Source: Clostridia bacterium (GTDB lineage Bacteria; Bacillota; Clostridia; Oscillospirales; Acutalibacteraceae). From it: a DNA stretch of 64,000 bases. The stretch lies in NCBI GenBank assembly GCA_017521425.1, contig JAFXCQ010000012.1:62001-126000 (forward strand). Direction: 5' to 3'. Below, piece by piece: positions 1 to 64,000 of the stretch; the first letter of the stretch is position 1, and each line of letters begins with the position of its first letter. The translations under genes and the position numbers were made by a program. Under the pieces are notes generated by a model, which saw nothing but the letters and a program-made list of their open reading frames with translations, was not told the DNA's origin and searched no databases.

Positions 1-9
1 ATAAATCGA

Positions 10-58
10 TACCAAATATATGATTTGGTATTGAAACAGTGTAATTTTACACTGTTTC
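10..58. repeat. Two adjacent palindromes before the ABC-F gene
   Basis: There are two back-to-back inverted repeats. The first has 8-bp arms (10-17 TACCAAAT, 23-30 ATTTGGTA). The second has perfect 12-bp arms (33-44 GAAACAGTGTAA, 47-58 TTACACTGTTTC) with a 2-nt loop. Neither is followed by a T-run on either strand, so they do not look like simple terminators. A TATAAT lies at 66-71 and a good ribosome binding site (AAGGTGAG) ends just before the ATG at 89. They could be an operator or a leader structure of the ABC-F gene, or the 3' end of a transcript from outside the window. Confidence 0.5.
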
Positions 59-88
59 GACTAACTATAATCGTTATAAGGTGAGTTT

Positions 89-1975
89 ATGTCTTTATTA
101 ACAGCATTAAATTTAAAATTTGGCTTTGCTGACGGCGTCTTATTTAAAGACGCCGCTTTTCAGGTTGAAGAAGGGGACAGAGTCGGCTTAATTGGTGCAA
201 ATGGTACTGGTAAAACTTCTCTTTTCAAGTTAATAACAGGGGAGTATCAGCCTATAGAAGGTGGCATTGTTCGTGGTAAAGATGTCAGAATCGGTTATAT
301 GGAGCAGTACCTTGAATGTGAAGATAATCTTACTGTTTATGAAGAAGCATTAAAAGTATTTTCGGATGTCATAAAAATGGAAATTGAACTTGAAAAAATC
401 ACAAAAGAGCTTGAAAACAACAGTGATTTAAGTTTAATTGAAAAACAAGTACAATTGACTGAAGAAATTGAGCGCCGTGATGGGCTTGTTTATAAAGCAA
501 AAACACGCTCTGCACTTATAGGTTTAGGCTTTAAAGAAAGTGAATTGGATCATCCTGTAAAAAATTTAAGTGGTGGCCAGCGTTCTAAGGTTTCGCTTTG
601 TAAATTACTTCTCTCCGATGCTAATTTAATTTTATTGGACGAGCCTACAAACAATCTTGATATTGACGCTATTAACTGGCTTGAAGATTTTCTCTCAAAG
701 TACAAAGGTGCAGTTATTGTTGTATCTCACGACAGATATTTTCTTGATAAAATAACATTTTTAACAATGGAAATTGCTCACAAAAAAATTACTATAACAA
801 AAGGTAATTACTCAGTTTTTCAAAAACTAAAGGCAGAAAGAGAATTAACCATTGAAAGAGAGTACGAGAAAAATATTACAGAAATTAAAAGAATTGAAGG
901 TATAATTGAGCAACAGAAACGCTTTAATCAGGAAAGAAACTATATTACAATCGCAAGTAAAGAAAAGCAGATTGAAAGAATTAAAGCAGAGTTAGTTGTA
1001 CCTGATAAAGCGCTCGGTTCTGTAAGGTTTTCATTCAATTCCGAAATCCGTTCAGGTGACAATGTTTTAACCGTTTTTGATTTAGAAAAATCATTCCCAC
1101 AAAAGCCTCTTTTTAAGAATCTTAATCTTTCTATTAACAGAGAAGATAAAATGTTTTTATTAGGTCCTAACGGGTGTGGTAAATCAACATTTTTAAAGAT
1201 TTTAAATAAAGAACTTTCACAAGACAGCGGTATTATTAAATTTGGTACAAATGTTAAAATAGGTTATTTTGACCAGAACATCGATAAATTAGACAGTGAT
1301 AAAACTGTTTTGGATGAAGTCTGGGATATGTACAGATTTATGGACCAGACTGAAATTCGTAGTGCATTAGCTTTATTTTTATTCCGTGGTGACGATGTAT
1401 TTAAAAAGGTTTCTGTTTTAAGTGGTGGAGAAAGAGCAAAAATTGCATTACTTAAAATAATGCTATCTAAACCTAATTTCTTGATATTAGACGAGCCGAC
1501 AAACCATCTTGATATAAATTCACGTGAGGTTTTAGAAGAAGCATTATTAAATTATGATGGCACACTTTTAGTAGTTTCTCACGACAGATATTTTATAAAT
1601 AAATTATCGAGTAAAATAATTCATTTAACTCACGATGGTGCAGTAACTATTAATGGTAATTATGATGATTATTTAGTTTATAAAGAAAATGCTGAAACTA
1701 AAACTGTAGAAGTAAAAAAAGAAATTGTTAAAGTAAATACTTACAAACAACAAAAAGAGCAACAGGCGCTTGAAAGAAAAAGAAATTCAAGAATTTCAAA
1801 AATTGAAAAAGAGATTGAAGAAACTGAAACAGAAATTTCAGAGATACAATCATTACTTGAATTACCCGAAACTTCTGCAGATTATGAAAAATTACTTGAA
1901 TTAACAGAAAAATTTGATTTATTAAAAAATAAATTAGATGAATTATATTCAGAGTGGGAAGAATTACAGTTATAA
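89..1975 (+). CDS. ABC-F family ATPase (Uup/YdiF-like)
   Basis: This is a cytoplasmic ATPase with two ABC domains on one chain and no membrane segment, the hallmark of the ABC-F translation factors that act at the ribosomal E site. Walker A motifs are GANGTGKT (about residue 36) and GPNGCGKS (about 355). Signature motifs are LSGGQ and LSGGE, followed by LILLDEPTNNLD and LILDEPTNHLD. A charged linker separates the domains, and the last 80 or so residues form a coiled coil rich in E and K. At 628 residues with this C-terminal extension it fits Uup/YdiF rather than the shorter EttA. Subfamily and any antibiotic-protection role cannot be decided by eye. The start has a clear AAGGTGAG site. A terminator-like hairpin follows the stop. 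Confidence 0.9.
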   Translation: MSLLTALNLKFGFADGVLFKDAAFQVEEGDRVGLIGANGTGKTSLFKLITGEYQPIEGGIVRGKDVRIGYMEQYLECEDNLTVYEEALKVFSDVIKMEIELEKITKELENNSDLSLIEKQVQLTEEIERRDGLVYKAKTRSALIGLGFKESELDHPVKNLSGGQRSKVSLCKLLLSDANLILLDEPTNNLDIDAINWLEDFLSKYKGAVIVVSHDRYFLDKITFLTMEIAHKKITITKGNYSVFQKLKAERELTIEREYEKNITEIKRIEGIIEQQKRFNQERNYITIASKEKQIERIKAELVVPDKALGSVRFSFNSEIRSGDNVLTVFDLEKSFPQKPLFKNLNLSINREDKMFLLGPNGCGKSTFLKILNKELSQDSGIIKFGTNVKIGYFDQNIDKLDSDKTVLDEVWDMYRFMDQTEIRSALALFLFRGDDVFKKVSVLSGGERAKIALLKIMLSKPNFLILDEPTNHLDINSREVLEEALLNYDGTLLVVSHDRYFINKLSSKIIHLTHDGAVTINGNYDDYLVYKENAETKTVEVKKEIVKVNTYKQQKEQQALERKRNSRISKIEKEIEETETEISEIQSLLELPETSADYEKLLELTEKFDLLKNKLDELYSEWEELQL

Positions 1976-1979
1976 TCCT

Positions 1980-2015
1980 AAAATCATCCGCATATATATT
2001 TGCGGGTGATTTTTT
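1980..2015 (+). terminator. Terminator-like hairpin carrying the next gene's SD
   Basis: The arms are 1980-1992 (AAAATCATCCGCA) and 2001-2013 (TGCGGGTGATTTT), giving 13 pairs with one U-G wobble and an 8-nt loop, running into six T. The 3' arm contains GGGTGAT, the only ribosome binding site available to the ATG at 2016. The element is therefore both a terminator for the ABC-F gene and a potential cap on translation of the next gene. Confidence 0.75.
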
Positions 2016-2762
2016 ATGGATAAAAACAAAAAACAAGATTATTTAATTAAAGCAATTCTTTTTCAATTCTTATTCTGCTCATTAATTTTTGCATTTTTTT
2101 ACTCAATAAAATATACTGATAATGCTTTTTTCAAAACAATTAAACAATCGTTTTTTGATGAAATTAACAAATCAATAACAACCGAAGAGGTTAAAGAAAC
2201 ATTTAAGAAAATTGAGAATTTTACAGAAAATGAATTCATATTAACTGACTTTTCTGATGAGTTATTTACTGCCGAGATTTTAGGTGAAGGTGGTAAAGAC
2301 ATTGAGATAAATAATGAGATAATCAGTAATGTTTCTTTTGCAAATTATAAATTAAATTATAAAATATTTTCACCAGTTATTGATGGTATTGTTTCATCGG
2401 AATTTGGTGAAAGGGTTCACCCTATAAATGGTACTTTAGGTGTTCATAAGGGAATTGACATTGCTTTAGATGAAGGTGAGCCAATTTATGCAATTTTTGA
2501 TGGTGAAATAATAGAAGCTGATTACGACCAATGGAATGGTAATTATATTAAAATTAAGCACGATAATGATATAATAAGTGTATATTGTCATTGTAGTAAA
2601 TTATTTGTTAAAAAAGGTGATATTATCCGTGGTGGCGAAGTAATTGCTTCAGTTGGTTCAACAGGACAATCAACCGGTCCTCATATACATTTTGAAATAC
2701 GAATAAAAGATGTTTCGTATAACCCTGCATATGCTTTAAAGGATGCAAAAGATGCAGTTTAA
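2016..2762 (+). CDS. spoIVFA: SpoIVFA-like M23 (LytM) membrane protein
   Basis: A short cytoplasmic N-terminus is followed by one membrane segment (about residues 12-31), a stalk, and a LytM/M23 domain from about 120 to 230. All expected metal and catalytic residues are present: H144 and D148 (HKGID), H192 (YCHC), and H223 and H225 (HIHFE). The next gene is the M50 protease spoIVFB, so by position this is the SpoIVFA counterpart, which in Bacillus tethers and restrains SpoIVFB in the outer forespore membrane during pro-sigma-K processing. In Bacillus that LytM domain is regarded as degenerate, whereas here it looks intact. It could instead be a SpoIIQ-like endopeptidase. The ribosome binding site sits inside the preceding hairpin. 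Confidence 0.7.
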   Translation: MDKNKKQDYLIKAILFQFLFCSLIFAFFYSIKYTDNAFFKTIKQSFFDEINKSITTEEVKETFKKIENFTENEFILTDFSDELFTAEILGEGGKDIEINNEIISNVSFANYKLNYKIFSPVIDGIVSSEFGERVHPINGTLGVHKGIDIALDEGEPIYAIFDGEIIEADYDQWNGNYIKIKHDNDIISVYCHCSKLFVKKGDIIRGGEVIASVGSTGQSTGPHIHFEIRIKDVSYNPAYALKDAKDAV

Positions 2763-3351
2763 AATTAAAAACACTAAAATTTCAATATCCTTTACTTTTT
2801 TTGCGCTAATAATTATTCTAATTTCTTTAAATAAAACAGAATTTTTATATTCAACTATTTTTTTTGCTATTTTACACGAAGTAGGGCACCTTTTAGCCTT
2901 AAAACACTTTAAAATTCAAATTGAAGAATTTAAAATTTCGTTATTTGGAGGAAATATTAAATTATTGAATAATAACAAAGCAAAATATTATCAAACTGCA
3001 ATTATTTCTTTTTGTGGACCATTAGTCAATATATTTTTCTTTGTATTATTTTATATTTTAAATATATTTTGTAGAAATAAAATTACAAACGAGATTTTTA
3101 TTATAAATCTTGTTTTAGCAACATTCAACTTATTACCATTTTATAACTTTGATGGTGGTAAAATACTTAGTTCAATATTATTGATTTTTCTTGAAGAGAG
3201 AACTGTAAATAATATCGTTACAATTACTTCGTTTATGATTTTAATACCATTTTCTTATCTTGCAATTCATATTTTTACACTTGATTTTAAAAATTTTTAT
3301 CTGTTAATTGCATCACTTTTAATGTTACTCACAATTATCTTTAAAAAGTGA
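2752..3351 (+). CDS. spoIVFB: SpoIVFB-like M50 intramembrane zinc protease
   Basis: This is a site-2-protease family membrane protein that, in sporulating Firmicutes, cleaves the pro-sequence of sigma-K in the mother cell. The metal motif HEVGH is near residue 42 inside a membrane segment, and the second conserved motif (N-L-L-P-F-Y-N-F-D-G-G) is near residue 130. Several hydrophobic segments fill the rest. The first possible ATG (2743) has AAAGG directly against it. The ATG at 2752 has the same AAAGG at nine bases, so it is preferred, giving 199 residues. The gene overlaps the end of spoIVFA, indicating coupled translation. Confidence 0.85.
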   Translation: MQFKIKNTKISISFTFFALIIILISLNKTEFLYSTIFFAILHEVGHLLALKHFKIQIEEFKISLFGGNIKLLNNNKAKYYQTAIISFCGPLVNIFFFVLFYILNIFCRNKITNEIFIINLVLATFNLLPFYNFDGGKILSSILLIFLEERTVNNIVTITSFMILIPFSYLAIHIFTLDFKNFYLLIASLLMLLTIIFKK

Positions 3352-3361
3352 CTTATTTTAC

Positions 3362-3390
3362 TTGATAATTCTCTGATTTTATTGTAAAAT
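3362..3390 (+). promoter_or_regulatory. Sigma-A promoter of the radical-SAM/cwlD/radA run
   Basis: TTGATA (3362-3367), a 17-base spacer and TAAAAT (3385-3390), 38 bases before the ATG at 3429. Confidence 0.6.
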
Positions 3391-3416
3391 TATGTAGAAT
3401 GATTTTATTATAAAAT
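3376..3416. repeat. Tandem 15-bp palindromes over the promoter
   Basis: ATTTTATTGTAAAAT (3376-3390) and ATTTTATTATAAAAT (3402-3416) are two near-identical palindromes 26 bp apart. The first covers the -10 element and the second lies in the leader. This is an operator-like arrangement, but such A/T palindromes also arise by chance in this base composition. Confidence 0.4.
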
Positions 3417-3428
3417 TGGAGAATTTTT

Positions 3429-5297
3429 ATGTTGCACAAACAAATTGAAAGTATATTACCACTTGTTCAGAAACCCGCAAGATATACAGGTGGTGAATTA
3501 AATTCTGTCGTAAAAAACAAAGAAAATATCGATATTCGTTTCGCTTTCTGTTTTCCTGATACTTATGAAATCGGTATGTCACATCTTGGTTTAAAAATAC
3601 TTTACGGACTTATTAACTCAAGAGAAAATTTCTGGTGCGAAAGGGTATTTGCACCAGATTGTGATATGGAAGAAATAATGCGTAAAAATAATATTCCACT
3701 TTTCGGTCTTGAAAGTCACGACAGCTTAAAAGATTTTGACGCAGTTGGTTTTACATTGCAATACGAATTATCTTTTTCAAATGTTCTTAATATGTTAGAT
3801 TTAGCAGGGATTCCCGTAAGAAGTAAAAATCGTGGTGACTCATTAAGTGAAAATCCAATTATTGTTGCAGGTGGACCTTGTGTAGCTAACCCTGAGCCAT
3901 TAGCAGATTTTATTGATTGCTTCCAGATAGGTGAAGGCGAAGAAGTAATGCTTGAATTTTTGGATTTATTAAATGAATACAAAAAGAAAAAGGCTACCAG
4001 AAAAGAATTTTTAATTGCAGCTTCGCACATTGAGGGTATTTATGTTCCTGCACTTTATGAAGTTACTTATAACGAAGATGGCACAATAAAAGAATTTATT
4101 GCAAATGATGGTGCACCACAGGTAATAAATAAAAGAGTTGTTTCCGATTTAGATAATATTTATTATCCTGAAAATTTTGTAGTTCCTTTTGTTGAAGTTG
4201 TACATGACAGAGTTGTTCACGAAATTTTTCGTGGTTGTATTCGTGGTTGCAGATTTTGTCAGGCAGGCTTCTGGTACAGACCTATAAGGGAAAAATCTGT
4301 TGAAACTATAAGCAAACAAAGTCAGAAGATTGCTTGTGAAACCGGGTATGACGAGCTTTCACTTTGTTCACTTTCAAGTAGTGACTACACAAAAATTACA
4401 GAATTATTAGAGTCACTTTTAAGTTGGGCAACACCGCAAAAAATTAATGTTGCCTTACCATCTTTAAGAATAGATAATTTTTCAGATGAATTAAGAAAAA
4501 AATTAGCATTAGTAAGACGCTCTGGTCTTACATTTGCTGCAGAAGCAGGTACTCAAAGACTTCGTAATGTTATAAATAAAAATATTACAGAAGATGAGAT
4601 TTTAGGCACTTGTAGAAAGGCCTTTCAAGGTGGTTGGACCGCAGTTAAATTATATTTTATGATTGGTTTACCAACTGAAACAGATGAAGATGTTGTAGGC
4701 ATTAACGAGCTTTGTCAGAAGGTTGTTGAAGAATTTTACAGTAATCCTGATAAACCAAAAGGAAAAACTGTAAGTGTTAGCGCTGGGGTTTCTTCATTTG
4801 TTCCGAAGCCTTGTACACCATTCCAATGGGAGCCACAGGATTCGCGTGAAGAAATAACAAGAAAACAACAGCTTTTAAAAGAAACTGTTACATCTAAAAA
4901 GATTACATTCCGTTTCCACACGACAGATCAGATTTTCTTGGAAGCTATTTTTGCCCGCGGTGACAGAAAGCTCTGTGATGTTATCGAATTAGCTTGGAAG
5001 AATGGTTGTACCTTTGATAGCTGGGACGATAAATTCAAATATGATACCTGGATAGATGCGTTTAAAGAATGTGGTATAGATACTGAATTTTATGCAAACC
5101 GTCGTCGTTCATACGATGAAATATTACCTTGGGACCACATAAATTCAGGTATAACTAAAGAATTTTTAATTAGAGAAAACGAAAAAGCAAAAAATGCAGA
5201 AACTTCAATGCATTGTCGCGAGCAATGTAATGCTTGTGGCTCAAACAAATTGAATGGGGGTAAGTGTGATGCGCTCTGTAAGAATATGGTTCACTAA
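3429..5297 (+). CDS. B12-binding radical SAM protein, TIGR03960 family
   Basis: The 622-residue protein has an N-terminal cobalamin-binding-like Rossmann region and a radical SAM core with the cluster motif C270-xxx-C274-xx-C277 (GCIRGCRFCQ). Later radical-SAM features include AAEAGTQRLRNVINKN. The last 30 residues hold a second cysteine cluster (CREQCNACG...KCDALC). It belongs to the paired family TIGR03960, whose substrate is not established as far as I know. The start has a GGAG site. Its stop overlaps the start of its partner gene, which in some genomes is fused to it. Confidence 0.85.
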   Translation: MLHKQIESILPLVQKPARYTGGELNSVVKNKENIDIRFAFCFPDTYEIGMSHLGLKILYGLINSRENFWCERVFAPDCDMEEIMRKNNIPLFGLESHDSLKDFDAVGFTLQYELSFSNVLNMLDLAGIPVRSKNRGDSLSENPIIVAGGPCVANPEPLADFIDCFQIGEGEEVMLEFLDLLNEYKKKKATRKEFLIAASHIEGIYVPALYEVTYNEDGTIKEFIANDGAPQVINKRVVSDLDNIYYPENFVVPFVEVVHDRVVHEIFRGCIRGCRFCQAGFWYRPIREKSVETISKQSQKIACETGYDELSLCSLSSSDYTKITELLESLLSWATPQKINVALPSLRIDNFSDELRKKLALVRRSGLTFAAEAGTQRLRNVINKNITEDEILGTCRKAFQGGWTAVKLYFMIGLPTETDEDVVGINELCQKVVEEFYSNPDKPKGKTVSVSAGVSSFVPKPCTPFQWEPQDSREEITRKQQLLKETVTSKKITFRFHTTDQIFLEAIFARGDRKLCDVIELAWKNGCTFDSWDDKFKYDTWIDAFKECGIDTEFYANRRRSYDEILPWDHINSGITKEFLIRENEKAKNAETSMHCREQCNACGSNKLNGGKCDALCKNMVH

Positions 5298-5931
5298 AAA
5301 AGACACCGCAAAATATATTTCGCACCTCGACTTAACCCGTTGTTTAATAAGAGCATTCAGAAGAACTGATATTCCACTCTGGTACACCGAAGGCTTTAAC
5401 CCGCATCCACACCTTGTTTTTGGTCTTTCACTACCATTAGGTGTGGAAGGGGAATGTGAAATTTTAGATATAAGACTTGATGACGAAAGTTACCCAAATG
5501 AAAGTGTTATTTCTGAATTAAACAGAGTAACTGTACCAGGAATTGAATTTTTAAAAATTGCAGAACCTCAATTTAAACCCTTATTTATTACTTCAGGTCT
5601 TTATGAGATGAAATTATCTTCAAATGATGGTTCAAACATTAAAGATGATATTTTAAATAAAATTGAAAGTAAAAACATTTTAATTTACAAAAAGACTAAA
5701 AAAGGTGAAATAAAAGAAATAAATGTTTCAGAACATTTAACTGAGTTTAATATCATTAAAAGCGAAGCTAACGAGTTGCATTTTTCATTTATTTTACCTG
5801 CTGGTAATGATTTTACAATCAATCCAATTTTATTTAAAGATGCTTTATTAGAGAATTTTGCGCAAGAAAATATTTGCTGGTCAATCAAAAGAAATAAACT
5901 TTTATTAAAAGACGGCACTGAATTCAGATAA
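5269..5931 (+). CDS. Radical-SAM-associated protein, TIGR03936/DUF2344
   Basis: This is the usual partner of TIGR03960 radical SAM proteins. The N-terminus (VRIWFTKKDTAKYISHLDL, then GFNPHPHLVFGLSLPLGVEGECE) matches the conserved DUF2344 core. The function is unknown. It has been compared with RNA-modification machinery because in other clostridia the pair sits beside ribonuclease G, which is not adjacent here. I prefer the ATG at 5269, which has GGGGGTAAG at the right distance, over the ATG at 5254, which overlaps that site. It overlaps the upstream gene by 29 bases. Confidence 0.8.
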   Translation: MRSVRIWFTKKDTAKYISHLDLTRCLIRAFRRTDIPLWYTEGFNPHPHLVFGLSLPLGVEGECEILDIRLDDESYPNESVISELNRVTVPGIEFLKIAEPQFKPLFITSGLYEMKLSSNDGSNIKDDILNKIESKNILIYKKTKKGEIKEINVSEHLTEFNIIKSEANELHFSFILPAGNDFTINPILFKDALLENFAQENICWSIKRNKLLLKDGTEFR

Positions 5932-5969
5932 ACTGCAGATTTAATACATATAATTTATGGGTGATAATT

Positions 5970-6683
5970 TTGAAAAAACTCATAATTTTATGTTTATTAG
6001 TTTTAGTTTGTTTTATATTTTCAATTGGTGTTATAAATTTTAACAGTAGATTTAATGATATATCATCAGAAAACAATTTGAATGACAAAAATCCCACCAT
6101 CATAATTGATGCAGGGCATGGTGGTTTTGATGGCGGTACATCAACTGATGATGGTATAAGTGAAAAAGGAATTAACTTAAATATCTCGTTATATTTAAAG
6201 GAATATCTGAATTTTTTAGGTTTTAATGTTGTTATGACACGAGAAACAGATACTTCGACTGAATCAGAGGGGGTAACAACGATTCGTAGCAGAAAATCTT
6301 CTGATTTACATAACAGAATGTCACTTATGGAAAAAACAGATAACGCAATATTTGTAAGTATTCATCAGAATCATTTTTCTGCTTCCAAATATAAAGGTGC
6401 TCAGGTATTTTATTCGTCAAATTTCAGTGAGCAAAGTTCATTACTCGCAGAAAATATTCAAGATAGTATCGTTTATTATTTACAAAAAGACAATACAAGG
6501 CAAATTAAACCATGTGGCACATCTGTATATTTAATTTATAAGGCGGTTAAACCCGCAGTGCTTGTTGAATGTGGATTTCTTTCAAATCCTGAAGATGCAG
6601 AAAATTTACAAGATGAAATATATCAAAGAAAAATGGCACTTTGTATTGCTTTAGGAATTTTAAATTATTGTGAAGGTCAGTGA
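5970..6683 (+). CDS. cwlD: N-acetylmuramoyl-L-alanine amidase CwlD
   Basis: This is an Amidase_3 zinc hydrolase with an N-terminal signal-anchor. The conserved catalytic blocks are IIIDAGHGGFDGG, the Glu in SEKGINLN, SIHQNHF and VECGFLSN. In spore formers CwlD (with PdaA) makes the muramic-delta-lactam of the cortex that marks it for lysis at germination. I chose the TTG at 5970: GGGTGAT lies four bases upstream, and the resulting 237 residues fit the family, whereas the GTG at 5961 overlaps that site. It lies in a plus-strand run between the radical-SAM pair and radA. Confidence 0.85.
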   Translation: MKKLIILCLLVLVCFIFSIGVINFNSRFNDISSENNLNDKNPTIIIDAGHGGFDGGTSTDDGISEKGINLNISLYLKEYLNFLGFNVVMTRETDTSTESEGVTTIRSRKSSDLHNRMSLMEKTDNAIFVSIHQNHFSASKYKGAQVFYSSNFSEQSSLLAENIQDSIVYYLQKDNTRQIKPCGTSVYLIYKAVKPAVLVECGFLSNPEDAENLQDEIYQRKMALCIALGILNYCEGQ

Positions 6684-6688
6684 AAATT

Positions 6689-8071
6689 ATGGCTTCTAAA
6701 CAAAAATCAATTTTTATATGTAAAAATTGTGGTTATGAGTCTGCAAAATGGTATGGTAAATGCCCATCCTGTAACGAATGGGGTACATTAGACGAAGAAA
6801 CTATTGTTACAGAAAATAAATCAACCAAAAAAGTAAGTTCCGGTAGTTTAAAAACTTCTAATGTTTTAAAATTAAATGAAATTGATTCGTCCACCGAATT
6901 CAGATATAACACTGGAATTTCAGAATTAAATCGTGTATTGGGTGGTGGCCTTGTTAAGGGCTCTTTAGTGCTTTTATCTGGTGACCCTGGTATTGGTAAA
7001 TCCACACTTTTACTACAGATTTGTAATTATCTTTCAAAAGATTTAAGTGTTCTTTATGTTTCAGGTGAAGAATCAGCTTATCAGTTGAAAATGAGAGCAA
7101 AAAGACTTAATGTTAAATCAGATAATCTTTCTGTAATGTGCGAAACCGATGCAGAGGTTGTTTGTGAGTATATTAAAACTGCAAAACCTAATATTGTAAT
7201 GGTTGACTCAATTCAGACAATGAGCATACCAGAACTTTCTTCAAGCACCGGTAGCATTACACAAGTTAGAGAATGCACAAATCTCTTTATGCAAACTTCA
7301 AAAAATAATGATATTTCAATTATTCTTGTTGGCCACGTTAATAAGGATGGCAATATTGCCGGCCCTAAAGTATTAGAGCATATAGTTGATACAGTTCTTT
7401 ATTTTGAAGGTGAAAGAAATTATTCTTACAGAATTCTGAGAGCAGCCAAAAACAGATTTGGCTCTACAAATGAAATTGGCGTTTTTGAAATGAATGATAC
7501 AGGGCTTTCACAAATAGAAAGTCCGTCAATGGCACTTTTAGCCGGCAGACCTATAAATGTTTCAGGTACTTGTGTAACTTGTCTTATAGAGGGCTCAAGA
7601 CCAATTTTAGCAGAAATACAGGGTCTTGCTACAACTACCGGTTTTGGTAACCCACGAAGAATGTCAACCGGTTTTGACTACAACAGAATGGCAATGATTA
7701 TTGCAATTCTCGAAAAAAGAGCTGGTTATTTTTTCTCAAATATGGACTGTTACCTTAATATTGTCGGTGGATTAAGAGCAGATGAGCCAGCTTCAGATTT
7801 AGCGGCAGCAGTGGCGCTTATTTCAAGTCTTAAAGATACTGTAATAGATAGTGAAACTATTGTATTTGGTGAAATTGGACTTGCTGGTGAAATACGAATG
7901 GTAAATAACTGCGAGCAACGAATTAAAGAATCCGAAAGACTTGGTTTCAAGCGATGCATAATACCAAGACAAAATATGAAAAAATTAAATAAAGCATCAT
8001 TTACTGATATTGAAGTAATTGGTGTAAGAAATATTCGTGAAGCGTTTGAGGTTGCAGCAGACAATGCATAA
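6689..8071 (+). CDS. radA: DNA repair protein RadA/Sms
   Basis: RadA is a RecA-like ATPase that helps process recombination intermediates as a branch-migration helicase. An N-terminal zinc finger (CKNCG...CPSC) is followed by Walker A GDPGIGKST, the RadA-specific KNRFG motif and a C-terminal Lon-protease-like domain (GGLRADEPASDLAAAVAL). The ATG at 6689 gives the family's usual N-terminus. An earlier in-frame GTG at 6680 would overlap cwlD. The stop overlaps the next gene's start. Confidence 0.95.
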   Translation: MASKQKSIFICKNCGYESAKWYGKCPSCNEWGTLDEETIVTENKSTKKVSSGSLKTSNVLKLNEIDSSTEFRYNTGISELNRVLGGGLVKGSLVLLSGDPGIGKSTLLLQICNYLSKDLSVLYVSGEESAYQLKMRAKRLNVKSDNLSVMCETDAEVVCEYIKTAKPNIVMVDSIQTMSIPELSSSTGSITQVRECTNLFMQTSKNNDISIILVGHVNKDGNIAGPKVLEHIVDTVLYFEGERNYSYRILRAAKNRFGSTNEIGVFEMNDTGLSQIESPSMALLAGRPINVSGTCVTCLIEGSRPILAEIQGLATTTGFGNPRRMSTGFDYNRMAMIIAILEKRAGYFFSNMDCYLNIVGGLRADEPASDLAAAVALISSLKDTVIDSETIVFGEIGLAGEIRMVNNCEQRIKESERLGFKRCIIPRQNMKKLNKASFTDIEVIGVRNIREAFEVAADNA

Positions 8072-8825
8072 TAATTATAAATTTATTGAGAAATCAAACC
8101 TTCCACAAAATAAAGTTTGCCACTGTATTTTAGGCGAAAATTCGCTGAAGACAATATCATTCTTAAATAAAATGGGTATTAAAACCCTTGTAACCCAAAA
8201 ATCAAAAAAATTAGATGACGAAATCGCTTTTCATGCAGATACTCAGGTAATTTATTGTGGCAAAAATACTGCGATTATTTCGCCAAATCAAGTGGATTTA
8301 ATAGAAAAGGTTAAAGAAATAGGGTGTAGGGTAGAAGTGGCTGAAAACGAACCATTCTCGCCATATCCACACGATATTTTACTCAATTTCACTATTATAA
8401 ATGATACTATAATCGGTAAATTTGATTCTGCATCAGAAAAATTACTCAAATTAATTGAAATAAATAATTTAAAGTGTATCAATACCAAACAAGGATATTC
8501 AAAATGTTCAATTTGTGTAGTTAATGAAAATGCAGTAATTACAGAAGATAATGGTATTGCAACTTTGTTAAAAAAATCACAATTTGATATTTTAAAGATT
8601 GAATCCAATTTTATAAACTTGTCAAATAGACATTACGGTTTTTTAGGTGGTGCGTCTGGCAAGCTATCAGATGATACTATTTACTTTAATGGTAACATAG
8701 AAGAACACCCAAGCTATAAAGATATTAAAAAGTTTTTAGATTATCACAATGTTAAACCGATTTATGATAAATCTTATAAACTTACTGATATTGGTTCAAT
8801 TATACCTATAACTGAACAAATTTAA
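8064..8825 (+). CDS. Uncharacterised protein, probable GME/pentein-fold (DUF6873-like)
   Basis: This is a 253-residue soluble protein with no signal peptide. The alternating short strands, the HDILLNF segment and the C-terminal GGASGKL remind me of clostridial proteins annotated as DUF6873, a guanidino-group-modifying-enzyme (pentein) fold. I cannot confirm this by eye, and no function is claimed. The start is the ATG at 8064, which overlaps the radA stop. Codons further upstream belong to radA's frame. It is the last gene of the run, followed by a hairpin with a T-run. Confidence 0.55.
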   Translation: MHNNYKFIEKSNLPQNKVCHCILGENSLKTISFLNKMGIKTLVTQKSKKLDDEIAFHADTQVIYCGKNTAIISPNQVDLIEKVKEIGCRVEVAENEPFSPYPHDILLNFTIINDTIIGKFDSASEKLLKLIEINNLKCINTKQGYSKCSICVVNENAVITEDNGIATLLKKSQFDILKIESNFINLSNRHYGFLGGASGKLSDDTIYFNGNIEEHPSYKDIKKFLDYHNVKPIYDKSYKLTDIGSIIPITEQI

Positions 8826-8843
8826 GTCATTTTACACAAACTT

Positions 8844-8872
8844 AAAAAATTTCAATCGAATAGAAATTTTTT
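8844..8872 (+). terminator. Hairpin at the end of the radA run
   Basis: AAAAAATTTC (8844-8853) and GAAATTTTTT (8863-8872) form a perfect 10-bp stem with a 9-nt loop, and the 3' arm itself ends in six T. It lies 18 bases after the stop of the preceding gene. The stem is weak, with A/T pairs except one. Confidence 0.55.
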
Positions 8873-8910
8873 GAATGAATAAACACCTAATGCCCAAAAT
8901 TTCCATTCGA
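8856..8910. repeat. Inverted repeat competing with the 8844-8872 hairpin
   Basis: TCGAATAGAAATTTT (8856-8870) and AAAATTTCCATTCGA (8896-8910) are complementary at 14 of 15 positions, with a 25-nt spacer. The left arm overlaps the loop and 3' arm of the terminator-like hairpin, so the two structures exclude each other. This is the geometry of an attenuator/antiterminator pair. The right arm lies just upstream of the ribosome binding site of the 39-residue peptide. Confidence 0.45.
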
Positions 8911-8928
8911 TGAGAAAGGTTGATAAAT

Positions 8929-9048
8929 TTGAAAAATTCAAAGAATCCTGAAAAAAATACTGCTGCAAAGCTTGGTTACACAGCTACAATGGTTGTAGTT
9001 TCAGTTGCAATCTTAATTTGTATGAAAAAATACAAAGATAAAGATTAA
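8929..9048 (+). CDS. 39-residue single-pass membrane peptide
   Basis: A TTG start at 8929 is preceded by GAAAGGTTGAT. The reading frame gives a hydrophilic N-terminus (KNSKNPEKNTAAK), one hydrophobic segment (about residues 16-31, ATMVVVSVAILICM) and a basic tail (KKYKDKD), with TAA at 9046-9048. The layout (charged start, one membrane span, positive C-terminus) supports a real small protein. I do not recognise a family. It could be a toxin-like or membrane-accessory peptide, or a small sporulation-type protein. Confidence 0.5.
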   Translation: MKNSKNPEKNTAAKLGYTATMVVVSVAILICMKKYKDKD

Positions 9049-9224
9049 ATCAATTATGTAACAAGATTTATGGTTTAAACAATTTTAAAATCATTTCTTA
9101 ACTGAAACATATTTATAAAGTAGCGAAAATACCAGAAATCTTAATATATAAGGATATTTATGGATGTACCTTAAAACTCGTAAAAATTCATATTTTAGCC
9201 ATTTTTTATCCACAACCCCTTACC

Positions 9225-9258
9225 CGACTTATACAAAATCTTTCTTTTGTATAAGTCG
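9225..9258. promoter_or_regulatory. Perfect palindrome with Xer-site geometry
   Basis: CGACTTATACAAAA (9225-9238) and TTTTGTATAAGTCG (9245-9258) are perfect 14-bp inverted arms around a 6-bp centre (TCTTTC). The inner 28 bp have exactly the 11-6-11 layout of dif sites. The element is 41 bp before a tyrosine recombinase gene, and no T-run follows on either strand, arguing against a terminator. A perfect DnaA-box 9-mer (TTATCCACA, 9206-9214) lies just upstream, which may be chance. The rest of 9049-9299 shows no further feature. Confidence 0.45.
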
Positions 9259-9299
9259 ATATATAAAAAATAAAACAAAGGAATTGGTACCCTTTACTT

Positions 9300-10319
9300 A
9301 TGAAACGAGAAAATTTCGACTTATTACCACCTATTGTGGTAGAATTTTTGAATTATTATAGTGTTATAAAAAACTGTTCCGAATTAACAGTTAATGAATA
9401 TGCTAATGATTTGTCTACATTTTTCAAATACATAAAAATTATTCGCGGACTTGTCACAAAAGAAGTTCCATTTGATGAAATTGTTATTTCAGATATTTCA
9501 TTAGATTTAATTTCTTCTGTATCTTTAAATGATGCTTATATGTATCTTACGTATTGTAAAATTAACAGAAACAACAATGAACGCACTCGTTCAAGAAAAG
9601 TTTCTACATTAAGAGCATTTTACAAATATCTGACTGTACAGAAAAAGTTTATTAAGGACAATCCCCTTCAGGAACTCGAATCACCAAGAATTAAAAAGGC
9701 TTTACCTAAATATCTTACATTAGAAGAAAGTCTTTCACTTTTAAATTCTGTTGACGGCAAGTTTAAAGAACGTGATTATTGTATTATAACATTATTTTTA
9801 AACTGTGGACTTCGTCTTTCTGAGCTTGTATCGCTTAATTTAAGCGATATTCGTTCAAATAACACCCTTACAGTTACTGGTAAAGGTAATAAAGAACGTA
9901 CAATTTACTTAAATGATGCCTGTGTTGACTCAATTAACGCCTACTTACCTGTCCGTCCTGTTGATGGTGTAAAAGATAAAGATGCGTTATTTATAAGCAG
10001 ACAAAAAGGTAGAATTAGCCCTAAAACTGTTCAGTATGTTGTTAAATCTACTTTAGAAAAAGCAGGTCTTTCTGACAGAGATTTATCTACTCATAAATTA
10101 AGGCATACTGCAGCAACTCTTATGTATCAACACGGTAATGTTGATGTGCTTTCAATTAAAGAGATTTTAGGTCACGAAAATCTTAACACAACCCAGATTT
10201 ACACTCATATTGTTGACGAACAATTGAAAAGTGCTGCTGAAGCAAACCCATTAAGTAGTGTTAAAGCACCACGACAAACAAAAATTGAGAGTATTAAAAC
10301 CGAAGAATCAGACGAATGA
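9300..10319 (+). CDS. Xer-type tyrosine recombinase
   Basis: This is a site-specific recombinase with an N-terminal SAM-like core-binding domain (about 10-115) and a C-terminal catalytic domain. The catalytic residues are R172 (GLRLSEL), K195 (GKGNKER), H265 and R268 (HKLRHT), H292 (LGHENL) and Y301 (QIYTHI). Xer enzymes resolve chromosome dimers at dif with FtsK, and an FtsK/SpoIIIE gene is in this window. At 339 residues it is longer than XerC/XerD (about 300), with an N-terminal insertion, and closer in size to single-enzyme systems such as XerS. No good ribosome binding site lies within 12 bases of the ATG (AAAGGA is 17 away). The last 12 bases overlap the convergent spoIIM-like gene. Confidence 0.85.
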   Translation: MKRENFDLLPPIVVEFLNYYSVIKNCSELTVNEYANDLSTFFKYIKIIRGLVTKEVPFDEIVISDISLDLISSVSLNDAYMYLTYCKINRNNNERTRSRKVSTLRAFYKYLTVQKKFIKDNPLQELESPRIKKALPKYLTLEESLSLLNSVDGKFKERDYCIITLFLNCGLRLSELVSLNLSDIRSNNTLTVTGKGNKERTIYLNDACVDSINAYLPVRPVDGVKDKDALFISRQKGRISPKTVQYVVKSTLEKAGLSDRDLSTHKLRHTAATLMYQHGNVDVLSIKEILGHENLNTTQIYTHIVDEQLKSAAEANPLSSVKAPRQTKIESIKTEESDE

Positions 10320-10934
10320 AAATAATCCCCCGAATATTTTAAAACTTACAGTATTTAATACTGCCGCTAAAATGAATGGCACACATAAAACGATATATTT
10401 AATACAATATTCCTTTAATTCATTCGTTCTTGTTGTTCGATTCCCACCAATTATCATATAGATAATTTCAACTGACATATTTATAGATTCATTACAACAT
10501 TTTAACAATGTTCCTATAACTATTGCAACACTTGGCATAATTACAAGTGCGCAGTATCCAAGTCCTTGTAAGGTGTACTGTGAATATAAAATACCAGTTG
10601 CCATACCTACAACAATTCCAACAAATGTAGGTATGGCAATAATTATTGGTCCTCCTACTGCACATAAACCCAAAATAAAAGTAAAAAACGGAATTGTAAA
10701 TGTGAGTATTGAACTATCTAAAAGACATTCTAAAATTGAAATTGCATTTTTACGAGATATGTAATTAACAAAAAAAGTTTTTAAAACATTGTTTAACTCT
10801 GTGTTATCATCTTTTATTGTTAAAATACCTAATATCAATCCACAAAAAAATAATGAAAAAAAGAAAAAATTCCTGTAATCGAACTTTGGTAAATTCATTT
10901 TTCTTCTCTTTAAAACAACAGCCTTTTTAAACAT
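10308..10934 (-). CDS. spoIIM: SpoIIM family membrane protein
   Basis: At 208 residues it is close to Bacillus SpoIIM, with an N-terminal membrane segment (FFFFSLFFCGLILGIL), a central block of hydrophobic segments and a terminal one ending GGLF. SpoIIM is part of the SpoIIDMP complex that remodels septal peptidoglycan so the mother-cell membrane can engulf the forespore. It has an AGGA site eight bases from its ATG, and is the last gene of the queA-tgt-yajC-TIGR04086 run. Its 3' end overlaps the convergent recombinase gene by 12 bases, with no visible terminator between them. Confidence 0.75.
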   Translation of the reverse strand: MFKKAVVLKRRKMNLPKFDYRNFFFFSLFFCGLILGILTIKDDNTELNNVLKTFFVNYISRKNAISILECLLDSSILTFTIPFFTFILGLCAVGGPIIIAIPTFVGIVVGMATGILYSQYTLQGLGYCALVIMPSVAIVIGTLLKCCNESINMSVEIIYMIIGGNRTTRTNELKEYCIKYIVLCVPFILAAVLNTVSFKIFGGLFSFV

Positions 10935-10950
10935 AGTAAAATCCTCGCTT

Positions 10951-11367
10951 TTAATATCTCTTTTTTTTATTTGAGTTTACAATGCCACCAATAGTACCAC
11001 CAATTATGCAAATCATCGGGCATATTAAACTGAAAATTGATAAATTTTTAAATGTAAATATAATCAAAATAATGTAGGTAAACAAAGCAACAGGTAAGGC
11101 ACCTAATGTACCCGTTAAAATTCCCCTGCCACCCACTTTTTTATGTGTCGAGTTACCAGATATAAACCCTCCAAAAACTAAAAATAAATAACTAAGAAAA
11201 TAAATAATACTTGAATGCTCCGATAACTTATAATATGCAAAACTCAGGACAAGTATACCAACCACAATAATAATAAAACCTTTTAAAAAGCACGGAAAAT
11301 ATCTAAAAAACAACTTTATTCTTTTTGAATCTTTTTTATTTAGTTTGACTTTGTTATATTCAGACAT
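10951..11367 (-). CDS. TIGR04086 family membrane protein
   Basis: This 138-residue protein has four hydrophobic segments (about 25-47, 55-73, 88-108, 112-132) and the glycine-rich FLVFGGFISGNSTHKKVGGRG-type core seen in TIGR04086/YrzE-like proteins. The function is unknown. In many clostridia this family sits between yajC and the scfA/scfB (SCIFF) genes; here yajC is present, but spoIIM follows instead and I find no six-cysteine SCIFF peptide. Its GGAGG ribosome binding site lies inside a hairpin arm. Confidence 0.75.
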   Translation of the reverse strand: MSEYNKVKLNKKDSKRIKLFFRYFPCFLKGFIIIVVGILVLSFAYYKLSEHSSIIYFLSYLFLVFGGFISGNSTHKKVGGRGILTGTLGALPVALFTYIILIIFTFKNLSIFSLICPMICIIGGTIGGIVNSNKKKRY

Positions 11368-11370
11368 AAA

Positions 11371-11410
11371 AATAACCTCCGCATTTCTTTAATAAAAGAT
11401 ATGCGAAGGT
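11371..11410 (-). terminator. Hairpin between yajC and TIGR04086 gene, hiding the SD
   Basis: In the minus-strand transcript, ACCTTCGCAT (11410-11401) pairs with ATGCGGAGGT (11384-11375), ten pairs with one G-U and a 16-nt loop, followed by TTATTTTT. The 3' arm holds GGAGG, the ribosome binding site of the next gene. It reads as a partial terminator and/or translational switch. Confidence 0.6.
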
Positions 11411-11428
11411 CTTTTTATTTATGAAAAA

Positions 11429-11929
11429 TTATTCCTCATCGCTCTTCTGAGCATCTTCTTCTGCTTTAAGTTCTTCTACAGAACCTTTGTTTTCAACAGT
11501 TTTTGTTTTTTTCTTTTTACCATTTACTGCCTGGTCAATAGCATTCTTTTCGCTCTGTGCTTTTTTAGCATCTTCTGCAGCTTTCTTTTCAGCAGCCATA
11601 CGATCATTTGCAGTCTGGTTTGTCTGGATAGCAGATTTTAAAAACTTAATCTTTGTGCGGTCTGTACCTGTTTCAATAACAATGCTGTCATCTTTAACAG
11701 TAACAACTCTACCCATAATACCACCGATTGTAACAATTTCGTCACCAATCTGAATAGAATCACGCATTTCTTGTTCTTCTTTTTGTCTTTTTTTCTGTGG
11801 ACGGAGCACCATAAAGTACATAAGAGCAACCATACCAACAATCATAATTAAAGACATTGGATTAGCGCCACCAGTCGCGCCACCTTCTGCAGCGGCACCA
11901 CCAAATAAACTGAGAGTTAATAAATTCAT
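11429..11929 (-). CDS. yajC: Preprotein translocase subunit YajC
   Basis: This is a small accessory subunit of the SecDF-YajC holotranslocon. One membrane segment (SLIMIVGMVALMYFMVL) is followed by the conserved RPQKKRQKE and a small beta domain (IQIGDEIVTIGGIMGRVVTV). A long lysine/glutamate-rich tail from about residue 105 makes it larger (166) than the usual 85-110. The start is placed at 11929 because GGAGG lies eight bases upstream of that ATG; the earlier ATG (11944) overlaps the site. It follows tgt as in the common queA-tgt-yajC order, but no secDF genes follow. Confidence 0.92.
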   Translation of the reverse strand: MNLLTLSLFGGAAAEGGATGGANPMSLIMIVGMVALMYFMVLRPQKKRQKEEQEMRDSIQIGDEIVTIGGIMGRVVTVKDDSIVIETGTDRTKIKFLKSAIQTNQTANDRMAAEKKAAEDAKKAQSEKNAIDQAVNGKKKKTKTVENKGSVEELKAEEDAQKSDEE

Positions 11930-11963
11930 AATTTTTTCCTCCATAAATTAACAATACCACAGT

Positions 11964-11992
11964 ATTATAACTGTTTATACAAAAATATACAA
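11964..11992 (-). promoter_or_regulatory. Promoter of yajC
   Basis: On the minus strand TTGTAT (11992-11987), 17 bases, then TATAAT (11969-11964), in the tgt-yajC gap. It would let yajC and the two membrane genes be expressed apart from queA-tgt. Confidence 0.55.
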
Positions 11993-12007
11993 GTCTTTTT
12001 TGTAAAA

Positions 12008-13138
12008 TTATATTCTCGAATCAAGTAAATCAGTATATTTCTCTTTAAATTCTGTAAAAGTACCTTTCTCAAGTTCTTCACGTATTCTTGTCATTAAATT
12101 ATTATAGAAATATAAGTTATGTGTTACACAAAGTCTCATAGCAAGCATTTCTTTTGCTTTAATTAAATGATGAATATATGCTCTTGAATGTTTCTGACAG
12201 GTCGGGCAATTGCAATTACTATCAATTGGTGTGTCATCTTTAGCATATTTGGCATTATTCAAGTTCATTATACCATTCCATGTAAACATATGACCGTGAC
12301 GGGCATTTCTGCTTGGCATAACGCAATCAAATAAATCGACACCACGGGAAACACCTTCTAAAATATTACCCGGTGTACCAACACCCATTAAATAACGGAT
12401 TTTATTTTTTGGTGCAAAAGGCTCAACAGCAGAAATAATTCTGTACATATCTTCTTTGGGTTCACCAACCGCAAGACCACCAATTGCATAACCGTCAAGG
12501 TCTAACTCTGCAATTTTTTGCATATGCTCAATGCGTAAGTCATCAAAAGTACACCCTTGATTTATACCGAAAAGCATCTGATTTTTATTCAAAGTATCGT
12601 GAAGTGAATTAAGTCTTTCCATTTCTTCTTTACAACGAATAAGCCAACGGGTAGTTCTTTCTGTAGATGCTTTTGCATATTCATAAGTTGCAGGATTTTC
12701 AACACATTCGTCAAAAGCCATAGCAATTGTTGAGGCTAAATTTGATTGTATTCTCATACTTTCTTCCGGTCCCATAAAAATTTTGCGACCATCTACGTGA
12801 GAATTGAATGTAACACCCTCTTCTTTGATTTTACGGAGTTTTGCAAGTGAAAACACCTGAAATCCACCGCTATCTGTAAGAATCGGACCATCCCAACCGG
12901 TAAACTCATTAAGACCACCAAGTTCTTTGATAAGTTCATCACCTGGTCTTACGTGTAAATGATAAGTGTTACAAAGCTGCACCTGACAATTTATATCTTT
13001 CAAATCGTAAGCAGAAAGACCGCCTTTTATAGCACCACAAGTAGCAACATTCTGAAAAGCGGGTGTTTTAACGACACCCTTTACTGTTGTAAATTCGCCT
13101 AAACGAGCTTTACCCTCTGTTTTTAAAACCTTAAACAT
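12008..13138 (-). CDS. tgt: tRNA-guanine (queuine) transglycosylase
   Basis: Tgt exchanges guanine-34 of GUN-anticodon tRNAs for preQ1. The TIM-barrel hallmarks are LTDSGGFQVFSL (nucleophile and base-binding region), the active-site loop GLAVGEPKE and the zinc site CNCPTCQKHSRAYIHHL near the C-terminus. At 376 residues it has typical bacterial size. It lies 14 bases after queA, so the two steps of queuosine formation on tRNA are co-transcribed. Confidence 0.97.
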   Translation of the reverse strand: MFKVLKTEGKARLGEFTTVKGVVKTPAFQNVATCGAIKGGLSAYDLKDINCQVQLCNTYHLHVRPGDELIKELGGLNEFTGWDGPILTDSGGFQVFSLAKLRKIKEEGVTFNSHVDGRKIFMGPEESMRIQSNLASTIAMAFDECVENPATYEYAKASTERTTRWLIRCKEEMERLNSLHDTLNKNQMLFGINQGCTFDDLRIEHMQKIAELDLDGYAIGGLAVGEPKEDMYRIISAVEPFAPKNKIRYLMGVGTPGNILEGVSRGVDLFDCVMPSRNARHGHMFTWNGIMNLNNAKYAKDDTPIDSNCNCPTCQKHSRAYIHHLIKAKEMLAMRLCVTHNLYFYNNLMTRIREELEKGTFTEFKEKYTDLLDSRI

Positions 13139-13152
13139 AATTCAAAATTCCT

Positions 13153-14184
13153 TTATAAAATCATCATACAGTCACCGAATGAGAAAAATCTGTATTTTTC
13201 ATCAACTGCCGTTTTATACGCTTTTAATGTTTTATCGTAACCATAAAATGCAGAAACCAACATAATTAAAGTGCTTTCAGGTAAATGGAAATTGGTTATT
13301 AAGCCATCAATGCACTTAAATTTATAGCCGGGATAAATAAATATATCGGTATTTCTGTCATCTTCTTTAATTTCACCACAGAATGTGGCGGCAGATTCAA
13401 GTGTACGACAGCTTGTTGTACCAACTGCAATTACCCTGCCCCCTGCTTTTTTAGTGTTTATAATGAGTTCTGCAGTTTCTTTTGGTAAATAATAATGTTC
13501 AGTATGCATTTTATGGTCTTCAATTTTTTCTGCCTTAACAGGTCTGAATGTACCTAAACCTACATGCAAGGTAACATAACCAATGTTTACACCCTTTGCC
13601 CTTAATTTTTCTAATATTTCGTTAGTGAAATGAAGTCCCGCAGTTGGTGCTGCAGCAGAGCCTAATTCTTTTGAATATACAGTCTGATAACGCTCTTTAT
13701 CTTGTAATTCTTCGGTTATATAGTGTGGTAACGGCATCTGACCAACTTTATCAAGAATGTTAAAGAAATTATCATTTTTGTCGTAACTGAATTTTATTAT
13801 TCTGTTACCATTTTCTAAAACTTCAGTTACTTCACATTTTAAAATACCTTCACCAAATGAAAAAGCAGTTCCGACTTTTGCGCGTTTTCCTGGTCCTGCG
13901 AGTGATTCCCAAACATCATTTTCTAATTGATTAAGTAAAAGAAATTCTACTACCGCACCTGTTTCTTCTTTTATACCATAGATTCTTGCTGGTAACACAC
14001 GAGTATTATTTAAAATCAAAGTGTCACCTTTGTTTAAATAATCGCAAACATCATAAAAATGTTTATGTAAAATATTGTCATTTTCTTTAGATAAAACCAT
14101 CATTCTTGAAGAATCTCGAGGCTCTAACGGTGTCTGAGCAATGAGTTCTTCTGGTAAATCGTAGAAAAAATCTGATTTATTCAT
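13153..14184 (-). CDS. queA: SAM:tRNA ribosyltransferase-isomerase QueA
   Basis: QueA transfers and rearranges the ribosyl group of SAM onto preQ1 in tRNA, making epoxyqueuosine. Family motifs are [20 protein letters not shown] at the N-terminus, [20 protein letters not shown] and [12 protein letters not shown]. Length (343) is typical. It is first in the minus-strand run with tgt and yajC. The 140-base gap to the divergent asd gene must hold its promoter, but no clear one is visible on this strand, and I see no preQ1 riboswitch. Confidence 0.97.
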
Positions 14185-14213
14185 TAAAATACCTTCTAAA
14201 TAGTAAAAAATTA

Positions 14214-14243
14214 TTGACTCACAAACGTATTTTATGTTATTAT
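14214..14243 (+). promoter_or_regulatory. Promoter of asd-dapA-dapB
   Basis: TTGACT (14214-14219), 18 bases, TATTAT (14238-14243). This leaves a leader of about 75 bases before asd, too short for a lysine riboswitch. Confidence 0.6.
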
Positions 14244-14324
14244 ATGTCGGTATGTAAGCGAGGTATATTATAATCTATTTATTTCGTATTTACAAGTATT
14301 TTTTAGAAATCCGGAGGTGTACTT

Positions 14325-15407
14325 ATGAAAAAGTACAAAGTTGGTATTATCGGAGCAACTGGTATGGTTGGTCAAAGATTTGCTCTTCTTCTCAGTGAGC
14401 ATCCTTGGTTTGATGTTACAGTTCTTGCTGCAAGCTCTCGTTCAGCAGGAGTTACCTATAAAGAAGCACTCGGCGACCGTTGGTGTATGCCTGAAGCAAC
14501 ACCAGAAAAATATCTTGATATGGTTGTTCTTGATGCAGAAAAAGATATTGAAAAAATCGCTTCTTCAGTAGATTTTGTATTCTGCGCAGTTAATATGAGC
14601 AAAGAAGAAACAAAAGCTCTTGAAGAAAAATACGCAAAGGCTGAGTGTCCTGTTGTTTCAAATAACAGTGCTTTCAGAATGGCAGAAGATGTTCCAATGG
14701 TTGTGCCTGAATTAAATGCAGACCACATTAAAATCATTGAATCACAAAGAAAACGTCTTGGTACAAAACGTGGCTTTATTGCAGTTAAATCTAACTGCTC
14801 ACTTCAATCTTATGTACCTGCACTCTTCCCTCTTCACGAAGAATATGGTGTAAAAGACGTTCTTGTTTGTACATATCAGGCAATTTCAGGTGCTGGTAAA
14901 ACATTTGAAAGATGGCCTGAAATGGTAGATAACGTTATTCCATTCATTGGCGGCGAAGAAGAAAAGAGTGAAAAAGAACCACTCAAGCTCTGGGGTAAAA
15001 TTGAAGATGGTAAAATTGTTCCTGCAACTTCTCCAAACTTCACCGCTCAATGTATAAGAGTTCCTGTATCAGATGGTCATATGGGTGCAGTATTTGTTCG
15101 TTTCGACAAGAAACCTACAAAAGAAGCTATGATTAAAGCTTGGGCAGATTTCAAAGGCAGAGCACAAGAATTAGACTTACCAAGCGCACCAAAGCAATTC
15201 CTTCACTATTTTGAAGAAGATAATTGCCCACAGACCAAGCTTCACAGAAACCTTGAAAATGGTATGGCTGTTTCTATTGGTCGTCTCAGAGAAGACACAC
15301 AATATGATTATAAGTTCGTTTGCCTTGCTCACAACACATTAAGAGGCGCTGCTGGTGGTGCAGTTCTTCTTGCAGAGCTTCTCTGTGCAGAAGGTTATAT
15401 GGACTAA
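14325..15407 (+). CDS. asd: Aspartate-semialdehyde dehydrogenase
   Basis: Asd reduces aspartyl phosphate to aspartate semialdehyde with NADPH, the branch point to lysine/diaminopimelate, threonine and methionine. The N-terminus VGIIGATGMVGQRF is the nucleotide-binding loop, and the catalytic cysteine is in KSNCSLQ. This motif and the 360-residue length place it with the archaeal/fungal-type enzymes rather than the classic bacterial type. It has a strong GGAGGTG site and heads asd-dapA-dapB. Confidence 0.95.
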   Translation: MKKYKVGIIGATGMVGQRFALLLSEHPWFDVTVLAASSRSAGVTYKEALGDRWCMPEATPEKYLDMVVLDAEKDIEKIASSVDFVFCAVNMSKEETKALEEKYAKAECPVVSNNSAFRMAEDVPMVVPELNADHIKIIESQRKRLGTKRGFIAVKSNCSLQSYVPALFPLHEEYGVKDVLVCTYQAISGAGKTFERWPEMVDNVIPFIGGEEEKSEKEPLKLWGKIEDGKIVPATSPNFTAQCIRVPVSDGHMGAVFVRFDKKPTKEAMIKAWADFKGRAQELDLPSAPKQFLHYFEEDNCPQTKLHRNLENGMAVSIGRLREDTQYDYKFVCLAHNTLRGAAGGAVLLAELLCAEGYMD

Positions 15408-15439
15408 TAATAAATAATTTATTTTTGGGAGGTCATACT

Positions 15440-16330
15440 GTGAAAAAACCTATTTTCGCAGGTGCAGGTGTTGCTATTGTTACACCTTTTAAGGACGAAA
15501 CTCTTAAAATCAATTTCCCTCTTTTCGAGGAGTTAATTAACGAACAAATCGAAAATGGAACAGATGCTATTGTTGTATGTGGTACAACAGGCGAAAAATC
15601 AACTCTCGTTTATGATGAACATCTTGAGGCTATAAAAGTTGCGGTTAATGTTACAGGTGGTCGTGTACCTGTTATTGCAGGTACTGGTAGTAATGACACT
15701 ATGCACTCCGTCACTCTTTCAAATGATGCTGAAAAATGTGGGGTTGATGGTCTTTTAACAGTTACCCCCTATTATAATAAAGCATCACAGGATGGTTTAA
15801 TCGAATCATTCAGCTACATTGAAAAACGTGTTTCTACACCTATGATTCTTTACAATGTACCTTCAAGAACTGGTGTAAACATTTTACCTGAAACTTATTT
15901 AGAACTTTCAAAATTACCTTTAGTTAATGGTGTAAAAGAAGCAAATGGCGATATTTCTGCATTCGCTAAAACAGTTGCACTTTGTAAAGATAATCTGAAC
16001 TATTATTCAGGTAACGATGACCAGATTACTGCATTTATGGCTTTAGGTGCTATTGGTGTTATTTCTGTTCTTTCAAATGTTGCCCCGAAAACAACTCACG
16101 ATATTGCACAATTCGCTTTAGATGGTAATATTAAAGCAAGTAAAGAGTTACAATTAGAGTACCTTGACCTTTGTAATGCGTTGTTTTGTGATGTTAACCC
16201 TATTCCTGTTAAAGAAGCATTATGCTTAATGGGTAAAGATGTTGGCAGATGTAGAATGCCACTTTCCCCTATTAACGAGAAAAATAAAGCAATTTTAGTT
16301 AAAGCTTTAAAAAATCATAACTTGATTTAA
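15440..16330 (+). CDS. dapA: 4-hydroxy-tetrahydrodipicolinate synthase
   Basis: DapA condenses pyruvate with aspartate semialdehyde. Class I aldolase features are visible: VCGTTGEKSTL, YNVPSRTGVN and the Schiff-base lysine in NGVKEANGD. The start is the GTG at 15440 preceded by GGGAGG, giving 296 residues and the usual IFAGAGVAIVTPF opening. Reading frames starting earlier run back into asd. In spore formers the product also feeds dipicolinate. Confidence 0.95.
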   Translation: MKKPIFAGAGVAIVTPFKDETLKINFPLFEELINEQIENGTDAIVVCGTTGEKSTLVYDEHLEAIKVAVNVTGGRVPVIAGTGSNDTMHSVTLSNDAEKCGVDGLLTVTPYYNKASQDGLIESFSYIEKRVSTPMILYNVPSRTGVNILPETYLELSKLPLVNGVKEANGDISAFAKTVALCKDNLNYYSGNDDQITAFMALGAIGVISVLSNVAPKTTHDIAQFALDGNIKASKELQLEYLDLCNALFCDVNPIPVKEALCLMGKDVGRCRMPLSPINEKNKAILVKALKNHNLI

Positions 16331-16350
16331 AATTTTCGGAGGAAGTTTAA

Positions 16351-17103
16351 ATGACAAAGATACTTTTAAGCGGTTGCTGTGGTAAAATGGGCAGAACTGT
16401 TACAAATATTGTAAGTACCCGTGATGATTGCGTGATTGTTGCAGGTGTTGATATTGTTGAAGATTCTACTTTGGGTTACCCTGTATTTCAGACTTTTTCC
16501 GAAGTTCAGGTGAAAGCAGATGTAATTGTGGATTTTTCCAATCCTGCATTACTTCTTTCAATGTTGGACTACGCTAAATCAACAAATACTGCGGTGGTAA
16601 TTTCTACTACCGGTCTTTCAGATGAGCAAATCAAGACTGTTGAAGAATTTTCACAAGAAATACCTGTTTTCTTCTCTTACAATATGTCAATGGGTGTCAG
16701 TCTTCTTTGCGAATTAGCAAAAACTGCTGCAAAGGTATTGGGTAATGATTTCGACATTGAAATTTTTGAAGCACACCACAACCAGAAGTTAGATGCTCCG
16801 AGCGGAACTGCTATAATGTTAGCTGATGCAATAAAAGAAGAAATTCCTGATGTTTATTATGAGTACGACAGACACTCAAAAAGACAAAAGAGAAACGAAA
16901 AAGAGATTGGTATCCATTCAATTCGTGGTGGCAATATTGTTGGTGAACACGAAGTTATTTTTGCTGGTAATGACGAAATTGTAAAGCTCAGTCACTCTGC
17001 TCGTTCAAAAGCAATTTTTGCCCAAGGTGCAGTTAATGCTGCAATCTTCGTAAACGGCAAAGCACCAAGAATCTATAATATGAAAGACCTTGTTAATGGT
17101 TAA
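16351..17103 (+). CDS. dapB: 4-hydroxy-tetrahydrodipicolinate reductase
   Basis: DapB reduces the DapA product to tetrahydrodipicolinate. It has an N-terminal nucleotide-binding motif (LSGCCGKMGRTV) and the signature EAHHNQKLDAPSGTA holding the catalytic His and Lys. Its 250 residues are typical. It follows dapA by 20 bases and ends at a strong terminator, so asd-dapA-dapB is a compact unit. Confidence 0.96.
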   Translation: MTKILLSGCCGKMGRTVTNIVSTRDDCVIVAGVDIVEDSTLGYPVFQTFSEVQVKADVIVDFSNPALLLSMLDYAKSTNTAVVISTTGLSDEQIKTVEEFSQEIPVFFSYNMSMGVSLLCELAKTAAKVLGNDFDIEIFEAHHNQKLDAPSGTAIMLADAIKEEIPDVYYEYDRHSKRQKRNEKEIGIHSIRGGNIVGEHEVIFAGNDEIVKLSHSARSKAIFAQGAVNAAIFVNGKAPRIYNMKDLVNG

Positions 17104-17110
17104 AAAATTA

Positions 17111-17148
17111 CACCCAACATCATCAAAATGATGCTGGGTGTTTTGTTT
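17111..17148 (+). terminator. Terminator after dapB
   Basis: CACCCAACATCAT (17111-17123) pairs with ATGATGCTGGGTG (17128-17140), one mismatch, loop of four, then TTTTGTTT. Confidence 0.85.
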
Positions 17149-17149
17149 A

Positions 17150-17578
17150 TTATTCAGATAAAAACTTAATTGCTTTTTCGTATTTTTCTTTTCGCTTTAA
17201 AGCTTTTTCGTCAACTACTGAAAGTCTTGTTAAATCGCTGTTGTGTTTTAAATCAGCAAGTTTAACATTGGTAGCTATGGTATTTTTCTTTATTTCTGCG
17301 ACATAATCCATGTAGGGAATATTTTTATCGTGTGTAAGAAGTTTTAAGGCATCCATAATTTCATCACTAAAACCTTGCTTTTCTAAATCTTCAAAGCTTA
17401 TAGCTGTATCTTCAACTACATCATGAAGAAGTGCTACAATAGTTGTAGCTTCATCTGCCATCTGCTCTGCCAAATGAAACGGGTGAAAAACATAAGGCAT
17501 ACCACTTTTGTCAACTTGCTCTTTATGCGCTTCAAAACAGAGTTTTAAGGCTTTTTTAGTTAAGTCAGTATAAATCAT
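17150..17578 (-). CDS. HD-domain, small (p)ppGpp-hydrolase-like protein
   Basis: The 142-residue protein opens with TDLTKKALKLCFEAHKEQVDKSG..YVFHPFHLAEQM and has the metal-binding ALLHDVVEDT and the late VKLADLKHNSD block. These are the hydrolase-domain motifs of Rel/SpoT-type enzymes. No synthetase, TGS or ACT domain is present, so it resembles stand-alone small alarmone hydrolases; its real substrate is not shown by the sequence. It follows a small membrane protein by 12 bases. Confidence 0.75.
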   Translation of the reverse strand: MIYTDLTKKALKLCFEAHKEQVDKSGMPYVFHPFHLAEQMADEATTIVALLHDVVEDTAISFEDLEKQGFSDEIMDALKLLTHDKNIPYMDYVAEIKKNTIATNVKLADLKHNSDLTRLSVVDEKALKRKEKYEKAIKFLSE

Positions 17579-17590
17579 CTAATTCATCCT

Positions 17591-18049
17591 TTACTTCTTT
17601 TTATTCCTGCTTTTAGTAATCCAGCGACTATAATCAATATTTTCACCACGTTTATTGAAGTGCCAATGATTATTCCCTCTTTTTAATGGACTATAAAACA
17701 TAATAGTAGTTATAAAAAGCCATATCATATCGAAATAAAAAACGACTTTCTTTACCAAAAACTCACAATAAGAGATTTGTACATCATTTAATATAAAGAA
17801 TATGTAACATATTATAGCCAAAAAGTGAAAAACTAAAATTATAATATATAAATAAAAGAATATCTTGGGGATTTCATCACGAAATTTATCATAAAATAAT
17901 CGCTGTTTTATCGTTGCACCCTTTATCCGCTTTTTATATGCTTTATCGCTTAAATTAAAGTTTATTACACCCGCTAAAAACGCTCTTATACAAACAAATG
18001 CAACAAGCGAAAGAATCAATAATGCTATTAAACCATCTCTTAAATTCAA
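17591..18049 (-). CDS. Uncharacterised membrane protein
   Basis: The 152-residue protein has hydrophobic segments at about 7-25, 63-87 and 101-120, a basic loop between the first two and a basic C-terminus (KSRNKKK). I do not recognise it. Translation probably begins at the TTG at 18049, preceded by AGAGGGAA. It comes just after the proS terminator and immediately before the HD-domain gene, so the two are probably co-transcribed. Confidence 0.6.
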   Translation of the reverse strand: MNLRDGLIALLILSLVAFVCIRAFLAGVINFNLSDKAYKKRIKGATIKQRLFYDKFRDEIPKIFFYLYIIILVFHFLAIICYIFFILNDVQISYCEFLVKKVVFYFDMIWLFITTIMFYSPLKRGNNHWHFNKRGENIDYSRWITKSRNKKK

Positions 18050-18070
18050 TTAAATTCCCTCTTTATCAAA

Positions 18071-18101
18071 ACAGGACTGTTACATAATGCAACAGTCCTG
18101 T
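18071..18101 (-). terminator. Terminator after proS
   Basis: ACAGGACTGTT and AACAGTCCTGT form a perfect 11-bp stem with a 9-nt loop, followed on the minus strand by TTTTG. Confidence 0.8.
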
Positions 18102-18105
18102 GATT

Positions 18106-19545
18106 TTAATATGCCTTACCCCAGTAAACCATTTGTGTAGCAGGCTTGCCACAGCAAACGCATTTATCAGAGAGGTTTTCTTGTTCAAATGGAATACAAC
18201 GAGAACCAACGCCTGTAAGTTCTTTAACCTTGTCTTCACATTCTTCTTCGCCACACCACATTGCTTTAATGAAACCATCACCGTTTTCAGTGAGTGCTTT
18301 GTTGATTTCATCAATTGTTGTACAAGCAAATGTATGTTTATTTAAGTTCTGGAGTGCTTTGTTATAAATAGCCTTTGCGAAATCGTCAAGTGCTTTCTGA
18401 ATTTCAACTTCAAGATTATCAAGAGAAACAAAAATCTTTTCTCTGTTGTCACGACGAACTAAAACACATTGATTTTTCTCAATATCTTTAGGACCTATTT
18501 CAAGACGAAGCGGAACACCCTTCATTTCATATTCAGCAAACTTCCAACCAGCAGAGTTGTCGCTGTCGTCAACTTTAACTCTGAATGTCTTTGAAAGTCT
18601 TTCTTTTAATTCATAAGCCTTGTCAAGCACACCCTCTTTATGTTGAGCAATAGGAAGAACAACAACCTGAATTGGTGCAACATCTGGTGGAAGAACGAGA
18701 CCGTTATCATCACCGTGTGACATAATAATAGCACCGATAAGTCTTGTTGTAACACCCCAGGATGTCTGATGAACAAATGAAAGTTTATTTTCTTTATCCT
18801 GATAAGTCATATTGAATGCTCTTGCAAAGCCATCACCAAAGTAGTGTGAAGTACCTGCCTGGAGCGCTTTACCGTCGTGCATAAGTGCTTCAATAGCATA
18901 AGTAGAAACTGCACCAGCAAATTTATCACTTTCAGTCTTTTTACCTTTAACAACAGGCATACAAAGAGATTTTTCGCAGAAGTCAGCATAAATGTTAAGC
19001 ATACGCTCTGTCTCTTCGATTGCTTCTTCAGCAGTAGCGTGTACTGTGTGACCCTCTTGCCATAAGAATTCTCTTGTTCTTAAAAATGGTCTTGTTGTCT
19101 TTTCCCAACGAACAACACTGCACCATTGGTTATAAAGCTTTGGTAAATCTCTGTGAGATTGAACCACTTTTGCGTAGTGCTCACAGAAAAGTGTTTCAGA
19201 AGTAGGTCTTACGCAAAGTCTTTCTTCAAGCTCTTCGCTACCACCGTATGTAACCCAAGCAACTTCTGGCGCAAAGCCTTCAACGTGGTCTTTTTCTTTC
19301 TGTAAAAGACTTTCGGGAATAAACATAGGCATATAAACATTTTCGTGACCTGTTCTCTTAAAATGACCGTCAAGAATGCTTTGAATATTTTCCCATATAG
19401 CATAGCCATAGGGACGAATAATCATACAACCTTTAACGCTTGAATAGTCAACAAGGTCTGCCTTTTTAACAACGTCTGTGTACCATTGAGCAAAATCAAC
19501 TTCCATAGAAGTGATTGCTTCAACCATTTTTTTTTGATCTGCCAT
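18106..19545 (-). CDS. proS: Prolyl-tRNA synthetase, archaeal/eukaryote-like type
   Basis: This class II synthetase charges tRNA-Pro. Visible motifs include [42 protein letters not shown] and [20 protein letters not shown]. It lacks the editing insertion of the E. coli type, and has the extra C-terminal zinc-binding region (CGEEEC...CVCCGKP) ending in tyrosine. Its 479 residues match that short class. It has a good AAGGATATT site, 33 bases after acpP, with no T-box in the gap. Confidence 0.96.
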
Positions 19546-19578
19546 TATAAATATCCTTTTCTTAATAGAATTTACGAA

Positions 19579-19803
19579 TTAGTTTTCTTCAATATATTTA
19601 ACTAAATCACCAATAGTTTTCATACCTTCAAGAGCTTCGTCAGGAAGTTCAATTGAAAACTCGTCTTCAACTGTCATAACAAGGTCAACAAGGTCAAGTG
19701 AGTCAATGTCAAGCTCGTCAGTAAGTGAAGTAGTCATTGTAATAAGTTCTTCTTCAATTTCAAACTCTTCAATAATGATTGTTTTAAGTTTCTCAAAAAC
19801 CAT
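19579..19803 (-). CDS. acpP: Acyl carrier protein
   Basis: The 74-residue acidic protein has the phosphopantetheine site in ELDIDSLDLVDLVM (Ser near residue 35) and the typical DEFSIELPDE helix. ACPs carry acyl chains for fatty acid synthesis. No other fatty-acid gene is adjacent; it precedes proS under its own promoter. It might serve another acyl pathway, but nothing in the sequence sets it apart from a housekeeping ACP. Confidence 0.93.
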   Translation of the reverse strand: MVFEKLKTIIIEEFEIEEELITMTTSLTDELDIDSLDLVDLVMTVEDEFSIELPDEALEGMKTIGDLVKYIEEN

Positions 19804-19848
19804 AAAAACAACTCCTAAAATTTATTTTTACATAATACTGTAGTTTAG

Positions 19849-19877
19849 ATTTTATAAAGTTTATTAAGATTTGTCAA
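19849..19877 (-). promoter_or_regulatory. Promoter of acpP-proS
   Basis: On the minus strand TTGACA (19877-19872), 17 bases, TAAAAT (19854-19849). Confidence 0.65.
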
Positions 19878-19912
19878 TAGTTTTTCATAAAAGAATTGAA
19901 TTTTAATTACCA

Positions 19913-19947
19913 AAAAAGAAAAAAGTGGGAAGTTCTCCTCCCCACTT
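19913..19947 (-). terminator. Terminator after ribU
   Basis: AAGTGGG pairs with CCCACTT around an 11-nt loop. The minus-strand 3' side runs into TTTTTTCTTTTTT. It starts three bases after the ribU stop. Confidence 0.75.
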
Positions 19948-19950
19948 GAA

Positions 19951-20517
19951 CTACTTATTAAATAACTTGTTGAATTCTCTGCTTATAATTGGTGAAATTA
20001 AACTGTAAATAGTAAGATTTACAGTTGATTTAACAAGGTTAAATGCAACACAGACTGCTAAAAATCCGGTTATAAAACCCTGAACATTTATGCCCATAAA
20101 TTCTGAAACCATCCACATATTCATTGGAATCATAACAAGCGTCATTACAATTACACCTAAAAGATTAGAAATTAAAACACCTTTTATACCGTCAATTCTC
20201 TTTCTTACAAAATAAACCACTAAAATTGTAAGACCAGATGAAATTAAGTGCATAAAAAATCCGATTATACCGCTTGATGAACTGAAGAATAAAGTTTGAA
20301 TAAGACATACAATAAAAAGTGTAACAATTGAATATACCGGCCCTAAAAGTGATGAACACAAAAGAATTGGTACATCTGAAAATTCCATCTCATAAAATGG
20401 TGCAGACGGAAAAATCGGGAAACGAACAGTTGCCATTAACACTAATGAGAGTGCAGCTAATACACCTGCTGTTGTGAGCCTTTGGAGTTTTTGTTTGTTT
20501 GTGTAGTTATTTTTCAT
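19951..20517 (-). CDS. ribU: Riboflavin ECF transporter S component
   Basis: The 188-residue protein has about six membrane segments and the substrate-binding start GVLAALSLVLMATVRFPIFP followed by FYEMEFSDVPILL, the RibU hallmark. RibU binds riboflavin and works with shared EcfA/EcfA'/EcfT subunits, which are not in this window. An FMN riboswitch and terminator precede it, confirming the substrate class. The ribosome binding site is AAAGGTG. Confidence 0.93.
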   Translation of the reverse strand: MKNNYTNKQKLQRLTTAGVLAALSLVLMATVRFPIFPSAPFYEMEFSDVPILLCSSLLGPVYSIVTLFIVCLIQTLFFSSSSGIIGFFMHLISSGLTILVVYFVRKRIDGIKGVLISNLLGVIVMTLVMIPMNMWMVSEFMGINVQGFITGFLAVCVAFNLVKSTVNLTIYSLISPIISREFNKLFNK

Positions 20518-20533
20518 ATTCTACAACACCTTT

Positions 20534-20567
20534 CAAAAAAATAATCGCCCCGAAAGACTCAGGGCGA
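20534..20567 (-). terminator. Expression-platform terminator of the FMN riboswitch
   Basis: On the minus strand TCGCCC and GGGGCGA form a GC-rich stem followed by TTATTTTTTT, between the FMN aptamer and the ribU ATG. Confidence 0.85.
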
Positions 20568-20611
20568 AAATTTTAGGTTTCATAGAAAATGAATTTAAAA
20601 TTCAAATTACT

Positions 20612-20725
20612 GAAATCTTCTTTCATCCGGACTATACCGTCGGTTTGGGAATTTCACCCAATCAACCAAAAAATGGCTCGCAGACTTTACTGCCGGTGGG
20701 GAATTACACCCCGCCCTGAAGTTTC
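20612..20725 (-). ncRNA. FMN riboswitch (RFN element)
   Basis: The minus strand carries the conserved RFN blocks in order: CTTCAGGGCGGGGTG, ATTCCCCACCGGCAGTAAAG, TCTGCGAGCC, GGTGAAATTCCCAAACCGAC, GGTATAGTCCGGATGAAAG, closing with GAAGATTTC, which pairs with the 5' GAAACTTC. FMN binding should favour the downstream terminator and shut off ribU. Confidence 0.96.
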
Positions 20726-20735
20726 GTACCAATAT

Positions 20736-20763
20736 ATAATAGCATATTTTCGTAATTTGTCAA
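20736..20763 (-). promoter_or_regulatory. Promoter of the FMN riboswitch-ribU transcript
   Basis: On the minus strand TTGACA (20763-20758), 16 bases, TATTAT (20741-20736), just before the aptamer. Confidence 0.65.
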
Positions 20764-20779
20764 CTGAATTTATGATTTT

Positions 20780-22492
20780 TTAATACCAAGGATTGTATTC
20801 ATCATAGGCATCACCCTCAATATCATAATATTCATTACTTTCTTTTTCAAAATTTTCATCAGTAAATTCAGGATGTGATTTTTTGAAGTTATCAAGCGAA
20901 TCTTTAGCTTCAAGCCATGTTTTATTATATTCAAAAACACTATTTTTTACTGGTTGCAATCGTTCAGCATCGAGTGAAAACGGATTGAAATAAATATCAC
21001 CATTAGTATAACTTAGAGCTTCTTTTGCTTTAAAAGAAATCTCCTCATCTGATTCATCTACAAGCTTTGTAAGAACCGGTATTCCGCTTACACCTAAAGA
21101 ATCAATCTGACTTACATCTATTTCTATTTTACCTGCTTTGAAATTTTTATAATTATAATCAGCAATAAAAGTGTTAATATTCACCATTGAAATAGAAAAC
21201 AGTGTCAAGGTACATATTACAATAATCGGTTTAATGTATTTAATCTTATTGAATATAAGCTTCAAAATGATTATAACAAATATTAATGCAAGCATAAGCA
21301 TAAATACACTTGTTAACACGCGAAGTCTTGTAAGACCATAAAGCGAAATATATTTCATCATTTTAAATATTGCACTTGAAATATAAAATATTGAAAAGGC
21401 AGATATAAATAATAAAATTGCTTTTGTTGATTTTGGTAATTTGAAATCATTTCTCTTAACATTTATTGCAGTTAACCCTAAAATGACAAAATTTATAAAT
21501 ACAATTACTGCCATCTGAAAAAAACCACTTCTTGCAAATTCTGCTGCGGTGTAATCTTCAGGTAATACAAATTTAAAAGCATCTACAATATATGCAAGTT
21601 GTGTAAAAAGATAAAACAAATAAACAAAAGAAATAGAAATTAAAAATGCGTTGATACCACTTACCGCAAGTTTACCCTTGTATTTTTTCATCGTTTCTTT
21701 TTCTATTGACGGTGCTTTCTTTAAATAAAAAATGAGACTATAAAAAACAGGTGTCAACACAAGAGTAATAATTATTGAACAAATAATAAAATCCGTATTT
21801 TCGAAAATACTGTTTATAACTGATTCAAAAGCAATATCTGATGAAGAAAGTAAGGGAATTATAATGAACAACATAGGCACAGCAACTGCAATTCCAATTA
21901 AAACAGGCATAATATTCTTGATTTTATTATTTTTTACACTACCCTTTGCACTTTTAAATGGCGAAAGAATATTTTCAAAAGTTTTAGTAATCGGTTTAAA
22001 AATTGCATCTAAAAACCAATAGTAAGTTGAATCTTTTTCTGTTATATTACCCGAAATCCCCGTAAAACTAATAACCAAAACAAAAAGCAAATAAATAATT
22101 GTTATAAATTTAATTAAACCATCACTGTTAAGTGAAAACGAACTTATTAACAACACCGAAGAGATATACAAAAATAAGTTAAATACTTTACCTTTTGATT
22201 TTTTATTAAACAGATAAAAAAATGCAAAAGTGACAAATACAAACATGGTAACCGTAAAACCGAAGTTAAAGAAATTAAGAATGCCGATATAAGAAACAAA
22301 AAACAATAATACAGTTGTAATTAAAAAGGCAATTAAATCCTTTCTCGTAAATTTAACCTCTGTTAAAGGATTTACCTTCGTTTTAAAAGGTGGAGTAACA
22401 TTATAATGTTGATTGTACGCATTTGGAGAAGTTGCAAAGCTTACATTATTTACTCCGTTGTTTACATTATTGTTATTAAAATCATTACTCAT
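20780..22492 (-). CDS. Large polytopic membrane protein (DUF4153/DUF4173-type)
   Basis: An Asn-rich cytoplasmic N-terminus (about 55 residues) is followed by around 12 membrane segments and a hydrophilic acidic C-terminal domain of about 120 residues ending EYNPWY. The general layout and FKPITKTFENILSPFKS-like loop resemble DUF4153/DUF4173 proteins, whose function is unknown. The start is placed at the ATG at 22492 with AAGGAGAGG upstream; an in-frame ATG at 22510 overlaps that site. It overlaps the end of the XRE gene by eight bases and is the last gene of the four-gene run. Confidence 0.65.
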   Translation of the reverse strand: MSNDFNNNNVNNGVNNVSFATSPNAYNQHYNVTPPFKTKVNPLTEVKFTRKDLIAFLITTVLLFFVSYIGILNFFNFGFTVTMFVFVTFAFFYLFNKKSKGKVFNLFLYISSVLLISSFSLNSDGLIKFITIIYLLFVLVISFTGISGNITEKDSTYYWFLDAIFKPITKTFENILSPFKSAKGSVKNNKIKNIMPVLIGIAVAVPMLFIIIPLLSSSDIAFESVINSIFENTDFIICSIIITLVLTPVFYSLIFYLKKAPSIEKETMKKYKGKLAVSGINAFLISISFVYLFYLFTQLAYIVDAFKFVLPEDYTAAEFARSGFFQMAVIVFINFVILGLTAINVKRNDFKLPKSTKAILLFISAFSIFYISSAIFKMMKYISLYGLTRLRVLTSVFMLMLALIFVIIILKLIFNKIKYIKPIIVICTLTLFSISMVNINTFIADYNYKNFKAGKIEIDVSQIDSLGVSGIPVLTKLVDESDEEISFKAKEALSYTNGDIYFNPFSLDAERLQPVKNSVFEYNKTWLEAKDSLDNFKKSHPEFTDENFEKESNEYYDIEGDAYDEYNPWY

Positions 22493-22709
22493 AATTTTCC
22501 TCTCCTTCATCTACAAATTCAAGAATATCACCAGGTTGACAATCAAGTTCTTTACAAATTGCAGAAAGTGTCGAAAACCTTACCGCCTTTGCTTTACCTG
22601 TTTTTAAAATTGAAAGATTGGCTTGAGTCAAACCAATTCTTGAAGCTAACTCTCCCGATGACATTTTTCTTTTTGCTAACATTACATCAAGATTAACTAT
22701 AATTCCCAT
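22485..22709 (-). CDS. Small XRE-family regulator (YozG-like)
   Basis: The 74-residue protein is almost entirely one Cro/C1 helix-turn-helix: LDVMLAKRKMSSGELASRIGLTQANLSILKTGK, then FSTLSAICKELDCQPGDILEF. Such minimal regulators (YozG type) are commonly paired with a DUF2975 membrane protein, which is present two genes upstream. It probably controls its own operon; a 12-bp direct repeat covers that promoter. Confidence 0.88.
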   Translation of the reverse strand: MGIIVNLDVMLAKRKMSSGELASRIGLTQANLSILKTGKAKAVRFSTLSAICKELDCQPGDILEFVDEGEENYE

Positions 22710-22721
22710 TTTTTACTTCCT

Positions 22722-23252
22722 TTACCAATTACAATTATCTATTAAGAAATCTTCCCAACTATCTTCAATGCTGTCTAAATCTTGGTCTTCATAATAAATA
22801 TACACAATCTCATTTGTTGATTCAGATACACCCACGAATGCTAAATATTTTGGATAATCAAGTTGATATTTTTCTAAATCTAAAACTCTAATATTAAAAG
22901 TATCAACTTTAATTTTATCAGAAAACACCTCATCAAAATAATAATTTTCTTCTACTCTTATTTGTTCTGTTTTGAAATCATTTTCAGAGTAAGAAAGTTT
23001 TAAAATATAAGAATAACTGCTGAAAAGACCTTCATTACCAGTATATTTAAAACTGATTTCTTTATAATTATTCAACTCGCCAACTTCTGGTAAAAAATTA
23101 ACTGTTTCAACTAATTCATTATAAATTTTAATATCTTCACTAACGCTTGTTTTTGGATAAACATTATAAATCAAAACACCCAAATATATGAAAACAGATA
23201 ACATAATAGACGAAATTGCAATACAAAAAAACTTTAAAAATTTTTTCACCAC
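22722..23252 (-). CDS. Unrecognised membrane-anchored protein
   Basis: The 176-residue protein has an N-terminal basic stretch and one membrane segment (about 5-28, no lipobox cysteine), then an acidic exported domain with short beta-like segments (YKEISFKYTG, YILKLSYSEN) and a C-terminal DSIEDSWEDFLIDNCNW. No family recognised. It lies between the DUF2975 gene and the XRE regulator, with 7- and 12-base gaps, so it belongs to that operon. Confidence 0.65.
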   Translation of the reverse strand: MVKKFLKFFCIAISSIMLSVFIYLGVLIYNVYPKTSVSEDIKIYNELVETVNFLPEVGELNNYKEISFKYTGNEGLFSSYSYILKLSYSENDFKTEQIRVEENYYFDEVFSDKIKVDTFNIRVLDLEKYQLDYPKYLAFVGVSESTNEIVYIYYEDQDLDSIEDSWEDFLIDNCNW

Positions 23253-23259
23253 TTATCAC

Positions 23260-23706
23260 CTAAACTGTTAAATCATTTTCGTCTTTTAATTCTGAGCCAT
23301 ATTCAAAAGCATTTTTTATTATTGTTAAAAATAACCACATAAAAAATCCTGCTGCAGGAATTGGCAACGATGCCAAAAACTGTGTGCAAAGTGGTAATGA
23401 AAGCGGTACAATAGAAAGACAACACCAAGAAAGCTTTGAAAGAATTTTTGTTGTTTCAAATGAAAAAATCTCGTTTGTTTTAATCTGAAATAAAAACTTA
23501 AATAAAAAGATAAGAGTTGTTGCGGCTGACGGCGAGCAAAGATAGAACACAAAAACAAGAGTTTTATAAGAATCTTCGCCTCTGCCTATGTAGTCACAAT
23601 ACCATTGGAACAATGTTGGTGCTAAAAATAATAACACACCAAAAACAACACTTAAAAACACTAAAACACCAAAAAGAATTTTTGTGGACCTTTTAAAAGA
23701 TTTCAT
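23260..23706 (-). CDS. DUF2975 family membrane protein
   Basis: The 148-residue protein has four membrane segments and a short loop carrying EIFSFETTKILSKLSWCC, the position where DUF2975 proteins have a conserved FS/T..N..L motif. The function is unknown. It is usually partnered with a YozG-type XRE regulator, as here. The start is the ATG at 23706 with AAGGAG; upstream codons in frame overlap the promoter region. Confidence 0.75.
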   Translation of the reverse strand: MKSFKRSTKILFGVLVFLSVVFGVLLFLAPTLFQWYCDYIGRGEDSYKTLVFVFYLCSPSAATTLIFLFKFLFQIKTNEIFSFETTKILSKLSWCCLSIVPLSLPLCTQFLASLPIPAAGFFMWLFLTIIKNAFEYGSELKDENDLTV

Positions 23707-23727
23707 TAAATCAACTCCTTGACACAC

Positions 23728-23755
23728 ATAATACTACAATTTTATCGTTTGTCAA
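23728..23755 (-). promoter_or_regulatory. Promoter of the DUF2975-XRE operon
   Basis: On the minus strand TTGACA (23755-23750), 16 bases, TATTAT (23733-23728). Confidence 0.65.
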
Positions 23756-23773
23756 TAAAAATTTATCGTTTGT
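23741..23773 (-). promoter_or_regulatory. Direct-repeat operator candidate for the XRE regulator
   Basis: ACAAACGATAAA occurs twice on the minus strand (23773-23762 and 23752-23741), 21 bp apart, two helical turns. The copy nearer the gene overlaps the -35. This is the placement expected of an autorepressor site. Confidence 0.55.
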
Positions 23774-23806
23774 TACGAATTTGTAATATTCTGTAAATAC
23801 TTTTTG

Positions 23807-23835
23807 TTGACATTCCTTTTCATTTATAATATAAT
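23807..23835 (+). promoter_or_regulatory. Promoter of the tyrS operon
   Basis: TTGACA (23807-23812), 17 bases, TATAAT (23830-23835): a full consensus promoter. The leader is only about 35 bases, so there is no room for a T-box. Confidence 0.85.
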
Positions 23836-23875
23836 TTTGATGTATGTAATAAATTAAAATTTAGGTGGTATTCTA

Positions 23876-25099
23876 ATGGGAATTTACGAAGAATTAGTTG
23901 CTCGTGGGCTCATTGCTCAGGTAACAAATGAAGAAGAAATCAGAGAAATGGTTAATGCTGGTAAAGCAAAGTTTTACATTGGCTTTGACTGTACTGCAGA
24001 TAGTTTAACTGCTGGTCACTTTATGGCTCTTACTTTAATGAAAAGACTCCAGATGGCTGGTAACCAACCAATTGCTCTTATTGGTGGCGGCACTACTATG
24101 ATTGGTGACCCTTCTGGCAGAACTGATATGAGAAAAATGCTTACAAAAGAAGATATTCAGCACAATGCAGATTGCTTCAAGCGTCAGATGGAGAGATTCA
24201 TTGAATTCGGCGAAGGTAAAGCTCAAATGGTAAATAATGCTGAATGGCTCCTAAATCTTAACTATGTTGAGCTTTTAAGAGAGGTCGGTGCTTGCTTCTC
24301 AGTTAACAATATGTTAAGAGCTGAGTGTTACAAGCAAAGAATGGAAAAAGGTCTTAGCTTCCTTGAATTTAACTATATGATTATGCAAAGCTATGACTTC
24401 TACTATCTCTACAAAAACTATGGTTGCAATATGCAATTCGGCGGTGACGACCAATGGAGCAATATGCTTGGTGGTACTGAACTTATAAGAAAAAAATTAG
24501 GTAAGGATGCTCACGCTATGACTATTACCCTTCTTACTGACTCACAAGGTAATAAAATGGGTAAAACTGCAGGTAATGCAGTATGGCTTGACGCTAATAA
24601 AACTTCTCCTTACGATTTCTACCAATACTGGCGCAATGTTGCAGATAGTGATGTTTTAAAATGCATCAGAATGCTTACATTCTTACCATTAGAAGAAATT
24701 GATAAAATGGATGCATGGGAAGGCAGCGAGCTTAACAAAGCAAAAGAAATTTTAGCTTATGAGCTTACTGCACTTGTTCACGGTAAAGAAGAAGCAGAAA
24801 AAGCTCAAAGTGCAGCTAAATCTGTTTTCGGTGCAGGTGGTAACTCTGAAAATATGCCATCTACTACCCTCTCAGCTGAGGATTTTACTGAAGATGGTAT
24901 CAATATTATTGATGCGCTTATTAAAGCAGAGCTTGTTACTTCTCGTGGTGAAGCAAGACGCCTTATTGAGCAGGGTGGCGTTAGTGTAGATAACGAAAAG
25001 GTTACTGCGGTTTCTTATATTATCCCTGTTTCAGATTTCGAAAAAGGTTATGTAATTATAAAAAAAGGTAAAAAAGTATTCCACAAGATTATTAAATAA
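23876..25099 (+). CDS. tyrS: Tyrosyl-tRNA synthetase
   Basis: This class I synthetase charges tRNA-Tyr. The HIGH-like motif is in CTADSLTAGHFMAL, the KMSKS counterpart is GNKMGKT, the tyrosine pocket is visible in FNYMIMQSYDF, and a C-terminal S4 RNA-binding domain (VTSRGEARRLIEQGGVSVD) is present. Its 407 residues are typical. It heads a four-gene unit reaching the terminator at 27.7 kb, and lacks the T-box leader common for tyrS in Firmicutes. Confidence 0.97.
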   Translation: MGIYEELVARGLIAQVTNEEEIREMVNAGKAKFYIGFDCTADSLTAGHFMALTLMKRLQMAGNQPIALIGGGTTMIGDPSGRTDMRKMLTKEDIQHNADCFKRQMERFIEFGEGKAQMVNNAEWLLNLNYVELLREVGACFSVNNMLRAECYKQRMEKGLSFLEFNYMIMQSYDFYYLYKNYGCNMQFGGDDQWSNMLGGTELIRKKLGKDAHAMTITLLTDSQGNKMGKTAGNAVWLDANKTSPYDFYQYWRNVADSDVLKCIRMLTFLPLEEIDKMDAWEGSELNKAKEILAYELTALVHGKEEAEKAQSAAKSVFGAGGNSENMPSTTLSAEDFTEDGINIIDALIKAELVTSRGEARRLIEQGGVSVDNEKVTAVSYIIPVSDFEKGYVIIKKGKKVFHKIIK

Positions 25100-25104
25100 G
25101 AATT

Positions 25105-25638
25105 ATGGGAAAATTATTTAATGCTTATGTATCCTCTTACAGAATGGATACAAAAGAGTGGGAAGATTTTTTAGAAGTTGCTGGTGATATTTATACTTCC
25201 CCGCAAGTACAAAAGCTTGATGGTTTTGTTCAGCATTTTAATATAACTCGTTTACAGCATATAAGAAGTGTTGCATTTTTAAGTTTTTTAGTTTCAAGAA
25301 AATTAGGACTTAACTACAAAGATACTGCAAGAGCAGCTACAATGCACGATTTATTTTATTACGACTGGCACGAAAACGATTTAAGTCATAAGCTACACGG
25401 TTTAAGACATCCAAAATTCGCTCTTAACAATGCCTTTTATTTATGTGGTACTTTAACAAAAAAAGAACAAAATATAATAAAACGCCATATGTGGCCATTG
25501 ACCTTAATCCCCCCAAGATATCCTGAAGCTTTTGTTGTTACTATGATGGATAAATATTGCGCAGCAATTGAATCGGCTTATTCTATGAATAAAGATTTCA
25601 GAAAAAAGTTAGATAAATTACTGGGGTTAGAAAAATGA
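25105..25638 (+). CDS. HD-domain hydrolase
   Basis: The 177-residue protein has an HD metal site (RLQHIRSVAFL, TMHDLFYYDW, then HKLHGLRHPKFAL and KRHMWPLTL), typical of clostridial HDIG-type proteins of unknown substrate. The histidine-rich centre suggests a di- or trinuclear metal site. It starts five bases after tyrS with a poor ribosome binding site, and overlaps the next gene by ATGA, so translation is probably coupled. Confidence 0.75.
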   Translation: MGKLFNAYVSSYRMDTKEWEDFLEVAGDIYTSPQVQKLDGFVQHFNITRLQHIRSVAFLSFLVSRKLGLNYKDTARAATMHDLFYYDWHENDLSHKLHGLRHPKFALNNAFYLCGTLTKKEQNIIKRHMWPLTLIPPRYPEAFVVTMMDKYCAAIESAYSMNKDFRKKLDKLLGLEK

Positions 25639-26471
25639 CAATTTACGACTATTTTATATATTTCTACCTTTACAGTTTTGTAGGTTGGTTTTTTGAATCC
25701 TGTTATTGTTCATTAAGACCAAAAAAATGGATAAATCGTGGTTTTTTACGCGGTCCGTTCTGCCCTATTTATGGTGTTGGTGCTTTAACAATTTTAATTT
25801 GTCTTTTACCATTCAGGTCGATGACAAGTAATGACTATATAAATGAATTGCTTATTTTTTTAGTTGGTATGGTCGTTTGTGATTTAGTAGAATATTTCAC
25901 AAGCTTTGTTATGGAAAAAGCATTTAATGCCCGTTGGTGGGACTACTCAACACAACCTTTTAATTTACACGGTAGAATTTGTCTTACCCACACTCTTTAT
26001 TGGGGTACTTGTTCTTGTCTTTTCCTTTATGTACTTCATCCGTTAGTTGATGTATATTTTGTAAGCCAGGTTAATCCCGAATCAAGAAAAACACTCGTTT
26101 ATATAATTACTACTGTATTTGTTATTGATGTTCTTAACACAGTTATAAACGCTTTAGGAATAAGAGAGTATTTTTTAAAATTCAAGGAGCTTTCAGACGA
26201 TGTTGTTGAATTTGCAAGTATCGTTATAGGCGCTACAAATGACACGATAAATGAGTTTTCTGATGAAAAAAGGACTGAATTAGCAGATAAGCTCAATGAA
26301 TTACAACAAAGGAAAGCAGAACTTTATAATATCAAGAAAAAGAAGCATATCAAAATGTTTCACCATTTTGCAAAACAATCACCTTTTTTATTTAAAGGAA
26401 TAAAAAAGCAGAATGAAAATATAGATAAGTTATTAAAAAATCTTATAAACCTTGTTGAAGGTAAAAAATAA
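25635..26471 (+). CDS. CmpB-like (ABC_trans_CmpB) membrane protein
   Basis: The 278-residue protein has about five membrane segments in its first 180 residues, with the conserved FYLYSFVGWFFESCY and NRGFLRGPFCPIYG motifs, WWDYS and NLHGRICLTHTLYWG of the Pfam family ABC_trans_CmpB, followed by a coiled-coil cytoplasmic tail. It is named a putative ABC permease in databases, but no ATPase is nearby and transport is unproven. It overlaps the HD gene by four bases. Confidence 0.75.
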   Translation: MTIYDYFIYFYLYSFVGWFFESCYCSLRPKKWINRGFLRGPFCPIYGVGALTILICLLPFRSMTSNDYINELLIFLVGMVVCDLVEYFTSFVMEKAFNARWWDYSTQPFNLHGRICLTHTLYWGTCSCLFLYVLHPLVDVYFVSQVNPESRKTLVYIITTVFVIDVLNTVINALGIREYFLKFKELSDDVVEFASIVIGATNDTINEFSDEKRTELADKLNELQQRKAELYNIKKKKHIKMFHHFAKQSPFLFKGIKKQNENIDKLLKNLINLVEGKK

Positions 26472-26491
26472 AGTAAAAAGGATTGATAGCA

Positions 26492-27697
26492 GTGAATTTA
26501 ACACATAGTTTTTACAGAGTTTATCAGGGCGTTTACAAAGTTGCTATGGGTGCTCTTGACTGGACACCACCCGAGCTCTTACAAGGTGCAGGCGCAATAA
26601 AAAAACTCCCTGCTTTAGTTAAAAAGCAAGGTGTAAGCAATGTACTTGTTGTAACCGATAAAGGTCTTATGGGACTTCATCTGCTTGACTCTCTTTTTGA
26701 GGGACTTGATGCTGAAGGTATTAAGTACACTGTATTTGACGGTGTTCAGCCTAACCCGACAATTTATAATGTAGAAGAGGCTTTAAAGCTTTATCACGAC
26801 AATAACTGCGAAGCTTTTATTGCTTTTGGTGGTGGCTCACCAATGGACTGTGCAAAGGTTACCGCAGCAAAGGTTGCAAGACCTAATAAGTCAATCCCTT
26901 CAATGAGAGGTCAATTAAAAGTTTTAAAGAAAACTCCTCTTATCTTTGCAGTTCCTACAACTGCTGGTACAGGTTCAGAAACTACTCTTGCAGCAGTTAT
27001 TTCTAACCCTGATACACACGAAAAGAATGCAATTAACGACCCTGTTCTTCGTCCAAAATTTGCAGTTCTTGACCCTGAGCTTACAGTTGGTCTTCCACCA
27101 CATATCACTTCAACAACAGGTATGGACGCGCTTACACACGCTGTTGAAGCATTTATAGGTAGAAGTAATGTTAAATCTACCGAAGAGGCCGCTTTAAAGG
27201 CTACAAAGCTTATTTTCGAAAACATTGAAAAGGTTTACGAGGATGGTAAAAATATTGAAGCAAGAGAAAATATGCTTGTAGCTTCATTCTATGCAGGTGT
27301 TGCTTTCACAAGAGCTTATGTTGGTTATGTTCACGCAATTGCTCATAATTTAGGTGGTATGTACGGTATTCCACACGGACTTGCAAACGCAGTTATTCTT
27401 CCTTACATACTTGAGTTCTTCGGTGAATCTGCTCACCACAGACTTGCAATTCTCGCTGATGTTGCGGGTATTGCTGCTGATTGCAAAACGGAAAAAGAAA
27501 AAGCAAAAAAATTCATTGAAGCAATTAAAGAGCTTAATAGAAAAATGAATATACCAGATAAATTTGAAGGTATCAAAGACGAAGATATTGAGCTTATTGC
27601 AACAAGAGCTCTTAAAGAAGGTAACCCACTCTACCCTGTTCCAAAGATTATGAATTTAGAAGAGTGTAAAGCAATTATTAAATCATTACAGAAATAA
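26492..27697 (+). CDS. Iron-containing alcohol dehydrogenase
   Basis: This is a group III NAD(P)-dependent dehydrogenase. The nucleotide loop is in AFGGGSPMDCAK and TTAGTGSETT, and the metal ligands come from GMDALTHAVEAF and HAIAHNLGGMYGIPHGLANA. The family includes butanol, ethanol, 1,3-propanediol and lactaldehyde dehydrogenases, and the sequence does not decide the substrate. The GTG at 26492 has AAAAGGAT nine bases upstream and is preferred to the TTG at 26483, which overlaps that site. It is last in the tyrS unit. Confidence 0.88.
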   Translation: MNLTHSFYRVYQGVYKVAMGALDWTPPELLQGAGAIKKLPALVKKQGVSNVLVVTDKGLMGLHLLDSLFEGLDAEGIKYTVFDGVQPNPTIYNVEEALKLYHDNNCEAFIAFGGGSPMDCAKVTAAKVARPNKSIPSMRGQLKVLKKTPLIFAVPTTAGTGSETTLAAVISNPDTHEKNAINDPVLRPKFAVLDPELTVGLPPHITSTTGMDALTHAVEAFIGRSNVKSTEEAALKATKLIFENIEKVYEDGKNIEARENMLVASFYAGVAFTRAYVGYVHAIAHNLGGMYGIPHGLANAVILPYILEFFGESAHHRLAILADVAGIAADCKTEKEKAKKFIEAIKELNRKMNIPDKFEGIKDEDIELIATRALKEGNPLYPVPKIMNLEECKAIIKSLQK

Positions 27698-27745
27698 CAA
27701 ATGGAAAAGAACCTGCATCAAGCGGGTTCTTTTCCATTTGTTTTA
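27698..27745. terminator. Bidirectional terminator
   Basis: A 19-bp stem (27698-27716 with 27722-27740, one wobble) with a 5-nt loop, then TTTTATT. It ends the dehydrogenase transcript. The minus-strand his operon ends in the same hairpin, whose arm encodes the last residues of the converging gene. Confidence 0.85.
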
Positions 27746-28185
27746 TTATCATTTAATTTGTTCAAGAAATATCTTATAATTGAAACTGCAATAATACCAC
27801 CACCGATTGCTATTGCAACCTTACCAGTTATAAGAAGCTGAGCACCAAACTCGTCGTAGTCTTTAATAAGAAGATTTCTCATAGCCTGATAAAGTGTTCC
27901 ACCAGGAACTAACGCAATACAACCAGGCAACAAAAATATTGTCGAAGGTGCCTTACCAATTCTTGCGCAAACTTCTGCAAAACCTGCTGTCGCAAATGAA
28001 GCCAACATATTTGCTATAAATAAGTCTTCACTTATAAATTCAAGGCAAACAAAATAAACAACACAAGCAATAAGCCCATCTATTGCCGCAAGTGGAATAT
28101 GTTTAATACGCAATCTGAAAATTATTGCAAAGCCTATTGTGCTTATAACACCGGCAATAATTTTAATAATAACATCCATACTCAA
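27718..28185 (-). CDS. ThrE/YjjB-type exporter subunit (DUF3815)
   Basis: The 155-residue protein has about four membrane segments, with the motifs CARIGKAPSTIFLLPGCIALVPG and GGTLYQAMRNL typical of the small half of split ThrE exporters. In Corynebacterium a fused ThrE exports threonine and serine; the split E. coli YjjP/YjjB pair has been linked to succinate export, so the substrate is open. It overlaps its partner by four bases. Its stop lies within the shared terminator hairpin. Confidence 0.85.
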   Translation of the reverse strand: MSMDVIIKIIAGVISTIGFAIIFRLRIKHIPLAAIDGLIACVVYFVCLEFISEDLFIANMLASFATAGFAEVCARIGKAPSTIFLLPGCIALVPGGTLYQAMRNLLIKDYDEFGAQLLITGKVAIAIGGGIIAVSIIRYFLNKLNDNKTNGKEPA

Positions 28186-28964
28186 TTAAACACCCCTCCG
28201 AATATCATCATAGCAACTGTAAATCCGAAGGCTACCATAACCGCAGTTAAAATTGCCTGTACTAATTGAATGATACCTGAAACAGTATCACCAAAGAGTA
28301 AGTCACGAACCGCATTACCAAATGCAAGACCAGGTATAAGAAGCATAATAACACCAATAAGAATCATATCAGTATTTTGCCCAACACCAAAATAAACGAG
28401 TGTAAGTGAAACAACAGCACCAACAAACGATGAAACAACAGAATGAATCATCTGATTTACAAATGCAGTTTTGTGTAAATTAAAGAAAGTAACTACAATA
28501 CCTGCAACCGCTGCAACAAGCGCATCGTATAGATTACCACCAAAAAAAACCGCAAAACCACCAGCACCGAGAATTCCACCAATATAGCAAAGAATATTCG
28601 GGAATGGTCTACCTTTTTTAGCAACTTCTATTTCATTTTCAACATCCTCAAGGGCAACTTTTTTTGAACAGACATCTCGTGAGAGATTATTCATTTTTTC
28701 TAAAAGATACATATTATTACTGTTTTGATAAACTCTGCGAACTTGAGAAGAGTGTGTACCATCTTTCAGTCTAATATCAGCAATAATCAAAGACGGTAAC
28801 GCAAAAATATCTGCAAACTCTGCACCATAAGCCATACAAATTCGAGTAATTGTATCTTCAATTCTATTAGGCTCACCACCGCAACGAAGTATATTCTCAC
28901 CAATATCAAGCGCTTTAGCAAGAATATAATCCGCTGTATAAGTATTAGTCGAAATTTCTGTCAT
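28182..28964 (-). CDS. ThrE/YjjP-type exporter subunit (DUF1212)
   Basis: The 260-residue protein has a cytoplasmic N-terminal domain (GENILRCGGEPNRIEDTITRI, then ADIRLKDG) followed by about five membrane segments with LIPGLAFGNAVRDLLFGD. This is the large half of a split threonine/serine-type exporter. It follows hisIE by 16 bases, so it appears to be transcribed with the histidine operon. Confidence 0.87.
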   Translation of the reverse strand: MTEISTNTYTADYILAKALDIGENILRCGGEPNRIEDTITRICMAYGAEFADIFALPSLIIADIRLKDGTHSSQVRRVYQNSNNMYLLEKMNNLSRDVCSKKVALEDVENEIEVAKKGRPFPNILCYIGGILGAGGFAVFFGGNLYDALVAAVAGIVVTFFNLHKTAFVNQMIHSVVSSFVGAVVSLTLVYFGVGQNTDMILIGVIMLLIPGLAFGNAVRDLLFGDTVSGIIQLVQAILTAVMVAFGFTVAMMIFGGVFN

Positions 28965-28980
28965 AAAACAAACTCCAAAA

Positions 28981-29634
28981 TCAATTAGTCATTTTCTCTT
29001 GTTTTACCTTATGGTCAATTACATGACGAGAAGCAAGTTCTTCTGTAACTTCTTCAAGAGAAATTCCCATTTCTATCATAAGTACCATTATATGATATGT
29101 TAAGTCTGCAATTTCGTAAATAGTTTCTTTTTTATCATTTGCTTTACCGGCAATAATAACTTCAGTTGACTCTTCACCAACTTTTTTGAGAATTTTGTCA
29201 ATGCCCTTTTCAAATAAATAAGTGGTGTAAGAGCCTTCTTTTTTCTCAATTTTTCTTCCAACAAGCATTTTCATAAGATTTTCCATTGAAAATTCATTGT
29301 TAAGTTCTTCATTTTCATAAACCAAATCATTAAAACAAGAATCTTCACCTGTGTGACAAGCCGGACCATCTTTTTTTACAACAACTGTTAAAGCATCTTT
29401 GTCACAATCCGCAGTAATACTTACAATGTGTTGATAGTTGCCACTTGTTTCACCTTTTAACCAGAGTTCTTGTCTTGAACGACTGTAAAAACAAGTAAGT
29501 CCTTTTTCTAAAGATATTTTAAGACTTTCTTTGTTCATATAAGCGAGAGTCAAAACTTTTTTTGTTGCATAATCTACAACTATTGCTGGAATAAGTCCTT
29601 TTTCATCAAATTTAAGTTCTTCAATATTTAACAT
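28981..29634 (-). CDS. hisIE: Bifunctional HisIE (PR-AMP cyclohydrolase / PR-ATP pyrophosphatase)
   Basis: This enzyme performs steps 2 and 3 of histidine synthesis. The HisI half (about 1-110) has [25 protein letters not shown] and the zinc-binding DCDKDAL...[12 protein letters not shown]. The HisE half (about 115-205) has [13 protein letters not shown]. Both active-site sets look intact. It is separated from hisF by a glycoside hydrolase gene, which breaks the usual hisF-hisI adjacency. Confidence 0.96.
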
Positions 29635-29646
29635 AATAACACTCCA

Positions 29647-31182
29647 TTAAGATTTTAATATCATTGATTTCTTATTATTTTCACTACCCCAGATTATTTC
29701 TAATTCTAACGGGATATTTGATTTAAAGGTAATTTCTGGCTTTTCGTCTTGCGATTTTCTTTCATCACAAATTAAAGTAAGCTCGCCATCAGTTTTAAAT
29801 GGATATTGCTCTATACCATGTTTTTCAAGAAGTGTAACATCCCATATAATTTTGTTGCTACCTGCATCTGGTTTTACACCAAACACAAACTCAAAAAGAA
29901 TTGATATTGGTGAAATACCAGTCCAACCAACAAAATCTTTCATAGCAGGTTTACCTTGTGATGGTCTGCCGTTGTTTACAAACTCAGGTGCATAGTTTTC
30001 AAATACAGTATTAGTATCTTTAAAAACTTCAACAACTGCATAAAGATGTTCCATTGCTATTATGTGTGAAAGGTCATATTTCTTGTATTTATCAAGACCT
30101 TTTAAAATCATATAGTTAGTTGGTGCCCAGACACCACCGCACCAATAACCACCTGTGCTTTCATACTCTGAATTATTCTTTTCAAGGCAAGGCACTCTGT
30201 TTGGTGTTTTAAAGAGTTTCTCATCATCTAATGTGCTAATAAATCTTTCGGCTCTGTCATCAGGAACAGTTTCGGCAAGTAAGTTCCAGAAAGCACCTGC
30301 ATGGTGAACAAAATTAAACTCACCATTTTTCCAGAGGTCATAATAAAAGCCAGTTTCTTCATCCCAGAGTTTTTTGTTTATAACATCAAAAAGAAGCTCT
30401 GCTTCATCATCAAGTTCTTTAATATACTCATTTTTACCGAGTGTTTCAGCCATTTTAATTAAAACTCTGCAATCATAAAGTGCCTGAGCACAAGCATCAA
30501 CCCAAATCATATGACCATGGCTGAATGGCTCTGAATAACCTTTTTGTTGTCGTGGCAAATTATCCATACCACAACCCCAACCACTTGAAAAATATGTGCC
30601 ATCAGGCCATGTATGAGTCTGTCTTAAAAATCTATGATAAGAAAGAAGAACCGGAAAAACTCTTTTTAATCTTTCTATATCACCAAAATTCAAGAAGTAT
30701 TCCCATTCACACCAAGCCATAATTTCAGGACCTGTCGCAGATGGATCCCAACGAGTAAACATATCTTTACCAGTTACTGCATCAATCTGACGACAAATAA
30801 AACCGTCATCGTGCTGATGTGAATAAAAATTATCAAGTGTACCCTGAAATTTAAAAATTCTGTCGGCATATTTGCCAAACATCAACATAAAAACAGAGTC
30901 CCACATAAAAGTACAACCATCAAAAGCTGTATCAATAAAATTTGAAACAAAGCCCGTATTTTCATGCGGTCTTCTCAAATTTTTAAAAGCAAGTTCCCAG
31001 GCTCTCCAATAGCAGTCAATATAATCTTTGTGATTATCCCAGATTGGTTTAGGTAACTTATCTTTTGATTCAGCAAAAGTTGGTAGTTCTTCTGTGCTCA
31101 TTGGTTGGTCGATAAATGTATTCTCGATTACAGGAATAAATTCATCTAATATTGTCATTTCACTTTCTTTATCAAAACCCAT
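29647..31182 (-). CDS. Cytoplasmic GH63/GH37-like glycoside hydrolase
   Basis: This is an (alpha/alpha)6-barrel hydrolase of the MGH1/GH63/trehalase type: FMWDSVFMLMFGKYAD, the catalytic acid region WGCGMDNLPRQ, GGYWCGGVWAPTNYM and the base region TVFENYAPE are all recognisable. There is no signal peptide, so the substrate is probably an imported or intracellular glucoside or mannosyl-glycerate-like compound. The ATG at 31182 has TCGGAGA eight bases upstream and is preferred over the ATG at 31212, which would overlap hisF. It lies inside the histidine operon, 16 bases after hisF and 12 before hisIE. Confidence 0.8.
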   Translation of the reverse strand: MGFDKESEMTILDEFIPVIENTFIDQPMSTEELPTFAESKDKLPKPIWDNHKDYIDCYWRAWELAFKNLRRPHENTGFVSNFIDTAFDGCTFMWDSVFMLMFGKYADRIFKFQGTLDNFYSHQHDDGFICRQIDAVTGKDMFTRWDPSATGPEIMAWCEWEYFLNFGDIERLKRVFPVLLSYHRFLRQTHTWPDGTYFSSGWGCGMDNLPRQQKGYSEPFSHGHMIWVDACAQALYDCRVLIKMAETLGKNEYIKELDDEAELLFDVINKKLWDEETGFYYDLWKNGEFNFVHHAGAFWNLLAETVPDDRAERFISTLDDEKLFKTPNRVPCLEKNNSEYESTGGYWCGGVWAPTNYMILKGLDKYKKYDLSHIIAMEHLYAVVEVFKDTNTVFENYAPEFVNNGRPSQGKPAMKDFVGWTGISPISILFEFVFGVKPDAGSNKIIWDVTLLEKHGIEQYPFKTDGELTLICDERKSQDEKPEITFKSNIPLELEIIWGSENNKKSMILKS

Positions 31183-31198
31183 AAATATTTCTCCGAAA

Positions 31199-31957
31199 TT
31201 ATAATCTGACATTTATTTTATTCTCTTTTAAGAGCTTTTTCAAGTCTTTTATTTCTACTTCTCCAAAATGGAAAATTGAAGCAGCGAGACCTGCATCTAT
31301 TGTAGGAATTTCATTAAACAACTTAACAAAATCTTCACTACAACCAGCACCACCAGAAGCAATTACAGGTACATTAACTACATCACAAACCGCTTTGAGC
31401 ATTTCTATATCAAAACCATTTTTAACACCATCAGTATCAATTGAATTAACAACAATTTCACCTGCACCGTTATTAACACCTTTTTTTATCCATTCAATAG
31501 CGTTTATACCTGTATCTTCCCTGCCACCTTTTGCGAACAAACGGAATCCGCCATCTACTCGCTTAATATCACAAGAAAGAACAACACATTGGTCACCATA
31601 TTTTAATGCTGCTTCTTTAATTAAATCAGGATTTTTTATTGCACCTGAATTTACACTTACTTTATCTGCGCCACATTTTAAAACGCGATCAAAATCATCG
31701 ACTGTATTTATACCACCACCAACTGTAAGCGGAATAAATATTTTTGATGCTACTTCAGTTAAAATATCGGTAAAAAGTTGTCTTCCTTCAAACGAAGCAG
31801 TTATATCATAAAAAACAAGTTCATCTGCACCAGCATTACTGTAGTATTCTGCAAGTGCAACCGGTGAAGAAACATCTGAAATACCTTCAAAATTAACACC
31901 TTTTACAACTCTGCCATTTTTAACATCAAGGCACGGAATAATTCTTTTTGTAATCAT
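31199..31957 (-). CDS. hisF: Imidazole glycerol phosphate synthase, cyclase subunit
   Basis: HisF joins PRFAR with ammonia delivered from HisH to form IGP and AICAR. It is a half-barrel repeat protein with catalytic Asp residues in [12 protein letters not shown] (D11) and [10 protein letters not shown] (about D130), and phosphate loops GGGINTVDD and [10 protein letters not shown]. Its 252 residues are typical. It overlaps hisA by four bases. Confidence 0.98.
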
Positions 31958-32673
31958 TTTGCCACCTCGATTGCTTCTTTAAGGTCAATAGCACCTGTGT
32001 AGTATGCCTTACCAATAATTGCACCATATAAATTCATTTTTCTTAATGCTTTTATATCTGTAATATCAGTAACACCACCAGAAGCGGTAATATCTATTGA
32101 GTATTTTTCTGATAGTTCTTTATAAAGCTCGCGGTTTACACCTTTCATTGCCCCATCTTTTGAAATATCAGTACAAATAACAGTAGTAACCCCCATTGAC
32201 ATCATTTTATCAAAAAATTCTTCTGCTTTATATTGTGATTTTTCAACCCAACCTTTTATTGCAACGTAACCATCAAGTAAATCGATACCAACTGCAATTT
32301 GTCCAGGTTTCGGGTATTTTTTTAAAGCAGTTTTTAAAAATTCTTCATCAGTAACTGCCGCTGTACCTATAATTACACGGTCAAGCCCAGCATTTAAATA
32401 AGCATCCACGGTTTCTATTGAACGGATACCACCACCAATTTCAGTAAAAAGATTAGTGTTATCAACAATTTTCTTTATTACTTCAATATTAGGGGTGGTT
32501 CCAAGTTTTGCACCTTCTAAATCAACAAGATGTATAAATCCAGCACCTGAATTTTCAAAATCCAACGCAACTTCAAGCGGATTTTCATTATATACAGTCA
32601 TCTGATTATAATCACCCTTGAAAAGACGGACTGCTTTCCCATCATAAAGGTCAATTGCAGGAAAAATATTCAT
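31954..32673 (-). CDS. hisA: ProFAR isomerase HisA
   Basis: HisA is the Amadori isomerase of histidine synthesis. It is a TIM barrel with the acid-base pair in [17 protein letters not shown] (D8) and [11 protein letters not shown] (about D130), plus [10 protein letters not shown] and [11 protein letters not shown] phosphate loops. Its 239 residues are typical. It starts three bases after hisH. Confidence 0.98.
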
Positions 32674-32676
32674 TCT

Positions 32677-33294
32677 TTAGTCCCCCATTTCACAAAATGC
32701 TTTTAAAATATTAAGACCAACATCGCCACTCTTTTCAGGATGGAACTGGCAACCATAAATATTATCTTTCTGTACAGAAGCAGTAACATCTATTCCGTAC
32801 TCAGATGTTGCAATAACATTTTCGCTACAATCACTTGCAAAATAAGAATGAACAAAGTAAACAAAATCGCCATCATTTATGTACTTGAATAAATCTGATT
32901 TGCCGTTTCTAAATTGAAGCGAATTCCAACCGATATGTGGTATTTTAAGCAGAGGCGAGATTTTACCCTCGAGTGGTACTATATTGCCTTTAATAAGCCC
33001 TAAACCGTCGAATTCACCATATTCAAAGCTCTTCTGAAATAACATCTGCATACCAAGACAAATACCAAGCAATTTTTTGCCTTTATTAGCTTCATTTATT
33101 ACTACATCGAATAATCCTGATTGTACTAATTTTTCTTTTGCATCTGAAAAAGCCCCAACACCAGGAAGAATAATTGCTGAAGAATCTAAAATTTTTTGTT
33201 TATCACTTGTAACAATTGTGTCTGCACCAATGCTTTTAAGAGATGAACTTAAAGAGAAAAGGTTGCCTACACCGTAATCAACAATACTTATCAT
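32677..33294 (-). CDS. hisH: IGP synthase glutaminase subunit HisH
   Basis: This class I glutamine amidotransferase supplies ammonia to HisF. The triad is visible as the nucleophile in LLGICLGMQMLF and GCQFHPEKSGD. The oxyanion-related start VDYGVGNLFSL is conserved. Its ATG shares a base with the hisB stop (TAATG). Confidence 0.98.
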   Translation of the reverse strand: MISIVDYGVGNLFSLSSSLKSIGADTIVTSDKQKILDSSAIILPGVGAFSDAKEKLVQSGLFDVVINEANKGKKLLGICLGMQMLFQKSFEYGEFDGLGLIKGNIVPLEGKISPLLKIPHIGWNSLQFRNGKSDLFKYINDGDFVYFVHSYFASDCSENVIATSEYGIDVTASVQKDNIYGCQFHPEKSGDVGLNILKAFCEMGD

Positions 33295-33881
33295 TATAAA
33301 ACACCCTTTGTTGATGGTAATTGGTCTTTGAAATTTTCATCGAGTGCTACTGCAACTCTTAAGCTTCTTGCAAAAGATTTGAAAATACCTTCTGCAATGT
33401 GGTGAGAATTCTCACCAGCCATCTTTTTAATGTGCAAAGTAATTTCAGCGCTTCTCACAAGAGCCATAAAGAATTCTTCTACCAATTCTGTATCAAAGTC
33501 ACCTATTTTTTGTGCTGGAAATAAAGCATCAAATCCTAAATAGCTTCTGCCAGAAATATCAATTGCTGTAAGAATTAAAGACTCGTCCATTGGTAAAATC
33601 GTATCTGCGTAACGGTTTATTCCTTTTTTATCACCGAGCGCTTCAAGTATTGCCTTACCTAATACAATACCAATATCTTCTACTGTGTGGTGATAATCAA
33701 CATTTGTGTCGCCATTGCAGGTTACATCTAAATCAATTTTAGAGTGCTTAGAAAAAAGTGTAAGCATGTGGTCAAAAAAACCACAACCAGTATCTATTTT
33801 ACTCTCACCTTTACCATCAAGGTTAAGCATAAGATTGATTTTAGTTTCTTCTGTATTTCTTGTAATAGTTGAAGTTCTCAT
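33294..33881 (-). CDS. hisB: Imidazoleglycerol-phosphate dehydratase
   Basis: This stand-alone IGP dehydratase has the duplicated metal-binding motifs GFFDHML, DYHHTVEDIGI, EEFFMAL and ENSHHIAEGIFKS. It lacks the histidinol-phosphate phosphatase domain of the E. coli protein, and no phosphatase (HisK/HisN) gene is visible in the operon, so that step must be encoded elsewhere. It overlaps hisC by four bases. Confidence 0.98.
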   Translation of the reverse strand: MRTSTITRNTEETKINLMLNLDGKGESKIDTGCGFFDHMLTLFSKHSKIDLDVTCNGDTNVDYHHTVEDIGIVLGKAILEALGDKKGINRYADTILPMDESLILTAIDISGRSYLGFDALFPAQKIGDFDTELVEEFFMALVRSAEITLHIKKMAGENSHHIAEGIFKSFARSLRVAVALDENFKDQLPSTKGVL

Positions 33882-34945
33882 TTTACTTCTCCTTTTATAA
33901 GAGTTATTGTTTCAATAAGTTTTTGCATTTGCTCTTTTGTACCTATTGTAATTCTGTTGAAATCTTTGATTTTCTCATCTGTAAAGTGGCGGACTAAAAT
34001 ACCTTTTGTTTTTAATTCTTTATAAAGGTCTTCGCCACTTATAAAATCCGCTTTTGCAAATACAAAATTCGCTTTAGAAGGTAAGATGGAAAAACCGAGT
34101 TTTTCTAACTCACTTACAGTATAAGCTCTTGCTTCAATTATTTTCTTTGCATTATCTTTATAGTAGTTGTCACTTTCTAAAGCCGCAACTCCTGCTAAAA
34201 GAGTTAAACGATTTATGCTGTATGGATTAGTTGAAAATTTAATTTTTTCAAGGTCTTTGATTATTTCTTCATTACCAATAGCAAAACCGAGTCTTGCACC
34301 TGCTAAGCTTCTTGACTTTGAATAAGTCATTACAACTAAAAGATTATCATATTTCTTTGTAAGATTATAAGCTGAATCTGCACCGAAATCAACATATGCT
34401 TCATCTATTAAAACAATGTTATCAGGATTTGTTTTAACTATTTTCTCAATCTCTTCTAATGTTAATGCAATTCCTGTCGGTGCATTCGGGTTAGCAATTA
34501 CAATAAATTTATTCTGATTGCAATAATCGTCTATATCTATTGTAAAATCGTCTTTCAATGGCACTCTTTTATATTTAACACCATATAAATCGGCATAAAC
34601 TTTATAAAAGCCATAAGAAATTTCAGGGAATAATGCTTCAACCTCATCACCACAAAATGCCATAAAGCTGAAATTTAAAATATCGTCAGAACCATTTGAA
34701 ACATAAATATTTTTACTTTCAACATCATAGATTTGAGCTAATTTATTTTTGAGTAATTTACATTCAGGGTCCGAATATAAATTAAGCCTACTCACCTCTT
34801 CACTATTCACAGCATCTAAAACAGATTTAGAAGGTGGATATGGTGATTCGTTAGTATTTAATTTAATATATTGCTGGTCCTGCGGTTGTTCCCCCGGTGT
34901 GTATTCTTTTAAAGACCAATATTTTTTATTTAAAAATCTACTCAT
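33878..34945 (-). CDS. hisC: Histidinol-phosphate aminotransferase
   Basis: This PLP-dependent class II-type aminotransferase has NTNESPYPPS, SNGSDDIL, ANPNAPTGIAL, DEAYVDF and the PLP lysine in TYSKSRSLAGARLG. Its 355 residues are typical. It overlaps hisD and hisB by four bases each. Confidence 0.97.
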   Translation of the reverse strand: MSRFLNKKYWSLKEYTPGEQPQDQQYIKLNTNESPYPPSKSVLDAVNSEEVSRLNLYSDPECKLLKNKLAQIYDVESKNIYVSNGSDDILNFSFMAFCGDEVEALFPEISYGFYKVYADLYGVKYKRVPLKDDFTIDIDDYCNQNKFIVIANPNAPTGIALTLEEIEKIVKTNPDNIVLIDEAYVDFGADSAYNLTKKYDNLLVVMTYSKSRSLAGARLGFAIGNEEIIKDLEKIKFSTNPYSINRLTLLAGVAALESDNYYKDNAKKIIEARAYTVSELEKLGFSILPSKANFVFAKADFISGEDLYKELKTKGILVRHFTDEKIKDFNRITIGTKEQMQKLIETITLIKGEVK

Positions 34946-36219
34946 TCTTTTTCAAACCTTATAGTTGTACTTTTTGCGTGCGCACCTAATCCTTCACTTT
35001 CTGCAAAGTAAGCAACATCATCTTTAACCTTTTCAAGTGCTTCTGCTGTGTAATATGTATATTGAGTTTTCTTAACAAAATCATCAACAGACAACGGACT
35101 TGAGAACTTTGCAGTACCACTTGTTGGTAATGTGTGGTTAGGACCTGCATAGTAGTCGCCCAATGCTTCAGGACAATTCTTACCCATAAATATTGAACCT
35201 GCATTATCTATTAAGTCAAGATAATCAAAAGGATTGTCAACACAGATTTCAAGGTGTTCAGGTGCAATTTCGTTAGCGATTTTAACCGCTTCTTCTATTG
35301 AAGATGAAACAATAATTTTACCATTGTTATCAATTGATGCTCTAGCAATTTCTGCTCTTGGTAATAGTGGAATTTGTCTTTCTAATTCTTCTATTACCTT
35401 ATCTGCTAATTCGTTACTATCTGTAACTAAAACTGCACTTGCCATTTTATCATGCTCTGCTTGTGAAAGCAAATCTGCTGCAACATTTTTTGCTTCACAA
35501 GTACCATCTGCAATAACAAGAATTTCAGAAGGACCTGCAATCATATCAATTGAAACCATACCAAACACTTGTTTCTTTGCTTCTGCAACAAAAGCATTAC
35601 CCGGTCCTACAATTTTATAAACATTCGGAACACTCTCTGTACCATAAGCTAAAGCTGCAACCGCCTGTGCACCACCCAACTTAAAAATTCTGTCAACTCC
35701 CGCAATTTTTGCCGCCGCTAAAATTACGGGGTTGATTTTACCATTACTATCAGGTGGTGAAACCATAATAATTTCTTTACACCCCGCAAGCTTTGCAGGA
35801 ATTGTATCCATTAACACAGTTGAGGGATAAGCCGCTGTGCCACCAGGTACATAAACACCAACTTTTTCAATTGGTGTAACCTTCTGACCAGTTACAATGC
35901 CTTTTTTATTATTTATAATGAAGCTTGTGCGAACCTGATTTTTGTGAAAATCTTTAATATTTTCTGCCGCAGTTTTAATAATTTCAATAAAACGAGGTTC
36001 AACGTTGTTAAAAGCTTCTTCAATTTCTCTTTCTGTTACTTCTAATGAAGTAAGCTTTGCTTTATCAAACTTTTCACAGTACTCAAAAAGTGCTTTGTCA
36101 CCATTTTCTTTAACATTTTTAATTATATCAGCAACAATATCTTCTACCGAAGAAGTTGGCTCAAAACGAGCAAATATTTCTTCATTTGAAACTTCGCCAA
36201 ATTTATATTTTTTAATCAT
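34942..36219 (-). CDS. hisD: Histidinol dehydrogenase
   Basis: HisD is a zinc enzyme that oxidises histidinol to histidine in two NAD-dependent steps. Conserved blocks are VYVPGGTAAYPSTVLM, VGPGNAFVAEAK, DMIAGPSEILVIAD, LLSQAEHD and GPNHTLPTSGTA. Its 425 residues are typical. Its start shares a base with the hisG stop. Confidence 0.98.
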   Translation of the reverse strand: MIKKYKFGEVSNEEIFARFEPTSSVEDIVADIIKNVKENGDKALFEYCEKFDKAKLTSLEVTEREIEEAFNNVEPRFIEIIKTAAENIKDFHKNQVRTSFIINNKKGIVTGQKVTPIEKVGVYVPGGTAAYPSTVLMDTIPAKLAGCKEIIMVSPPDSNGKINPVILAAAKIAGVDRIFKLGGAQAVAALAYGTESVPNVYKIVGPGNAFVAEAKKQVFGMVSIDMIAGPSEILVIADGTCEAKNVAADLLSQAEHDKMASAVLVTDSNELADKVIEELERQIPLLPRAEIARASIDNNGKIIVSSSIEEAVKIANEIAPEHLEICVDNPFDYLDLIDNAGSIFMGKNCPEALGDYYAGPNHTLPTSGTAKFSSPLSVDDFVKKTQYTYYTAEALEKVKDDVAYFAESEGLGAHAKSTTIRFEKE

Positions 36220-36872
36220 TATTTGTCATCCTTTGATTTTTTCTCTTCTACTTGTAATGCTAACGCATTTTTAATATTATTGATTTCTTCATTTTTAAAT
36301 TTAAGACTTGCTTTATTTGAAATAAGTCTTGCACTTATTGGCACAATTGTTTCAATTGGCTCAAGATTATTTTCAATAAGTGTTTTACCTGTTTCAACAA
36401 TATCTACAATAACATCTGAAAGTCCTAAAATTGGTGCTAATTCAATTGAACCATTGAGTTTAATAATATCAATATCTCTACATTTTTCACCATAAAAAGT
36501 TTTTGCTATATTAACAAATTTTGTAGCAACTCTTAAGGTTTTATCAGTATCATCTCTGAAATCTTTGTGAGCGGCTACTGCCATTCTGCATTTGCCTAAA
36601 TCTAAATCAAGCATTTCATAAACATCTGGCTCATACTCTAATAAAATATCTTTACCAGCAACACCTATATCAGCAGCCCCTCGTTCTACATAAATTGCAA
36701 CGTCAGATGGCTTAACCCAGAAGAAACGAACACCTGTTTCTTCATTTTCAAAAATAAGTTTACGGGTGTTTTCTTTAATAGAAGGACAAGAGTATCCAGC
36801 TTTTTCAAACATATCATAAACCTTTTCACCAAGTCTGCCTTTCGGGAGAGCAACATTAACTATTTGTTTCAT
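36219..36872 (-). CDS. hisG: ATP phosphoribosyltransferase, short form
   Basis: HisG performs the first, feedback-regulated step of histidine synthesis. It has ALPKGRLGEK at the N-terminus, ERGAADIGVAGKD and the PRPP-site region LGLSDVIVDIVETGKTL. At 217 residues it lacks the C-terminal regulatory domain of long HisG and therefore needs HisZ, which is directly upstream and overlaps it by four bases. Confidence 0.97.
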   Translation of the reverse strand: MKQIVNVALPKGRLGEKVYDMFEKAGYSCPSIKENTRKLIFENEETGVRFFWVKPSDVAIYVERGAADIGVAGKDILLEYEPDVYEMLDLDLGKCRMAVAAHKDFRDDTDKTLRVATKFVNIAKTFYGEKCRDIDIIKLNGSIELAPILGLSDVIVDIVETGKTLIENNLEPIETIVPISARLISNKASLKFKNEEINNIKNALALQVEEKKSKDDK

Positions 36873-37975
36873 ATTTCTTCCACCCTTTCTGCAGTAATCT
36901 TAAATGCTTTACGATATTTAATATTTTCTGGAATTTCATTCTGTACTAAAACCGATGAATTTTCTTTCTTCAATTCTGAAACACATTTTGAAATAACAAA
37001 AATATCATCCGTATCATTTTTCAATAAAACATAGTCAACGTCATACTCTTTGTCAGTATTATTAAATCTCTGTAATAAATCAAGATAAACCGCAAAGCCG
37101 ATTGCTTTATCTTTCCTGTTCATTTTGAGCATTAAATTATCGTACTGACCACCTGAAAGAATACTTGACGGAATTTTGTTTACATATCCTTGGAAAACAA
37201 CTCCGTTATAATAATTCATATTATTTACAATTGAAAAATCTATGTTAATTTTGTCTGCGTAACCGCTATCACAAAGGAATGTTAAAATCTCTTTAAAGGT
37301 TTTAAGGTGAGCTTTTTCGTTGTATGTAACACAAAGTTTTTCCAATTTTTCTATTACATTTTCGTATTTACCATTTATTGTAACGAGTGAAACAATTCTG
37401 TCTGCATCTATTTTCTCTTCTGCACAAATTTTTTTAATTTCATCTGTATTCTTTTCGCCGATTGCTTTTAGAATTTTTTGATTTTGCTGAGAATCAAGTC
37501 CTGCATCAGAAAGAACCGAAAGAATAATATCCATATAAGAAATATCTAAAATGAAATCATCAGTAATCTCTTCAAGGCTCTTTAATGCAAGTAAAACAAC
37601 CTCTGCAACCTCGTAAGTGCCAATGTTACCAATGCACTCAAGACCAGTCTGCATTATTTCACGGAATTCTTTATTACCCTTAGTTGTTCTGTAAACATTC
37701 TCGTCGTAATAAACCTTTTGAATTTTTTCGCCACAATCTTTTGAATTTTTAATAATAGATAAAGTAACGTCAGGTTTTAAAGCAAGTAATTTACCAGAAC
37801 CATCTGTAAAAGTAATAACTTCATTTGAAACTAAAAAGTCCTTATTTTTTACATATAAATCATATTCTTCAAATTTACTCATTCTAAATTGCTTGAAGCC
37901 GAATGAACTGTAAAGAGAACGCAAAGAAAAAACTGCTTTTTCATCGCCTCTTATAATATCTGACTGGAAATTCAT
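36869..37975 (-). CDS. hisZ: HisZ, regulatory subunit of ATP phosphoribosyltransferase
   Basis: HisZ is a catalytically inactive relative of histidyl-tRNA synthetase that forms a complex with short HisG and confers histidine feedback. The class II-like parts LYSSFGFKQFRMSKFEEYDLY, ALKPDVTLSIIKN and VYRTTKGNKEFREIMQTGLE are recognisable, while the anticodon-binding domain is reduced. The start at 37975 follows GAGGAGAAATAAT; an ATG at 37990 overlaps that site. It begins one base after the yerC stop. Confidence 0.9.
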   Translation of the reverse strand: MNFQSDIIRGDEKAVFSLRSLYSSFGFKQFRMSKFEEYDLYVKNKDFLVSNEVITFTDGSGKLLALKPDVTLSIIKNSKDCGEKIQKVYYDENVYRTTKGNKEFREIMQTGLECIGNIGTYEVAEVVLLALKSLEEITDDFILDISYMDIILSVLSDAGLDSQQNQKILKAIGEKNTDEIKKICAEEKIDADRIVSLVTINGKYENVIEKLEKLCVTYNEKAHLKTFKEILTFLCDSGYADKINIDFSIVNNMNYYNGVVFQGYVNKIPSSILSGGQYDNLMLKMNRKDKAIGFAVYLDLLQRFNNTDKEYDVDYVLLKNDTDDIFVISKCVSELKKENSSVLVQNEIPENIKYRKAFKITAERVEEI

Positions 37976-37976
37976 A

Positions 37977-38270
37977 TTATTTCTCCTCATTCTTAATTCT
38001 GTCGATTACAGTTTTATAACCATTGTTACCATACATAAGGCACTTATTTACTCTGCTTATAGTTGCAGAGCTTGCACCGGTTTCTTTTGAAACCTGATTA
38101 TAATTAAAACCATCTGAAAGTTTTAAAGCAACATCAAATCTCTGTGCCATATCCTGTAACTCTTTAATTGTGCAGACATCCTCTAAAAATGCGTAACACT
38201 CTTCTTCTGTCTCTAATTTTAATAAACCTTTTACTAAAGTATCTACTGATTCTGAATGAAATTTATTCAT
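37977..38270 (-). CDS. yerC: YerC/YecD family TrpR-like regulator
   Basis: The 97-residue protein is related to the Trp repressor, with helix-turn-helix FNYNQVSKETGASSATISRVNKCLMYGNNGY and the upstream CTIKELQDMAQRFDVALKL. YerC has been proposed from comparative genomics as a histidine regulator (HisR) in Firmicutes, and its position as first gene of the his operon supports that. I use the ATG at 38270 rather than the TTG at 38282, since it fits the family and has GGTGAAAG in front. Confidence 0.88.
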   Translation of the reverse strand: MNKFHSESVDTLVKGLLKLETEEECYAFLEDVCTIKELQDMAQRFDVALKLSDGFNYNQVSKETGASSATISRVNKCLMYGNNGYKTVIDRIKNEEK

Positions 38271-38300
38271 AACTTTCACCAAAACAAAATATTTCCTTTC

Positions 38301-38360
38301 AATAGTATTCTTTTACCGTTTAACAGTTTATCACTTTACTCTGTTAAAGTCAATACTATT
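38301..38360 (-). promoter_or_regulatory. Operator region and promoter of the histidine operon
   Basis: The promoter (minus strand) is TTGACT at 38353-38348, 17 bases, TAAACT at 38330-38325. Nested inverted repeats surround it: TTTAACAG (38319-38326) with CTGTTAAA (38341-38348), and AATAGTATT (38301-38309) with AATACTATT (38352-38360). On the plus strand TTTAnC units recur every 7-8 bases from 38312. This is a plausible YerC/HisR operator overlapping both promoter elements. The remaining upstream stretch (38361-38546) shows nothing I can name. Confidence 0.55.
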
Positions 38361-38546
38361 TTATAACAAATTCTCATTTTGTAAAAATTTATAAACCTAA
38401 CAATCTAACAAGAGCATATTTATGCAGTTTAACAACAGAAAATCAGGTGTTGCGATACATTTAATTATTGTAAAACTCAAAACAACAAATACACTTCGCG
38501 ATGATTTAATTTACAACAATCGATTGGTATATCATTGTAAAAAACT

Positions 38547-38608
38547 AACTCCCACTACTCGCGGGCGACCACAGGTCAGCCCCTACGATTGTGGGAGTTA
38601 ATTTTTTC
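38547..38608. repeat. GC-rich nested palindrome acting as terminator
   Basis: AACTCCCAC (38547-38555) and GTGGGAGTT (38591-38599) enclose a second hairpin, GGGCGACC (38563-38570) with GGTCAGCCC (38574-38582). T-runs follow on both strands (TTTTTT from 38603 on plus; TTAGTTTTTT on minus). It can end the minus-strand acyltransferase transcript. The GC-rich core stands out from its AT-rich surroundings and resembles dispersed clostridial palindromes of the GGGCGACC...GGTCGCCC type. Confidence 0.6.
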
Positions 38609-38622
38609 ATTTCACTTAAAAT

Positions 38623-38820
38623 TTATTTTTTTAATAACAAAAGCAATAACATAGTTATCGATGCAATACCAACTAAAACGCAGGTAATTAAAACAATCAT
38701 AAAAAGCTTATTCCCTGCTTGCATTAACTTGTTACCAAAATTAAACCATAAACTAAAACTACTTATAATTGTAAAAACACATAAAAATATCATAGTCTTT
38801 TTATTTTCAAATATTTTCAC
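38623..38820 (-). CDS. 65-residue two-span membrane protein
   Basis: A GTG start is preceded by AGGTGAT. There are two hydrophobic segments (about 9-28 and 39-62) joined by a short loop (FGNKLMQAGNK), ending in KK. No family recognised. It follows the acyltransferase by 13 bases and is followed by the 38.55-kb hairpin, so it is probably the third gene of the GH3 unit. An opposite-strand frame over the same bases has no good start and is dismissed. Confidence 0.6.
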   Translation of the reverse strand: MKIFENKKTMIFLCVFTIISSFSLWFNFGNKLMQAGNKLFMIVLITCVLVGIASITMLLLLLLKK

Positions 38821-38833
38821 ATTATCACCTATT

Positions 38834-40249
38834 TTAATATTCTGCTAATTCTTTAATTTTCTCTGCCAATAAACCAAAGAAGTTTTCGAGCATTTTTTTA
38901 TCTTCTTCATTACCTACTGAACAAATTGAAAGCTGAAGATTTCCATTTATTGTTAAAGCGGTCATCATAGCACAAGGCTTTTTCTTTGCCGCACCTGCAA
39001 CTGCGGCACCAATTGGTTTATTGCCATTCAAAGAAAGTGACTCTAAATCCATTTTTCCAACATTACTTATTGCTAAATTTGCATTGTTGTAAAAAAGACC
39101 AACAACAATTTCTGCCTGAGCATAAACCATAGTAGTGTAACCAATATTAAGAAGTGGCAAACCGTGAAGTCCCATAAATTTATCTTCTTTATTCTTTTTA
39201 TTACACTCTACAACCTGTTTTAAAATATCAAAAATATTTTCGCCTTTATTTTCAACTATACAAGGCATAAAAGTTGTGTGGTTTGTGTAACCCGTTCTGT
39301 TTATGTTTTTTATGTATCTTCTTAAATCAACTGCACAAGAAATACCAACGCGCTCATTTTCCGGTAAATTGCAGATATCATAAACAGCACCGATATATGC
39401 AGTAGCAATCAAATCATTTACAGTGCCTTCATATTTTTTTACTGTTTCTCTTGCTTTGTTAAAAACTGAACTTGGCACACTTTTTCTTACTATGAATTTA
39501 TTATCATTTTCATTTTTTTCTGTAAATGGTAAGGTGTGTTTGTCGTGTGGTGAAACACCTGCAAATTGCGATTTTGCCTTTTTCTTGTCAGACTCATTAA
39601 AATCATCATAAACACATTTATAAGAACGCGAACCCTTTCTGAAATCAAGTGGCATAGTTTTATTTTCAATATATTCATTATAATTTCTAAATAAATCGCT
39701 AACAAAATGCTTGTAATCACCACCATCAACAAGCATGTGATTCCATCTGAAACAGAGTTTAGACTCTCTTTTATTTATTAAAAGAGCGACTTTAAACTGC
39801 ACATTACTTGTAACAGGAATATCTTTTAATAAAAATTCATCGGCACTTTTTAAAAAGTCGTCAGTATCAAATACAGTTAAAACTTCGTCAATATGGTAAT
39901 CGCACACTTTCCAATATGGTGCGATGTGGTTATCTATAAACTGTGAATGGAAAACAGGTGCACTTTCAAAAATGCAGATTAAAGCATATTTTAATGCGTC
40001 AATATCAGGAACAAAATCGTAATCAAGCTCAAAACGTGCAATTCTGTCCATATATCTTCTACACATATAATTAACTTTATCGTACATTTCAGATTTCAAT
40101 TTTTTAGGAACAACGAAATTTTCTATTATTTCTTTTTCAATTAAAGAAATAATTAAATTCTCGTCGTTAAGTCCCCTGCTTTTCAATTGATTAAATCTGT
40201 TTTCAATAAATTCTTTTTTATCATTATATTTTTCAAATAATTCTGTCAT
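38834..40249 (-). CDS. Condensation-superfamily acyltransferase
   Basis: The 471-residue protein has the active-site motif HxxxDG at H171-M-L-V-D175-G (RWNHMLVDGGDYKHF), as in NRPS condensation domains, PapA, wax-ester synthases and alcohol acetyltransferases. The second half has EGTVNDLIATAYIGA and RVGISCAVDLRRYI, typical of PapA/WSD-like enzymes. No carrier protein domain is attached. It would move an acyl group from a thioester to an alcohol or amine; the substrates are unknown. It sits 12 bases after the GH3-like gene with a clear AGGAAG site. Confidence 0.8.
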   Translation of the reverse strand: MTELFEKYNDKKEFIENRFNQLKSRGLNDENLIISLIEKEIIENFVVPKKLKSEMYDKVNYMCRRYMDRIARFELDYDFVPDIDALKYALICIFESAPVFHSQFIDNHIAPYWKVCDYHIDEVLTVFDTDDFLKSADEFLLKDIPVTSNVQFKVALLINKRESKLCFRWNHMLVDGGDYKHFVSDLFRNYNEYIENKTMPLDFRKGSRSYKCVYDDFNESDKKKAKSQFAGVSPHDKHTLPFTEKNENDNKFIVRKSVPSSVFNKARETVKKYEGTVNDLIATAYIGAVYDICNLPENERVGISCAVDLRRYIKNINRTGYTNHTTFMPCIVENKGENIFDILKQVVECNKKNKEDKFMGLHGLPLLNIGYTTMVYAQAEIVVGLFYNNANLAISNVGKMDLESLSLNGNKPIGAAVAGAAKKKPCAMMTALTINGNLQLSICSVGNEEDKKMLENFFGLLAEKIKELAEY

Positions 40250-40261
40250 TATAACAACTTC

Positions 40262-41953
40262 CTATATTGTATGTGAGAAAAAGAATTCCTTTTTCATTTC
40301 TGTATCAATAAGCTTAATTGGTTTAATCTGGTTAAGATTAGCACCGTTCTGCCTTAAAACTTCTCTATAAGCATCATAAGTGCCTTTTTTAAGTAATTTA
40401 ACTTCACACTCACCTAACGCACCGCTTTTAATAAGTGGTTCAACAGAAACATTTCCTTTATAAAGTTCTTCTGTAAAAATTCGTGACAATTCTTTTTCTT
40501 TGTTTTTATCAAAAATATTTTCTGTTTCAACTAACAAAACATAATGCCCTGGTGAAGTTTCTCTGTCAGGATAAATTGAATACCCAATAAATAATTCATT
40601 TATTCTATTAGAAAAATTATCAATTATTTCGTCAAATGCCAATGAATTTATTTTTTCACCACTTATATTGGCTATCTGATTTTTTCTGTAACAGAAAGTT
40701 ACTTTTGGTGACTCATGGTAAAATCCCGTTACTTTTATCACATCTTCAATTTTGTATCTGTAAAATCCACTTAAATTAGTTAAAATTAATTCGTACTCTT
40801 TACCAACCTCAACATCTTTAATTGTAAGTGGTTTTGTATTTTCGTCTGAATCAATCGGTAAAAACTCATAAAAACCATTCTGTGGTAACATAACATATTC
40901 AAAAGAATCAAGTTCAATCGGCACCGCCATCATCGCTTCGGTTGCAACATAACCTAAATAATGAATAGGCATATCTTCACCTATGTATCGTTTAAGCTTC
41001 TTTGCGTAGAGTGAAAGTGAACCTGTACCCATACCATACATCCACTCACATTTTTTCCAGATTCGCGGTACAATTGGAGAAACATCAAAGCCCTTTTTAA
41101 ATTCCTCACGTAATTCATTTGCTCTCTTGGGATTTGGTTTAACTTTTTTTGAAAGTATTTTTCTTAACTCGTCAGGCATTTTAATATTTTCGTTTATTGT
41201 GCCTTTTTCTATATCGTTACAGAACATTTCCCAATTGTTTTCCAAGTAGAAAAACATTGATTCAAGAGTTGTTATGAAAATAGTACCGACATAGCTTACA
41301 TTTTTATCTTGTAAAGCAAAACGAAGTTTTAAATAATGCATATCTGCATCTAAATAATCGTTATGAAACATAACCTCTGGTGGAGTTGTATTAAAAAATC
41401 TTACAAGAGGTTTTAAATTTAAAAGTGGAATTGAAGAAAGACAGCTTACAGTACCACCTTTTAATTTTTTAGCACCAACCTCTGCAGTTAATAAACCGCG
41501 TTGCGGTGGAATAATTCTACCCTTACTTTTAAAATATTTTACTGCACAACCAACAGGTGCGCTGAAACTGAAGCATTGACAAGTCCACTCTGCGAAAGCT
41601 GAAAGTGGTACCAATTTTGAACGTCCGGTACTACCTGAGCTTTCAGTAAATCTTCTTACAAATCTGTTTGTTATAAGACCTTTTTCACCTTTATGAGCCA
41701 TTCTCATAACATAATCTTCATAATCTAAATAATCTGAAAATGGTACTATCTCCTGATAATCATTTATAGATTTAACAGCTTTAAAATTATTTATTTTGCC
41801 GTATTCAGTAGTTTTATTATCTTTCATTAGTTTCAATAAAACTTTTTCTTGTTTTTTTATAGCATTTTTTGAATATAAAAATAATTTAATATGTTCACAG
41901 ACACCTAAAAAAGCACCGAACAATGCTAAAATTTGTCTAAATAAGTTGCCCAT
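40262..41953 (-). CDS. GH3-family acyl-adenylating (acyl acid amido synthetase-like) protein
   Basis: The 563-residue member of the plant auxin-responsive GH3 superfamily has the adenylate P-loop RRFTESSGSTGRSKLVPLS (about 101-118), GMGTGSLSLYAKKLK, LGYVATEAMMAVP and the hinge YRYKIEDVIKVTGFYHESPKVTF...NISGEKIN. Plant GH3 enzymes adenylate carboxylic acids and conjugate them to amino acids; bacterial members are largely uncharacterised. The start is the ATG at 41953 with GGAG eight bases upstream; a GTG at 41962 overlaps it. It is first gene of a three-gene unit with an acyltransferase and a small membrane protein. Confidence 0.85.
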   Translation of the reverse strand: MGNLFRQILALFGAFLGVCEHIKLFLYSKNAIKKQEKVLLKLMKDNKTTEYGKINNFKAVKSINDYQEIVPFSDYLDYEDYVMRMAHKGEKGLITNRFVRRFTESSGSTGRSKLVPLSAFAEWTCQCFSFSAPVGCAVKYFKSKGRIIPPQRGLLTAEVGAKKLKGGTVSCLSSIPLLNLKPLVRFFNTTPPEVMFHNDYLDADMHYLKLRFALQDKNVSYVGTIFITTLESMFFYLENNWEMFCNDIEKGTINENIKMPDELRKILSKKVKPNPKRANELREEFKKGFDVSPIVPRIWKKCEWMYGMGTGSLSLYAKKLKRYIGEDMPIHYLGYVATEAMMAVPIELDSFEYVMLPQNGFYEFLPIDSDENTKPLTIKDVEVGKEYELILTNLSGFYRYKIEDVIKVTGFYHESPKVTFCYRKNQIANISGEKINSLAFDEIIDNFSNRINELFIGYSIYPDRETSPGHYVLLVETENIFDKNKEKELSRIFTEELYKGNVSVEPLIKSGALGECEVKLLKKGTYDAYREVLRQNGANLNQIKPIKLIDTEMKKEFFFSHTI

Positions 41954-41982
41954 AAAATACACTCCACAAAATTTATTAACTA

Positions 41983-42011
41983 ATTATAAAATAAATGCGA
42001 AAAAAAGGCAA
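41983..42011 (-). promoter_or_regulatory. Promoter of the GH3-acyltransferase unit
   Basis: On the minus strand TTGCCT (42011-42006), 17 bases, TATAAT (41988-41983). Confidence 0.6.
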
Positions 42012-42020
42012 TATTTTTAT

Positions 42021-42051
42021 AAAAAATAAACCGACTGCTTCCAGTCGGTTT
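42021..42051 (-). terminator. Terminator after the PspC gene
   Basis: AAACCGACTG (42028-42037) and CAGTCGGTTT (42042-42051), loop of four, then ATTTTTTAT on the minus strand. Confidence 0.85.
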
Positions 42052-42064
42052 AAAGTCAGAAAAA

Positions 42065-42262
42065 TTAAACATCTTCTTCATCAGGAAAAATAAAAGCACA
42101 AATTAAATACGCTAAAAGTCCTGAACCAAATACAAAACTTAAAAATACCCAGATTAATCTGATGTAGGTCGGGTCTGTATTAAAATACTGTGCAATACCA
42201 GTGCAAACACCACAAATTTTTTTTCCTTTTTTAACTTTACATAAACGTTTCTTTTCTTCCAT
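42065..42262 (-). CDS. PspC-domain membrane protein
   Basis: The 65-residue protein consists of one PspC domain: KRLCKVKKGKKICGVCTGIAQYFNTDPTYIRLIWV, a hydrophobic segment with FGSGLLAYLICAFIFP and an acidic end. PspC domains occur in envelope-stress systems, but stand-alone short versions are common in clostridia with no known role. It has its own promoter and terminator, so it is monocistronic. Confidence 0.88.
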   Translation of the reverse strand: MEEKKRLCKVKKGKKICGVCTGIAQYFNTDPTYIRLIWVFLSFVFGSGLLAYLICAFIFPDEEDV

Positions 42263-42283
42263 ATTAACACTCCCTTTAGTAAA

Positions 42284-42312
42284 AATATATTACTAATTGA
42301 GTGTTTTGTCAA
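42284..42312 (-). promoter_or_regulatory. Promoter of the PspC gene
   Basis: On the minus strand TTGACA (42312-42307), 17 bases, TATATT (42289-42284). No clear terminator separates it from the upstream clpC stop. Confidence 0.6.
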
Positions 42313-42329
42313 TACACTTATCAAAAAAA

Positions 42330-44741
42330 TCACTTTAAAATATATTTTTTATTCCTGTAATCACATATATATTCTTTTTTATTTAATTCACCTAAAAGTA
42401 TTTTTTCTGAAAGCATATCTTCAATTTCAGAAGTAATTAAACGGCGCAAAGGTCTTGCACCATAAACCTTATCAAACCCATTTTCAGATAATTTAGAAAT
42501 TACATTATCCGTAAATTCAATTTCAATATTTTTTTCATTCAATCGTTTTTTTACATTTTTTAACAGATTATTTGTAATTTCTTTAATTTCATCTTTGGTT
42601 AATAAATCAAAGACAATCAATTCATCAATTCTGTTTACAAGTTCAGGTTTAAAGGTCTTTTTCACTTCTTCAATGACCAATTTCCTGTTTTTTTCATTTC
42701 TCTCATTTTCGTTATTATCATCGGAAAATCCCATTGAACCTTTATTACTTGAAATAAGCGAAGCTCCTATATTTGATGTCATAATAACAACCGTATTTTT
42801 AAAGCTTACCTTTCTGCCATTAGAATCAGTTAAAACACCATCTTCTAATATTTGTAATAATAAATTAAAAATATCTGCATCAGCTTTTTCAATTTCATCA
42901 AATAAAACTATTGAATACGGTCTTCTTCTTACTTTTTCTGTTAACTGGCCACCCTCATCAAATCCAACATAACCTGGTGGTGAGCCAATAAGTCTTGAAA
43001 CAGAATGTTTTTCCATATATTCTGACATATCTATTTTTATTATTTCACTGTCATTTCCAAAAAGACATTCTGAGAGCGCTTTTGTCAATTCTGTTTTACC
43101 TACGCCTGTAGGACCTAAAAACAAAAATGAGCCTATTGGTCTTTTGGGGTCTTTAAGGCCCGCTCTGCCTCGTCTTATTGCTCTTGCAACAGCTTTTACC
43201 GCCATATCCTGACCAATAATTCTTTTGTGAAGCTCTTCTTCTAAATTTAAAAGCTTTTCACTCTCTTCTTCTGTGATTTGAGTAACAGGAATTTTTGACC
43301 ACATTGAAACAATTGATTTGATGTCATCTTCAGTTACAAAAAGCTTTTTATTTTTTATTTTTTCAAGCCATTTTTGTTTTTTTATTCTGAAGTCAGTATT
43401 TAAAGTTTTTTCTTCATCTCGTAAATGTGCAGCTTTTTCAAAATTCTGATTTGATATTGCGTTATTTTTCGCAGTTGTTTTTTCTTTTATTTTTTCTTCA
43501 AGTATTTTTAATTCTTCGGGTAAAGTATAGCTTTTTAATTTTACCTTTGCAGATGCTTCATCTATTAAATCAATCGCTTTATCTGGTAAAAACCTGTCTG
43601 TTATATACCTTACACTTAAATTTAACGAAGATGAAATTGCTTCATCTGTAATTATTACACCGTGATGCTTTTCGTAATATGATTTAATCCCATAAATCAT
43701 TTCTTTAGCGGCTTCAATAGACGGTTCATCAACTGTTATAGGTTGAAATCTTCTTTCCAGGGCCGCATCTTTTTCAATATATTTTCTGTATTCTTCTATA
43801 GTTGTAGCACCTACTACCTGAATGTCGCCACGCGCTAATGATGGTTTTAATATATTTGCAGCATCAACTGCACCCTCGGCAGAGCCTGCACCAACAATAT
43901 TATGAAGTTCATCTATAAATAAAATAATATTTTTATCTTCAATAACTTCATCAATTATATTTTTAATTCTTTCTTCAAAATCTCCGCGGTATTTTGTACC
44001 CGCAACCATACAAGTCAAGTCTAATGAAATTACTCTTTTATCTTTTAAGCTTTCGGGTACTGTGCCATTCGCAATTTCTAAAGCAAGACCCTCTGCTATT
44101 GCAGTTTTACCAACCCCCGGCTCACCAATCAAACACGGGTTATTTTTCGTTCTTCTTGAAAGAATTTCAATCACCCTTTCAATTTCATTATCCCTTGCAA
44201 TAACGGGGTCTATTTCGCCATTTTTAGCACTTTCAGTTAAATCCTTTCCGTATTTATCTACGAGAGATTTACTATCTTTAGAATTTATTTGAGTTTTTTT
44301 ATAATCATTATGATTTATTTCATTTGAAACATCTGTTGTTATTTCGTAAGGACTTACACCTAAAGCGCTTAAAATTTTGCACCCCGCACTCTGCGGCTCT
44401 TTTAATAATGCAAATAATAATTGCTCTGTACCTGCACCTGATTTTTTTGTTGCACTGTTTAATGCATTTTCTATAACCTTTCTGCATTTAGGTGTAACAT
44501 CTTCAGGTGAAAGAGATGTAGGAATACCAACACCAATACTTTTTTTTATTTGCTCTTCAACCTTTTTAAAATTTATTTTTTTAGACAAAAGAATTGAAGC
44601 AGCAACTGTTTTTGTATCAGAAAGTAACCCTAATAAAATATGTTCACTGCCAATGTATGTGTGGCCCAAATTCTCTGCTGCTTCAACAGCAAAATTCAAA
44701 GCATTATTTGCACTCTCTGTAAACCCTGTAAATTTATACAC
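42330..44741 (-). CDS. clpC: Clp protease ATPase subunit ClpC
   Basis: This is a Hsp100 unfoldase feeding ClpP. There are two ClpN repeats (about 1-145), AAA1 with Walker A GEPGVGKT, a UVR-type middle segment (NAISNQNFEKAAHLRDEEK), and AAA2 with GPTGVGKT, giving 803 residues as expected for ClpC. A GTG start at 44741 has TAGGAG upstream. It lies 11 bases after spoIIE, with none of the usual ctsR-mcsA-mcsB genes, so its transcription appears tied to the spoIIE promoter. Confidence 0.95.
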   Translation of the reverse strand: MYKFTGFTESANNALNFAVEAAENLGHTYIGSEHILLGLLSDTKTVAASILLSKKINFKKVEEQIKKSIGVGIPTSLSPEDVTPKCRKVIENALNSATKKSGAGTEQLLFALLKEPQSAGCKILSALGVSPYEITTDVSNEINHNDYKKTQINSKDSKSLVDKYGKDLTESAKNGEIDPVIARDNEIERVIEILSRRTKNNPCLIGEPGVGKTAIAEGLALEIANGTVPESLKDKRVISLDLTCMVAGTKYRGDFEERIKNIIDEVIEDKNIILFIDELHNIVGAGSAEGAVDAANILKPSLARGDIQVVGATTIEEYRKYIEKDAALERRFQPITVDEPSIEAAKEMIYGIKSYYEKHHGVIITDEAISSSLNLSVRYITDRFLPDKAIDLIDEASAKVKLKSYTLPEELKILEEKIKEKTTAKNNAISNQNFEKAAHLRDEEKTLNTDFRIKKQKWLEKIKNKKLFVTEDDIKSIVSMWSKIPVTQITEEESEKLLNLEEELHKRIIGQDMAVKAVARAIRRGRAGLKDPKRPIGSFLFLGPTGVGKTELTKALSECLFGNDSEIIKIDMSEYMEKHSVSRLIGSPPGYVGFDEGGQLTEKVRRRPYSIVLFDEIEKADADIFNLLLQILEDGVLTDSNGRKVSFKNTVVIMTSNIGASLISSNKGSMGFSDDNNENERNEKNRKLVIEEVKKTFKPELVNRIDELIVFDLLTKDEIKEITNNLLKNVKKRLNEKNIEIEFTDNVISKLSENGFDKVYGARPLRRLITSEIEDMLSEKILLGELNKKEYICDYRNKKYILK

Positions 44742-44752
44742 TAAAACAACTC

Positions 44753-47071
44753 CTAATCATTTTTTAAAAGCAATAAAGTAACAATAGTTAAATCATCATT
44801 TTTGGTTGGTTGTAATTCTCTTATTCTCTCTCCTAAATTTTCGGTAAAACTTCTGACTTTCTCATTGTTAAAATATTTAACTTCTCTTTCTATTATGCTA
44901 AAATCTTCTTCCCTTACTCCATCAGTTGACATAATTATTACGTCACCTGCAGCTAAAGTACCATTTCCGTTTGAGCTTTCCGCATCTTTAATTATGCCAA
45001 GTGGTAATGATGGCGAATTTATATAATGAATTCTTTTATTTTTTCTTACTATTGTATCTTGCGCACCACATTTAAAAAATTCAATATGACCTGTAAATAA
45101 ATCAATTGCAGTTAAATCAAGTGTTACTGAACATTCATCGCCTGATTTTGAGATTAAAGAAGTATTTACAGTATTTATTGCGGACTCAATTCCAAATCCA
45201 GCTTTTATTAGTTTTTCTAACAACGATATTGCTAAATTAGAGCCAATAGCTGCTTTTGTACCAGTACCCATACCATCACAAATAACAGAATAAAAAATAC
45301 CATTATCATCAGTAAATGTTGCGTAAGTGTCACCTGAATATTTCTGCCCTGTAGAACAATATTGTATTCCCGCAGAAATTATTTTTAAATCTGCTTTTTC
45401 TTTAAATAAAAGTGTAAAAAAATCGTTTATTTTAATAATTTCAGGATACTCTAATTTTTTATTTGAGATAATTTCAAGTTGTCTTAAAAGTGGTCTGAAA
45501 TTTTCATTATGTTTAATATTTTTCAATTTTAATTCTATTGTTAATTTTTCTAATGAATTTATTACACAACAACTTTCTTTCGCCTCAAAACCTAATGAAG
45601 TTGCTGTTGCTCTGACCTTTGCCGCTAAATCCATATCAAAACGGATATCTTCAGTTAAACTGTCGCATAATGAGTCAAGCAATGAAGAAACATTTACAAA
45701 TTGTTCTGATGCTAATGATTGAATTTCATTTATTCTTGATTCCATTTTTTCCTTAATAATATATTCAGAAAACAATTTATTAAATGACGCTGAAACCATT
45801 TCACTTCTTATACATTTTGAAGCAAATTGTTGCGGAATTGTTTTATTTTCTAAATAAACTCCGTCTTTTTTTAATGTAATTAAAGTATTAAAGCAATCTT
45901 GTGTATCATTAAAGCTTTCATTCCAACAAGCATCATACAATCCACAAGAGCCACAAACTTGCTCTTTTGTTTTTTTATAGATTTTTTTCATATCAGCTTT
46001 TTCATTTTTATATAATGCATCTGAAACAACATTTAATGAATCACAGATTTCACTTGAAATTTCAGAAGCGTTTCTTAGTTTTCTCATAATATCACTTTTA
46101 ACATTATCAATAATTGGTGATGTTACTTTTGGCGAAAGAATTTCTTCTAATCTTCTGTTTATTTTTGGTGGTAAAAATATGAAAATAATCCCCGAAATAA
46201 TTGTTTCAATAATTATTGCATAGTTTTCAAATTCTTCGTAAGCAATTATTGAAACTAAAACACCAGAAAGCGAAAATGCTATAAATGACGCAATTTTGCC
46301 AAATGTTGACACTACTCCTGCAATTAAACCACCTAATGAATAAAATGCAAGAAGAAAAATGTTGCCAGTTCCAAGACTCATAGTAATACCTGTGCAGACA
46401 CCGACAATTGTGCCACCTGCTTCTTTCGAATATTTAGCACAAATTAAAATTATTAAAATTGCAATTATATGCGCGGGATAAATATTAAATATTTCTATAT
46501 TTTTAAGTGATAAAAGAAGAAGTGAAAAGCAAATTATTAAAGAAATTGCTTCTTTTGAAGTCAAAGAATAAATACTACCCTTTAAAGTTAAAACTGTTCT
46601 TGTTTCCGTAAACAAAAATGCAGTAAATGCACCTAATAAGCTTTCAGAAAAACAAATTATAAATGATAAAACTGTAATTTTTTCCGCTAATACAACTGCG
46701 AGTCCGGTTACAAAAAGGCACACAAATGTTGAAAAAATTGGTGTAGCTATTGAATCTCTCAATTCCTTAAAAGGCTTTAAAGCACCAAAAATTACAATTA
46801 AAGCTAAAATTGATGCTATGTATCGTAACGAAGAAATAGAATCACCGCTTAAAATATACCCAAGTGAAGCTCCTAACGCAGAAATTGTAAGATATTTTTT
46901 TCCACCGGCAGCAGAGAAAGCAACACCAAATGGAGAAAAAGTTGTACTGAACCCTGAAAAACTAAAAATTAAACCAAAAATAAAATTTAAAAATGTTATT
47001 AAAATTTCTCGTTTGTTGAGTTTAAATTTCTTTTCACTTTTTACATAATTTATTGCTTCTGTAACACTCAT
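44753..47071 (-). CDS. spoIIE: Stage II sporulation protein E (SpoIIE)
   Basis: SpoIIE is the polar-septum phosphatase that dephosphorylates SpoIIAA to activate sigma-F in the forespore. The N-terminal 300 or so residues hold around ten membrane segments. A central region includes the Cys-rich CGSCGLYDACW, and the C-terminal PP2C domain has the metal-binding VICDGMGTGTKAAIG and STDGVREED. Its 772 residues are close to Bacillus SpoIIE. The ribosome binding site is AGGACGG. It is directly followed by clpC. Confidence 0.93.
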   Translation of the reverse strand: MSVTEAINYVKSEKKFKLNKREILITFLNFIFGLIFSFSGFSTTFSPFGVAFSAAGGKKYLTISALGASLGYILSGDSISSLRYIASILALIVIFGALKPFKELRDSIATPIFSTFVCLFVTGLAVVLAEKITVLSFIICFSESLLGAFTAFLFTETRTVLTLKGSIYSLTSKEAISLIICFSLLLLSLKNIEIFNIYPAHIIAILIILICAKYSKEAGGTIVGVCTGITMSLGTGNIFLLAFYSLGGLIAGVVSTFGKIASFIAFSLSGVLVSIIAYEEFENYAIIIETIISGIIFIFLPPKINRRLEEILSPKVTSPIIDNVKSDIMRKLRNASEISSEICDSLNVVSDALYKNEKADMKKIYKKTKEQVCGSCGLYDACWNESFNDTQDCFNTLITLKKDGVYLENKTIPQQFASKCIRSEMVSASFNKLFSEYIIKEKMESRINEIQSLASEQFVNVSSLLDSLCDSLTEDIRFDMDLAAKVRATATSLGFEAKESCCVINSLEKLTIELKLKNIKHNENFRPLLRQLEIISNKKLEYPEIIKINDFFTLLFKEKADLKIISAGIQYCSTGQKYSGDTYATFTDDNGIFYSVICDGMGTGTKAAIGSNLAISLLEKLIKAGFGIESAINTVNTSLISKSGDECSVTLDLTAIDLFTGHIEFFKCGAQDTIVRKNKRIHYINSPSLPLGIIKDAESSNGNGTLAAGDVIIMSTDGVREEDFSIIEREVKYFNNEKVRSFTENLGERIRELQPTKNDDLTIVTLLLLKND

Positions 47072-47090
47072 TTTTAACCGTCCTTAATGT

Positions 47091-47120
47091 ATTATATTTA
47101 CCATATAATTTTAAAGACAA
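47091..47120 (-). promoter_or_regulatory. Promoter of spoIIE-clpC
   Basis: On the minus strand TTGTCT (47120-47115), 18 bases, TATAAT (47096-47091). I see no good Spo0A box (TGTCGAA) nearby on this side; the nearest look-alike is TGTAGAA at 47198-47204. Confidence 0.5.
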
Positions 47121-47146
47121 GCACTTGAAAAATTAGTCGCATTATG

Positions 47147-47176
47147 TTGTAAAAAAATATTATTTTGTGTTATAAT
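47147..47176 (+). promoter_or_regulatory. Promoter of the two-component system
   Basis: TTGTAA (47147-47152), 18 bases, TATAAT (47171-47176). It leaves a leader of about 120 bases in which I see no strong structure. Confidence 0.5.
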
Positions 47177-47302
47177 GTAAGATAAAGTACAATATTTTGT
47201 AGAAAACAGTGTTAAATTTAGAAATTGTAAGATTTTCTTAATAATTTTATTACCTTTTTTGTAATTTATGGGGCTTATAGTGTAAACCAAGGAGGAATTT
47301 CG

Positions 47303-47992
47303 ATGAAAACTGTTCTTGTATGTGATGACGATGTCGCAATTTTAAAATCAATTGAAATTTATTTAAAGATGGAAGGTTATAATGTTATCTTAACCGAAAA
47401 CGGCAAAGAAGCACTAAATGCTTTAGAGAATAATGAAGTGCACTGTATTATTCTTGATATTATGATGCCTGTTTTAGACGGATTGAATGCAACATTGAAA
47501 ATCAGAGAATCTTTAAATATACCAATTATTTTACTTTCTGCTAAAAGTGAAGATACAGACAAAATTACTGGTCTTGGTTTTGGTGCTGATGACTATGTAA
47601 CAAAACCCTTTAACCCTCTTGAGCTTTGTGCAAGAGTTAAAAGTCAGATAAGAAGGTATTGTTCACTTGGTAGCTTAGAGAAAAAAGACGGTGTAATTAC
47701 TTCGGGCGGTCTTTCACTTGACACTAATGCACACGAAGTTACAGTTGATGGCGAAACTGTTAAATTAACTGCAACAGAATATGGCATAGTTGAGTATTTA
47801 ATGAAGAATTTAGGCAGAATTCTTTCAACTGACCAGATTTATGAAGCAGTTTGGGGCGACACACCTATTTCAGGTGATAAAACAGTTACAGTTCACATAA
47901 GAAGAATCAGAGAAAAAATCGAAATAAATCCTAAAGAACCAAAATACTTAAAGGTGGTGTGGGGAATTGGATACAAAATTGAAAAAATCTAA
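47303..47992 (+). CDS. OmpR-family response regulator
   Basis: The receiver domain (about 1-118) has the acidic pocket VCDDD, phospho-acceptor D52 (ILDIMMP), and the switch Thr/Lys in LLSAK and VTKPF. The C-terminal winged helix (about 130-229) includes LTATEYGIVEYLMKNLGRILS and VTVHIRRIREKIE. It is a DNA-binding transcription factor paired with the kinase gene that overlaps it. The start has AAGGAGG. Target genes cannot be read from the window. Confidence 0.95.
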   Translation: MKTVLVCDDDVAILKSIEIYLKMEGYNVILTENGKEALNALENNEVHCIILDIMMPVLDGLNATLKIRESLNIPIILLSAKSEDTDKITGLGFGADDYVTKPFNPLELCARVKSQIRRYCSLGSLEKKDGVITSGGLSLDTNAHEVTVDGETVKLTATEYGIVEYLMKNLGRILSTDQIYEAVWGDTPISGDKTVTVHIRRIREKIEINPKEPKYLKVVWGIGYKIEKI

Positions 47993-50657
47993 ATTAAACC
48001 CGTTAATTAAAGGTGTTATTTTAATACTTACGCTTATTTTTGCATTTCTTTCGGGAACTTCAGCATTAAATTTGGTGCGTAAAACATTTTATTTTAATAA
48101 TGAAACAGAAAATATAAAGAATACACCAATTTTCATTAAAAATATTCAGAATGAATTAGATTTTTTGTCGTGGGAAGTTGGTTCTACTTTAGAAAATTTC
48201 GGTCAGAATATGACTTTCGATGATTTTTCAAAAATCACTTCAAATGCTAAAGATTTAAAAGAGTCTTATGAATCTCAATTAAAAGATGCTCTTTATTATT
48301 ACAATCAAATTCAGGAACATAAAAAAGTTCAACCATTACCTGATGGTACTTCTTATGACAGTGAAATGAGCACTTTTTATATTGAAAATGGCGAATACAC
48401 TGAAGAATATGGTTCACTTGAAGCTTTTCAAAATGAATTAAGTCATTTCCCATACTTCAATTCTAACAAAGTTTCATCAAATCAAACTACAGTTACTAAT
48501 GAAAACAGTTCTCAGGAAGACCTGACTTCACCTGTAACAACTTTTGTCGTCGAAAATCCTGATACAGAATATGTACCTCATAACAAATACAACACGCGTG
48601 CCGAATGGGAATATGACTATGCAAATTTAAGAAGGCGTCTTTTTGAAATTGTAAATGATGCCCGAAGCGAAGAAACAATAAAAAAAGAATTAGAAATCAA
48701 ATATAATGAACAATTAGTTTCGTATTATGAAACCAGTCAAGAAAATTTATATAACTTAAGAGGTAATTTTAACAATATTGATTTCTTGGTTGTTAATAAT
48801 AAGAATGGTAATTATCTTTCAAATTTTGAAAAAATTGAAGATATTGAAAATTTAAAACAAAATTATAAAGATAATGCTTTGTTTTATTTCTATTATGATG
48901 GTAAAAATCTGAATTATACTCCTGTTAAGGTTGAATCAGAAGAGAATTTTATAAATATGATTCTCGTAAACTCTGGCTTAATATCAGAAACATTAAGTAC
49001 AGGTTTAATTTTGCATCACTTTAATGATTGTACTGTTTATTTCAAGGTTAATATGCCGCAGTCCGCGGATGATGAGTTTTATGTACTATCACAAATGTTT
49101 AACGATAGTTTAAAACAGGACCCCCTTTCTTTAAAAACACAAACTATTATTTTTTCAATTTTAACAGTTGCCGGAATTATTACTCTTGCAATACTTTCAA
49201 AACCAAAATTTAAAAATGAAAAACTCTGTTTAAATATTAGCCAGCGAACATTCTTTATTATTCATCTTGCATTATATTTTGCGATTATATTTTCTATCGG
49301 ATTGAGCATTATATACCTTGTTGGTGAATTTGATTATTTCCCTGATAATTCCTATAATTACTCCAGGGTGTTTGATTATTTAATTATCAGCGAAATATTA
49401 CCGGATTTAATTGGTGTATGCTTTGCAATTCTCGCCTTTTCAACTACAACATTTATAAATTATATTTTAGTAAATAAAAAAGCCGAAACTTTTAAGGAGC
49501 GTTTTATTTGCTATAAAATTTATAAGAACTTCAAGAAATTTATTGAAAAGAACAGAGATTTGAGAAATACAGTAAAGCAAATTGAGAAAAAGTTGTTAAT
49601 TATTTTATCAATTTGGGCTGTTATAGAATTCGCTGCTGGATTTTTTGCTTGTGGTTTTGGTTTTGAAGAAGAAATTGGTGTTTTCTTCTCAATTGTATTA
49701 TTACTTAATACAATCTTTGGAATAATTTTTGCGTTAAGATTTTTATCACAAACCAAAACTCTTGCTATTGCTGTTGAGAATATGAAAAATGGCAATCTTG
49801 ATATTAACCTTGATTCTACAAAATTTGTATTCCCACTCAAAGATTTTGCAAGAAACTTAAACGAATGTCGTGATTCAATTGAAAAAGCAGTTGGTGAAGC
49901 ATTGAAGGGTGAAAGACTTAAAACAGAGCTTATTACAAATGTTTCCCACGATTTGAAGACTCCCCTTACTTCAATTATAAACTATGTTTCACTCTTGAAA
50001 CTTTGCAATATTGAAGGCGAAGATGAAAATAAATATTTAGATATTCTCGATGAAAAGTCTACAAAACTCAAAAGACTTATTGAAGATTTAACTGAAGCAA
50101 GTAAAGCATCAAGCGGTAATATTAAAATGACAGTAGATACTGTAAATCTTAATGAATTGGCTTTACAGGCAGTTGGTGAAAACAATGATGTTTTAGAAAA
50201 TGTCGGTTTAGAAATTGTTGTTTCGCAGAAAAATGAAGATTTATTTGTTAAAGCTGATAGTCAACACACTTTCAGAATTTTTGACAATTTATTCTCAAAT
50301 GTAAAAAAATATGCTCTTTCAGGTACAAGAGTTTATGTTGATGTTTATAAAGAAGGAAATTATGGTGTATTCTCTGTTAAAAACATAAGCAAAGATAAAC
50401 TTAATATAAATCCTGATGAGATTACCGAAAGATTTGTACGCGGTGATAATTCAAGAACAACTGAAGGTAGTGGTCTTGGTCTTTCTATTGCAAGAAGCTT
50501 TACAGAGCTTCAGAATGGTATTTTCTCTATTGATATTGATGGAGATTTATTTAAAGTTACAATTAAGTTACCAATAACAAATAAGCCACAAATAAAACCA
50601 GAAGCACCTCTTCATACAGGAAATGAATTTGGCATAGCAAGAGAAAAAACAATTTAA
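47967..50657 (+). CDS. Six-span sensor histidine kinase
   Basis: At 896 residues it is unusually large. The segments are: TM 14-34, a 355-residue exported domain (35-390), then five more TMs (about 391-411, 429-452, 474-500, 543-562, 571-593), a HAMP-like stretch (594-650), dimerisation helix with phospho-acceptor H661 (VSHDLKTPLTS), and HATPase with N-box NLFSNVKKYA and GSGLGLSIARSF. The exported domain matches no sensor I recognise. Translation probably begins at the TTG at 47967 (AAGGTGG at nine bases), inside the regulator gene, so the pair is coupled. Confidence 0.88.
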   Translation: MDTKLKKSKLNPLIKGVILILTLIFAFLSGTSALNLVRKTFYFNNETENIKNTPIFIKNIQNELDFLSWEVGSTLENFGQNMTFDDFSKITSNAKDLKESYESQLKDALYYYNQIQEHKKVQPLPDGTSYDSEMSTFYIENGEYTEEYGSLEAFQNELSHFPYFNSNKVSSNQTTVTNENSSQEDLTSPVTTFVVENPDTEYVPHNKYNTRAEWEYDYANLRRRLFEIVNDARSEETIKKELEIKYNEQLVSYYETSQENLYNLRGNFNNIDFLVVNNKNGNYLSNFEKIEDIENLKQNYKDNALFYFYYDGKNLNYTPVKVESEENFINMILVNSGLISETLSTGLILHHFNDCTVYFKVNMPQSADDEFYVLSQMFNDSLKQDPLSLKTQTIIFSILTVAGIITLAILSKPKFKNEKLCLNISQRTFFIIHLALYFAIIFSIGLSIIYLVGEFDYFPDNSYNYSRVFDYLIISEILPDLIGVCFAILAFSTTTFINYILVNKKAETFKERFICYKIYKNFKKFIEKNRDLRNTVKQIEKKLLIILSIWAVIEFAAGFFACGFGFEEEIGVFFSIVLLLNTIFGIIFALRFLSQTKTLAIAVENMKNGNLDINLDSTKFVFPLKDFARNLNECRDSIEKAVGEALKGERLKTELITNVSHDLKTPLTSIINYVSLLKLCNIEGEDENKYLDILDEKSTKLKRLIEDLTEASKASSGNIKMTVDTVNLNELALQAVGENNDVLENVGLEIVVSQKNEDLFVKADSQHTFRIFDNLFSNVKKYALSGTRVYVDVYKEGNYGVFSVKNISKDKLNINPDEITERFVRGDNSRTTEGSGLGLSIARSFTELQNGIFSIDIDGDLFKVTIKLPITNKPQIKPEAPLHTGNEFGIAREKTI

Positions 50658-50665
50658 TAAATAAT

Positions 50666-50705
50666 TTATCCCCATACACAATTTAATTTGTGTATGGGGA
50701 TAAAC
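50666..50705. terminator. Bidirectional terminator
   Basis: A perfect 17-bp stem (50666-50682 with 50689-50705) with a 6-nt loop, between the converging kinase and glycosyltransferase genes. Confidence 0.8.
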
Positions 50706-50706
50706 T

Positions 50707-51906
50707 TTAAATGGATTCATACAGTTTTACATATTCTCTGAATTTATCATTCATATCAAAAAGCTTTGCTCTTTCGATACAATCACTACTTGAAAATGGT
50801 TTGGTTTCACATATTCTGACAATTTCACTTTTAAAACTTTCATAATCATCACAATCGACAACGCTACCACTTTTTTCATCAATTATTTCAGGACTTCCAC
50901 CTGTTCTAAATGTCAAAACAGGTGTCCCACAAGCAAGAGCTTCCATATTGACTGTAGGAAACGTTTCTTCCTTTGTCGGATTCACAAATAAATCTGCCGA
51001 AGAATAAATTTCTGCTAATTCTTCTTTACTTGAAGTTCTTCTTATTTTTATAATATTTTCAGGTAAATTCTTTTCATCATCTTCAGTTGTACCAATTAAA
51101 ATAATTTTATAATTGCTATTCAAATCATCGCTAAGCTTTTTTAAAATATCAATACCCTTTTTTTCAGTCCATTCAAAGGCAACACCTAAAATTAAATGGT
51201 CGTTTTCAGATATATTATTTAACTCTCTGAAATTGCTTTCAACCGGTTTAAAAATACTTAAATCAATTCCATTATTTATAACTTCAATTTTACTGTTTTT
51301 GAAATATGAGTTGCCGATTAATTGAGCTAACCATTTTGAAGGTGTAACTATGGTTAAATCATCAATTGCTGTAAAATATTTCTTTTTATTTTTATATAAA
51401 AATTTTGAACTGTCAACTCTTGAAAATGGGTAATCTCTGTATTGTGGACAATTTTCGCAGCCTGTTTGCCATTTATTGCATTTAACGTACTCAAAATGCG
51501 GACAATGACCAGTGAACGCCCAACAATCGTGCATTGTCCATACAACCTTTTTGTTGTATTTAGATAAAAAACTGAATAAAATTGGTAAATTAAGATACCA
51601 CCCGTGTAAAATATGAAGATGAATAATATTCGGATTAAATTTTTTAATATCTTTAATAAGCTTTAAAGTAGAAAAAACAGAACCAAAGCCCTCTAACCCG
51701 AGATATTCACCTACAAATCTGTGGGTGAAGCCGAAAAAACTATTACCTATAAGAATTTCATCACTTGAATTACCTGGGGTAACGCTACGGCTCTTACGAT
51801 ATGCAACTTTTACATTATGACCTGATAACCTTGCATTTTCTGCAATATTCAGCATAATATTACCTGTGCTACCATAGTTGCCTGAATTTATTTCAAATAT
51901 CTTCAT
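50707..51906 (-). CDS. Glycosyltransferase family 4
   Basis: This GT-B transferase has an N-terminal acceptor domain (INSGNYGSTGNIML, LHILHGWYLNLP) and a C-terminal donor domain with EWTEKKGIDIL, SADLFVNPTKEETFPTVNMEALACGTPV and FRTGGSPEII. Cysteines in CWAFTGHCPHFEYVKC..WQTGCENCPQY form the cluster seen in exopolysaccharide GT4 enzymes. The ATG at 51906 is preferred over the TTG at 51921. It is monocistronic, far from any polysaccharide cluster in this window. Confidence 0.85.
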   Translation of the reverse strand: MKIFEINSGNYGSTGNIMLNIAENARLSGHNVKVAYRKSRSVTPGNSSDEILIGNSFFGFTHRFVGEYLGLEGFGSVFSTLKLIKDIKKFNPNIIHLHILHGWYLNLPILFSFLSKYNKKVVWTMHDCWAFTGHCPHFEYVKCNKWQTGCENCPQYRDYPFSRVDSSKFLYKNKKKYFTAIDDLTIVTPSKWLAQLIGNSYFKNSKIEVINNGIDLSIFKPVESNFRELNNISENDHLILGVAFEWTEKKGIDILKKLSDDLNSNYKIILIGTTEDDEKNLPENIIKIRRTSSKEELAEIYSSADLFVNPTKEETFPTVNMEALACGTPVLTFRTGGSPEIIDEKSGSVVDCDDYESFKSEIVRICETKPFSSSDCIERAKLFDMNDKFREYVKLYESI

Positions 51907-51937
51907 ATAAACACCAATCAAATATAATTATGTAAAA

Positions 51938-51966
51938 ATTATAATATGTTACAGAATAATTGTCAA
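51938..51966 (-). promoter_or_regulatory. Consensus promoter of the glycosyltransferase
   Basis: On the minus strand TTGACA (51966-51961), exactly 17 bases, TATAAT (51943-51938). Confidence 0.85.
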
Positions 51967-51972
51967 GAAACT

Positions 51973-52004
51973 AAAAAACGACTCTCAAATGAGAGTCGTT
52001 TTTT
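51973..52004 (-). terminator. Terminator after tsf
   Basis: AAAAAACGACTCTC and GAGAGTCGTTTTTT form a perfect 14-bp stem with a loop of four and a T-run on the minus strand within the arm. Confidence 0.85.
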
Positions 52005-52016
52005 ATAAGAAAATAA

Positions 52017-53114
52017 TTATTTAATCATATTTGCAACTTCATCAGCGAAATTGTCTTCTCTCTTTTCAAGACCTTCACCTTTTACAAGACGAATGAAGCT
52101 TTCAACTTTGATATCAGCACCAGTTGTTTTAGCAACATTTGCAACATAACCAGCAACTGTACCGTCGAAAAGGTCTGAACGAACGAAAGCTTGTTCAAGA
52201 AGGCAGATTTCTTTAATTTGCTTTTTAATACGACCTTCAACTGCACCTGAGAAGATTTTGTTGTTGATGTATTCTTCCTTACCTGCAATAGCAAGTGAAG
52301 CAAGAGTAGCAACAGCTTCTTTTGAAAGGAAGTTAAAGAGGTATTGACTCTTTTTATTTTCTTCATAAGCAGCAACATCTTCTGCACTGAAAAGGTTTTC
52401 TGCAATTGCTTTATCGAAAAGAGCTGTAAGAATTGGCTTTGGAAGTGATTCAGGTTTGTTGAGTGATGAATCAATTGTGATAGATTTCATTTTTGCAAGC
52501 TCATCTGCAGAAATTGAATCCTGACTAAGATATTCTGGGCTCATAGCAGCAATCTGCATAGCGATGTTTTTACCCATTGCAACAAACTCAGCTTTATCAG
52601 TAAGATTTGTTTCAAATTTAACTGCAACACCTACTGAACCACCTGCGTGGATGTATGTTACAACATCACCTTCAATGATTTCAAAACGACGGATTTTAAT
52701 GTTTTCGCCAATAACAAGAATAAGGTCATTAAGGCCTTCTGTAACTGTTCTGTCTGTACCAACAAGGTTGAGGTCAGCAAGTGCTTCAACTGAAGCTGGT
52801 TTGTTAGCAGCAATTGTTTTTGCTACATTAAGACCGAATTCTTGGAATTTTTCGTTTTTACCAACGAAGTCTGTTTCTGAGTTGATTTCAAGAAGAACTG
52901 TAACTTTTGCATCTTCATCTGTGTAAGCAATAACTGCACCTTCTGCTGCAATTCTGCTTGCTTTCTTTTCAGATGCTGCAAGGCCTCTTTCACGAAGAAT
53001 TTCGAAAGCTCTATCCATATCGCCGTCAGCTTCTGTAAGTGCTTTTTTACACTCCATCATACCAACGCCTGTTTTTTCTCTTAATGTTTTAACGTCTTGA
53101 GCTGTAAATGCCAT
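52017..53114 (-). CDS. tsf: Elongation factor Ts
   Basis: EF-Ts is the nucleotide exchange factor for EF-Tu. It has the N-terminal UBA-like KTLREKTGVGMMECKKALTEADGDMDRAFEILRERG and the core SETDFVGKNEKFQEF, followed by YIHAGGSVGVAV. At 365 residues it is longer than E. coli EF-Ts (283), the extra length lying in the second core subdomain, including a duplicated helical stretch. The start at 53114 has AAGGAGG; an ATG at 53141 overlaps it. It follows rpsB across a hairpin. Confidence 0.97.
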   Translation of the reverse strand: MAFTAQDVKTLREKTGVGMMECKKALTEADGDMDRAFEILRERGLAASEKKASRIAAEGAVIAYTDEDAKVTVLLEINSETDFVGKNEKFQEFGLNVAKTIAANKPASVEALADLNLVGTDRTVTEGLNDLILVIGENIKIRRFEIIEGDVVTYIHAGGSVGVAVKFETNLTDKAEFVAMGKNIAMQIAAMSPEYLSQDSISADELAKMKSITIDSSLNKPESLPKPILTALFDKAIAENLFSAEDVAAYEENKKSQYLFNFLSKEAVATLASLAIAGKEEYINNKIFSGAVEGRIKKQIKEICLLEQAFVRSDLFDGTVAGYVANVAKTTGADIKVESFIRLVKGEGLEKREDNFADEVANMIK

Positions 53115-53151
53115 TTTTATTTCCTCCTTAGGTTTTACCATATTTTAAAAC

Positions 53152-53174
53152 AAGGCGGAAAAATTTTCCGCCTT
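53152..53174 (-). terminator. Hairpin between rpsB and tsf
   Basis: AAGGCGGAAAA and TTTTCCGCCTT form an 11-bp near-perfect palindrome with a TTGTTTT tract on the minus strand. It is likely a partial terminator that sets the rpsB:tsf ratio. Confidence 0.65.
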
Positions 53175-53190
53175 ATTTAATATTTTCAAA

Positions 53191-53940
53191 TTATTCAGCG
53201 TCTTCTGCTACTTCTTCAGCAACTTCTTCTGCTGCTTCTGAAGAAGGGATTGTCTGTAAACCTTGACGACCAGCAATAATAGCATCTGCCATAGCACCTG
53301 CAATAAGTTTTACTGCACGGATAGCATCATCGTTACCAGGAATTACATAATCAATTTCATCAGGATCGCAGTTTGTGTCAACGATAGCAACAATCGGAAT
53401 ACCGAGTTTCTTTGCTTCGAGAACTGCAATTCTTTCTTTTCTTGGGTCAACAATGAACATTGCTGCTGGCATTTTCTTCATTTCTGTAATGCCGCCCATG
53501 AATTTTTCGAGTTTTTCTCTTTCGAGGTTGAGCTTAATAACTTCTTTCTTAGGAAGAAGGTCAAAAGTACCGTCTTCAGCCATAGCTTTTAACTGAGCAA
53601 GTCTTTTAATTCTTCTTTGAATTGTGTTGAAGTTTGTAAGCATACCACCAAGCCAACGAGCATTAACGAATGACATACCGCAACGTTCTGCTTCTTCTTT
53701 AACAGAATCCTGTGCCTGTTTCTTTGTACCTACAAAGAGAACCTCGCCACCGTCTTGTGCGATTTGGTTGATGAATGTGTAAGCTTCTTCGAGCTTCTTA
53801 ACAGTCTTCTGAAGGTCGATGATATAAATACCATTTCTTTCTGTGAAGATGTATTGAGCCATTTTTGGATTCCATCTTCTTGTTTGGTGACCGAAATGAA
53901 CACCTGCTTCGAGAAGTTGTTTCATTGATACTACTGACAT
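53191..53940 (-). CDS. rpsB: 30S ribosomal protein S2
   Basis: S2 is a protein of the small-subunit head. It has [22 protein letters not shown] at the N-terminus and [33 protein letters not shown] later, with an acidic C-terminal tail ([15 protein letters not shown]). The start at 53940 has AAGGAGG. It is first gene of rpsB-tsf, behind a consensus-like promoter and a structured leader of about 100 bases. Confidence 0.98.
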
Positions 53941-54045
53941 ATTATTGTCCTCCTTTTTGTTAAACCGCCGCAAGGTATCAACTTTAAGAACGCCACATCA
54001 TTTGATGCACAAGGCATTCCAAATCTCCCCTGCGTGAGTTTTTGC
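53941..54045 (-). ncRNA. Structured leader of rpsB (candidate r-protein leader)
   Basis: In the minus-strand transcript an outer helix (CGCAGGG at 54034-54028 with CCTTGCG at 53975-53969) encloses GGAATGCC/GGCGTTC (54020-54013 with 53994-53988) and a small CATC/GATG hairpin. Purine-rich unpaired bases lie between helices. This fits an autoregulatory S2 leader, but I cannot match it to a named family by eye. Confidence 0.5.
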
Positions 54046-54051
54046 TATGAA

Positions 54052-54080
54052 AGTATAGCACTACTTTCCTTAAAAATCAA
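54052..54080 (-). promoter_or_regulatory. Promoter of rpsB-tsf
   Basis: On the minus strand TTGATT (54080-54075), 17 bases, TATACT (54057-54052). Confidence 0.7.
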
Positions 54081-54099
54081 GAGTTTTTTTACATTTTCT

Positions 54100-54345
54100 T
54101 CAAAAATCTTTATAAAAATCAAATTTGTATTTTTTACATTTAAGACTTTTAGCGATTTTTTCCATTCTCAACTCTTTTGCATAAGAATTTATAAACATAG
54201 TGCCGTTTGATTTTAAAGTAATTACAGAGAATTCTTTTACTCCTTCTGGCAACTCGCGTAAAGGTAATTTAATGAAATTTTTCTCTTTGTCGTCTAATCT
54301 GCAAAGAGCATAATCACCTTCAAAACGTTCTATAAAAATATCCAT
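54100..54345 (-). CDS. DUF3006 family protein
   Basis: This 81-residue soluble protein opens with IERFEGDYALCRLDDKE and continues PLRELPEGVKEFSVITL, the DUF3006 pattern, with a basic C-terminus. The function is unknown. DUF3006 proteins often sit beside secreted metallo-hydrolases; here it is the last gene of the tepA-uppP-ftsK run, two bases after ftsK. Confidence 0.8.
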   Translation of the reverse strand: MDIFIERFEGDYALCRLDDKEKNFIKLPLRELPEGVKEFSVITLKSNGTMFINSYAKELRMEKIAKSLKCKKYKFDFYKDF

Positions 54346-54347
54346 AA

Positions 54348-57176
54348 TTACTCCTCATCCTGATAAGAGCTTACTGCACTACCAAAATAGTTACTGTCAC
54401 CAATTACAGAAGATTCGTCGTTTCCTGATTCTTCTGGGTCATTATATTCAAACACAGGTGCAGTGACTTTAGGTGCAGTTACCTCTTCAATAGTAAGTTG
54501 TTTTGGTGTGACAGTGCTTGAACGAGCCTGCATTTCGTACCATTGCTCTTTTGTAATTAAAACCTTTCTTGGTTTACTGCCTTCGTAAGGGCCTACAATA
54601 CCTTTTTCGGAAAGCTCATCTATAATTCTTGCCGCACGGGCATAACCTAACTTCAACTTTCTCTGAAGAAGTGTTGTTGAAGCCATACCCTGCTCAATAA
54701 CAACCTCAATAGCTTTCGGTATCATTTCGTCGCCATCTTCACCCTGACCAGTTGAATCAATTGAAATATCTGCACTTTTCTTTTTATCATCTTTTGCAGC
54801 ATTTCTTTCAATTTCCTGAATAACTTCATCATCGTACTTAACTTCGCCCTGAGAGGTCACGTGATTTATGACTCTTTCAATTTCTTCATCAGAAAGATAT
54901 GAGCCCTGAACTCTGACAGGTTTAGAAAGGCCGACAGGACAATAAAGCATATCGCCATTACCTAAAAGCTTTTCGGCACCTTGTGTATCAATAATTGTTC
55001 TTGAGTCAATCTGTGATTTAACTGCAAAAGCAATACGGCTTGGAATATTTGCTTTAATAAGACCTGTAATAACATCAACAGATGGTCTTTGTGTAGCAAC
55101 AATCAAGTGCATACCTGCTGCTCTCGCCTTTTGAGCAAGACGACATATTGAGTCTTCAACTTCATTTGATGCAGCCATCATCAAGTCGGACAACTCATCT
55201 ATAATTATAACAATCTGTGGCATTTTAGGAAGATTTTCAGAAACTGCATAAGTATTATAGCCCTCAAGATTTCTGACACCTTTTTCTGCAAATAATGCAT
55301 AACGTTTGTCCATTTCAGCAACAGCCCAGGAAAGTGCACCAGCAGCCTTTCTTGGATTAGAAACAACTGGGACTAAAAGATGTGGTATAGAGCGATAAAC
55401 TGTAAACTCAACCTTTTTAGGGTCAATCATGATAAGCTTAACTTCATCTGGTGTAGCATTATAAAGCAAGCTGACAATCATCGCATTAAGACAAACTGAT
55501 TTACCTGAACCTGTTGTACCCGCAACAAGCAAGTGAGGCATTTTTGCTAAATCTGCACAAGTTGGTGTGCCCTGAATATCTCTACCCAAAGCAACAGTAA
55601 GCTTTGATTTTGCATTTTTATATTGCTGACTGTCAACAATTTCTCTTAAAGAAACCATTGTTTTTTCTGAATTTGGAACCTCAATACCAACTGCATTTTT
55701 ATTTGGAATTGGCGCTTCAATACGCACACCAGATGCAGCAAGATTCATTGCAATATCGTCTGCAAGTGCAGTAATTTTACTGATTTTAACACCAGGATTT
55801 GGTTGAAGCTCAAAACGAGTAACAGATGGACTCTTACAAATATCAACAATCTTGGTTCCAACACCAAAAGAATTAAGAGTTTCAACAATTCTGTTTGCTT
55901 TATCCTGCATATCTCTTGTATCGTCAAAACCTGACTTATTCTTTGGTAAATCAAGACAATCAATTGGTGGTAATTCGTATTTAATTTCGAGCTGTTTGAC
56001 CTCTGGCGCTACAAATTCATCATCATCGTCAGCTTCATCAATATCCTCTGTAGCATCAGGAAGATCAGAAGTATTTACAGGTGGTTCTTTTATAATTTCA
56101 TCTTCTACAGGTGCAAAATTAAAGTTACCTGAAGCTTCTGTTTTTGAATTCAAATCATTTACAGCTTTTTCTAAAATAGCATCAGCCTTAATAGCACCTT
56201 CTTCACTTACTGTAACATCTTCGTGAGAATAATCATCATTATAGTCATCAAGAAGTTGTATTCTCTGTGGTTTCACATCATCAAAATCACTCATATTAAG
56301 CGAATTGTTATTTAATTCAGCAACAGTTTTATATGAGGAAGTTTCAAAAACAGTATCAATTCCCATATCTGGTACACTTTCGGTATCACTTAATGGAATA
56401 TCAATTCTTGACCTTCTTCTGACAGGCTCTTCTTGTTCTCTCGCCGCTCTGCGTTTCTCTGCATTTTTCGCTCTTATTTCGTGAACATCTTGTGAAACTG
56501 TTTCATAAGTTTCTTTCATACCGTCGATTTTTTCTTCGGCATAATCACTCACAACTTCAACAGGAGTTTTTAAAGAACGAACCAATTTGAGAAGTGAAGT
56601 ACCCGAGAAAATCATAACAAGCGAGAAAATCAAAAGAAAAGTTATAATGCCGGCAGCAAGTTTATTACCAGCAGTTAAAAGAAGTGGCAAACCACCAAAC
56701 ACCGCACCATAAACACCTGTACCAAAACGCGGACCATTACCATCAGCATTCTTAAAAATATTAAAATTTTCTGTTATCTGTTCACCATAAGTGAGTTGCT
56801 CTCCACAAGAAATAATATGTATAAATGCCATAACAAGAGTGTAAATTACAACACCTTCAACAACACGATATTTATACTTTCTTGAATCTCTTCCAATTGC
56901 CGCAATAACACTTACAAAAATCAAAAAGAAAGGAACTATAAATGCAGTAAAACCAAACACACCAAAAAAGAAGTTTCTTAAATAACCCCAAGGACCACCT
57001 GCATCTATAAATACTACCGCAGCCATAAAGATTGCGAATATAAAAACACCTAACAAAACACCTTGTTTTTTTGATGAATCTGCAACATTAGTATTTTTAT
57101 TATTTTTGGTGTTTTTACCTTTTGTATTTGCTTTGCCTTTAGCCGGTGCTTTACCCGACTTTTTTTGTGTTGCCAA
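54348..57176 (-). CDS. ftsK: DNA translocase FtsK/SpoIIIE
   Basis: This hexameric motor pumps DNA through the division or sporulation septum. There are four or five membrane segments (about 40-200), a linker, then the RecA-like motor with Walker A GTTGSGKSVC and Walker B IVIIIDELSDLM, and a C-terminal gamma domain (LKLGYARAARIIDELSEKGIVGP) that reads orienting DNA sequences. At 942 residues it is longer than Bacillus SpoIIIE (787) because of a longer acidic linker. It starts at a TTG. Its upstream neighbour tepA matches the Bacillus tepA-spoIIIE order. Confidence 0.95.
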   Translation of the reverse strand: MATQKKSGKAPAKGKANTKGKNTKNNKNTNVADSSKKQGVLLGVFIFAIFMAAVVFIDAGGPWGYLRNFFFGVFGFTAFIVPFFLIFVSVIAAIGRDSRKYKYRVVEGVVIYTLVMAFIHIISCGEQLTYGEQITENFNIFKNADGNGPRFGTGVYGAVFGGLPLLLTAGNKLAAGIITFLLIFSLVMIFSGTSLLKLVRSLKTPVEVVSDYAEEKIDGMKETYETVSQDVHEIRAKNAEKRRAAREQEEPVRRRSRIDIPLSDTESVPDMGIDTVFETSSYKTVAELNNNSLNMSDFDDVKPQRIQLLDDYNDDYSHEDVTVSEEGAIKADAILEKAVNDLNSKTEASGNFNFAPVEDEIIKEPPVNTSDLPDATEDIDEADDDDEFVAPEVKQLEIKYELPPIDCLDLPKNKSGFDDTRDMQDKANRIVETLNSFGVGTKIVDICKSPSVTRFELQPNPGVKISKITALADDIAMNLAASGVRIEAPIPNKNAVGIEVPNSEKTMVSLREIVDSQQYKNAKSKLTVALGRDIQGTPTCADLAKMPHLLVAGTTGSGKSVCLNAMIVSLLYNATPDEVKLIMIDPKKVEFTVYRSIPHLLVPVVSNPRKAAGALSWAVAEMDKRYALFAEKGVRNLEGYNTYAVSENLPKMPQIVIIIDELSDLMMAASNEVEDSICRLAQKARAAGMHLIVATQRPSVDVITGLIKANIPSRIAFAVKSQIDSRTIIDTQGAEKLLGNGDMLYCPVGLSKPVRVQGSYLSDEEIERVINHVTSQGEVKYDDEVIQEIERNAAKDDKKKSADISIDSTGQGEDGDEMIPKAIEVVIEQGMASTTLLQRKLKLGYARAARIIDELSEKGIVGPYEGSKPRKVLITKEQWYEMQARSSTVTPKQLTIEEVTAPKVTAPVFEYNDPEESGNDESSVIGDSNYFGSAVSSYQDEE

Positions 57177-57180
57177 TTTT

Positions 57181-58068
57181 TTACACCCCTTTATTCATTA
57201 AAGTTTCAACTATGCCAATAATTGCAGTTATGACACCGAGTGAAACACAGTAATATCCAAAATATTTAAACTTATTTTTTTTCAAAAGAAACCTTAAAAG
57301 ACCAATTGATAAAACTCCTACAACTGCTGATGTAACCACACCAACAACCAATGGTAATACAGGTATAAATGTTGGTGTTTTCATTGCATCAATAAATTCA
57401 ATTAAGCCTGCTGCAAAAATTGTAGGAATACTTAAAATAAATGAATACATAATCATATTTTTTTTGCTTACACCACATATTAAGCCTGTAGAAATTGTTG
57501 TTCCTGAACGCGATATTCCGGGAAAGCAAGCTGCTATAACCTGAGCTATGCCTATTAAAAGAGCTGATAAAGGGCCAACATTTTTCTTTTTCTTATGATA
57601 TTTATCAAGCAATACTCCAAGTAGAAGAATAACTCCTGTAATAATAAAACAGATGCCTTCAATTAAAATACTGTCATCTTTAGAAAAAGACTCAACCGTC
57701 TCAAGAATGTTACTACCACTTTTTGTCGGTAAAAATAAAAAAAATAGAGGTACACAAGAAATAATGAACATAAAAAGCATTCTTCTTGTTTTTGATATCT
57801 CTTTACTGTTTAATGTGAATCGTTTTTTAGAAATATCTTTAATGCATAGTGTAAACTCAATAAACAATTCATAAATAGTCTTATAAAAAAATACGAGAAT
57901 TGCTACGAGAGAGCCAATATGTAACATCGAGGAATACAACCCCGAAATTTCTGTATCAATACCAAAAAAATGGCTAAAAAGAGAGAGGTGGCCACTACTC
58001 GAAACCGGTAAAAATTCAGTAATACCCTGAATAACACCCATAATAAATGCTTTTAAAATATCCACCAT
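57181..58068 (-). CDS. uppP: Undecaprenyl-diphosphatase UppP (BacA)
   Basis: This integral membrane phosphatase recycles the undecaprenyl carrier of cell-wall synthesis and confers low-level bacitracin tolerance. It has the two conserved sites GITEFLPVSSSGHLSL near the N-terminus and FPGISRSGTTIS, with about eight membrane segments in 295 residues. It lies between tepA and ftsK with gaps of 12 and 4 bases. Confidence 0.96.
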   Translation of the reverse strand: MVDILKAFIMGVIQGITEFLPVSSSGHLSLFSHFFGIDTEISGLYSSMLHIGSLVAILVFFYKTIYELFIEFTLCIKDISKKRFTLNSKEISKTRRMLFMFIISCVPLFFLFLPTKSGSNILETVESFSKDDSILIEGICFIITGVILLLGVLLDKYHKKKKNVGPLSALLIGIAQVIAACFPGISRSGTTISTGLICGVSKKNMIMYSFILSIPTIFAAGLIEFIDAMKTPTFIPVLPLVVGVVTSAVVGVLSIGLLRFLLKKNKFKYFGYYCVSLGVITAIIGIVETLMNKGV

Positions 58069-58080
58069 ATCACCTCTTCA

Positions 58081-58848
58081 TTAAAACTTAAACTCTTGTT
58101 CTTTTAATAATTCTTGCTGGTTAGTCATATCATACAAGCATTTTAGTGCATCAGAAAGATTCCCGACACAGTCTATAAGCCCTTCTTTTACAGCATCTTC
58201 ACCTAATAATACAGTTCCAAAATCCGAAATCAATTCATCGCTGTTAAGCATAAGCTGTCTGAATCTGTCAGATTGTATCTTTGAATTTCTTACAATAAAC
58301 CCTACGACGCGTTCTTCCATCTTTTTGAGATATGACATTGTTTGCGGAACACCTAAAACAAGCCCATTCATTCTCACAGGATGAACCGTCATAGATGCTG
58401 AAGGAACAATAAAGGATTTTTTAGTACTGACTGCTAACGGAATACCAATAGAATGCCCACCACCCAAAACAATTGAAACAGTTGGTTTTGACATTCCTGA
58501 AATAAGCTCAGCAATAGCAAGTCCAGCTTCAATATCGCCACCAATTGTATTTAAAATAAGCAATAAACCTGAAACCTCTTTATTTTCCTCTATTGCAACA
58601 ATCCTTGGAATTATATGCTCATATTTTGTTGTTTTTGTTGTATTCGGCAAAGTGTAATGACCTTCAACCTGACCAATTATAGTCAGACAATGAATATACT
58701 TACCATTAACATTTATTGTAACACTTCCGTCACCCTCATCTTCAGTTGCATCTTTTTGAAGTTCTTCATCAATTGATTCTGAATTATCTTCTGAAGGATT
58801 TGGTGCGGTAAAAGAACAAAGTGGATTTTCATTATTTTCATAAAACAC
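58081..58848 (-). CDS. tepA: ClpP-like protease TepA
   Basis: This ClpP/crotonase-fold serine protease homologue has 255 residues. The core LLLILNTIGGDIEAGLAIAE precedes the nucleophile region LGGGHSIGIPLAVS (Ser) and SASMTVHPVRMNGLVLG (His). An acidic N-terminal extension of about 45 residues has no signal peptide. In Bacillus tepA (ymfB) precedes spoIIIE and has been linked to protein export and spore-protein turnover. It is first gene of its run. Confidence 0.85.
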   Translation of the reverse strand: MFYENNENPLCSFTAPNPSEDNSESIDEELQKDATEDEGDGSVTINVNGKYIHCLTIIGQVEGHYTLPNTTKTTKYEHIIPRIVAIEENKEVSGLLLILNTIGGDIEAGLAIAELISGMSKPTVSIVLGGGHSIGIPLAVSTKKSFIVPSASMTVHPVRMNGLVLGVPQTMSYLKKMEERVVGFIVRNSKIQSDRFRQLMLNSDELISDFGTVLLGEDAVKEGLIDCVGNLSDALKCLYDMTNQQELLKEQEFKF

Positions 58849-58900
58849 AATATATCACCAAATGTATTGTATCCCAAAAATACGAAAATAACCAAATTAC

Positions 58901-58930
58901 ATAATAACACATTTTTTTGAAAAGTGCAAT
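58901..58930 (-). promoter_or_regulatory. Promoter of tepA-uppP-ftsK
   Basis: On the minus strand TTGCAC (58930-58925), 18 bases, TATTAT (58906-58901). Confidence 0.5.
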
Positions 58931-59053
58931 ATTTGAAACTTTAAAAACACAATATTTTGTAGTGATTTTTTAATAATATTATGTATTGTATATATTATAT
59001 AAAAATTAAAAAAATTTAATTAAAATTTATACCATAATACTACACTCTTTTCA

Positions 59054-59082
59054 TTGACAAAAAGCATCAAAAATTATACAAT
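59054..59082 (+). promoter_or_regulatory. Promoter of aconitase-icd-rex
   Basis: TTGACA (59054-59059), 17 bases, TACAAT (59077-59082). The predicted transcription start is about 59089. Confidence 0.75.
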
Positions 59083-59087
59083 AGACT

Positions 59088-59106
59088 TTGTTAAAAAATT
59101 AAACAA
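59088..59106 (+). promoter_or_regulatory. Rex-like operator at the transcription start
   Basis: TTGTTAA (59088-59094), AAAA, then TTAAACAA (59099-59106) resembles the clostridial Rex box TTGTTAA-N4-TTAACAA with one extra A. It covers the predicted start site of an operon that itself encodes Rex, the place where a repressor would act. Confidence 0.45.
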
Positions 59107-59125
59107 GTTCACAGGAGGAATAACA

Positions 59126-61063
59126 ATGGGTCTTACATTATGTGAAAAGATTATTAAAAGTCACCTTGTTGATGGTGAGTATAAGAAAGGCAATGAAGTT
59201 GGTATAAGAATTGACCAGACCCTTACTCAGGACGCAACAGGTACAATGGCTTATCTTGAACTTGAAGCAATGGATATCGATAAAGTTAAAACCGAACTTT
59301 CAGTTGCTTATATCGACCACAATACTCTTCAGACAGGTTTTGAGAATGCTGACGACCACAAATTCATTCAGAGTGTTTGTAAAAAACGTGGTGTTCGTTA
59401 CTCTCGTCCAGGTAACGGTATTTGTCACCAGGTACATTTAGAAAGATTTGGTATCCCTGGTAAAACACTTATCGGTTCTGACAGCCACACACCTACAGGT
59501 GGCGGTTTAGGTATGCTCGCAATGGGTGCCGGCGGTCTTGATGTTGCAGTTGCTATGGGTGGCGGTGCTTACTATATCACAGTTCCAGAAGTTATTAAAG
59601 TTAATCTTACAGGCAAGCTTTCACCTTATGTTGCCGCAAAAGATATTATTCTTGAAGTTTTAAGAATACTTTCCGTTAAAGGTGGCGTTGGTAAAGTTGT
59701 TGAATATGGTGGTGAAGGTGTAAAAACACTTTCTGTTCCTGAAAGAGCAACTATTACAAATATGGGTGCTGAGCTTGGTGCCACAACTTCAATCTTCCCT
59801 TCAGATGAAATCACTTATGAATTTATGAAAGCACAAAGCAGAGAACAGGACTGGGTAGAACTTCTTCCTGATTCAGATGCTGAATACGACAGAGTAATTG
59901 ATATTGATTTGTCAACACTCAAACCACTCGCTGCTATGCCACATATGCCTGACAATGTTAAAGCAATTTCAGAAATCGGCAAAATCAAAGTAGACCAGGT
60001 ACTTATTGGCTCTTGCACAAACTCATCACTTTTAGATATGATGAAGGTTGCAAAAATTCTTAAAGGTAAAAAAGTTAATCCAAATATCAGTCTTGGTATT
60101 GCTCCTGGTTCTAAACAAGTTCTTAATATGTTAGCACTTAATGGCGCTTTGGCAGATATGATTGATGCTGGTGCACGTATTCTTGAAAGTGCTTGTGGTC
60201 CTTGTATCGGTATGGGTCAATCTCCTTGCTCATCTGGTGTTTCTTTAAGAACCTTCAACAGAAACTTTGAAGGCAGAAGCGGTACAGCTGATGGTAAGGT
60301 ATATCTTGTAAGCCCTGAAACTGCTGCAGCTTCAGCAATTACAGGTGTACTCACAGACCCAACAGAACTCACAGATGATATTTCTGTAACTCTTCCAAAG
60401 ACATTTATTATAAATGACAATATGATTGAATTACCTGCTGACTCAAAAGCAGAAGCTGATGCTGTTGAAGTTTACTATGGTCCAAATATTAAACCATTCC
60501 CCAAAACTTCTCCTCTTACTGATTCAATATCTGCTACTGCAGTTCTTAAGGTTGGGGACAACATTACAACTGACCACATTATGCCTGCAGGTGCAAAAAT
60601 TCTTCCTTACCGTTCAAACATCCCTTACCTCTCTCAATTCTGCTTCCGTCAATGCGATGAAAACTTTGCAGAAAACTGCAAAAAAGCAGAAAACTGTGTT
60701 GTTATTGGTGGTGCAAACTATGGTCAGGGTTCATCAAGAGAACACGCTGCTTTAGTTCCTCTTTATTTAGGTGTAAAAGCAGTTATTACAAAATCTTTTG
60801 CTCGTATTCACAAAGCAAATCTTGTTAATGCTGGTATTATTCCACTTAATTTCAAGGATGCTTCAGATTACGATAAAATAAATGTAAACGATGAACTCGA
60901 GCTTCCAGCAATTAAAGCTGAGCTTACTGAAAATAAAGATATAACACTTATCAATAAAACTAAGAATGAAGAATACAAGCTTATTTGCGATGTTTCAGAA
61001 AGACAAAAAGACATCCTTGCAGCTGGTAGCCTTCTCGATTTCACAAAAAAGGAGAACAACTAA
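59126..61063 (+). CDS. acn: Aconitate hydratase
   Basis: Aconitase interconverts citrate and isocitrate. The [4Fe-4S] cysteines are in LIGSCTNSSLLDM and ESACGPCIGMGQSPCSSG, substrate residues in IGSDSHTPTGGGLGML, and the swivel domain has GGANYGQGSSREHAAL. At 645 residues it is the shorter mitochondrial-like class. The start is the ATG at 59126 with AGGAGG; a reading frame from the TTG at 59054 would begin on the promoter's -35. It is the first gene of an oxidative citrate-branch unit. Confidence 0.95.
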   Translation: MGLTLCEKIIKSHLVDGEYKKGNEVGIRIDQTLTQDATGTMAYLELEAMDIDKVKTELSVAYIDHNTLQTGFENADDHKFIQSVCKKRGVRYSRPGNGICHQVHLERFGIPGKTLIGSDSHTPTGGGLGMLAMGAGGLDVAVAMGGGAYYITVPEVIKVNLTGKLSPYVAAKDIILEVLRILSVKGGVGKVVEYGGEGVKTLSVPERATITNMGAELGATTSIFPSDEITYEFMKAQSREQDWVELLPDSDAEYDRVIDIDLSTLKPLAAMPHMPDNVKAISEIGKIKVDQVLIGSCTNSSLLDMMKVAKILKGKKVNPNISLGIAPGSKQVLNMLALNGALADMIDAGARILESACGPCIGMGQSPCSSGVSLRTFNRNFEGRSGTADGKVYLVSPETAAASAITGVLTDPTELTDDISVTLPKTFIINDNMIELPADSKAEADAVEVYYGPNIKPFPKTSPLTDSISATAVLKVGDNITTDHIMPAGAKILPYRSNIPYLSQFCFRQCDENFAENCKKAENCVVIGGANYGQGSSREHAALVPLYLGVKAVITKSFARIHKANLVNAGIIPLNFKDASDYDKINVNDELELPAIKAELTENKDITLINKTKNEEYKLICDVSERQKDILAAGSLLDFTKKENN

Positions 61064-61065
61064 TT

Positions 61066-62229
61066 ATGAACGAATTACAAATCAATGCAGCTCTTGAAAA
61101 ATTCAAAACACTTCTTATTGAACAAGACGCAAGAAATCAGAAAATCAAATCAACAAAAGAATTTAAAGATTTTAAATCACTCCCAAAAATTGTTATCGGT
61201 GTTTGTGGCGGTGACGGTATTGGCCCTATTATCACAAAAGAATCTGCAAATGTTCTTAAATTCATTTTAAAAGATGATGTTGACGCTGGTAAAATCGAAT
61301 TCAAATACATTGATGGTCTTACAATTGAAAATCGTGTAAAGGTTATGAAGGCTATTCCTGATGATGTTATGGAAGAATTAAAATCTTGCGACGTTATTTT
61401 AAAAGGTCCTACAACAACTCCACAGGCCGGCGATGGTCTCCCTAATATCGAAAGTGCTAATGTTGCTATGCGTAAAGCACTTGACCTTTTTGCTAATGTT
61501 CGTCCTGTTAAAATTCCAGAAGAAAACATTGACTGGACATTCTTCAGAGAAAACACAGAGGGTGCTTATGCAGTTGGTTCAAAAGGTGTAGATGTTGATG
61601 GTGAATTAGCATTTGACTTTGTTGTTACAACAACTGAAGGTACTGAAAGAATTGCAAAACTTGCTTATGAATACGCAAGAAACAATAAGAAAGACAGAGT
61701 TTCAATCATAACAAAAGCAAATATCATTAAAACAACTGACGGTAAATTCCTCAACCTTTGCAAGGATATTGCTAAAGACTACCCAGACATTACAACAGAT
61801 GAGTGGTACATCGACATTACAACTGCAAAGCTTATTGATAAAAAACGCCGTACAGATTTCAAGGTTTTCGTTCTTCCTAACCTTTATGGCGATATCATTA
61901 CAGACGAAGCTGCTGAATTCCAGGGTGGTGTCGGTACTGCTGGTAGCGCTAACATTGGTAAGCAGTATGCTATGTTTGAAGCAATTCACGGTTCTGCACC
62001 TCGTATGGTTAAAGAAGGTCGCGGTCAATATGCAGACCCTTGCTCAATGCTTCGTGCATCTGTTCTTCTTCTTTCTCACATCGGCAAACAAGAAGAAGCT
62101 GACAAACTTGAAAAAGCGCTTGATATCTGTATGATTACAGAAAAGAAAATGACTATTACAGGTCGAGACACAGGTTGCACTTGTGAAGAATTTGGTCAAT
62201 ATGTTATGGATACTTTAAAAACCCTTTAA
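61066..62229 (+). CDS. icd: Isocitrate dehydrogenase (isocitrate/isopropylmalate family)
   Basis: This beta-decarboxylating dehydrogenase makes 2-oxoglutarate. It has GVCGGDGIGPIITKES, LFANVRPVKIPEE, FRENTEGAYAVGSKG, the metal site LPNLYGDIITDEAAEFQGG and the nucleotide region EAIHGSAPRMVKEGRGQYADP. Its 387 residues and motifs resemble the NAD-type rather than E. coli Icd; isopropylmalate dehydrogenase is the alternative. Its place two bases after aconitase favours isocitrate. No citrate synthase gene is in the window. Confidence 0.88.
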   Translation: MNELQINAALEKFKTLLIEQDARNQKIKSTKEFKDFKSLPKIVIGVCGGDGIGPIITKESANVLKFILKDDVDAGKIEFKYIDGLTIENRVKVMKAIPDDVMEELKSCDVILKGPTTTPQAGDGLPNIESANVAMRKALDLFANVRPVKIPEENIDWTFFRENTEGAYAVGSKGVDVDGELAFDFVVTTTEGTERIAKLAYEYARNNKKDRVSIITKANIIKTTDGKFLNLCKDIAKDYPDITTDEWYIDITTAKLIDKKRRTDFKVFVLPNLYGDIITDEAAEFQGGVGTAGSANIGKQYAMFEAIHGSAPRMVKEGRGQYADPCSMLRASVLLLSHIGKQEEADKLEKALDICMITEKKMTITGRDTGCTCEEFGQYVMDTLKTL

Positions 62230-62253
62230 TTTTTAAAAGGTAGTTGAAATATT

Positions 62254-62910
62254 ATGAAAAAAAATGAACAAGTTTCAACACCTGTTATTAAAAGACTTCC
62301 GAGATATCACAGATATTTAGAAGAACTAAAAAGACAAGGTGTTGTAAGAATATCATCAAAAGAATTATCTGCAAGAATGGGACTTACTGCCTCACAGATA
62401 AGACAGGATTTAAACTGCTTTGGTGGTTTTGGTCAACAAGGCTATGGTTATAATATTGAACAGCTTTATAACGAAATAGGCAATATTCTCGGTCTTAGCA
62501 GTAAATTCAAAGCAGTACTTATTGGTGCTGGTAATCTTGGTCACGCGGTTGCCACTCATTTAAGATTTGAAGACCGCGGTTTTGACCTCATTGGTATTTT
62601 TGATAATAATCCCAATGTAATAGGTCAACAAATCGGCAATAAAACTGTACTTGATTCTGATATACTTGAAGAATTCTGTAAGGAACACAACCCAAGTGTT
62701 GCTATTCTTTGTATTCCAAGCGAGTTTGCAGACACTACTGCAAAAAAACTTGTTTCTTTAGGAATCAAAGGATTCTGGAATTTCACACAGTACGATATTG
62801 CTACAAACTATAAAGGAATTGCTGTTGAAAATGTTCATCTCGGTGATTCGCTTATGACTTTATGTTATCAGATAAATAACATTGACAATTTAGACGAGGA
62901 ATCAAAATGA
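62254..62910 (+). CDS. rex: Redox-sensing repressor Rex
   Basis: Rex is a DNA-binding repressor that responds to the NADH/NAD ratio. It has an N-terminal winged helix (RYHRYLEELKRQGVVRISSKELSARMGLTASQIRQDLNCFG), then GYNIEQLYNEIG and the Rossmann motif VLIGAGNLGHAVA, with the domain-swapped C-terminal helix at the end. Its 218 residues are typical. It follows icd by 24 bases and overlaps the next gene by ATGA. The operon's own promoter carries a Rex-like site. Confidence 0.97.
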   Translation: MKKNEQVSTPVIKRLPRYHRYLEELKRQGVVRISSKELSARMGLTASQIRQDLNCFGGFGQQGYGYNIEQLYNEIGNILGLSSKFKAVLIGAGNLGHAVATHLRFEDRGFDLIGIFDNNPNVIGQQIGNKTVLDSDILEEFCKEHNPSVAILCIPSEFADTTAKKLVSLGIKGFWNFTQYDIATNYKGIAVENVHLGDSLMTLCYQINNIDNLDEESK

Positions 62911-63578
62911 AAAAACTGATGGATATTGATATTGCCGATATCATCCCTTTCTCAAAAGGAATAATCGTTGCAAGAAAAGATACCCTCAAAAGTGGCGAAG
63001 TCAGAATTTCTTTTATAACTTACGATGTTAAATTAGAACGCCCGTCTCAAAGTACCAAGGGTGCTTATCTCTTTAATAAATTTGGTGACGCTTACGAGAA
63101 AATAAGTGAACAATTAGGCGATTATCTTTCTTGTGATGCAGTTGTTTTACCAAACAAGCACGTTGCAGTTGCTTATAAAACTGGTGAGCTTGGTTTATTT
63201 GATGAAAATGGCACTCTTTACTGGACTGGTGATTTACAATATCGTGACTGTCCTGTAAGTGGCATTGCTGCTGAAAAGAAATATCTTTGGTGTGTTGTTC
63301 CTGACAACAACTGTGTAATCAGATATTCCCCTGTTACTGAAAAAATAGTTTTAAGAATCGGCGGAGATTCTTCTACCGCTTTCTTAAACCCTGTTTCTAT
63401 AACTAATTATAACGATATTCTTTATATTTGTAATCATCAATCGTTCAAGATAAGAACAATTGACTTAAAAAACTTTACTGTTTCAGACTACAAAGAATTT
63501 GAAGAACCAATTTATAAATACATCAGAACAAACGACCGCGAAATCGTGGAACTCGAATCTGGCGTTTATATGTTATAA
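62907..63578 (+). CDS. Uncharacterised beta-rich (propeller-like) protein
   Basis: The 223-residue soluble protein has no signal peptide. It is built of repeating short beta segments, each with a hydrophobic strand and turn (LGLFDENGTLYWTG, KYLWCVVPDNNCVIRYSP, DILYICNHQSFKIRTID), reminiscent of half a beta-propeller. Unrecognised otherwise. Its start overlaps the rex stop and the pyrR start follows 15 bases later, so it is within the transcription unit. It may be a stable adjunct of Rex in this lineage; nothing shows its role. Confidence 0.6.
   Translation: MKKLMDIDIADIIPFSKGIIVARKDTLKSGEVRISFITYDVKLERPSQSTKGAYLFNKFGDAYEKISEQLGDYLSCDAVVLPNKHVAVAYKTGELGLFDENGTLYWTGDLQYRDCPVSGIAAEKKYLWCVVPDNNCVIRYSPVTEKIVLRIGGDSSTAFLNPVSITNYNDILYICNHQSFKIRTIDLKNFTVSDYKEFEEPIYKYIRTNDREIVELESGVYML

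Positions 63579-64000
<422 letters not shown>

Follow-up and report, generated by a model that had tools for sequence, protein, structure and literature searches.

A GH3-family acyl-adenylating amide synthetase and a stand-alone HxxxDG acyltransferase, encoded side by side in the window (the whole stretch of 64,000 nucleotides that was analysed), form a conserved unit that is inherited together. We tentatively propose, with slightly less than even confidence and on the basis of sequence comparisons, that the GH3 enzyme may convert a free fatty acid into an N-acyl amine or N-acyl amino acid, which the acyltransferase may then acylate. Bacterial GH3 homologues are widespread, and the authors of the only worked-out bacterial GH3 pathway in the literature found, as far as the available part of that paper goes, ask what the others make (PMC12493201). 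The unit described here is a defined two-gene GH3 case in relatives of gut Clostridia.

Gene layout and catalytic residues

The GH3 gene (40262-41953, minus strand) encodes 563 amino acids from an ATG start and belongs to the GH3 family, passing all three Pfam domain models, GH3, GH3_M and GH3_C (PF03321, PF23571 and PF23572; 234.9, 92.8 and 56.1 bits, with a cut-off of 23.6 each). An alternative ORF on the same strand (40262-41962) starts with GTG at 41962 and encodes 566 aa; the ATG at 41953 is preceded by GGAG and gives the same end as the sequence-only reading. The acyltransferase gene (38834-40249, minus strand, 471 aa), which has weak Pfam similarity to the chloramphenicol-acetyltransferase-like superfamily, lies downstream after a gap of 12 bases, and 13 bases further an ORF for a 65-aa membrane protein (38623-38820) follows on the same strand. 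The coordinates and spacings given earlier for these three ORFs proved correct when the ORFs were re-checked. No recognised lipid gene was found around the pair in the window (clpC, pspC and the histidine operon).

Nucleotide-binding motif I of the GH3 enzyme (SSGSTGRSK, 41615-41641, minus strand) aligns with SSGTSQGRPK of JAR1, and its residues 108-113 and 116 are invariant in all 34 pairs of the two genes. Motifs II and III were scored by residue columns over these pairs because regular expressions missed nine rows, the window included. Motif II has Glu in 33 pairs and Asp in one; in motif III, S-G-F-Y-R-Y, I and D are invariant in 34/34 and the Glu is kept in 32. In the acyltransferase, HMLVDG (39722-39739, minus strand) represents the HxxxDG motif, and N170, H171, M172, D175, G176 and G177 are identical in all 34. 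Both the adenylate loop and the HxxxDG motif had been called intact from the letters of the window, and this is borne out by the nucleotide-binding motifs and by the H, D and G kept throughout the 34 pairs. Both genes are under purifying selection: comparison with three relatives gives dN/dS of 0.03-0.06 for GH3 and 0.06-0.07 for the acyltransferase.

Sequence matches of the window GH3 among solved structures are all ten plant GH3s, the JAR1 entries being the best (E 4.7e-48). Like plant GH3 amido synthetases (JAR1 and others), it has the GH3 domains and the nucleotide-binding motifs; to our knowledge, the plant enzymes act on hormone substrates and have no paired acyltransferase. Unlike JAR1, it aligns Met at the position of W336, described in the available part of the source as a jasmonate-pocket residue (PMC12493201), and this substitution, read from the alignment, does not speak for a fatty acid substrate, nor does it rule one out.

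The window acyltransferase reaches 18.4 bits with Pfam Condensation (PF00668), below the cut-off of 30.6; the same model is matched at E<=0.1 by 17 of the 20 aligned acyltransferase members, and a member of a sister clade scores 46 with it. Other models give weak matches among the 20 (WS_DGAT_C in six, PapA_C in four, AATase in three), and one member scores 32.8 of 310 bits with a wax-ester synthase model. The HxxxDG motif and this weak similarity in some members are shared with O-acyltransferases of the WS/DGAT, PapA and alcohol acetyltransferase types; unlike these, the window enzyme gave only sub-cut-off matches in the model scans, with no acceptor-specific family above its cut-off. No alpha/beta-hydrolase model matched it at E<=0.1, and Condensation was the best. 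The sister clade occurs without GH3, directly behind a membrane protein in 46/46 loci, so the acyltransferase needs no GH3 as such. The two clades were split at 612 bits, a line set after the scores were known (the next score below was 554), and L166, where no acyltransferase ORF was called, was left out of the 80 acyltransferase loci. The N-terminal extension of the window acyltransferase (40112-40210, minus strand, bounds set by eye) resembles the N-terminus of the sister clade's membrane partner: residues 1-70 give 16.1 bits with a profile of the latter, and the best of 714 controls gives 10.6.

Co-inheritance of the two genes

The genus, closest-relative and family sets overlap, and their merging resulted in 34 distinct pairs, window included. 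The sequence-only reading had suggested searching for co-occurrence of the two families in the same order, and GH3 was found just upstream of the acyltransferase in each of the 34, with a fixed order and tight spacing. The pair is adjacent in 16 of 18 genus regions (in the other two, GH3 lies at a contig end or is a fragment), in 31 of 33 closest relatives from the genome collection (the other two lie <80 bases from a contig end) and in all six of the 200 family genomes that have an acyltransferase of this type. Where single genes of the pair occur in the sampled genomes, they stand at contig ends, plus the one GH3 fragment, and both genes are missing together in 3 of the 22 genus genomes. Paired loci occupy at least seven genomic settings, as judged by reading of gene clusters. 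Of 50 GH3 regions from the family and class samples, only three have the acyltransferase next to GH3.

A tree built by a quick method, in which several branches are long, places all 34 paired GH3s in one clade (SH-aLRT 100) against 46 other GH3s; rows <250 bits or <480 residues were left out, as was L087, whose GH3 was lost by the ORF filter. Moreover, GH3 and acyltransferase distances correlate (r 0.85), with none of 2000 permutations as high. When genus members were compared for an empty site at clpC, the result told little: 13 stretches beyond clpC were without a YerC, His or GH3 match, but two of them, L256 and L260, hardly pass clpC. Neither a loss of adjacency nor a loss of catalytic residues, which the sequence-only reading had named as evidence against itself, was found, since the pair is conserved and its catalytic residues are intact; the GH3-acyltransferase unit that it described is supported by 34 distinct pairs.

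Features and genes next to the pair

The 65-aa membrane protein had been taken as the third member of a trio. A tblastn search over all loci fetched by then matched it in L095 (98%), L096 (77%) and L098 (41%), three close relatives, L096 being on the same contig as L025 and L098 on the same contig as L032. It was absent by tblastn beside L097, which has the same setting, and beside every other fetched locus. Three further matches (31 residues, E 0.004; in L005, L097 and L023) were dropped because they lie on the opposite strand, the one in L023 within clpC. With dN/dS of 0.18 against L096 and 0.55 against L098, the ORF is probably coding, but rare. This lack of conservation led to rejection of the trio; the membrane protein would be a dispensable, lineage-specific accessory.

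A sigma-70-like promoter match (TTGCCT-17-TATAAT, 41983-42011, minus strand), which is a consensus match only, agrees with 10 of 12 consensus positions. There are 27 such matches in the region versus 22.2 (sd 5.3) in shuffles, without clear excess, and the match alone therefore means little. A transcript start before GH3 is nevertheless plausible, because a terminator-like site after pspC (42027-42052, minus strand; an 11-pair stem, then a T run) lies just upstream of it and parts the unit from the upstream genes. The hairpin proposed as the other boundary (38547-38608, no strand) folds with -38.1 kcal/mol (z -8.0); it is a copy of a palindromic repeat with 27 matches in its own genome, itself included. 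Since the repeat is dispersed through the genome, the hairpin was rejected as a boundary specific to the unit.

Of 33 paired loci, 10 have same-strand neighbours of lipid type, and 11 if the carrier of L103 is counted, versus 0 of 46 sister-acyltransferase loci, a contrast biased upward since the queries themselves were taken from paired loci; 22 of the 33 have no such neighbour. AMP-forming acyl-CoA-ligase-like genes lie behind the pair in L106, L107, L123 and L124; the best models for a ligase beside the pair are long-chain ones, although it stays under their cut-offs. A lipase adjoins the pair in L100 and L102, and an aldehyde dehydrogenase in L112, L114 and L116. Only these three of the six loci in the aldehyde dehydrogenase cluster were counted, because the cluster is mixed (the L028 copy adjoins an inositol-dehydrogenase-like gene, by eye); the enzyme of L021, on the same contig as L112, has benzaldehyde dehydrogenase MdlD as best model (409.7 of 550 bits, below cut-off). 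In three relatives the pair directly follows an adenylation-condensation-carrier cassette whose condensation enzyme has the canonical HHxxxDG form; the cassette was recognised by Pfam in L067 and by clustering and translation in L100 and L103. By sequence similarity, the neighbours of some relatives point to fatty-acyl chemistry. The pathway had also been described as carrier-free, which fits the window, where no free-standing A, ACP or C protein was found among the ORFs scanned or inspected at 36000-44500, but not the cassettes in these three relatives.

Proposed pathway, alternatives and known systems

The GH3 enzyme and the acyltransferase almost certainly work in one pathway, and would constitute one enzymatic module. 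In the first step, which would need neither CoA nor a carrier, GH3 would adenylate a free carboxylic acid, probably a fatty acid, and join the activated acid to an amino acid or a small amine at its amino group, to give an N-acyl product. This type of reaction is established GH3 enzymology, and by analogy the formation of an amide is very likely. In the second step, for which we consider the odds about even, the acyltransferase would acylate the GH3 product once more, with acyl-CoA or acyl-carrier protein as the donor; the outcome would be an aminolipid with two acyl groups or a fatty amide that is esterified.

It is rather unlikely that the GH3 product is instead a soluble signal or a detoxified conjugate, formed from an aromatic acid (e.g. 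phenylacetate or indole acetate) or a short acid and an amino acid, which the acyltransferase would cap or esterify with no membrane lipid formed. The gut is rich in aromatic acids, and this reading would agree with the exclusively plant matches among solved structures, JAR1 foremost, and with the sub-cut-off MdlD similarity in L021. However, the long-chain-type ligase (below cut-offs), lipase and fatty-amide type cassette in relatives argue against it, and the only experimentally studied bacterial GH3 found in the literature uses fatty acids (PMC12493201). A ligase-transferase couple, in which GH3 only activates the acid as adenylate or thioester and hands it to the acyltransferase for a single ester or amide, seems less probable still, even though the fixed order, the tight spacing and the acyl-transfer nature of both families would suit it: GH3 enzymes finish the amide themselves (established enzymology; PMC12493201, available part), and four relatives keep GH3 despite an acyl-CoA-ligase-like gene just behind the pair.

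Adjacency might also be historical or regulatory, with the enzymes in separate pathways, as the GH3-free sister clade behind its membrane protein (46/46 loci) might suggest. This is very improbable, given that, contig ends aside, no sampled genome was found to have the genes separated, across at least seven settings, and that they show correlated distances and shared absence. Scarcely credible is a system of all three genes with the small membrane protein anchoring or exporting the product, as the sequence-only reading had it: the 13-base gap, shared strand and coding-like substitutions against L096 fit, but the protein occurs beside three relatives only and is missing in L097 in the same setting. 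From that interpretation as a whole, the conserved pair remains, and the membrane protein as a member and the hairpin as a boundary do not.

The two-step reading parallels OlsH-OlsI ornithine-lipid synthesis in Singulisphaera acidiphila, published in 2025: according to the available part of the paper, OlsH uses ATP to form N-acyl-ornithine with a free fatty acid as substrate, a separate O-acyltransferase, the alpha/beta-hydrolase OlsI, acts next, and planctomycetes have GH3 and acyltransferase in one operon (PMC12493201). This near precedent had been missed in the earlier claim that no described bacterial system has the exact trio; no exact pair was found in the open-licence literature. As in that system, the window has a GH3 enzyme with kept nucleotide-binding motifs and a separate acyltransferase encoded nearby; unlike OlsI, the partner is of another family, an HxxxDG enzyme, and the phylum is different. 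The aminolipid O-acyltransferases described in the available parts of two sources are PlsC-like, PF19576 and alpha/beta-hydrolase enzymes (PMC11631085, PMC12493201), to which the HxxxDG family would be added if the second step is acylation. The OlsH model NF052613 is matched by all 19 members of alignment A2 at E<=0.001 (best E 3.2e-27), and the window GH3 was rejected as OlsH at 53.8 bits versus the curated equivalog cut-off of 620.

Fatty-acid-amide systems of gut Clostridia, with which Chang et al. 2021 is reportedly connected, offer a further comparison. The available part of a preprint reports fatty amides of gut Clostridia acting on host receptors, and systems in which free-standing A, ACP and C proteins join a fatty acid to an amine; the term GH3 was not found in that text (PMC13142362). 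The cassettes of L067, L100 and L103 have this layout, but keep the canonical HHxxxDG, unlike the published condensation enzymes, which mostly have serine or alanine at the last motif place (PMC13142362, available part). The window unit is likewise from relatives of gut Clostridia and has free-standing enzymes including an HxxxD-type one; unlike these systems as there described, it has GH3 in place of A, ACP and C, and its HxxxDG enzyme is below the Condensation cut-off. It is possible, if doubtful, that gut Oscillospirales possess a further independent acylated-aminolipid route of plant-type GH3 plus HxxxDG acyltransferase, which would have arisen convergently with OlsBA, OlsF and OlsH-OlsI. 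In some lineages this route would be joined to a fatty-acid-amide assembly line for host-receptor ligands, and a single locus would then both produce fatty amides and acylate them further.

Besides the paired loci, 5 of 27 unpaired family regions have alpha/beta-hydrolase-like genes beside GH3; these were suggestive as OlsI counterparts, but were rejected as such because they come from an expanded family, matched 5-17 times per genome in 17 of 20. An OlsB/OlsF-type N-acyltransferase of the canonical ornithine-lipid pathway was looked for with the OlsB-type model (Acetyltransf_5, PF13444), which also matches in E. coli; outside the unit, the genome gives a single match, at 28.3 bits against a cut-off of 22.4, covering positions 1-76 of 102.

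Conservation of the GH3-acyltransferase pair

The GH3 gene occupies 40262-41953 on the reverse strand (ATG behind GGAG, with an alternative GTG start at 41962). The HxxxDG acyltransferase gene (38834-40249, same strand) follows after 12 bases, and the gene of a 65-aa membrane protein (38623-38820, same strand) after a further 13, coordinates and spacings on which our ORF reading and the sequence-only reading agree. A terminator-like site (42052-42027, reverse strand), clpC and pspC lie upstream of GH3. On the 3' side, a palindromic repeat precedes a TrpR-like regulator and hisZ (both by Pfam) and more histidine genes, including hisG and hisD beyond hisZ, which were assigned by eye. This palindrome (38540-38612) folds strongly (z -8) and is one of 27 matches, with both strands represented, in its own genome (2.35 Mb, 33 contigs); it is a dispersed palindromic repeat. 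An MGH1-like/trehalase glycosidase gene (29647-31212) was observed on the same strand, directly 3' of the presumed end of the histidine operon (placed by eye).

The conserved unit is the pair of GH3 and acyltransferase. The order of the two genes, which the sequence-only reading had proposed to check in related genomes, is kept, the exceptions being contig ends or a GH3 fragment. The genes were adjacent in 16 of the 18 genus regions fetched; in the other two, GH3 lies at a contig end (L031) or is a fragment (L037). Among 22 genus genomes, that of the window counted, 17 have the pair, two have one of the genes at a contig end (GH3 in G015; in G013 the acyltransferase, by coordinates that of locus L095), and G001, G003 and G021 lack both genes. 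Scanning a species-genome collection with the acyltransferase alignment gave 243 relatives, the best 80 of which were retained (titled Clostridia, Oscillospiraceae, Ruminococcaceae, Eubacterium etc., with three titled only Firmicutes or Bacillota). Among these 80, 33 score at least 612 bits, and 31 of the 33 have GH3 upstream at a gap of -53 to 45 bases, except for 239 bases in L104; in the remaining two, the acyltransferase starts 80 and 2 bases from the contig end. A ruminant gut sample is named in the title of 20 of these 33 closest relatives. This acyltransferase type was also found in 6 of 200 family genomes, with GH3 adjoining in all six. The genus, collection and family sets overlap, many contigs being identical, and yield 34 distinct pairs with the window; nearly all relatives are metagenome-assembled and many are incomplete. 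GH3 genes of any type were detected in 23 of the 200 family genomes and 20 of 291 class genomes (19 of these 20 above cut-off), and the partner adjoins GH3 in 3 of the 50 GH3 regions fetched from these two samples.

The membrane protein, which had been taken as the third member of the unit, does not share this conservation. It occurs beside close relatives only (98% identity in L095, 77% in L096 and 41% in L098, apart from duplicate copies of these loci and of the window's own), was not found elsewhere in a search of the fetched loci, and is missing from L097, whose genomic setting is the same as that of the window.

The 34 paired GH3s form a single clade (SH-aLRT 100), separate from 46 other Clostridial GH3s in a quick, midpoint-rooted tree. 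GH3 and acyltransferase distances are correlated (r 0.85; none of 2000 permutations as high), which shows co-inheritance and does not prove contact, because common descent alone suffices to produce such a correlation. dN/dS between the window and three relatives is 0.03-0.07 for both genes alike. Further examination of the residue columns revealed that the core catalytic residues of both enzymes, noted as intact in the window, are kept, with exceptions confined to the Glu of GH3 motifs II and III. All 34 pairs have S-S-G-S-T-G and its Lys in motif I, the Tyr of motif II (Glu replaced by Asp in one), S-G-F-Y-R-Y and Asp in motif III (Glu differs in two), and N-H-M-x-x-D-G-G and S-N-V-G in the acyltransferase.

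The two enzymes and their proposed chemistry

The window GH3 passes all three Pfam GH3 domain models and matches ten solved sequences, all of them plant GH3 enzymes with JAR1 at the top (E 4.7e-48; sequence and profile searches). Against the NCBI OlsH model it scores 53.8 bits (cut-off 620). The window acyltransferase is a divergent HxxxDG enzyme, whose nearer kin may be condensation domains or CoA-type O-acyltransferases. Its Pfam Condensation score (18.4 bits) is below cut-off; of 20 aligned members, the numbers with a match at E<=0.1 are 17 for Condensation, 6 for the WS/DGAT C-terminus, 4 for the PapA C-terminus and 3 for alcohol acetyltransferase. Among solved chains, the top hits of a profile built from these 20 members are condensation structures of bacterial peptide synthetases (best E 0.0004).

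GH3 enzymes adenylate an acid, and attack by an amine then gives an amide. By analogy, the paired GH3 would adenylate an acid and an amine would attack the adenylate to form an amide, with the HxxxDG partner being the likeliest second acylating enzyme. A fatty acid would be the likeliest acid because lipid-type neighbours occur in relatives; the substrates of both enzymes, the step order and the product are all inferred. No description of a GH3-HxxxDG pair was found in titles or abstracts among the matches listed in open-licence literature. In the published ornithine-lipid pathway, OlsH links ornithine to free fatty acids through an amide bond, and the product is then O-acylated by a separate enzyme (PMC12493201). 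The tree of that study holds five Firmicutes sequences, and its authors suggest that non-planctomycete bacterial GH3s may use other amino acids (PMC12493201).

Genomic neighbours of the paired loci

The settings of the paired loci vary by lineage, and at least seven kinds were recognized by reading of clustered neighbours (some identified by Pfam, others by eye). Among them are clpC with histidine genes; a PolC-like gene plus an aldehyde dehydrogenase, either alone or together with flavin and iron-sulphur oxidoreductases; a gene resembling acyl-CoA ligases; and a cassette of ligase, condensation enzyme and carrier. A count of same-strand neighbours (within 150 bases and three genes) found an aldehyde dehydrogenase, lipase, carrier or AMP-ligase at 10 of 33 paired loci versus 0 of 46 loci of the sister acyltransferase, a contrast biased by neighbour queries drawn from the paired loci. 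L103, whose cassette is masked by an overlapping ORF, is an eleventh such locus, and the same-strand count found none of these neighbours at the other 22. For the ligase of L066, which shares a contig with L124, the highest scores are with long-chain fatty-acid-CoA ligases, under their cut-offs; both AMP-binding domains are present in the ligases of L106, L123 and L124, and that of L107 was assigned by clustering.

L067, L100 and L103 share one gene order (Pfam for L067): an AMP-ligase, then a condensation enzyme and an acyl carrier, followed by GH3 and the acyltransferase, with gaps below 40 bases or overlapping start calls. The cassette has the same protein set as the fatty-acid-amide systems described in gut Clostridia, in which the A enzyme loads a fatty acid onto ACP and the C enzyme joins it to an amine (PMC13142362). 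The C enzymes of the three loci have the canonical form, HHxxxDG.

The sister clade and other GH3 loci

Besides the paired loci, we analyzed 46 loci of the sister ACYLTRANSFERASE acyltransferase, which is 41-47% identical. GH3 was not found in the fetched stretch of any of them, and in all 46 the acyltransferase gene is immediately preceded by that of a membrane protein of roughly 260-310 aa, with an overlap of 1-50 bases (for example L130:5204-7275; the 45 further loci are alike). One such membrane protein, scanned against Pfam, had no match at E 0.01. The N-termini of these membrane proteins are similar to the extension that the paired acyltransferases carry at their own N-terminus: in a profile comparison, 22 of 34 acyltransferases outscore all 714 controls (10.6 bits at most; window, 16.1), and 7 of 34 had no match. 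Searched against the window's own genome, the sister enzyme matched the window acyltransferase only, and the sister membrane protein gave no match in a search run without a positive control. Both acyltransferase types were observed in single genomes, Firmicutes ADurb.Bin300 (L122, L128) and RGIG4739 (L105, L156).

GH3s of another clade adjoin a condensation enzyme with S-HxxxD-A in L068 and L072. In the fatty-amide class, the last motif place is reported as alanine in 36% and serine in 42%, with D or H preceding the His (PMC13142362); these two enzymes share the alanine but have Ser, not D or H, before the His. Also next to GH3 in L072 (2258-11314) are an AMP-ligase-like gene and a protein of 1376 aa; the latter starts like an AMP-ligase, with parts of carrier, reductase and iron alcohol dehydrogenase type further on (by eye). 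Family GH3s in L070, L075, L078, L081 and L082 adjoin large, hydrolase-like proteins whose N-termini look like signal sequences (by eye), the L075 protein having an alpha/beta-hydrolase match; in 17 of 20 genomes, this hydrolase-like family gives 5-17 matches. Tandem GH3 gene pairs were also detected in L208, L209, L210, L214 and L218, and those of L208 and L209 adjoin two ABC-transporter-like proteins (by eye).
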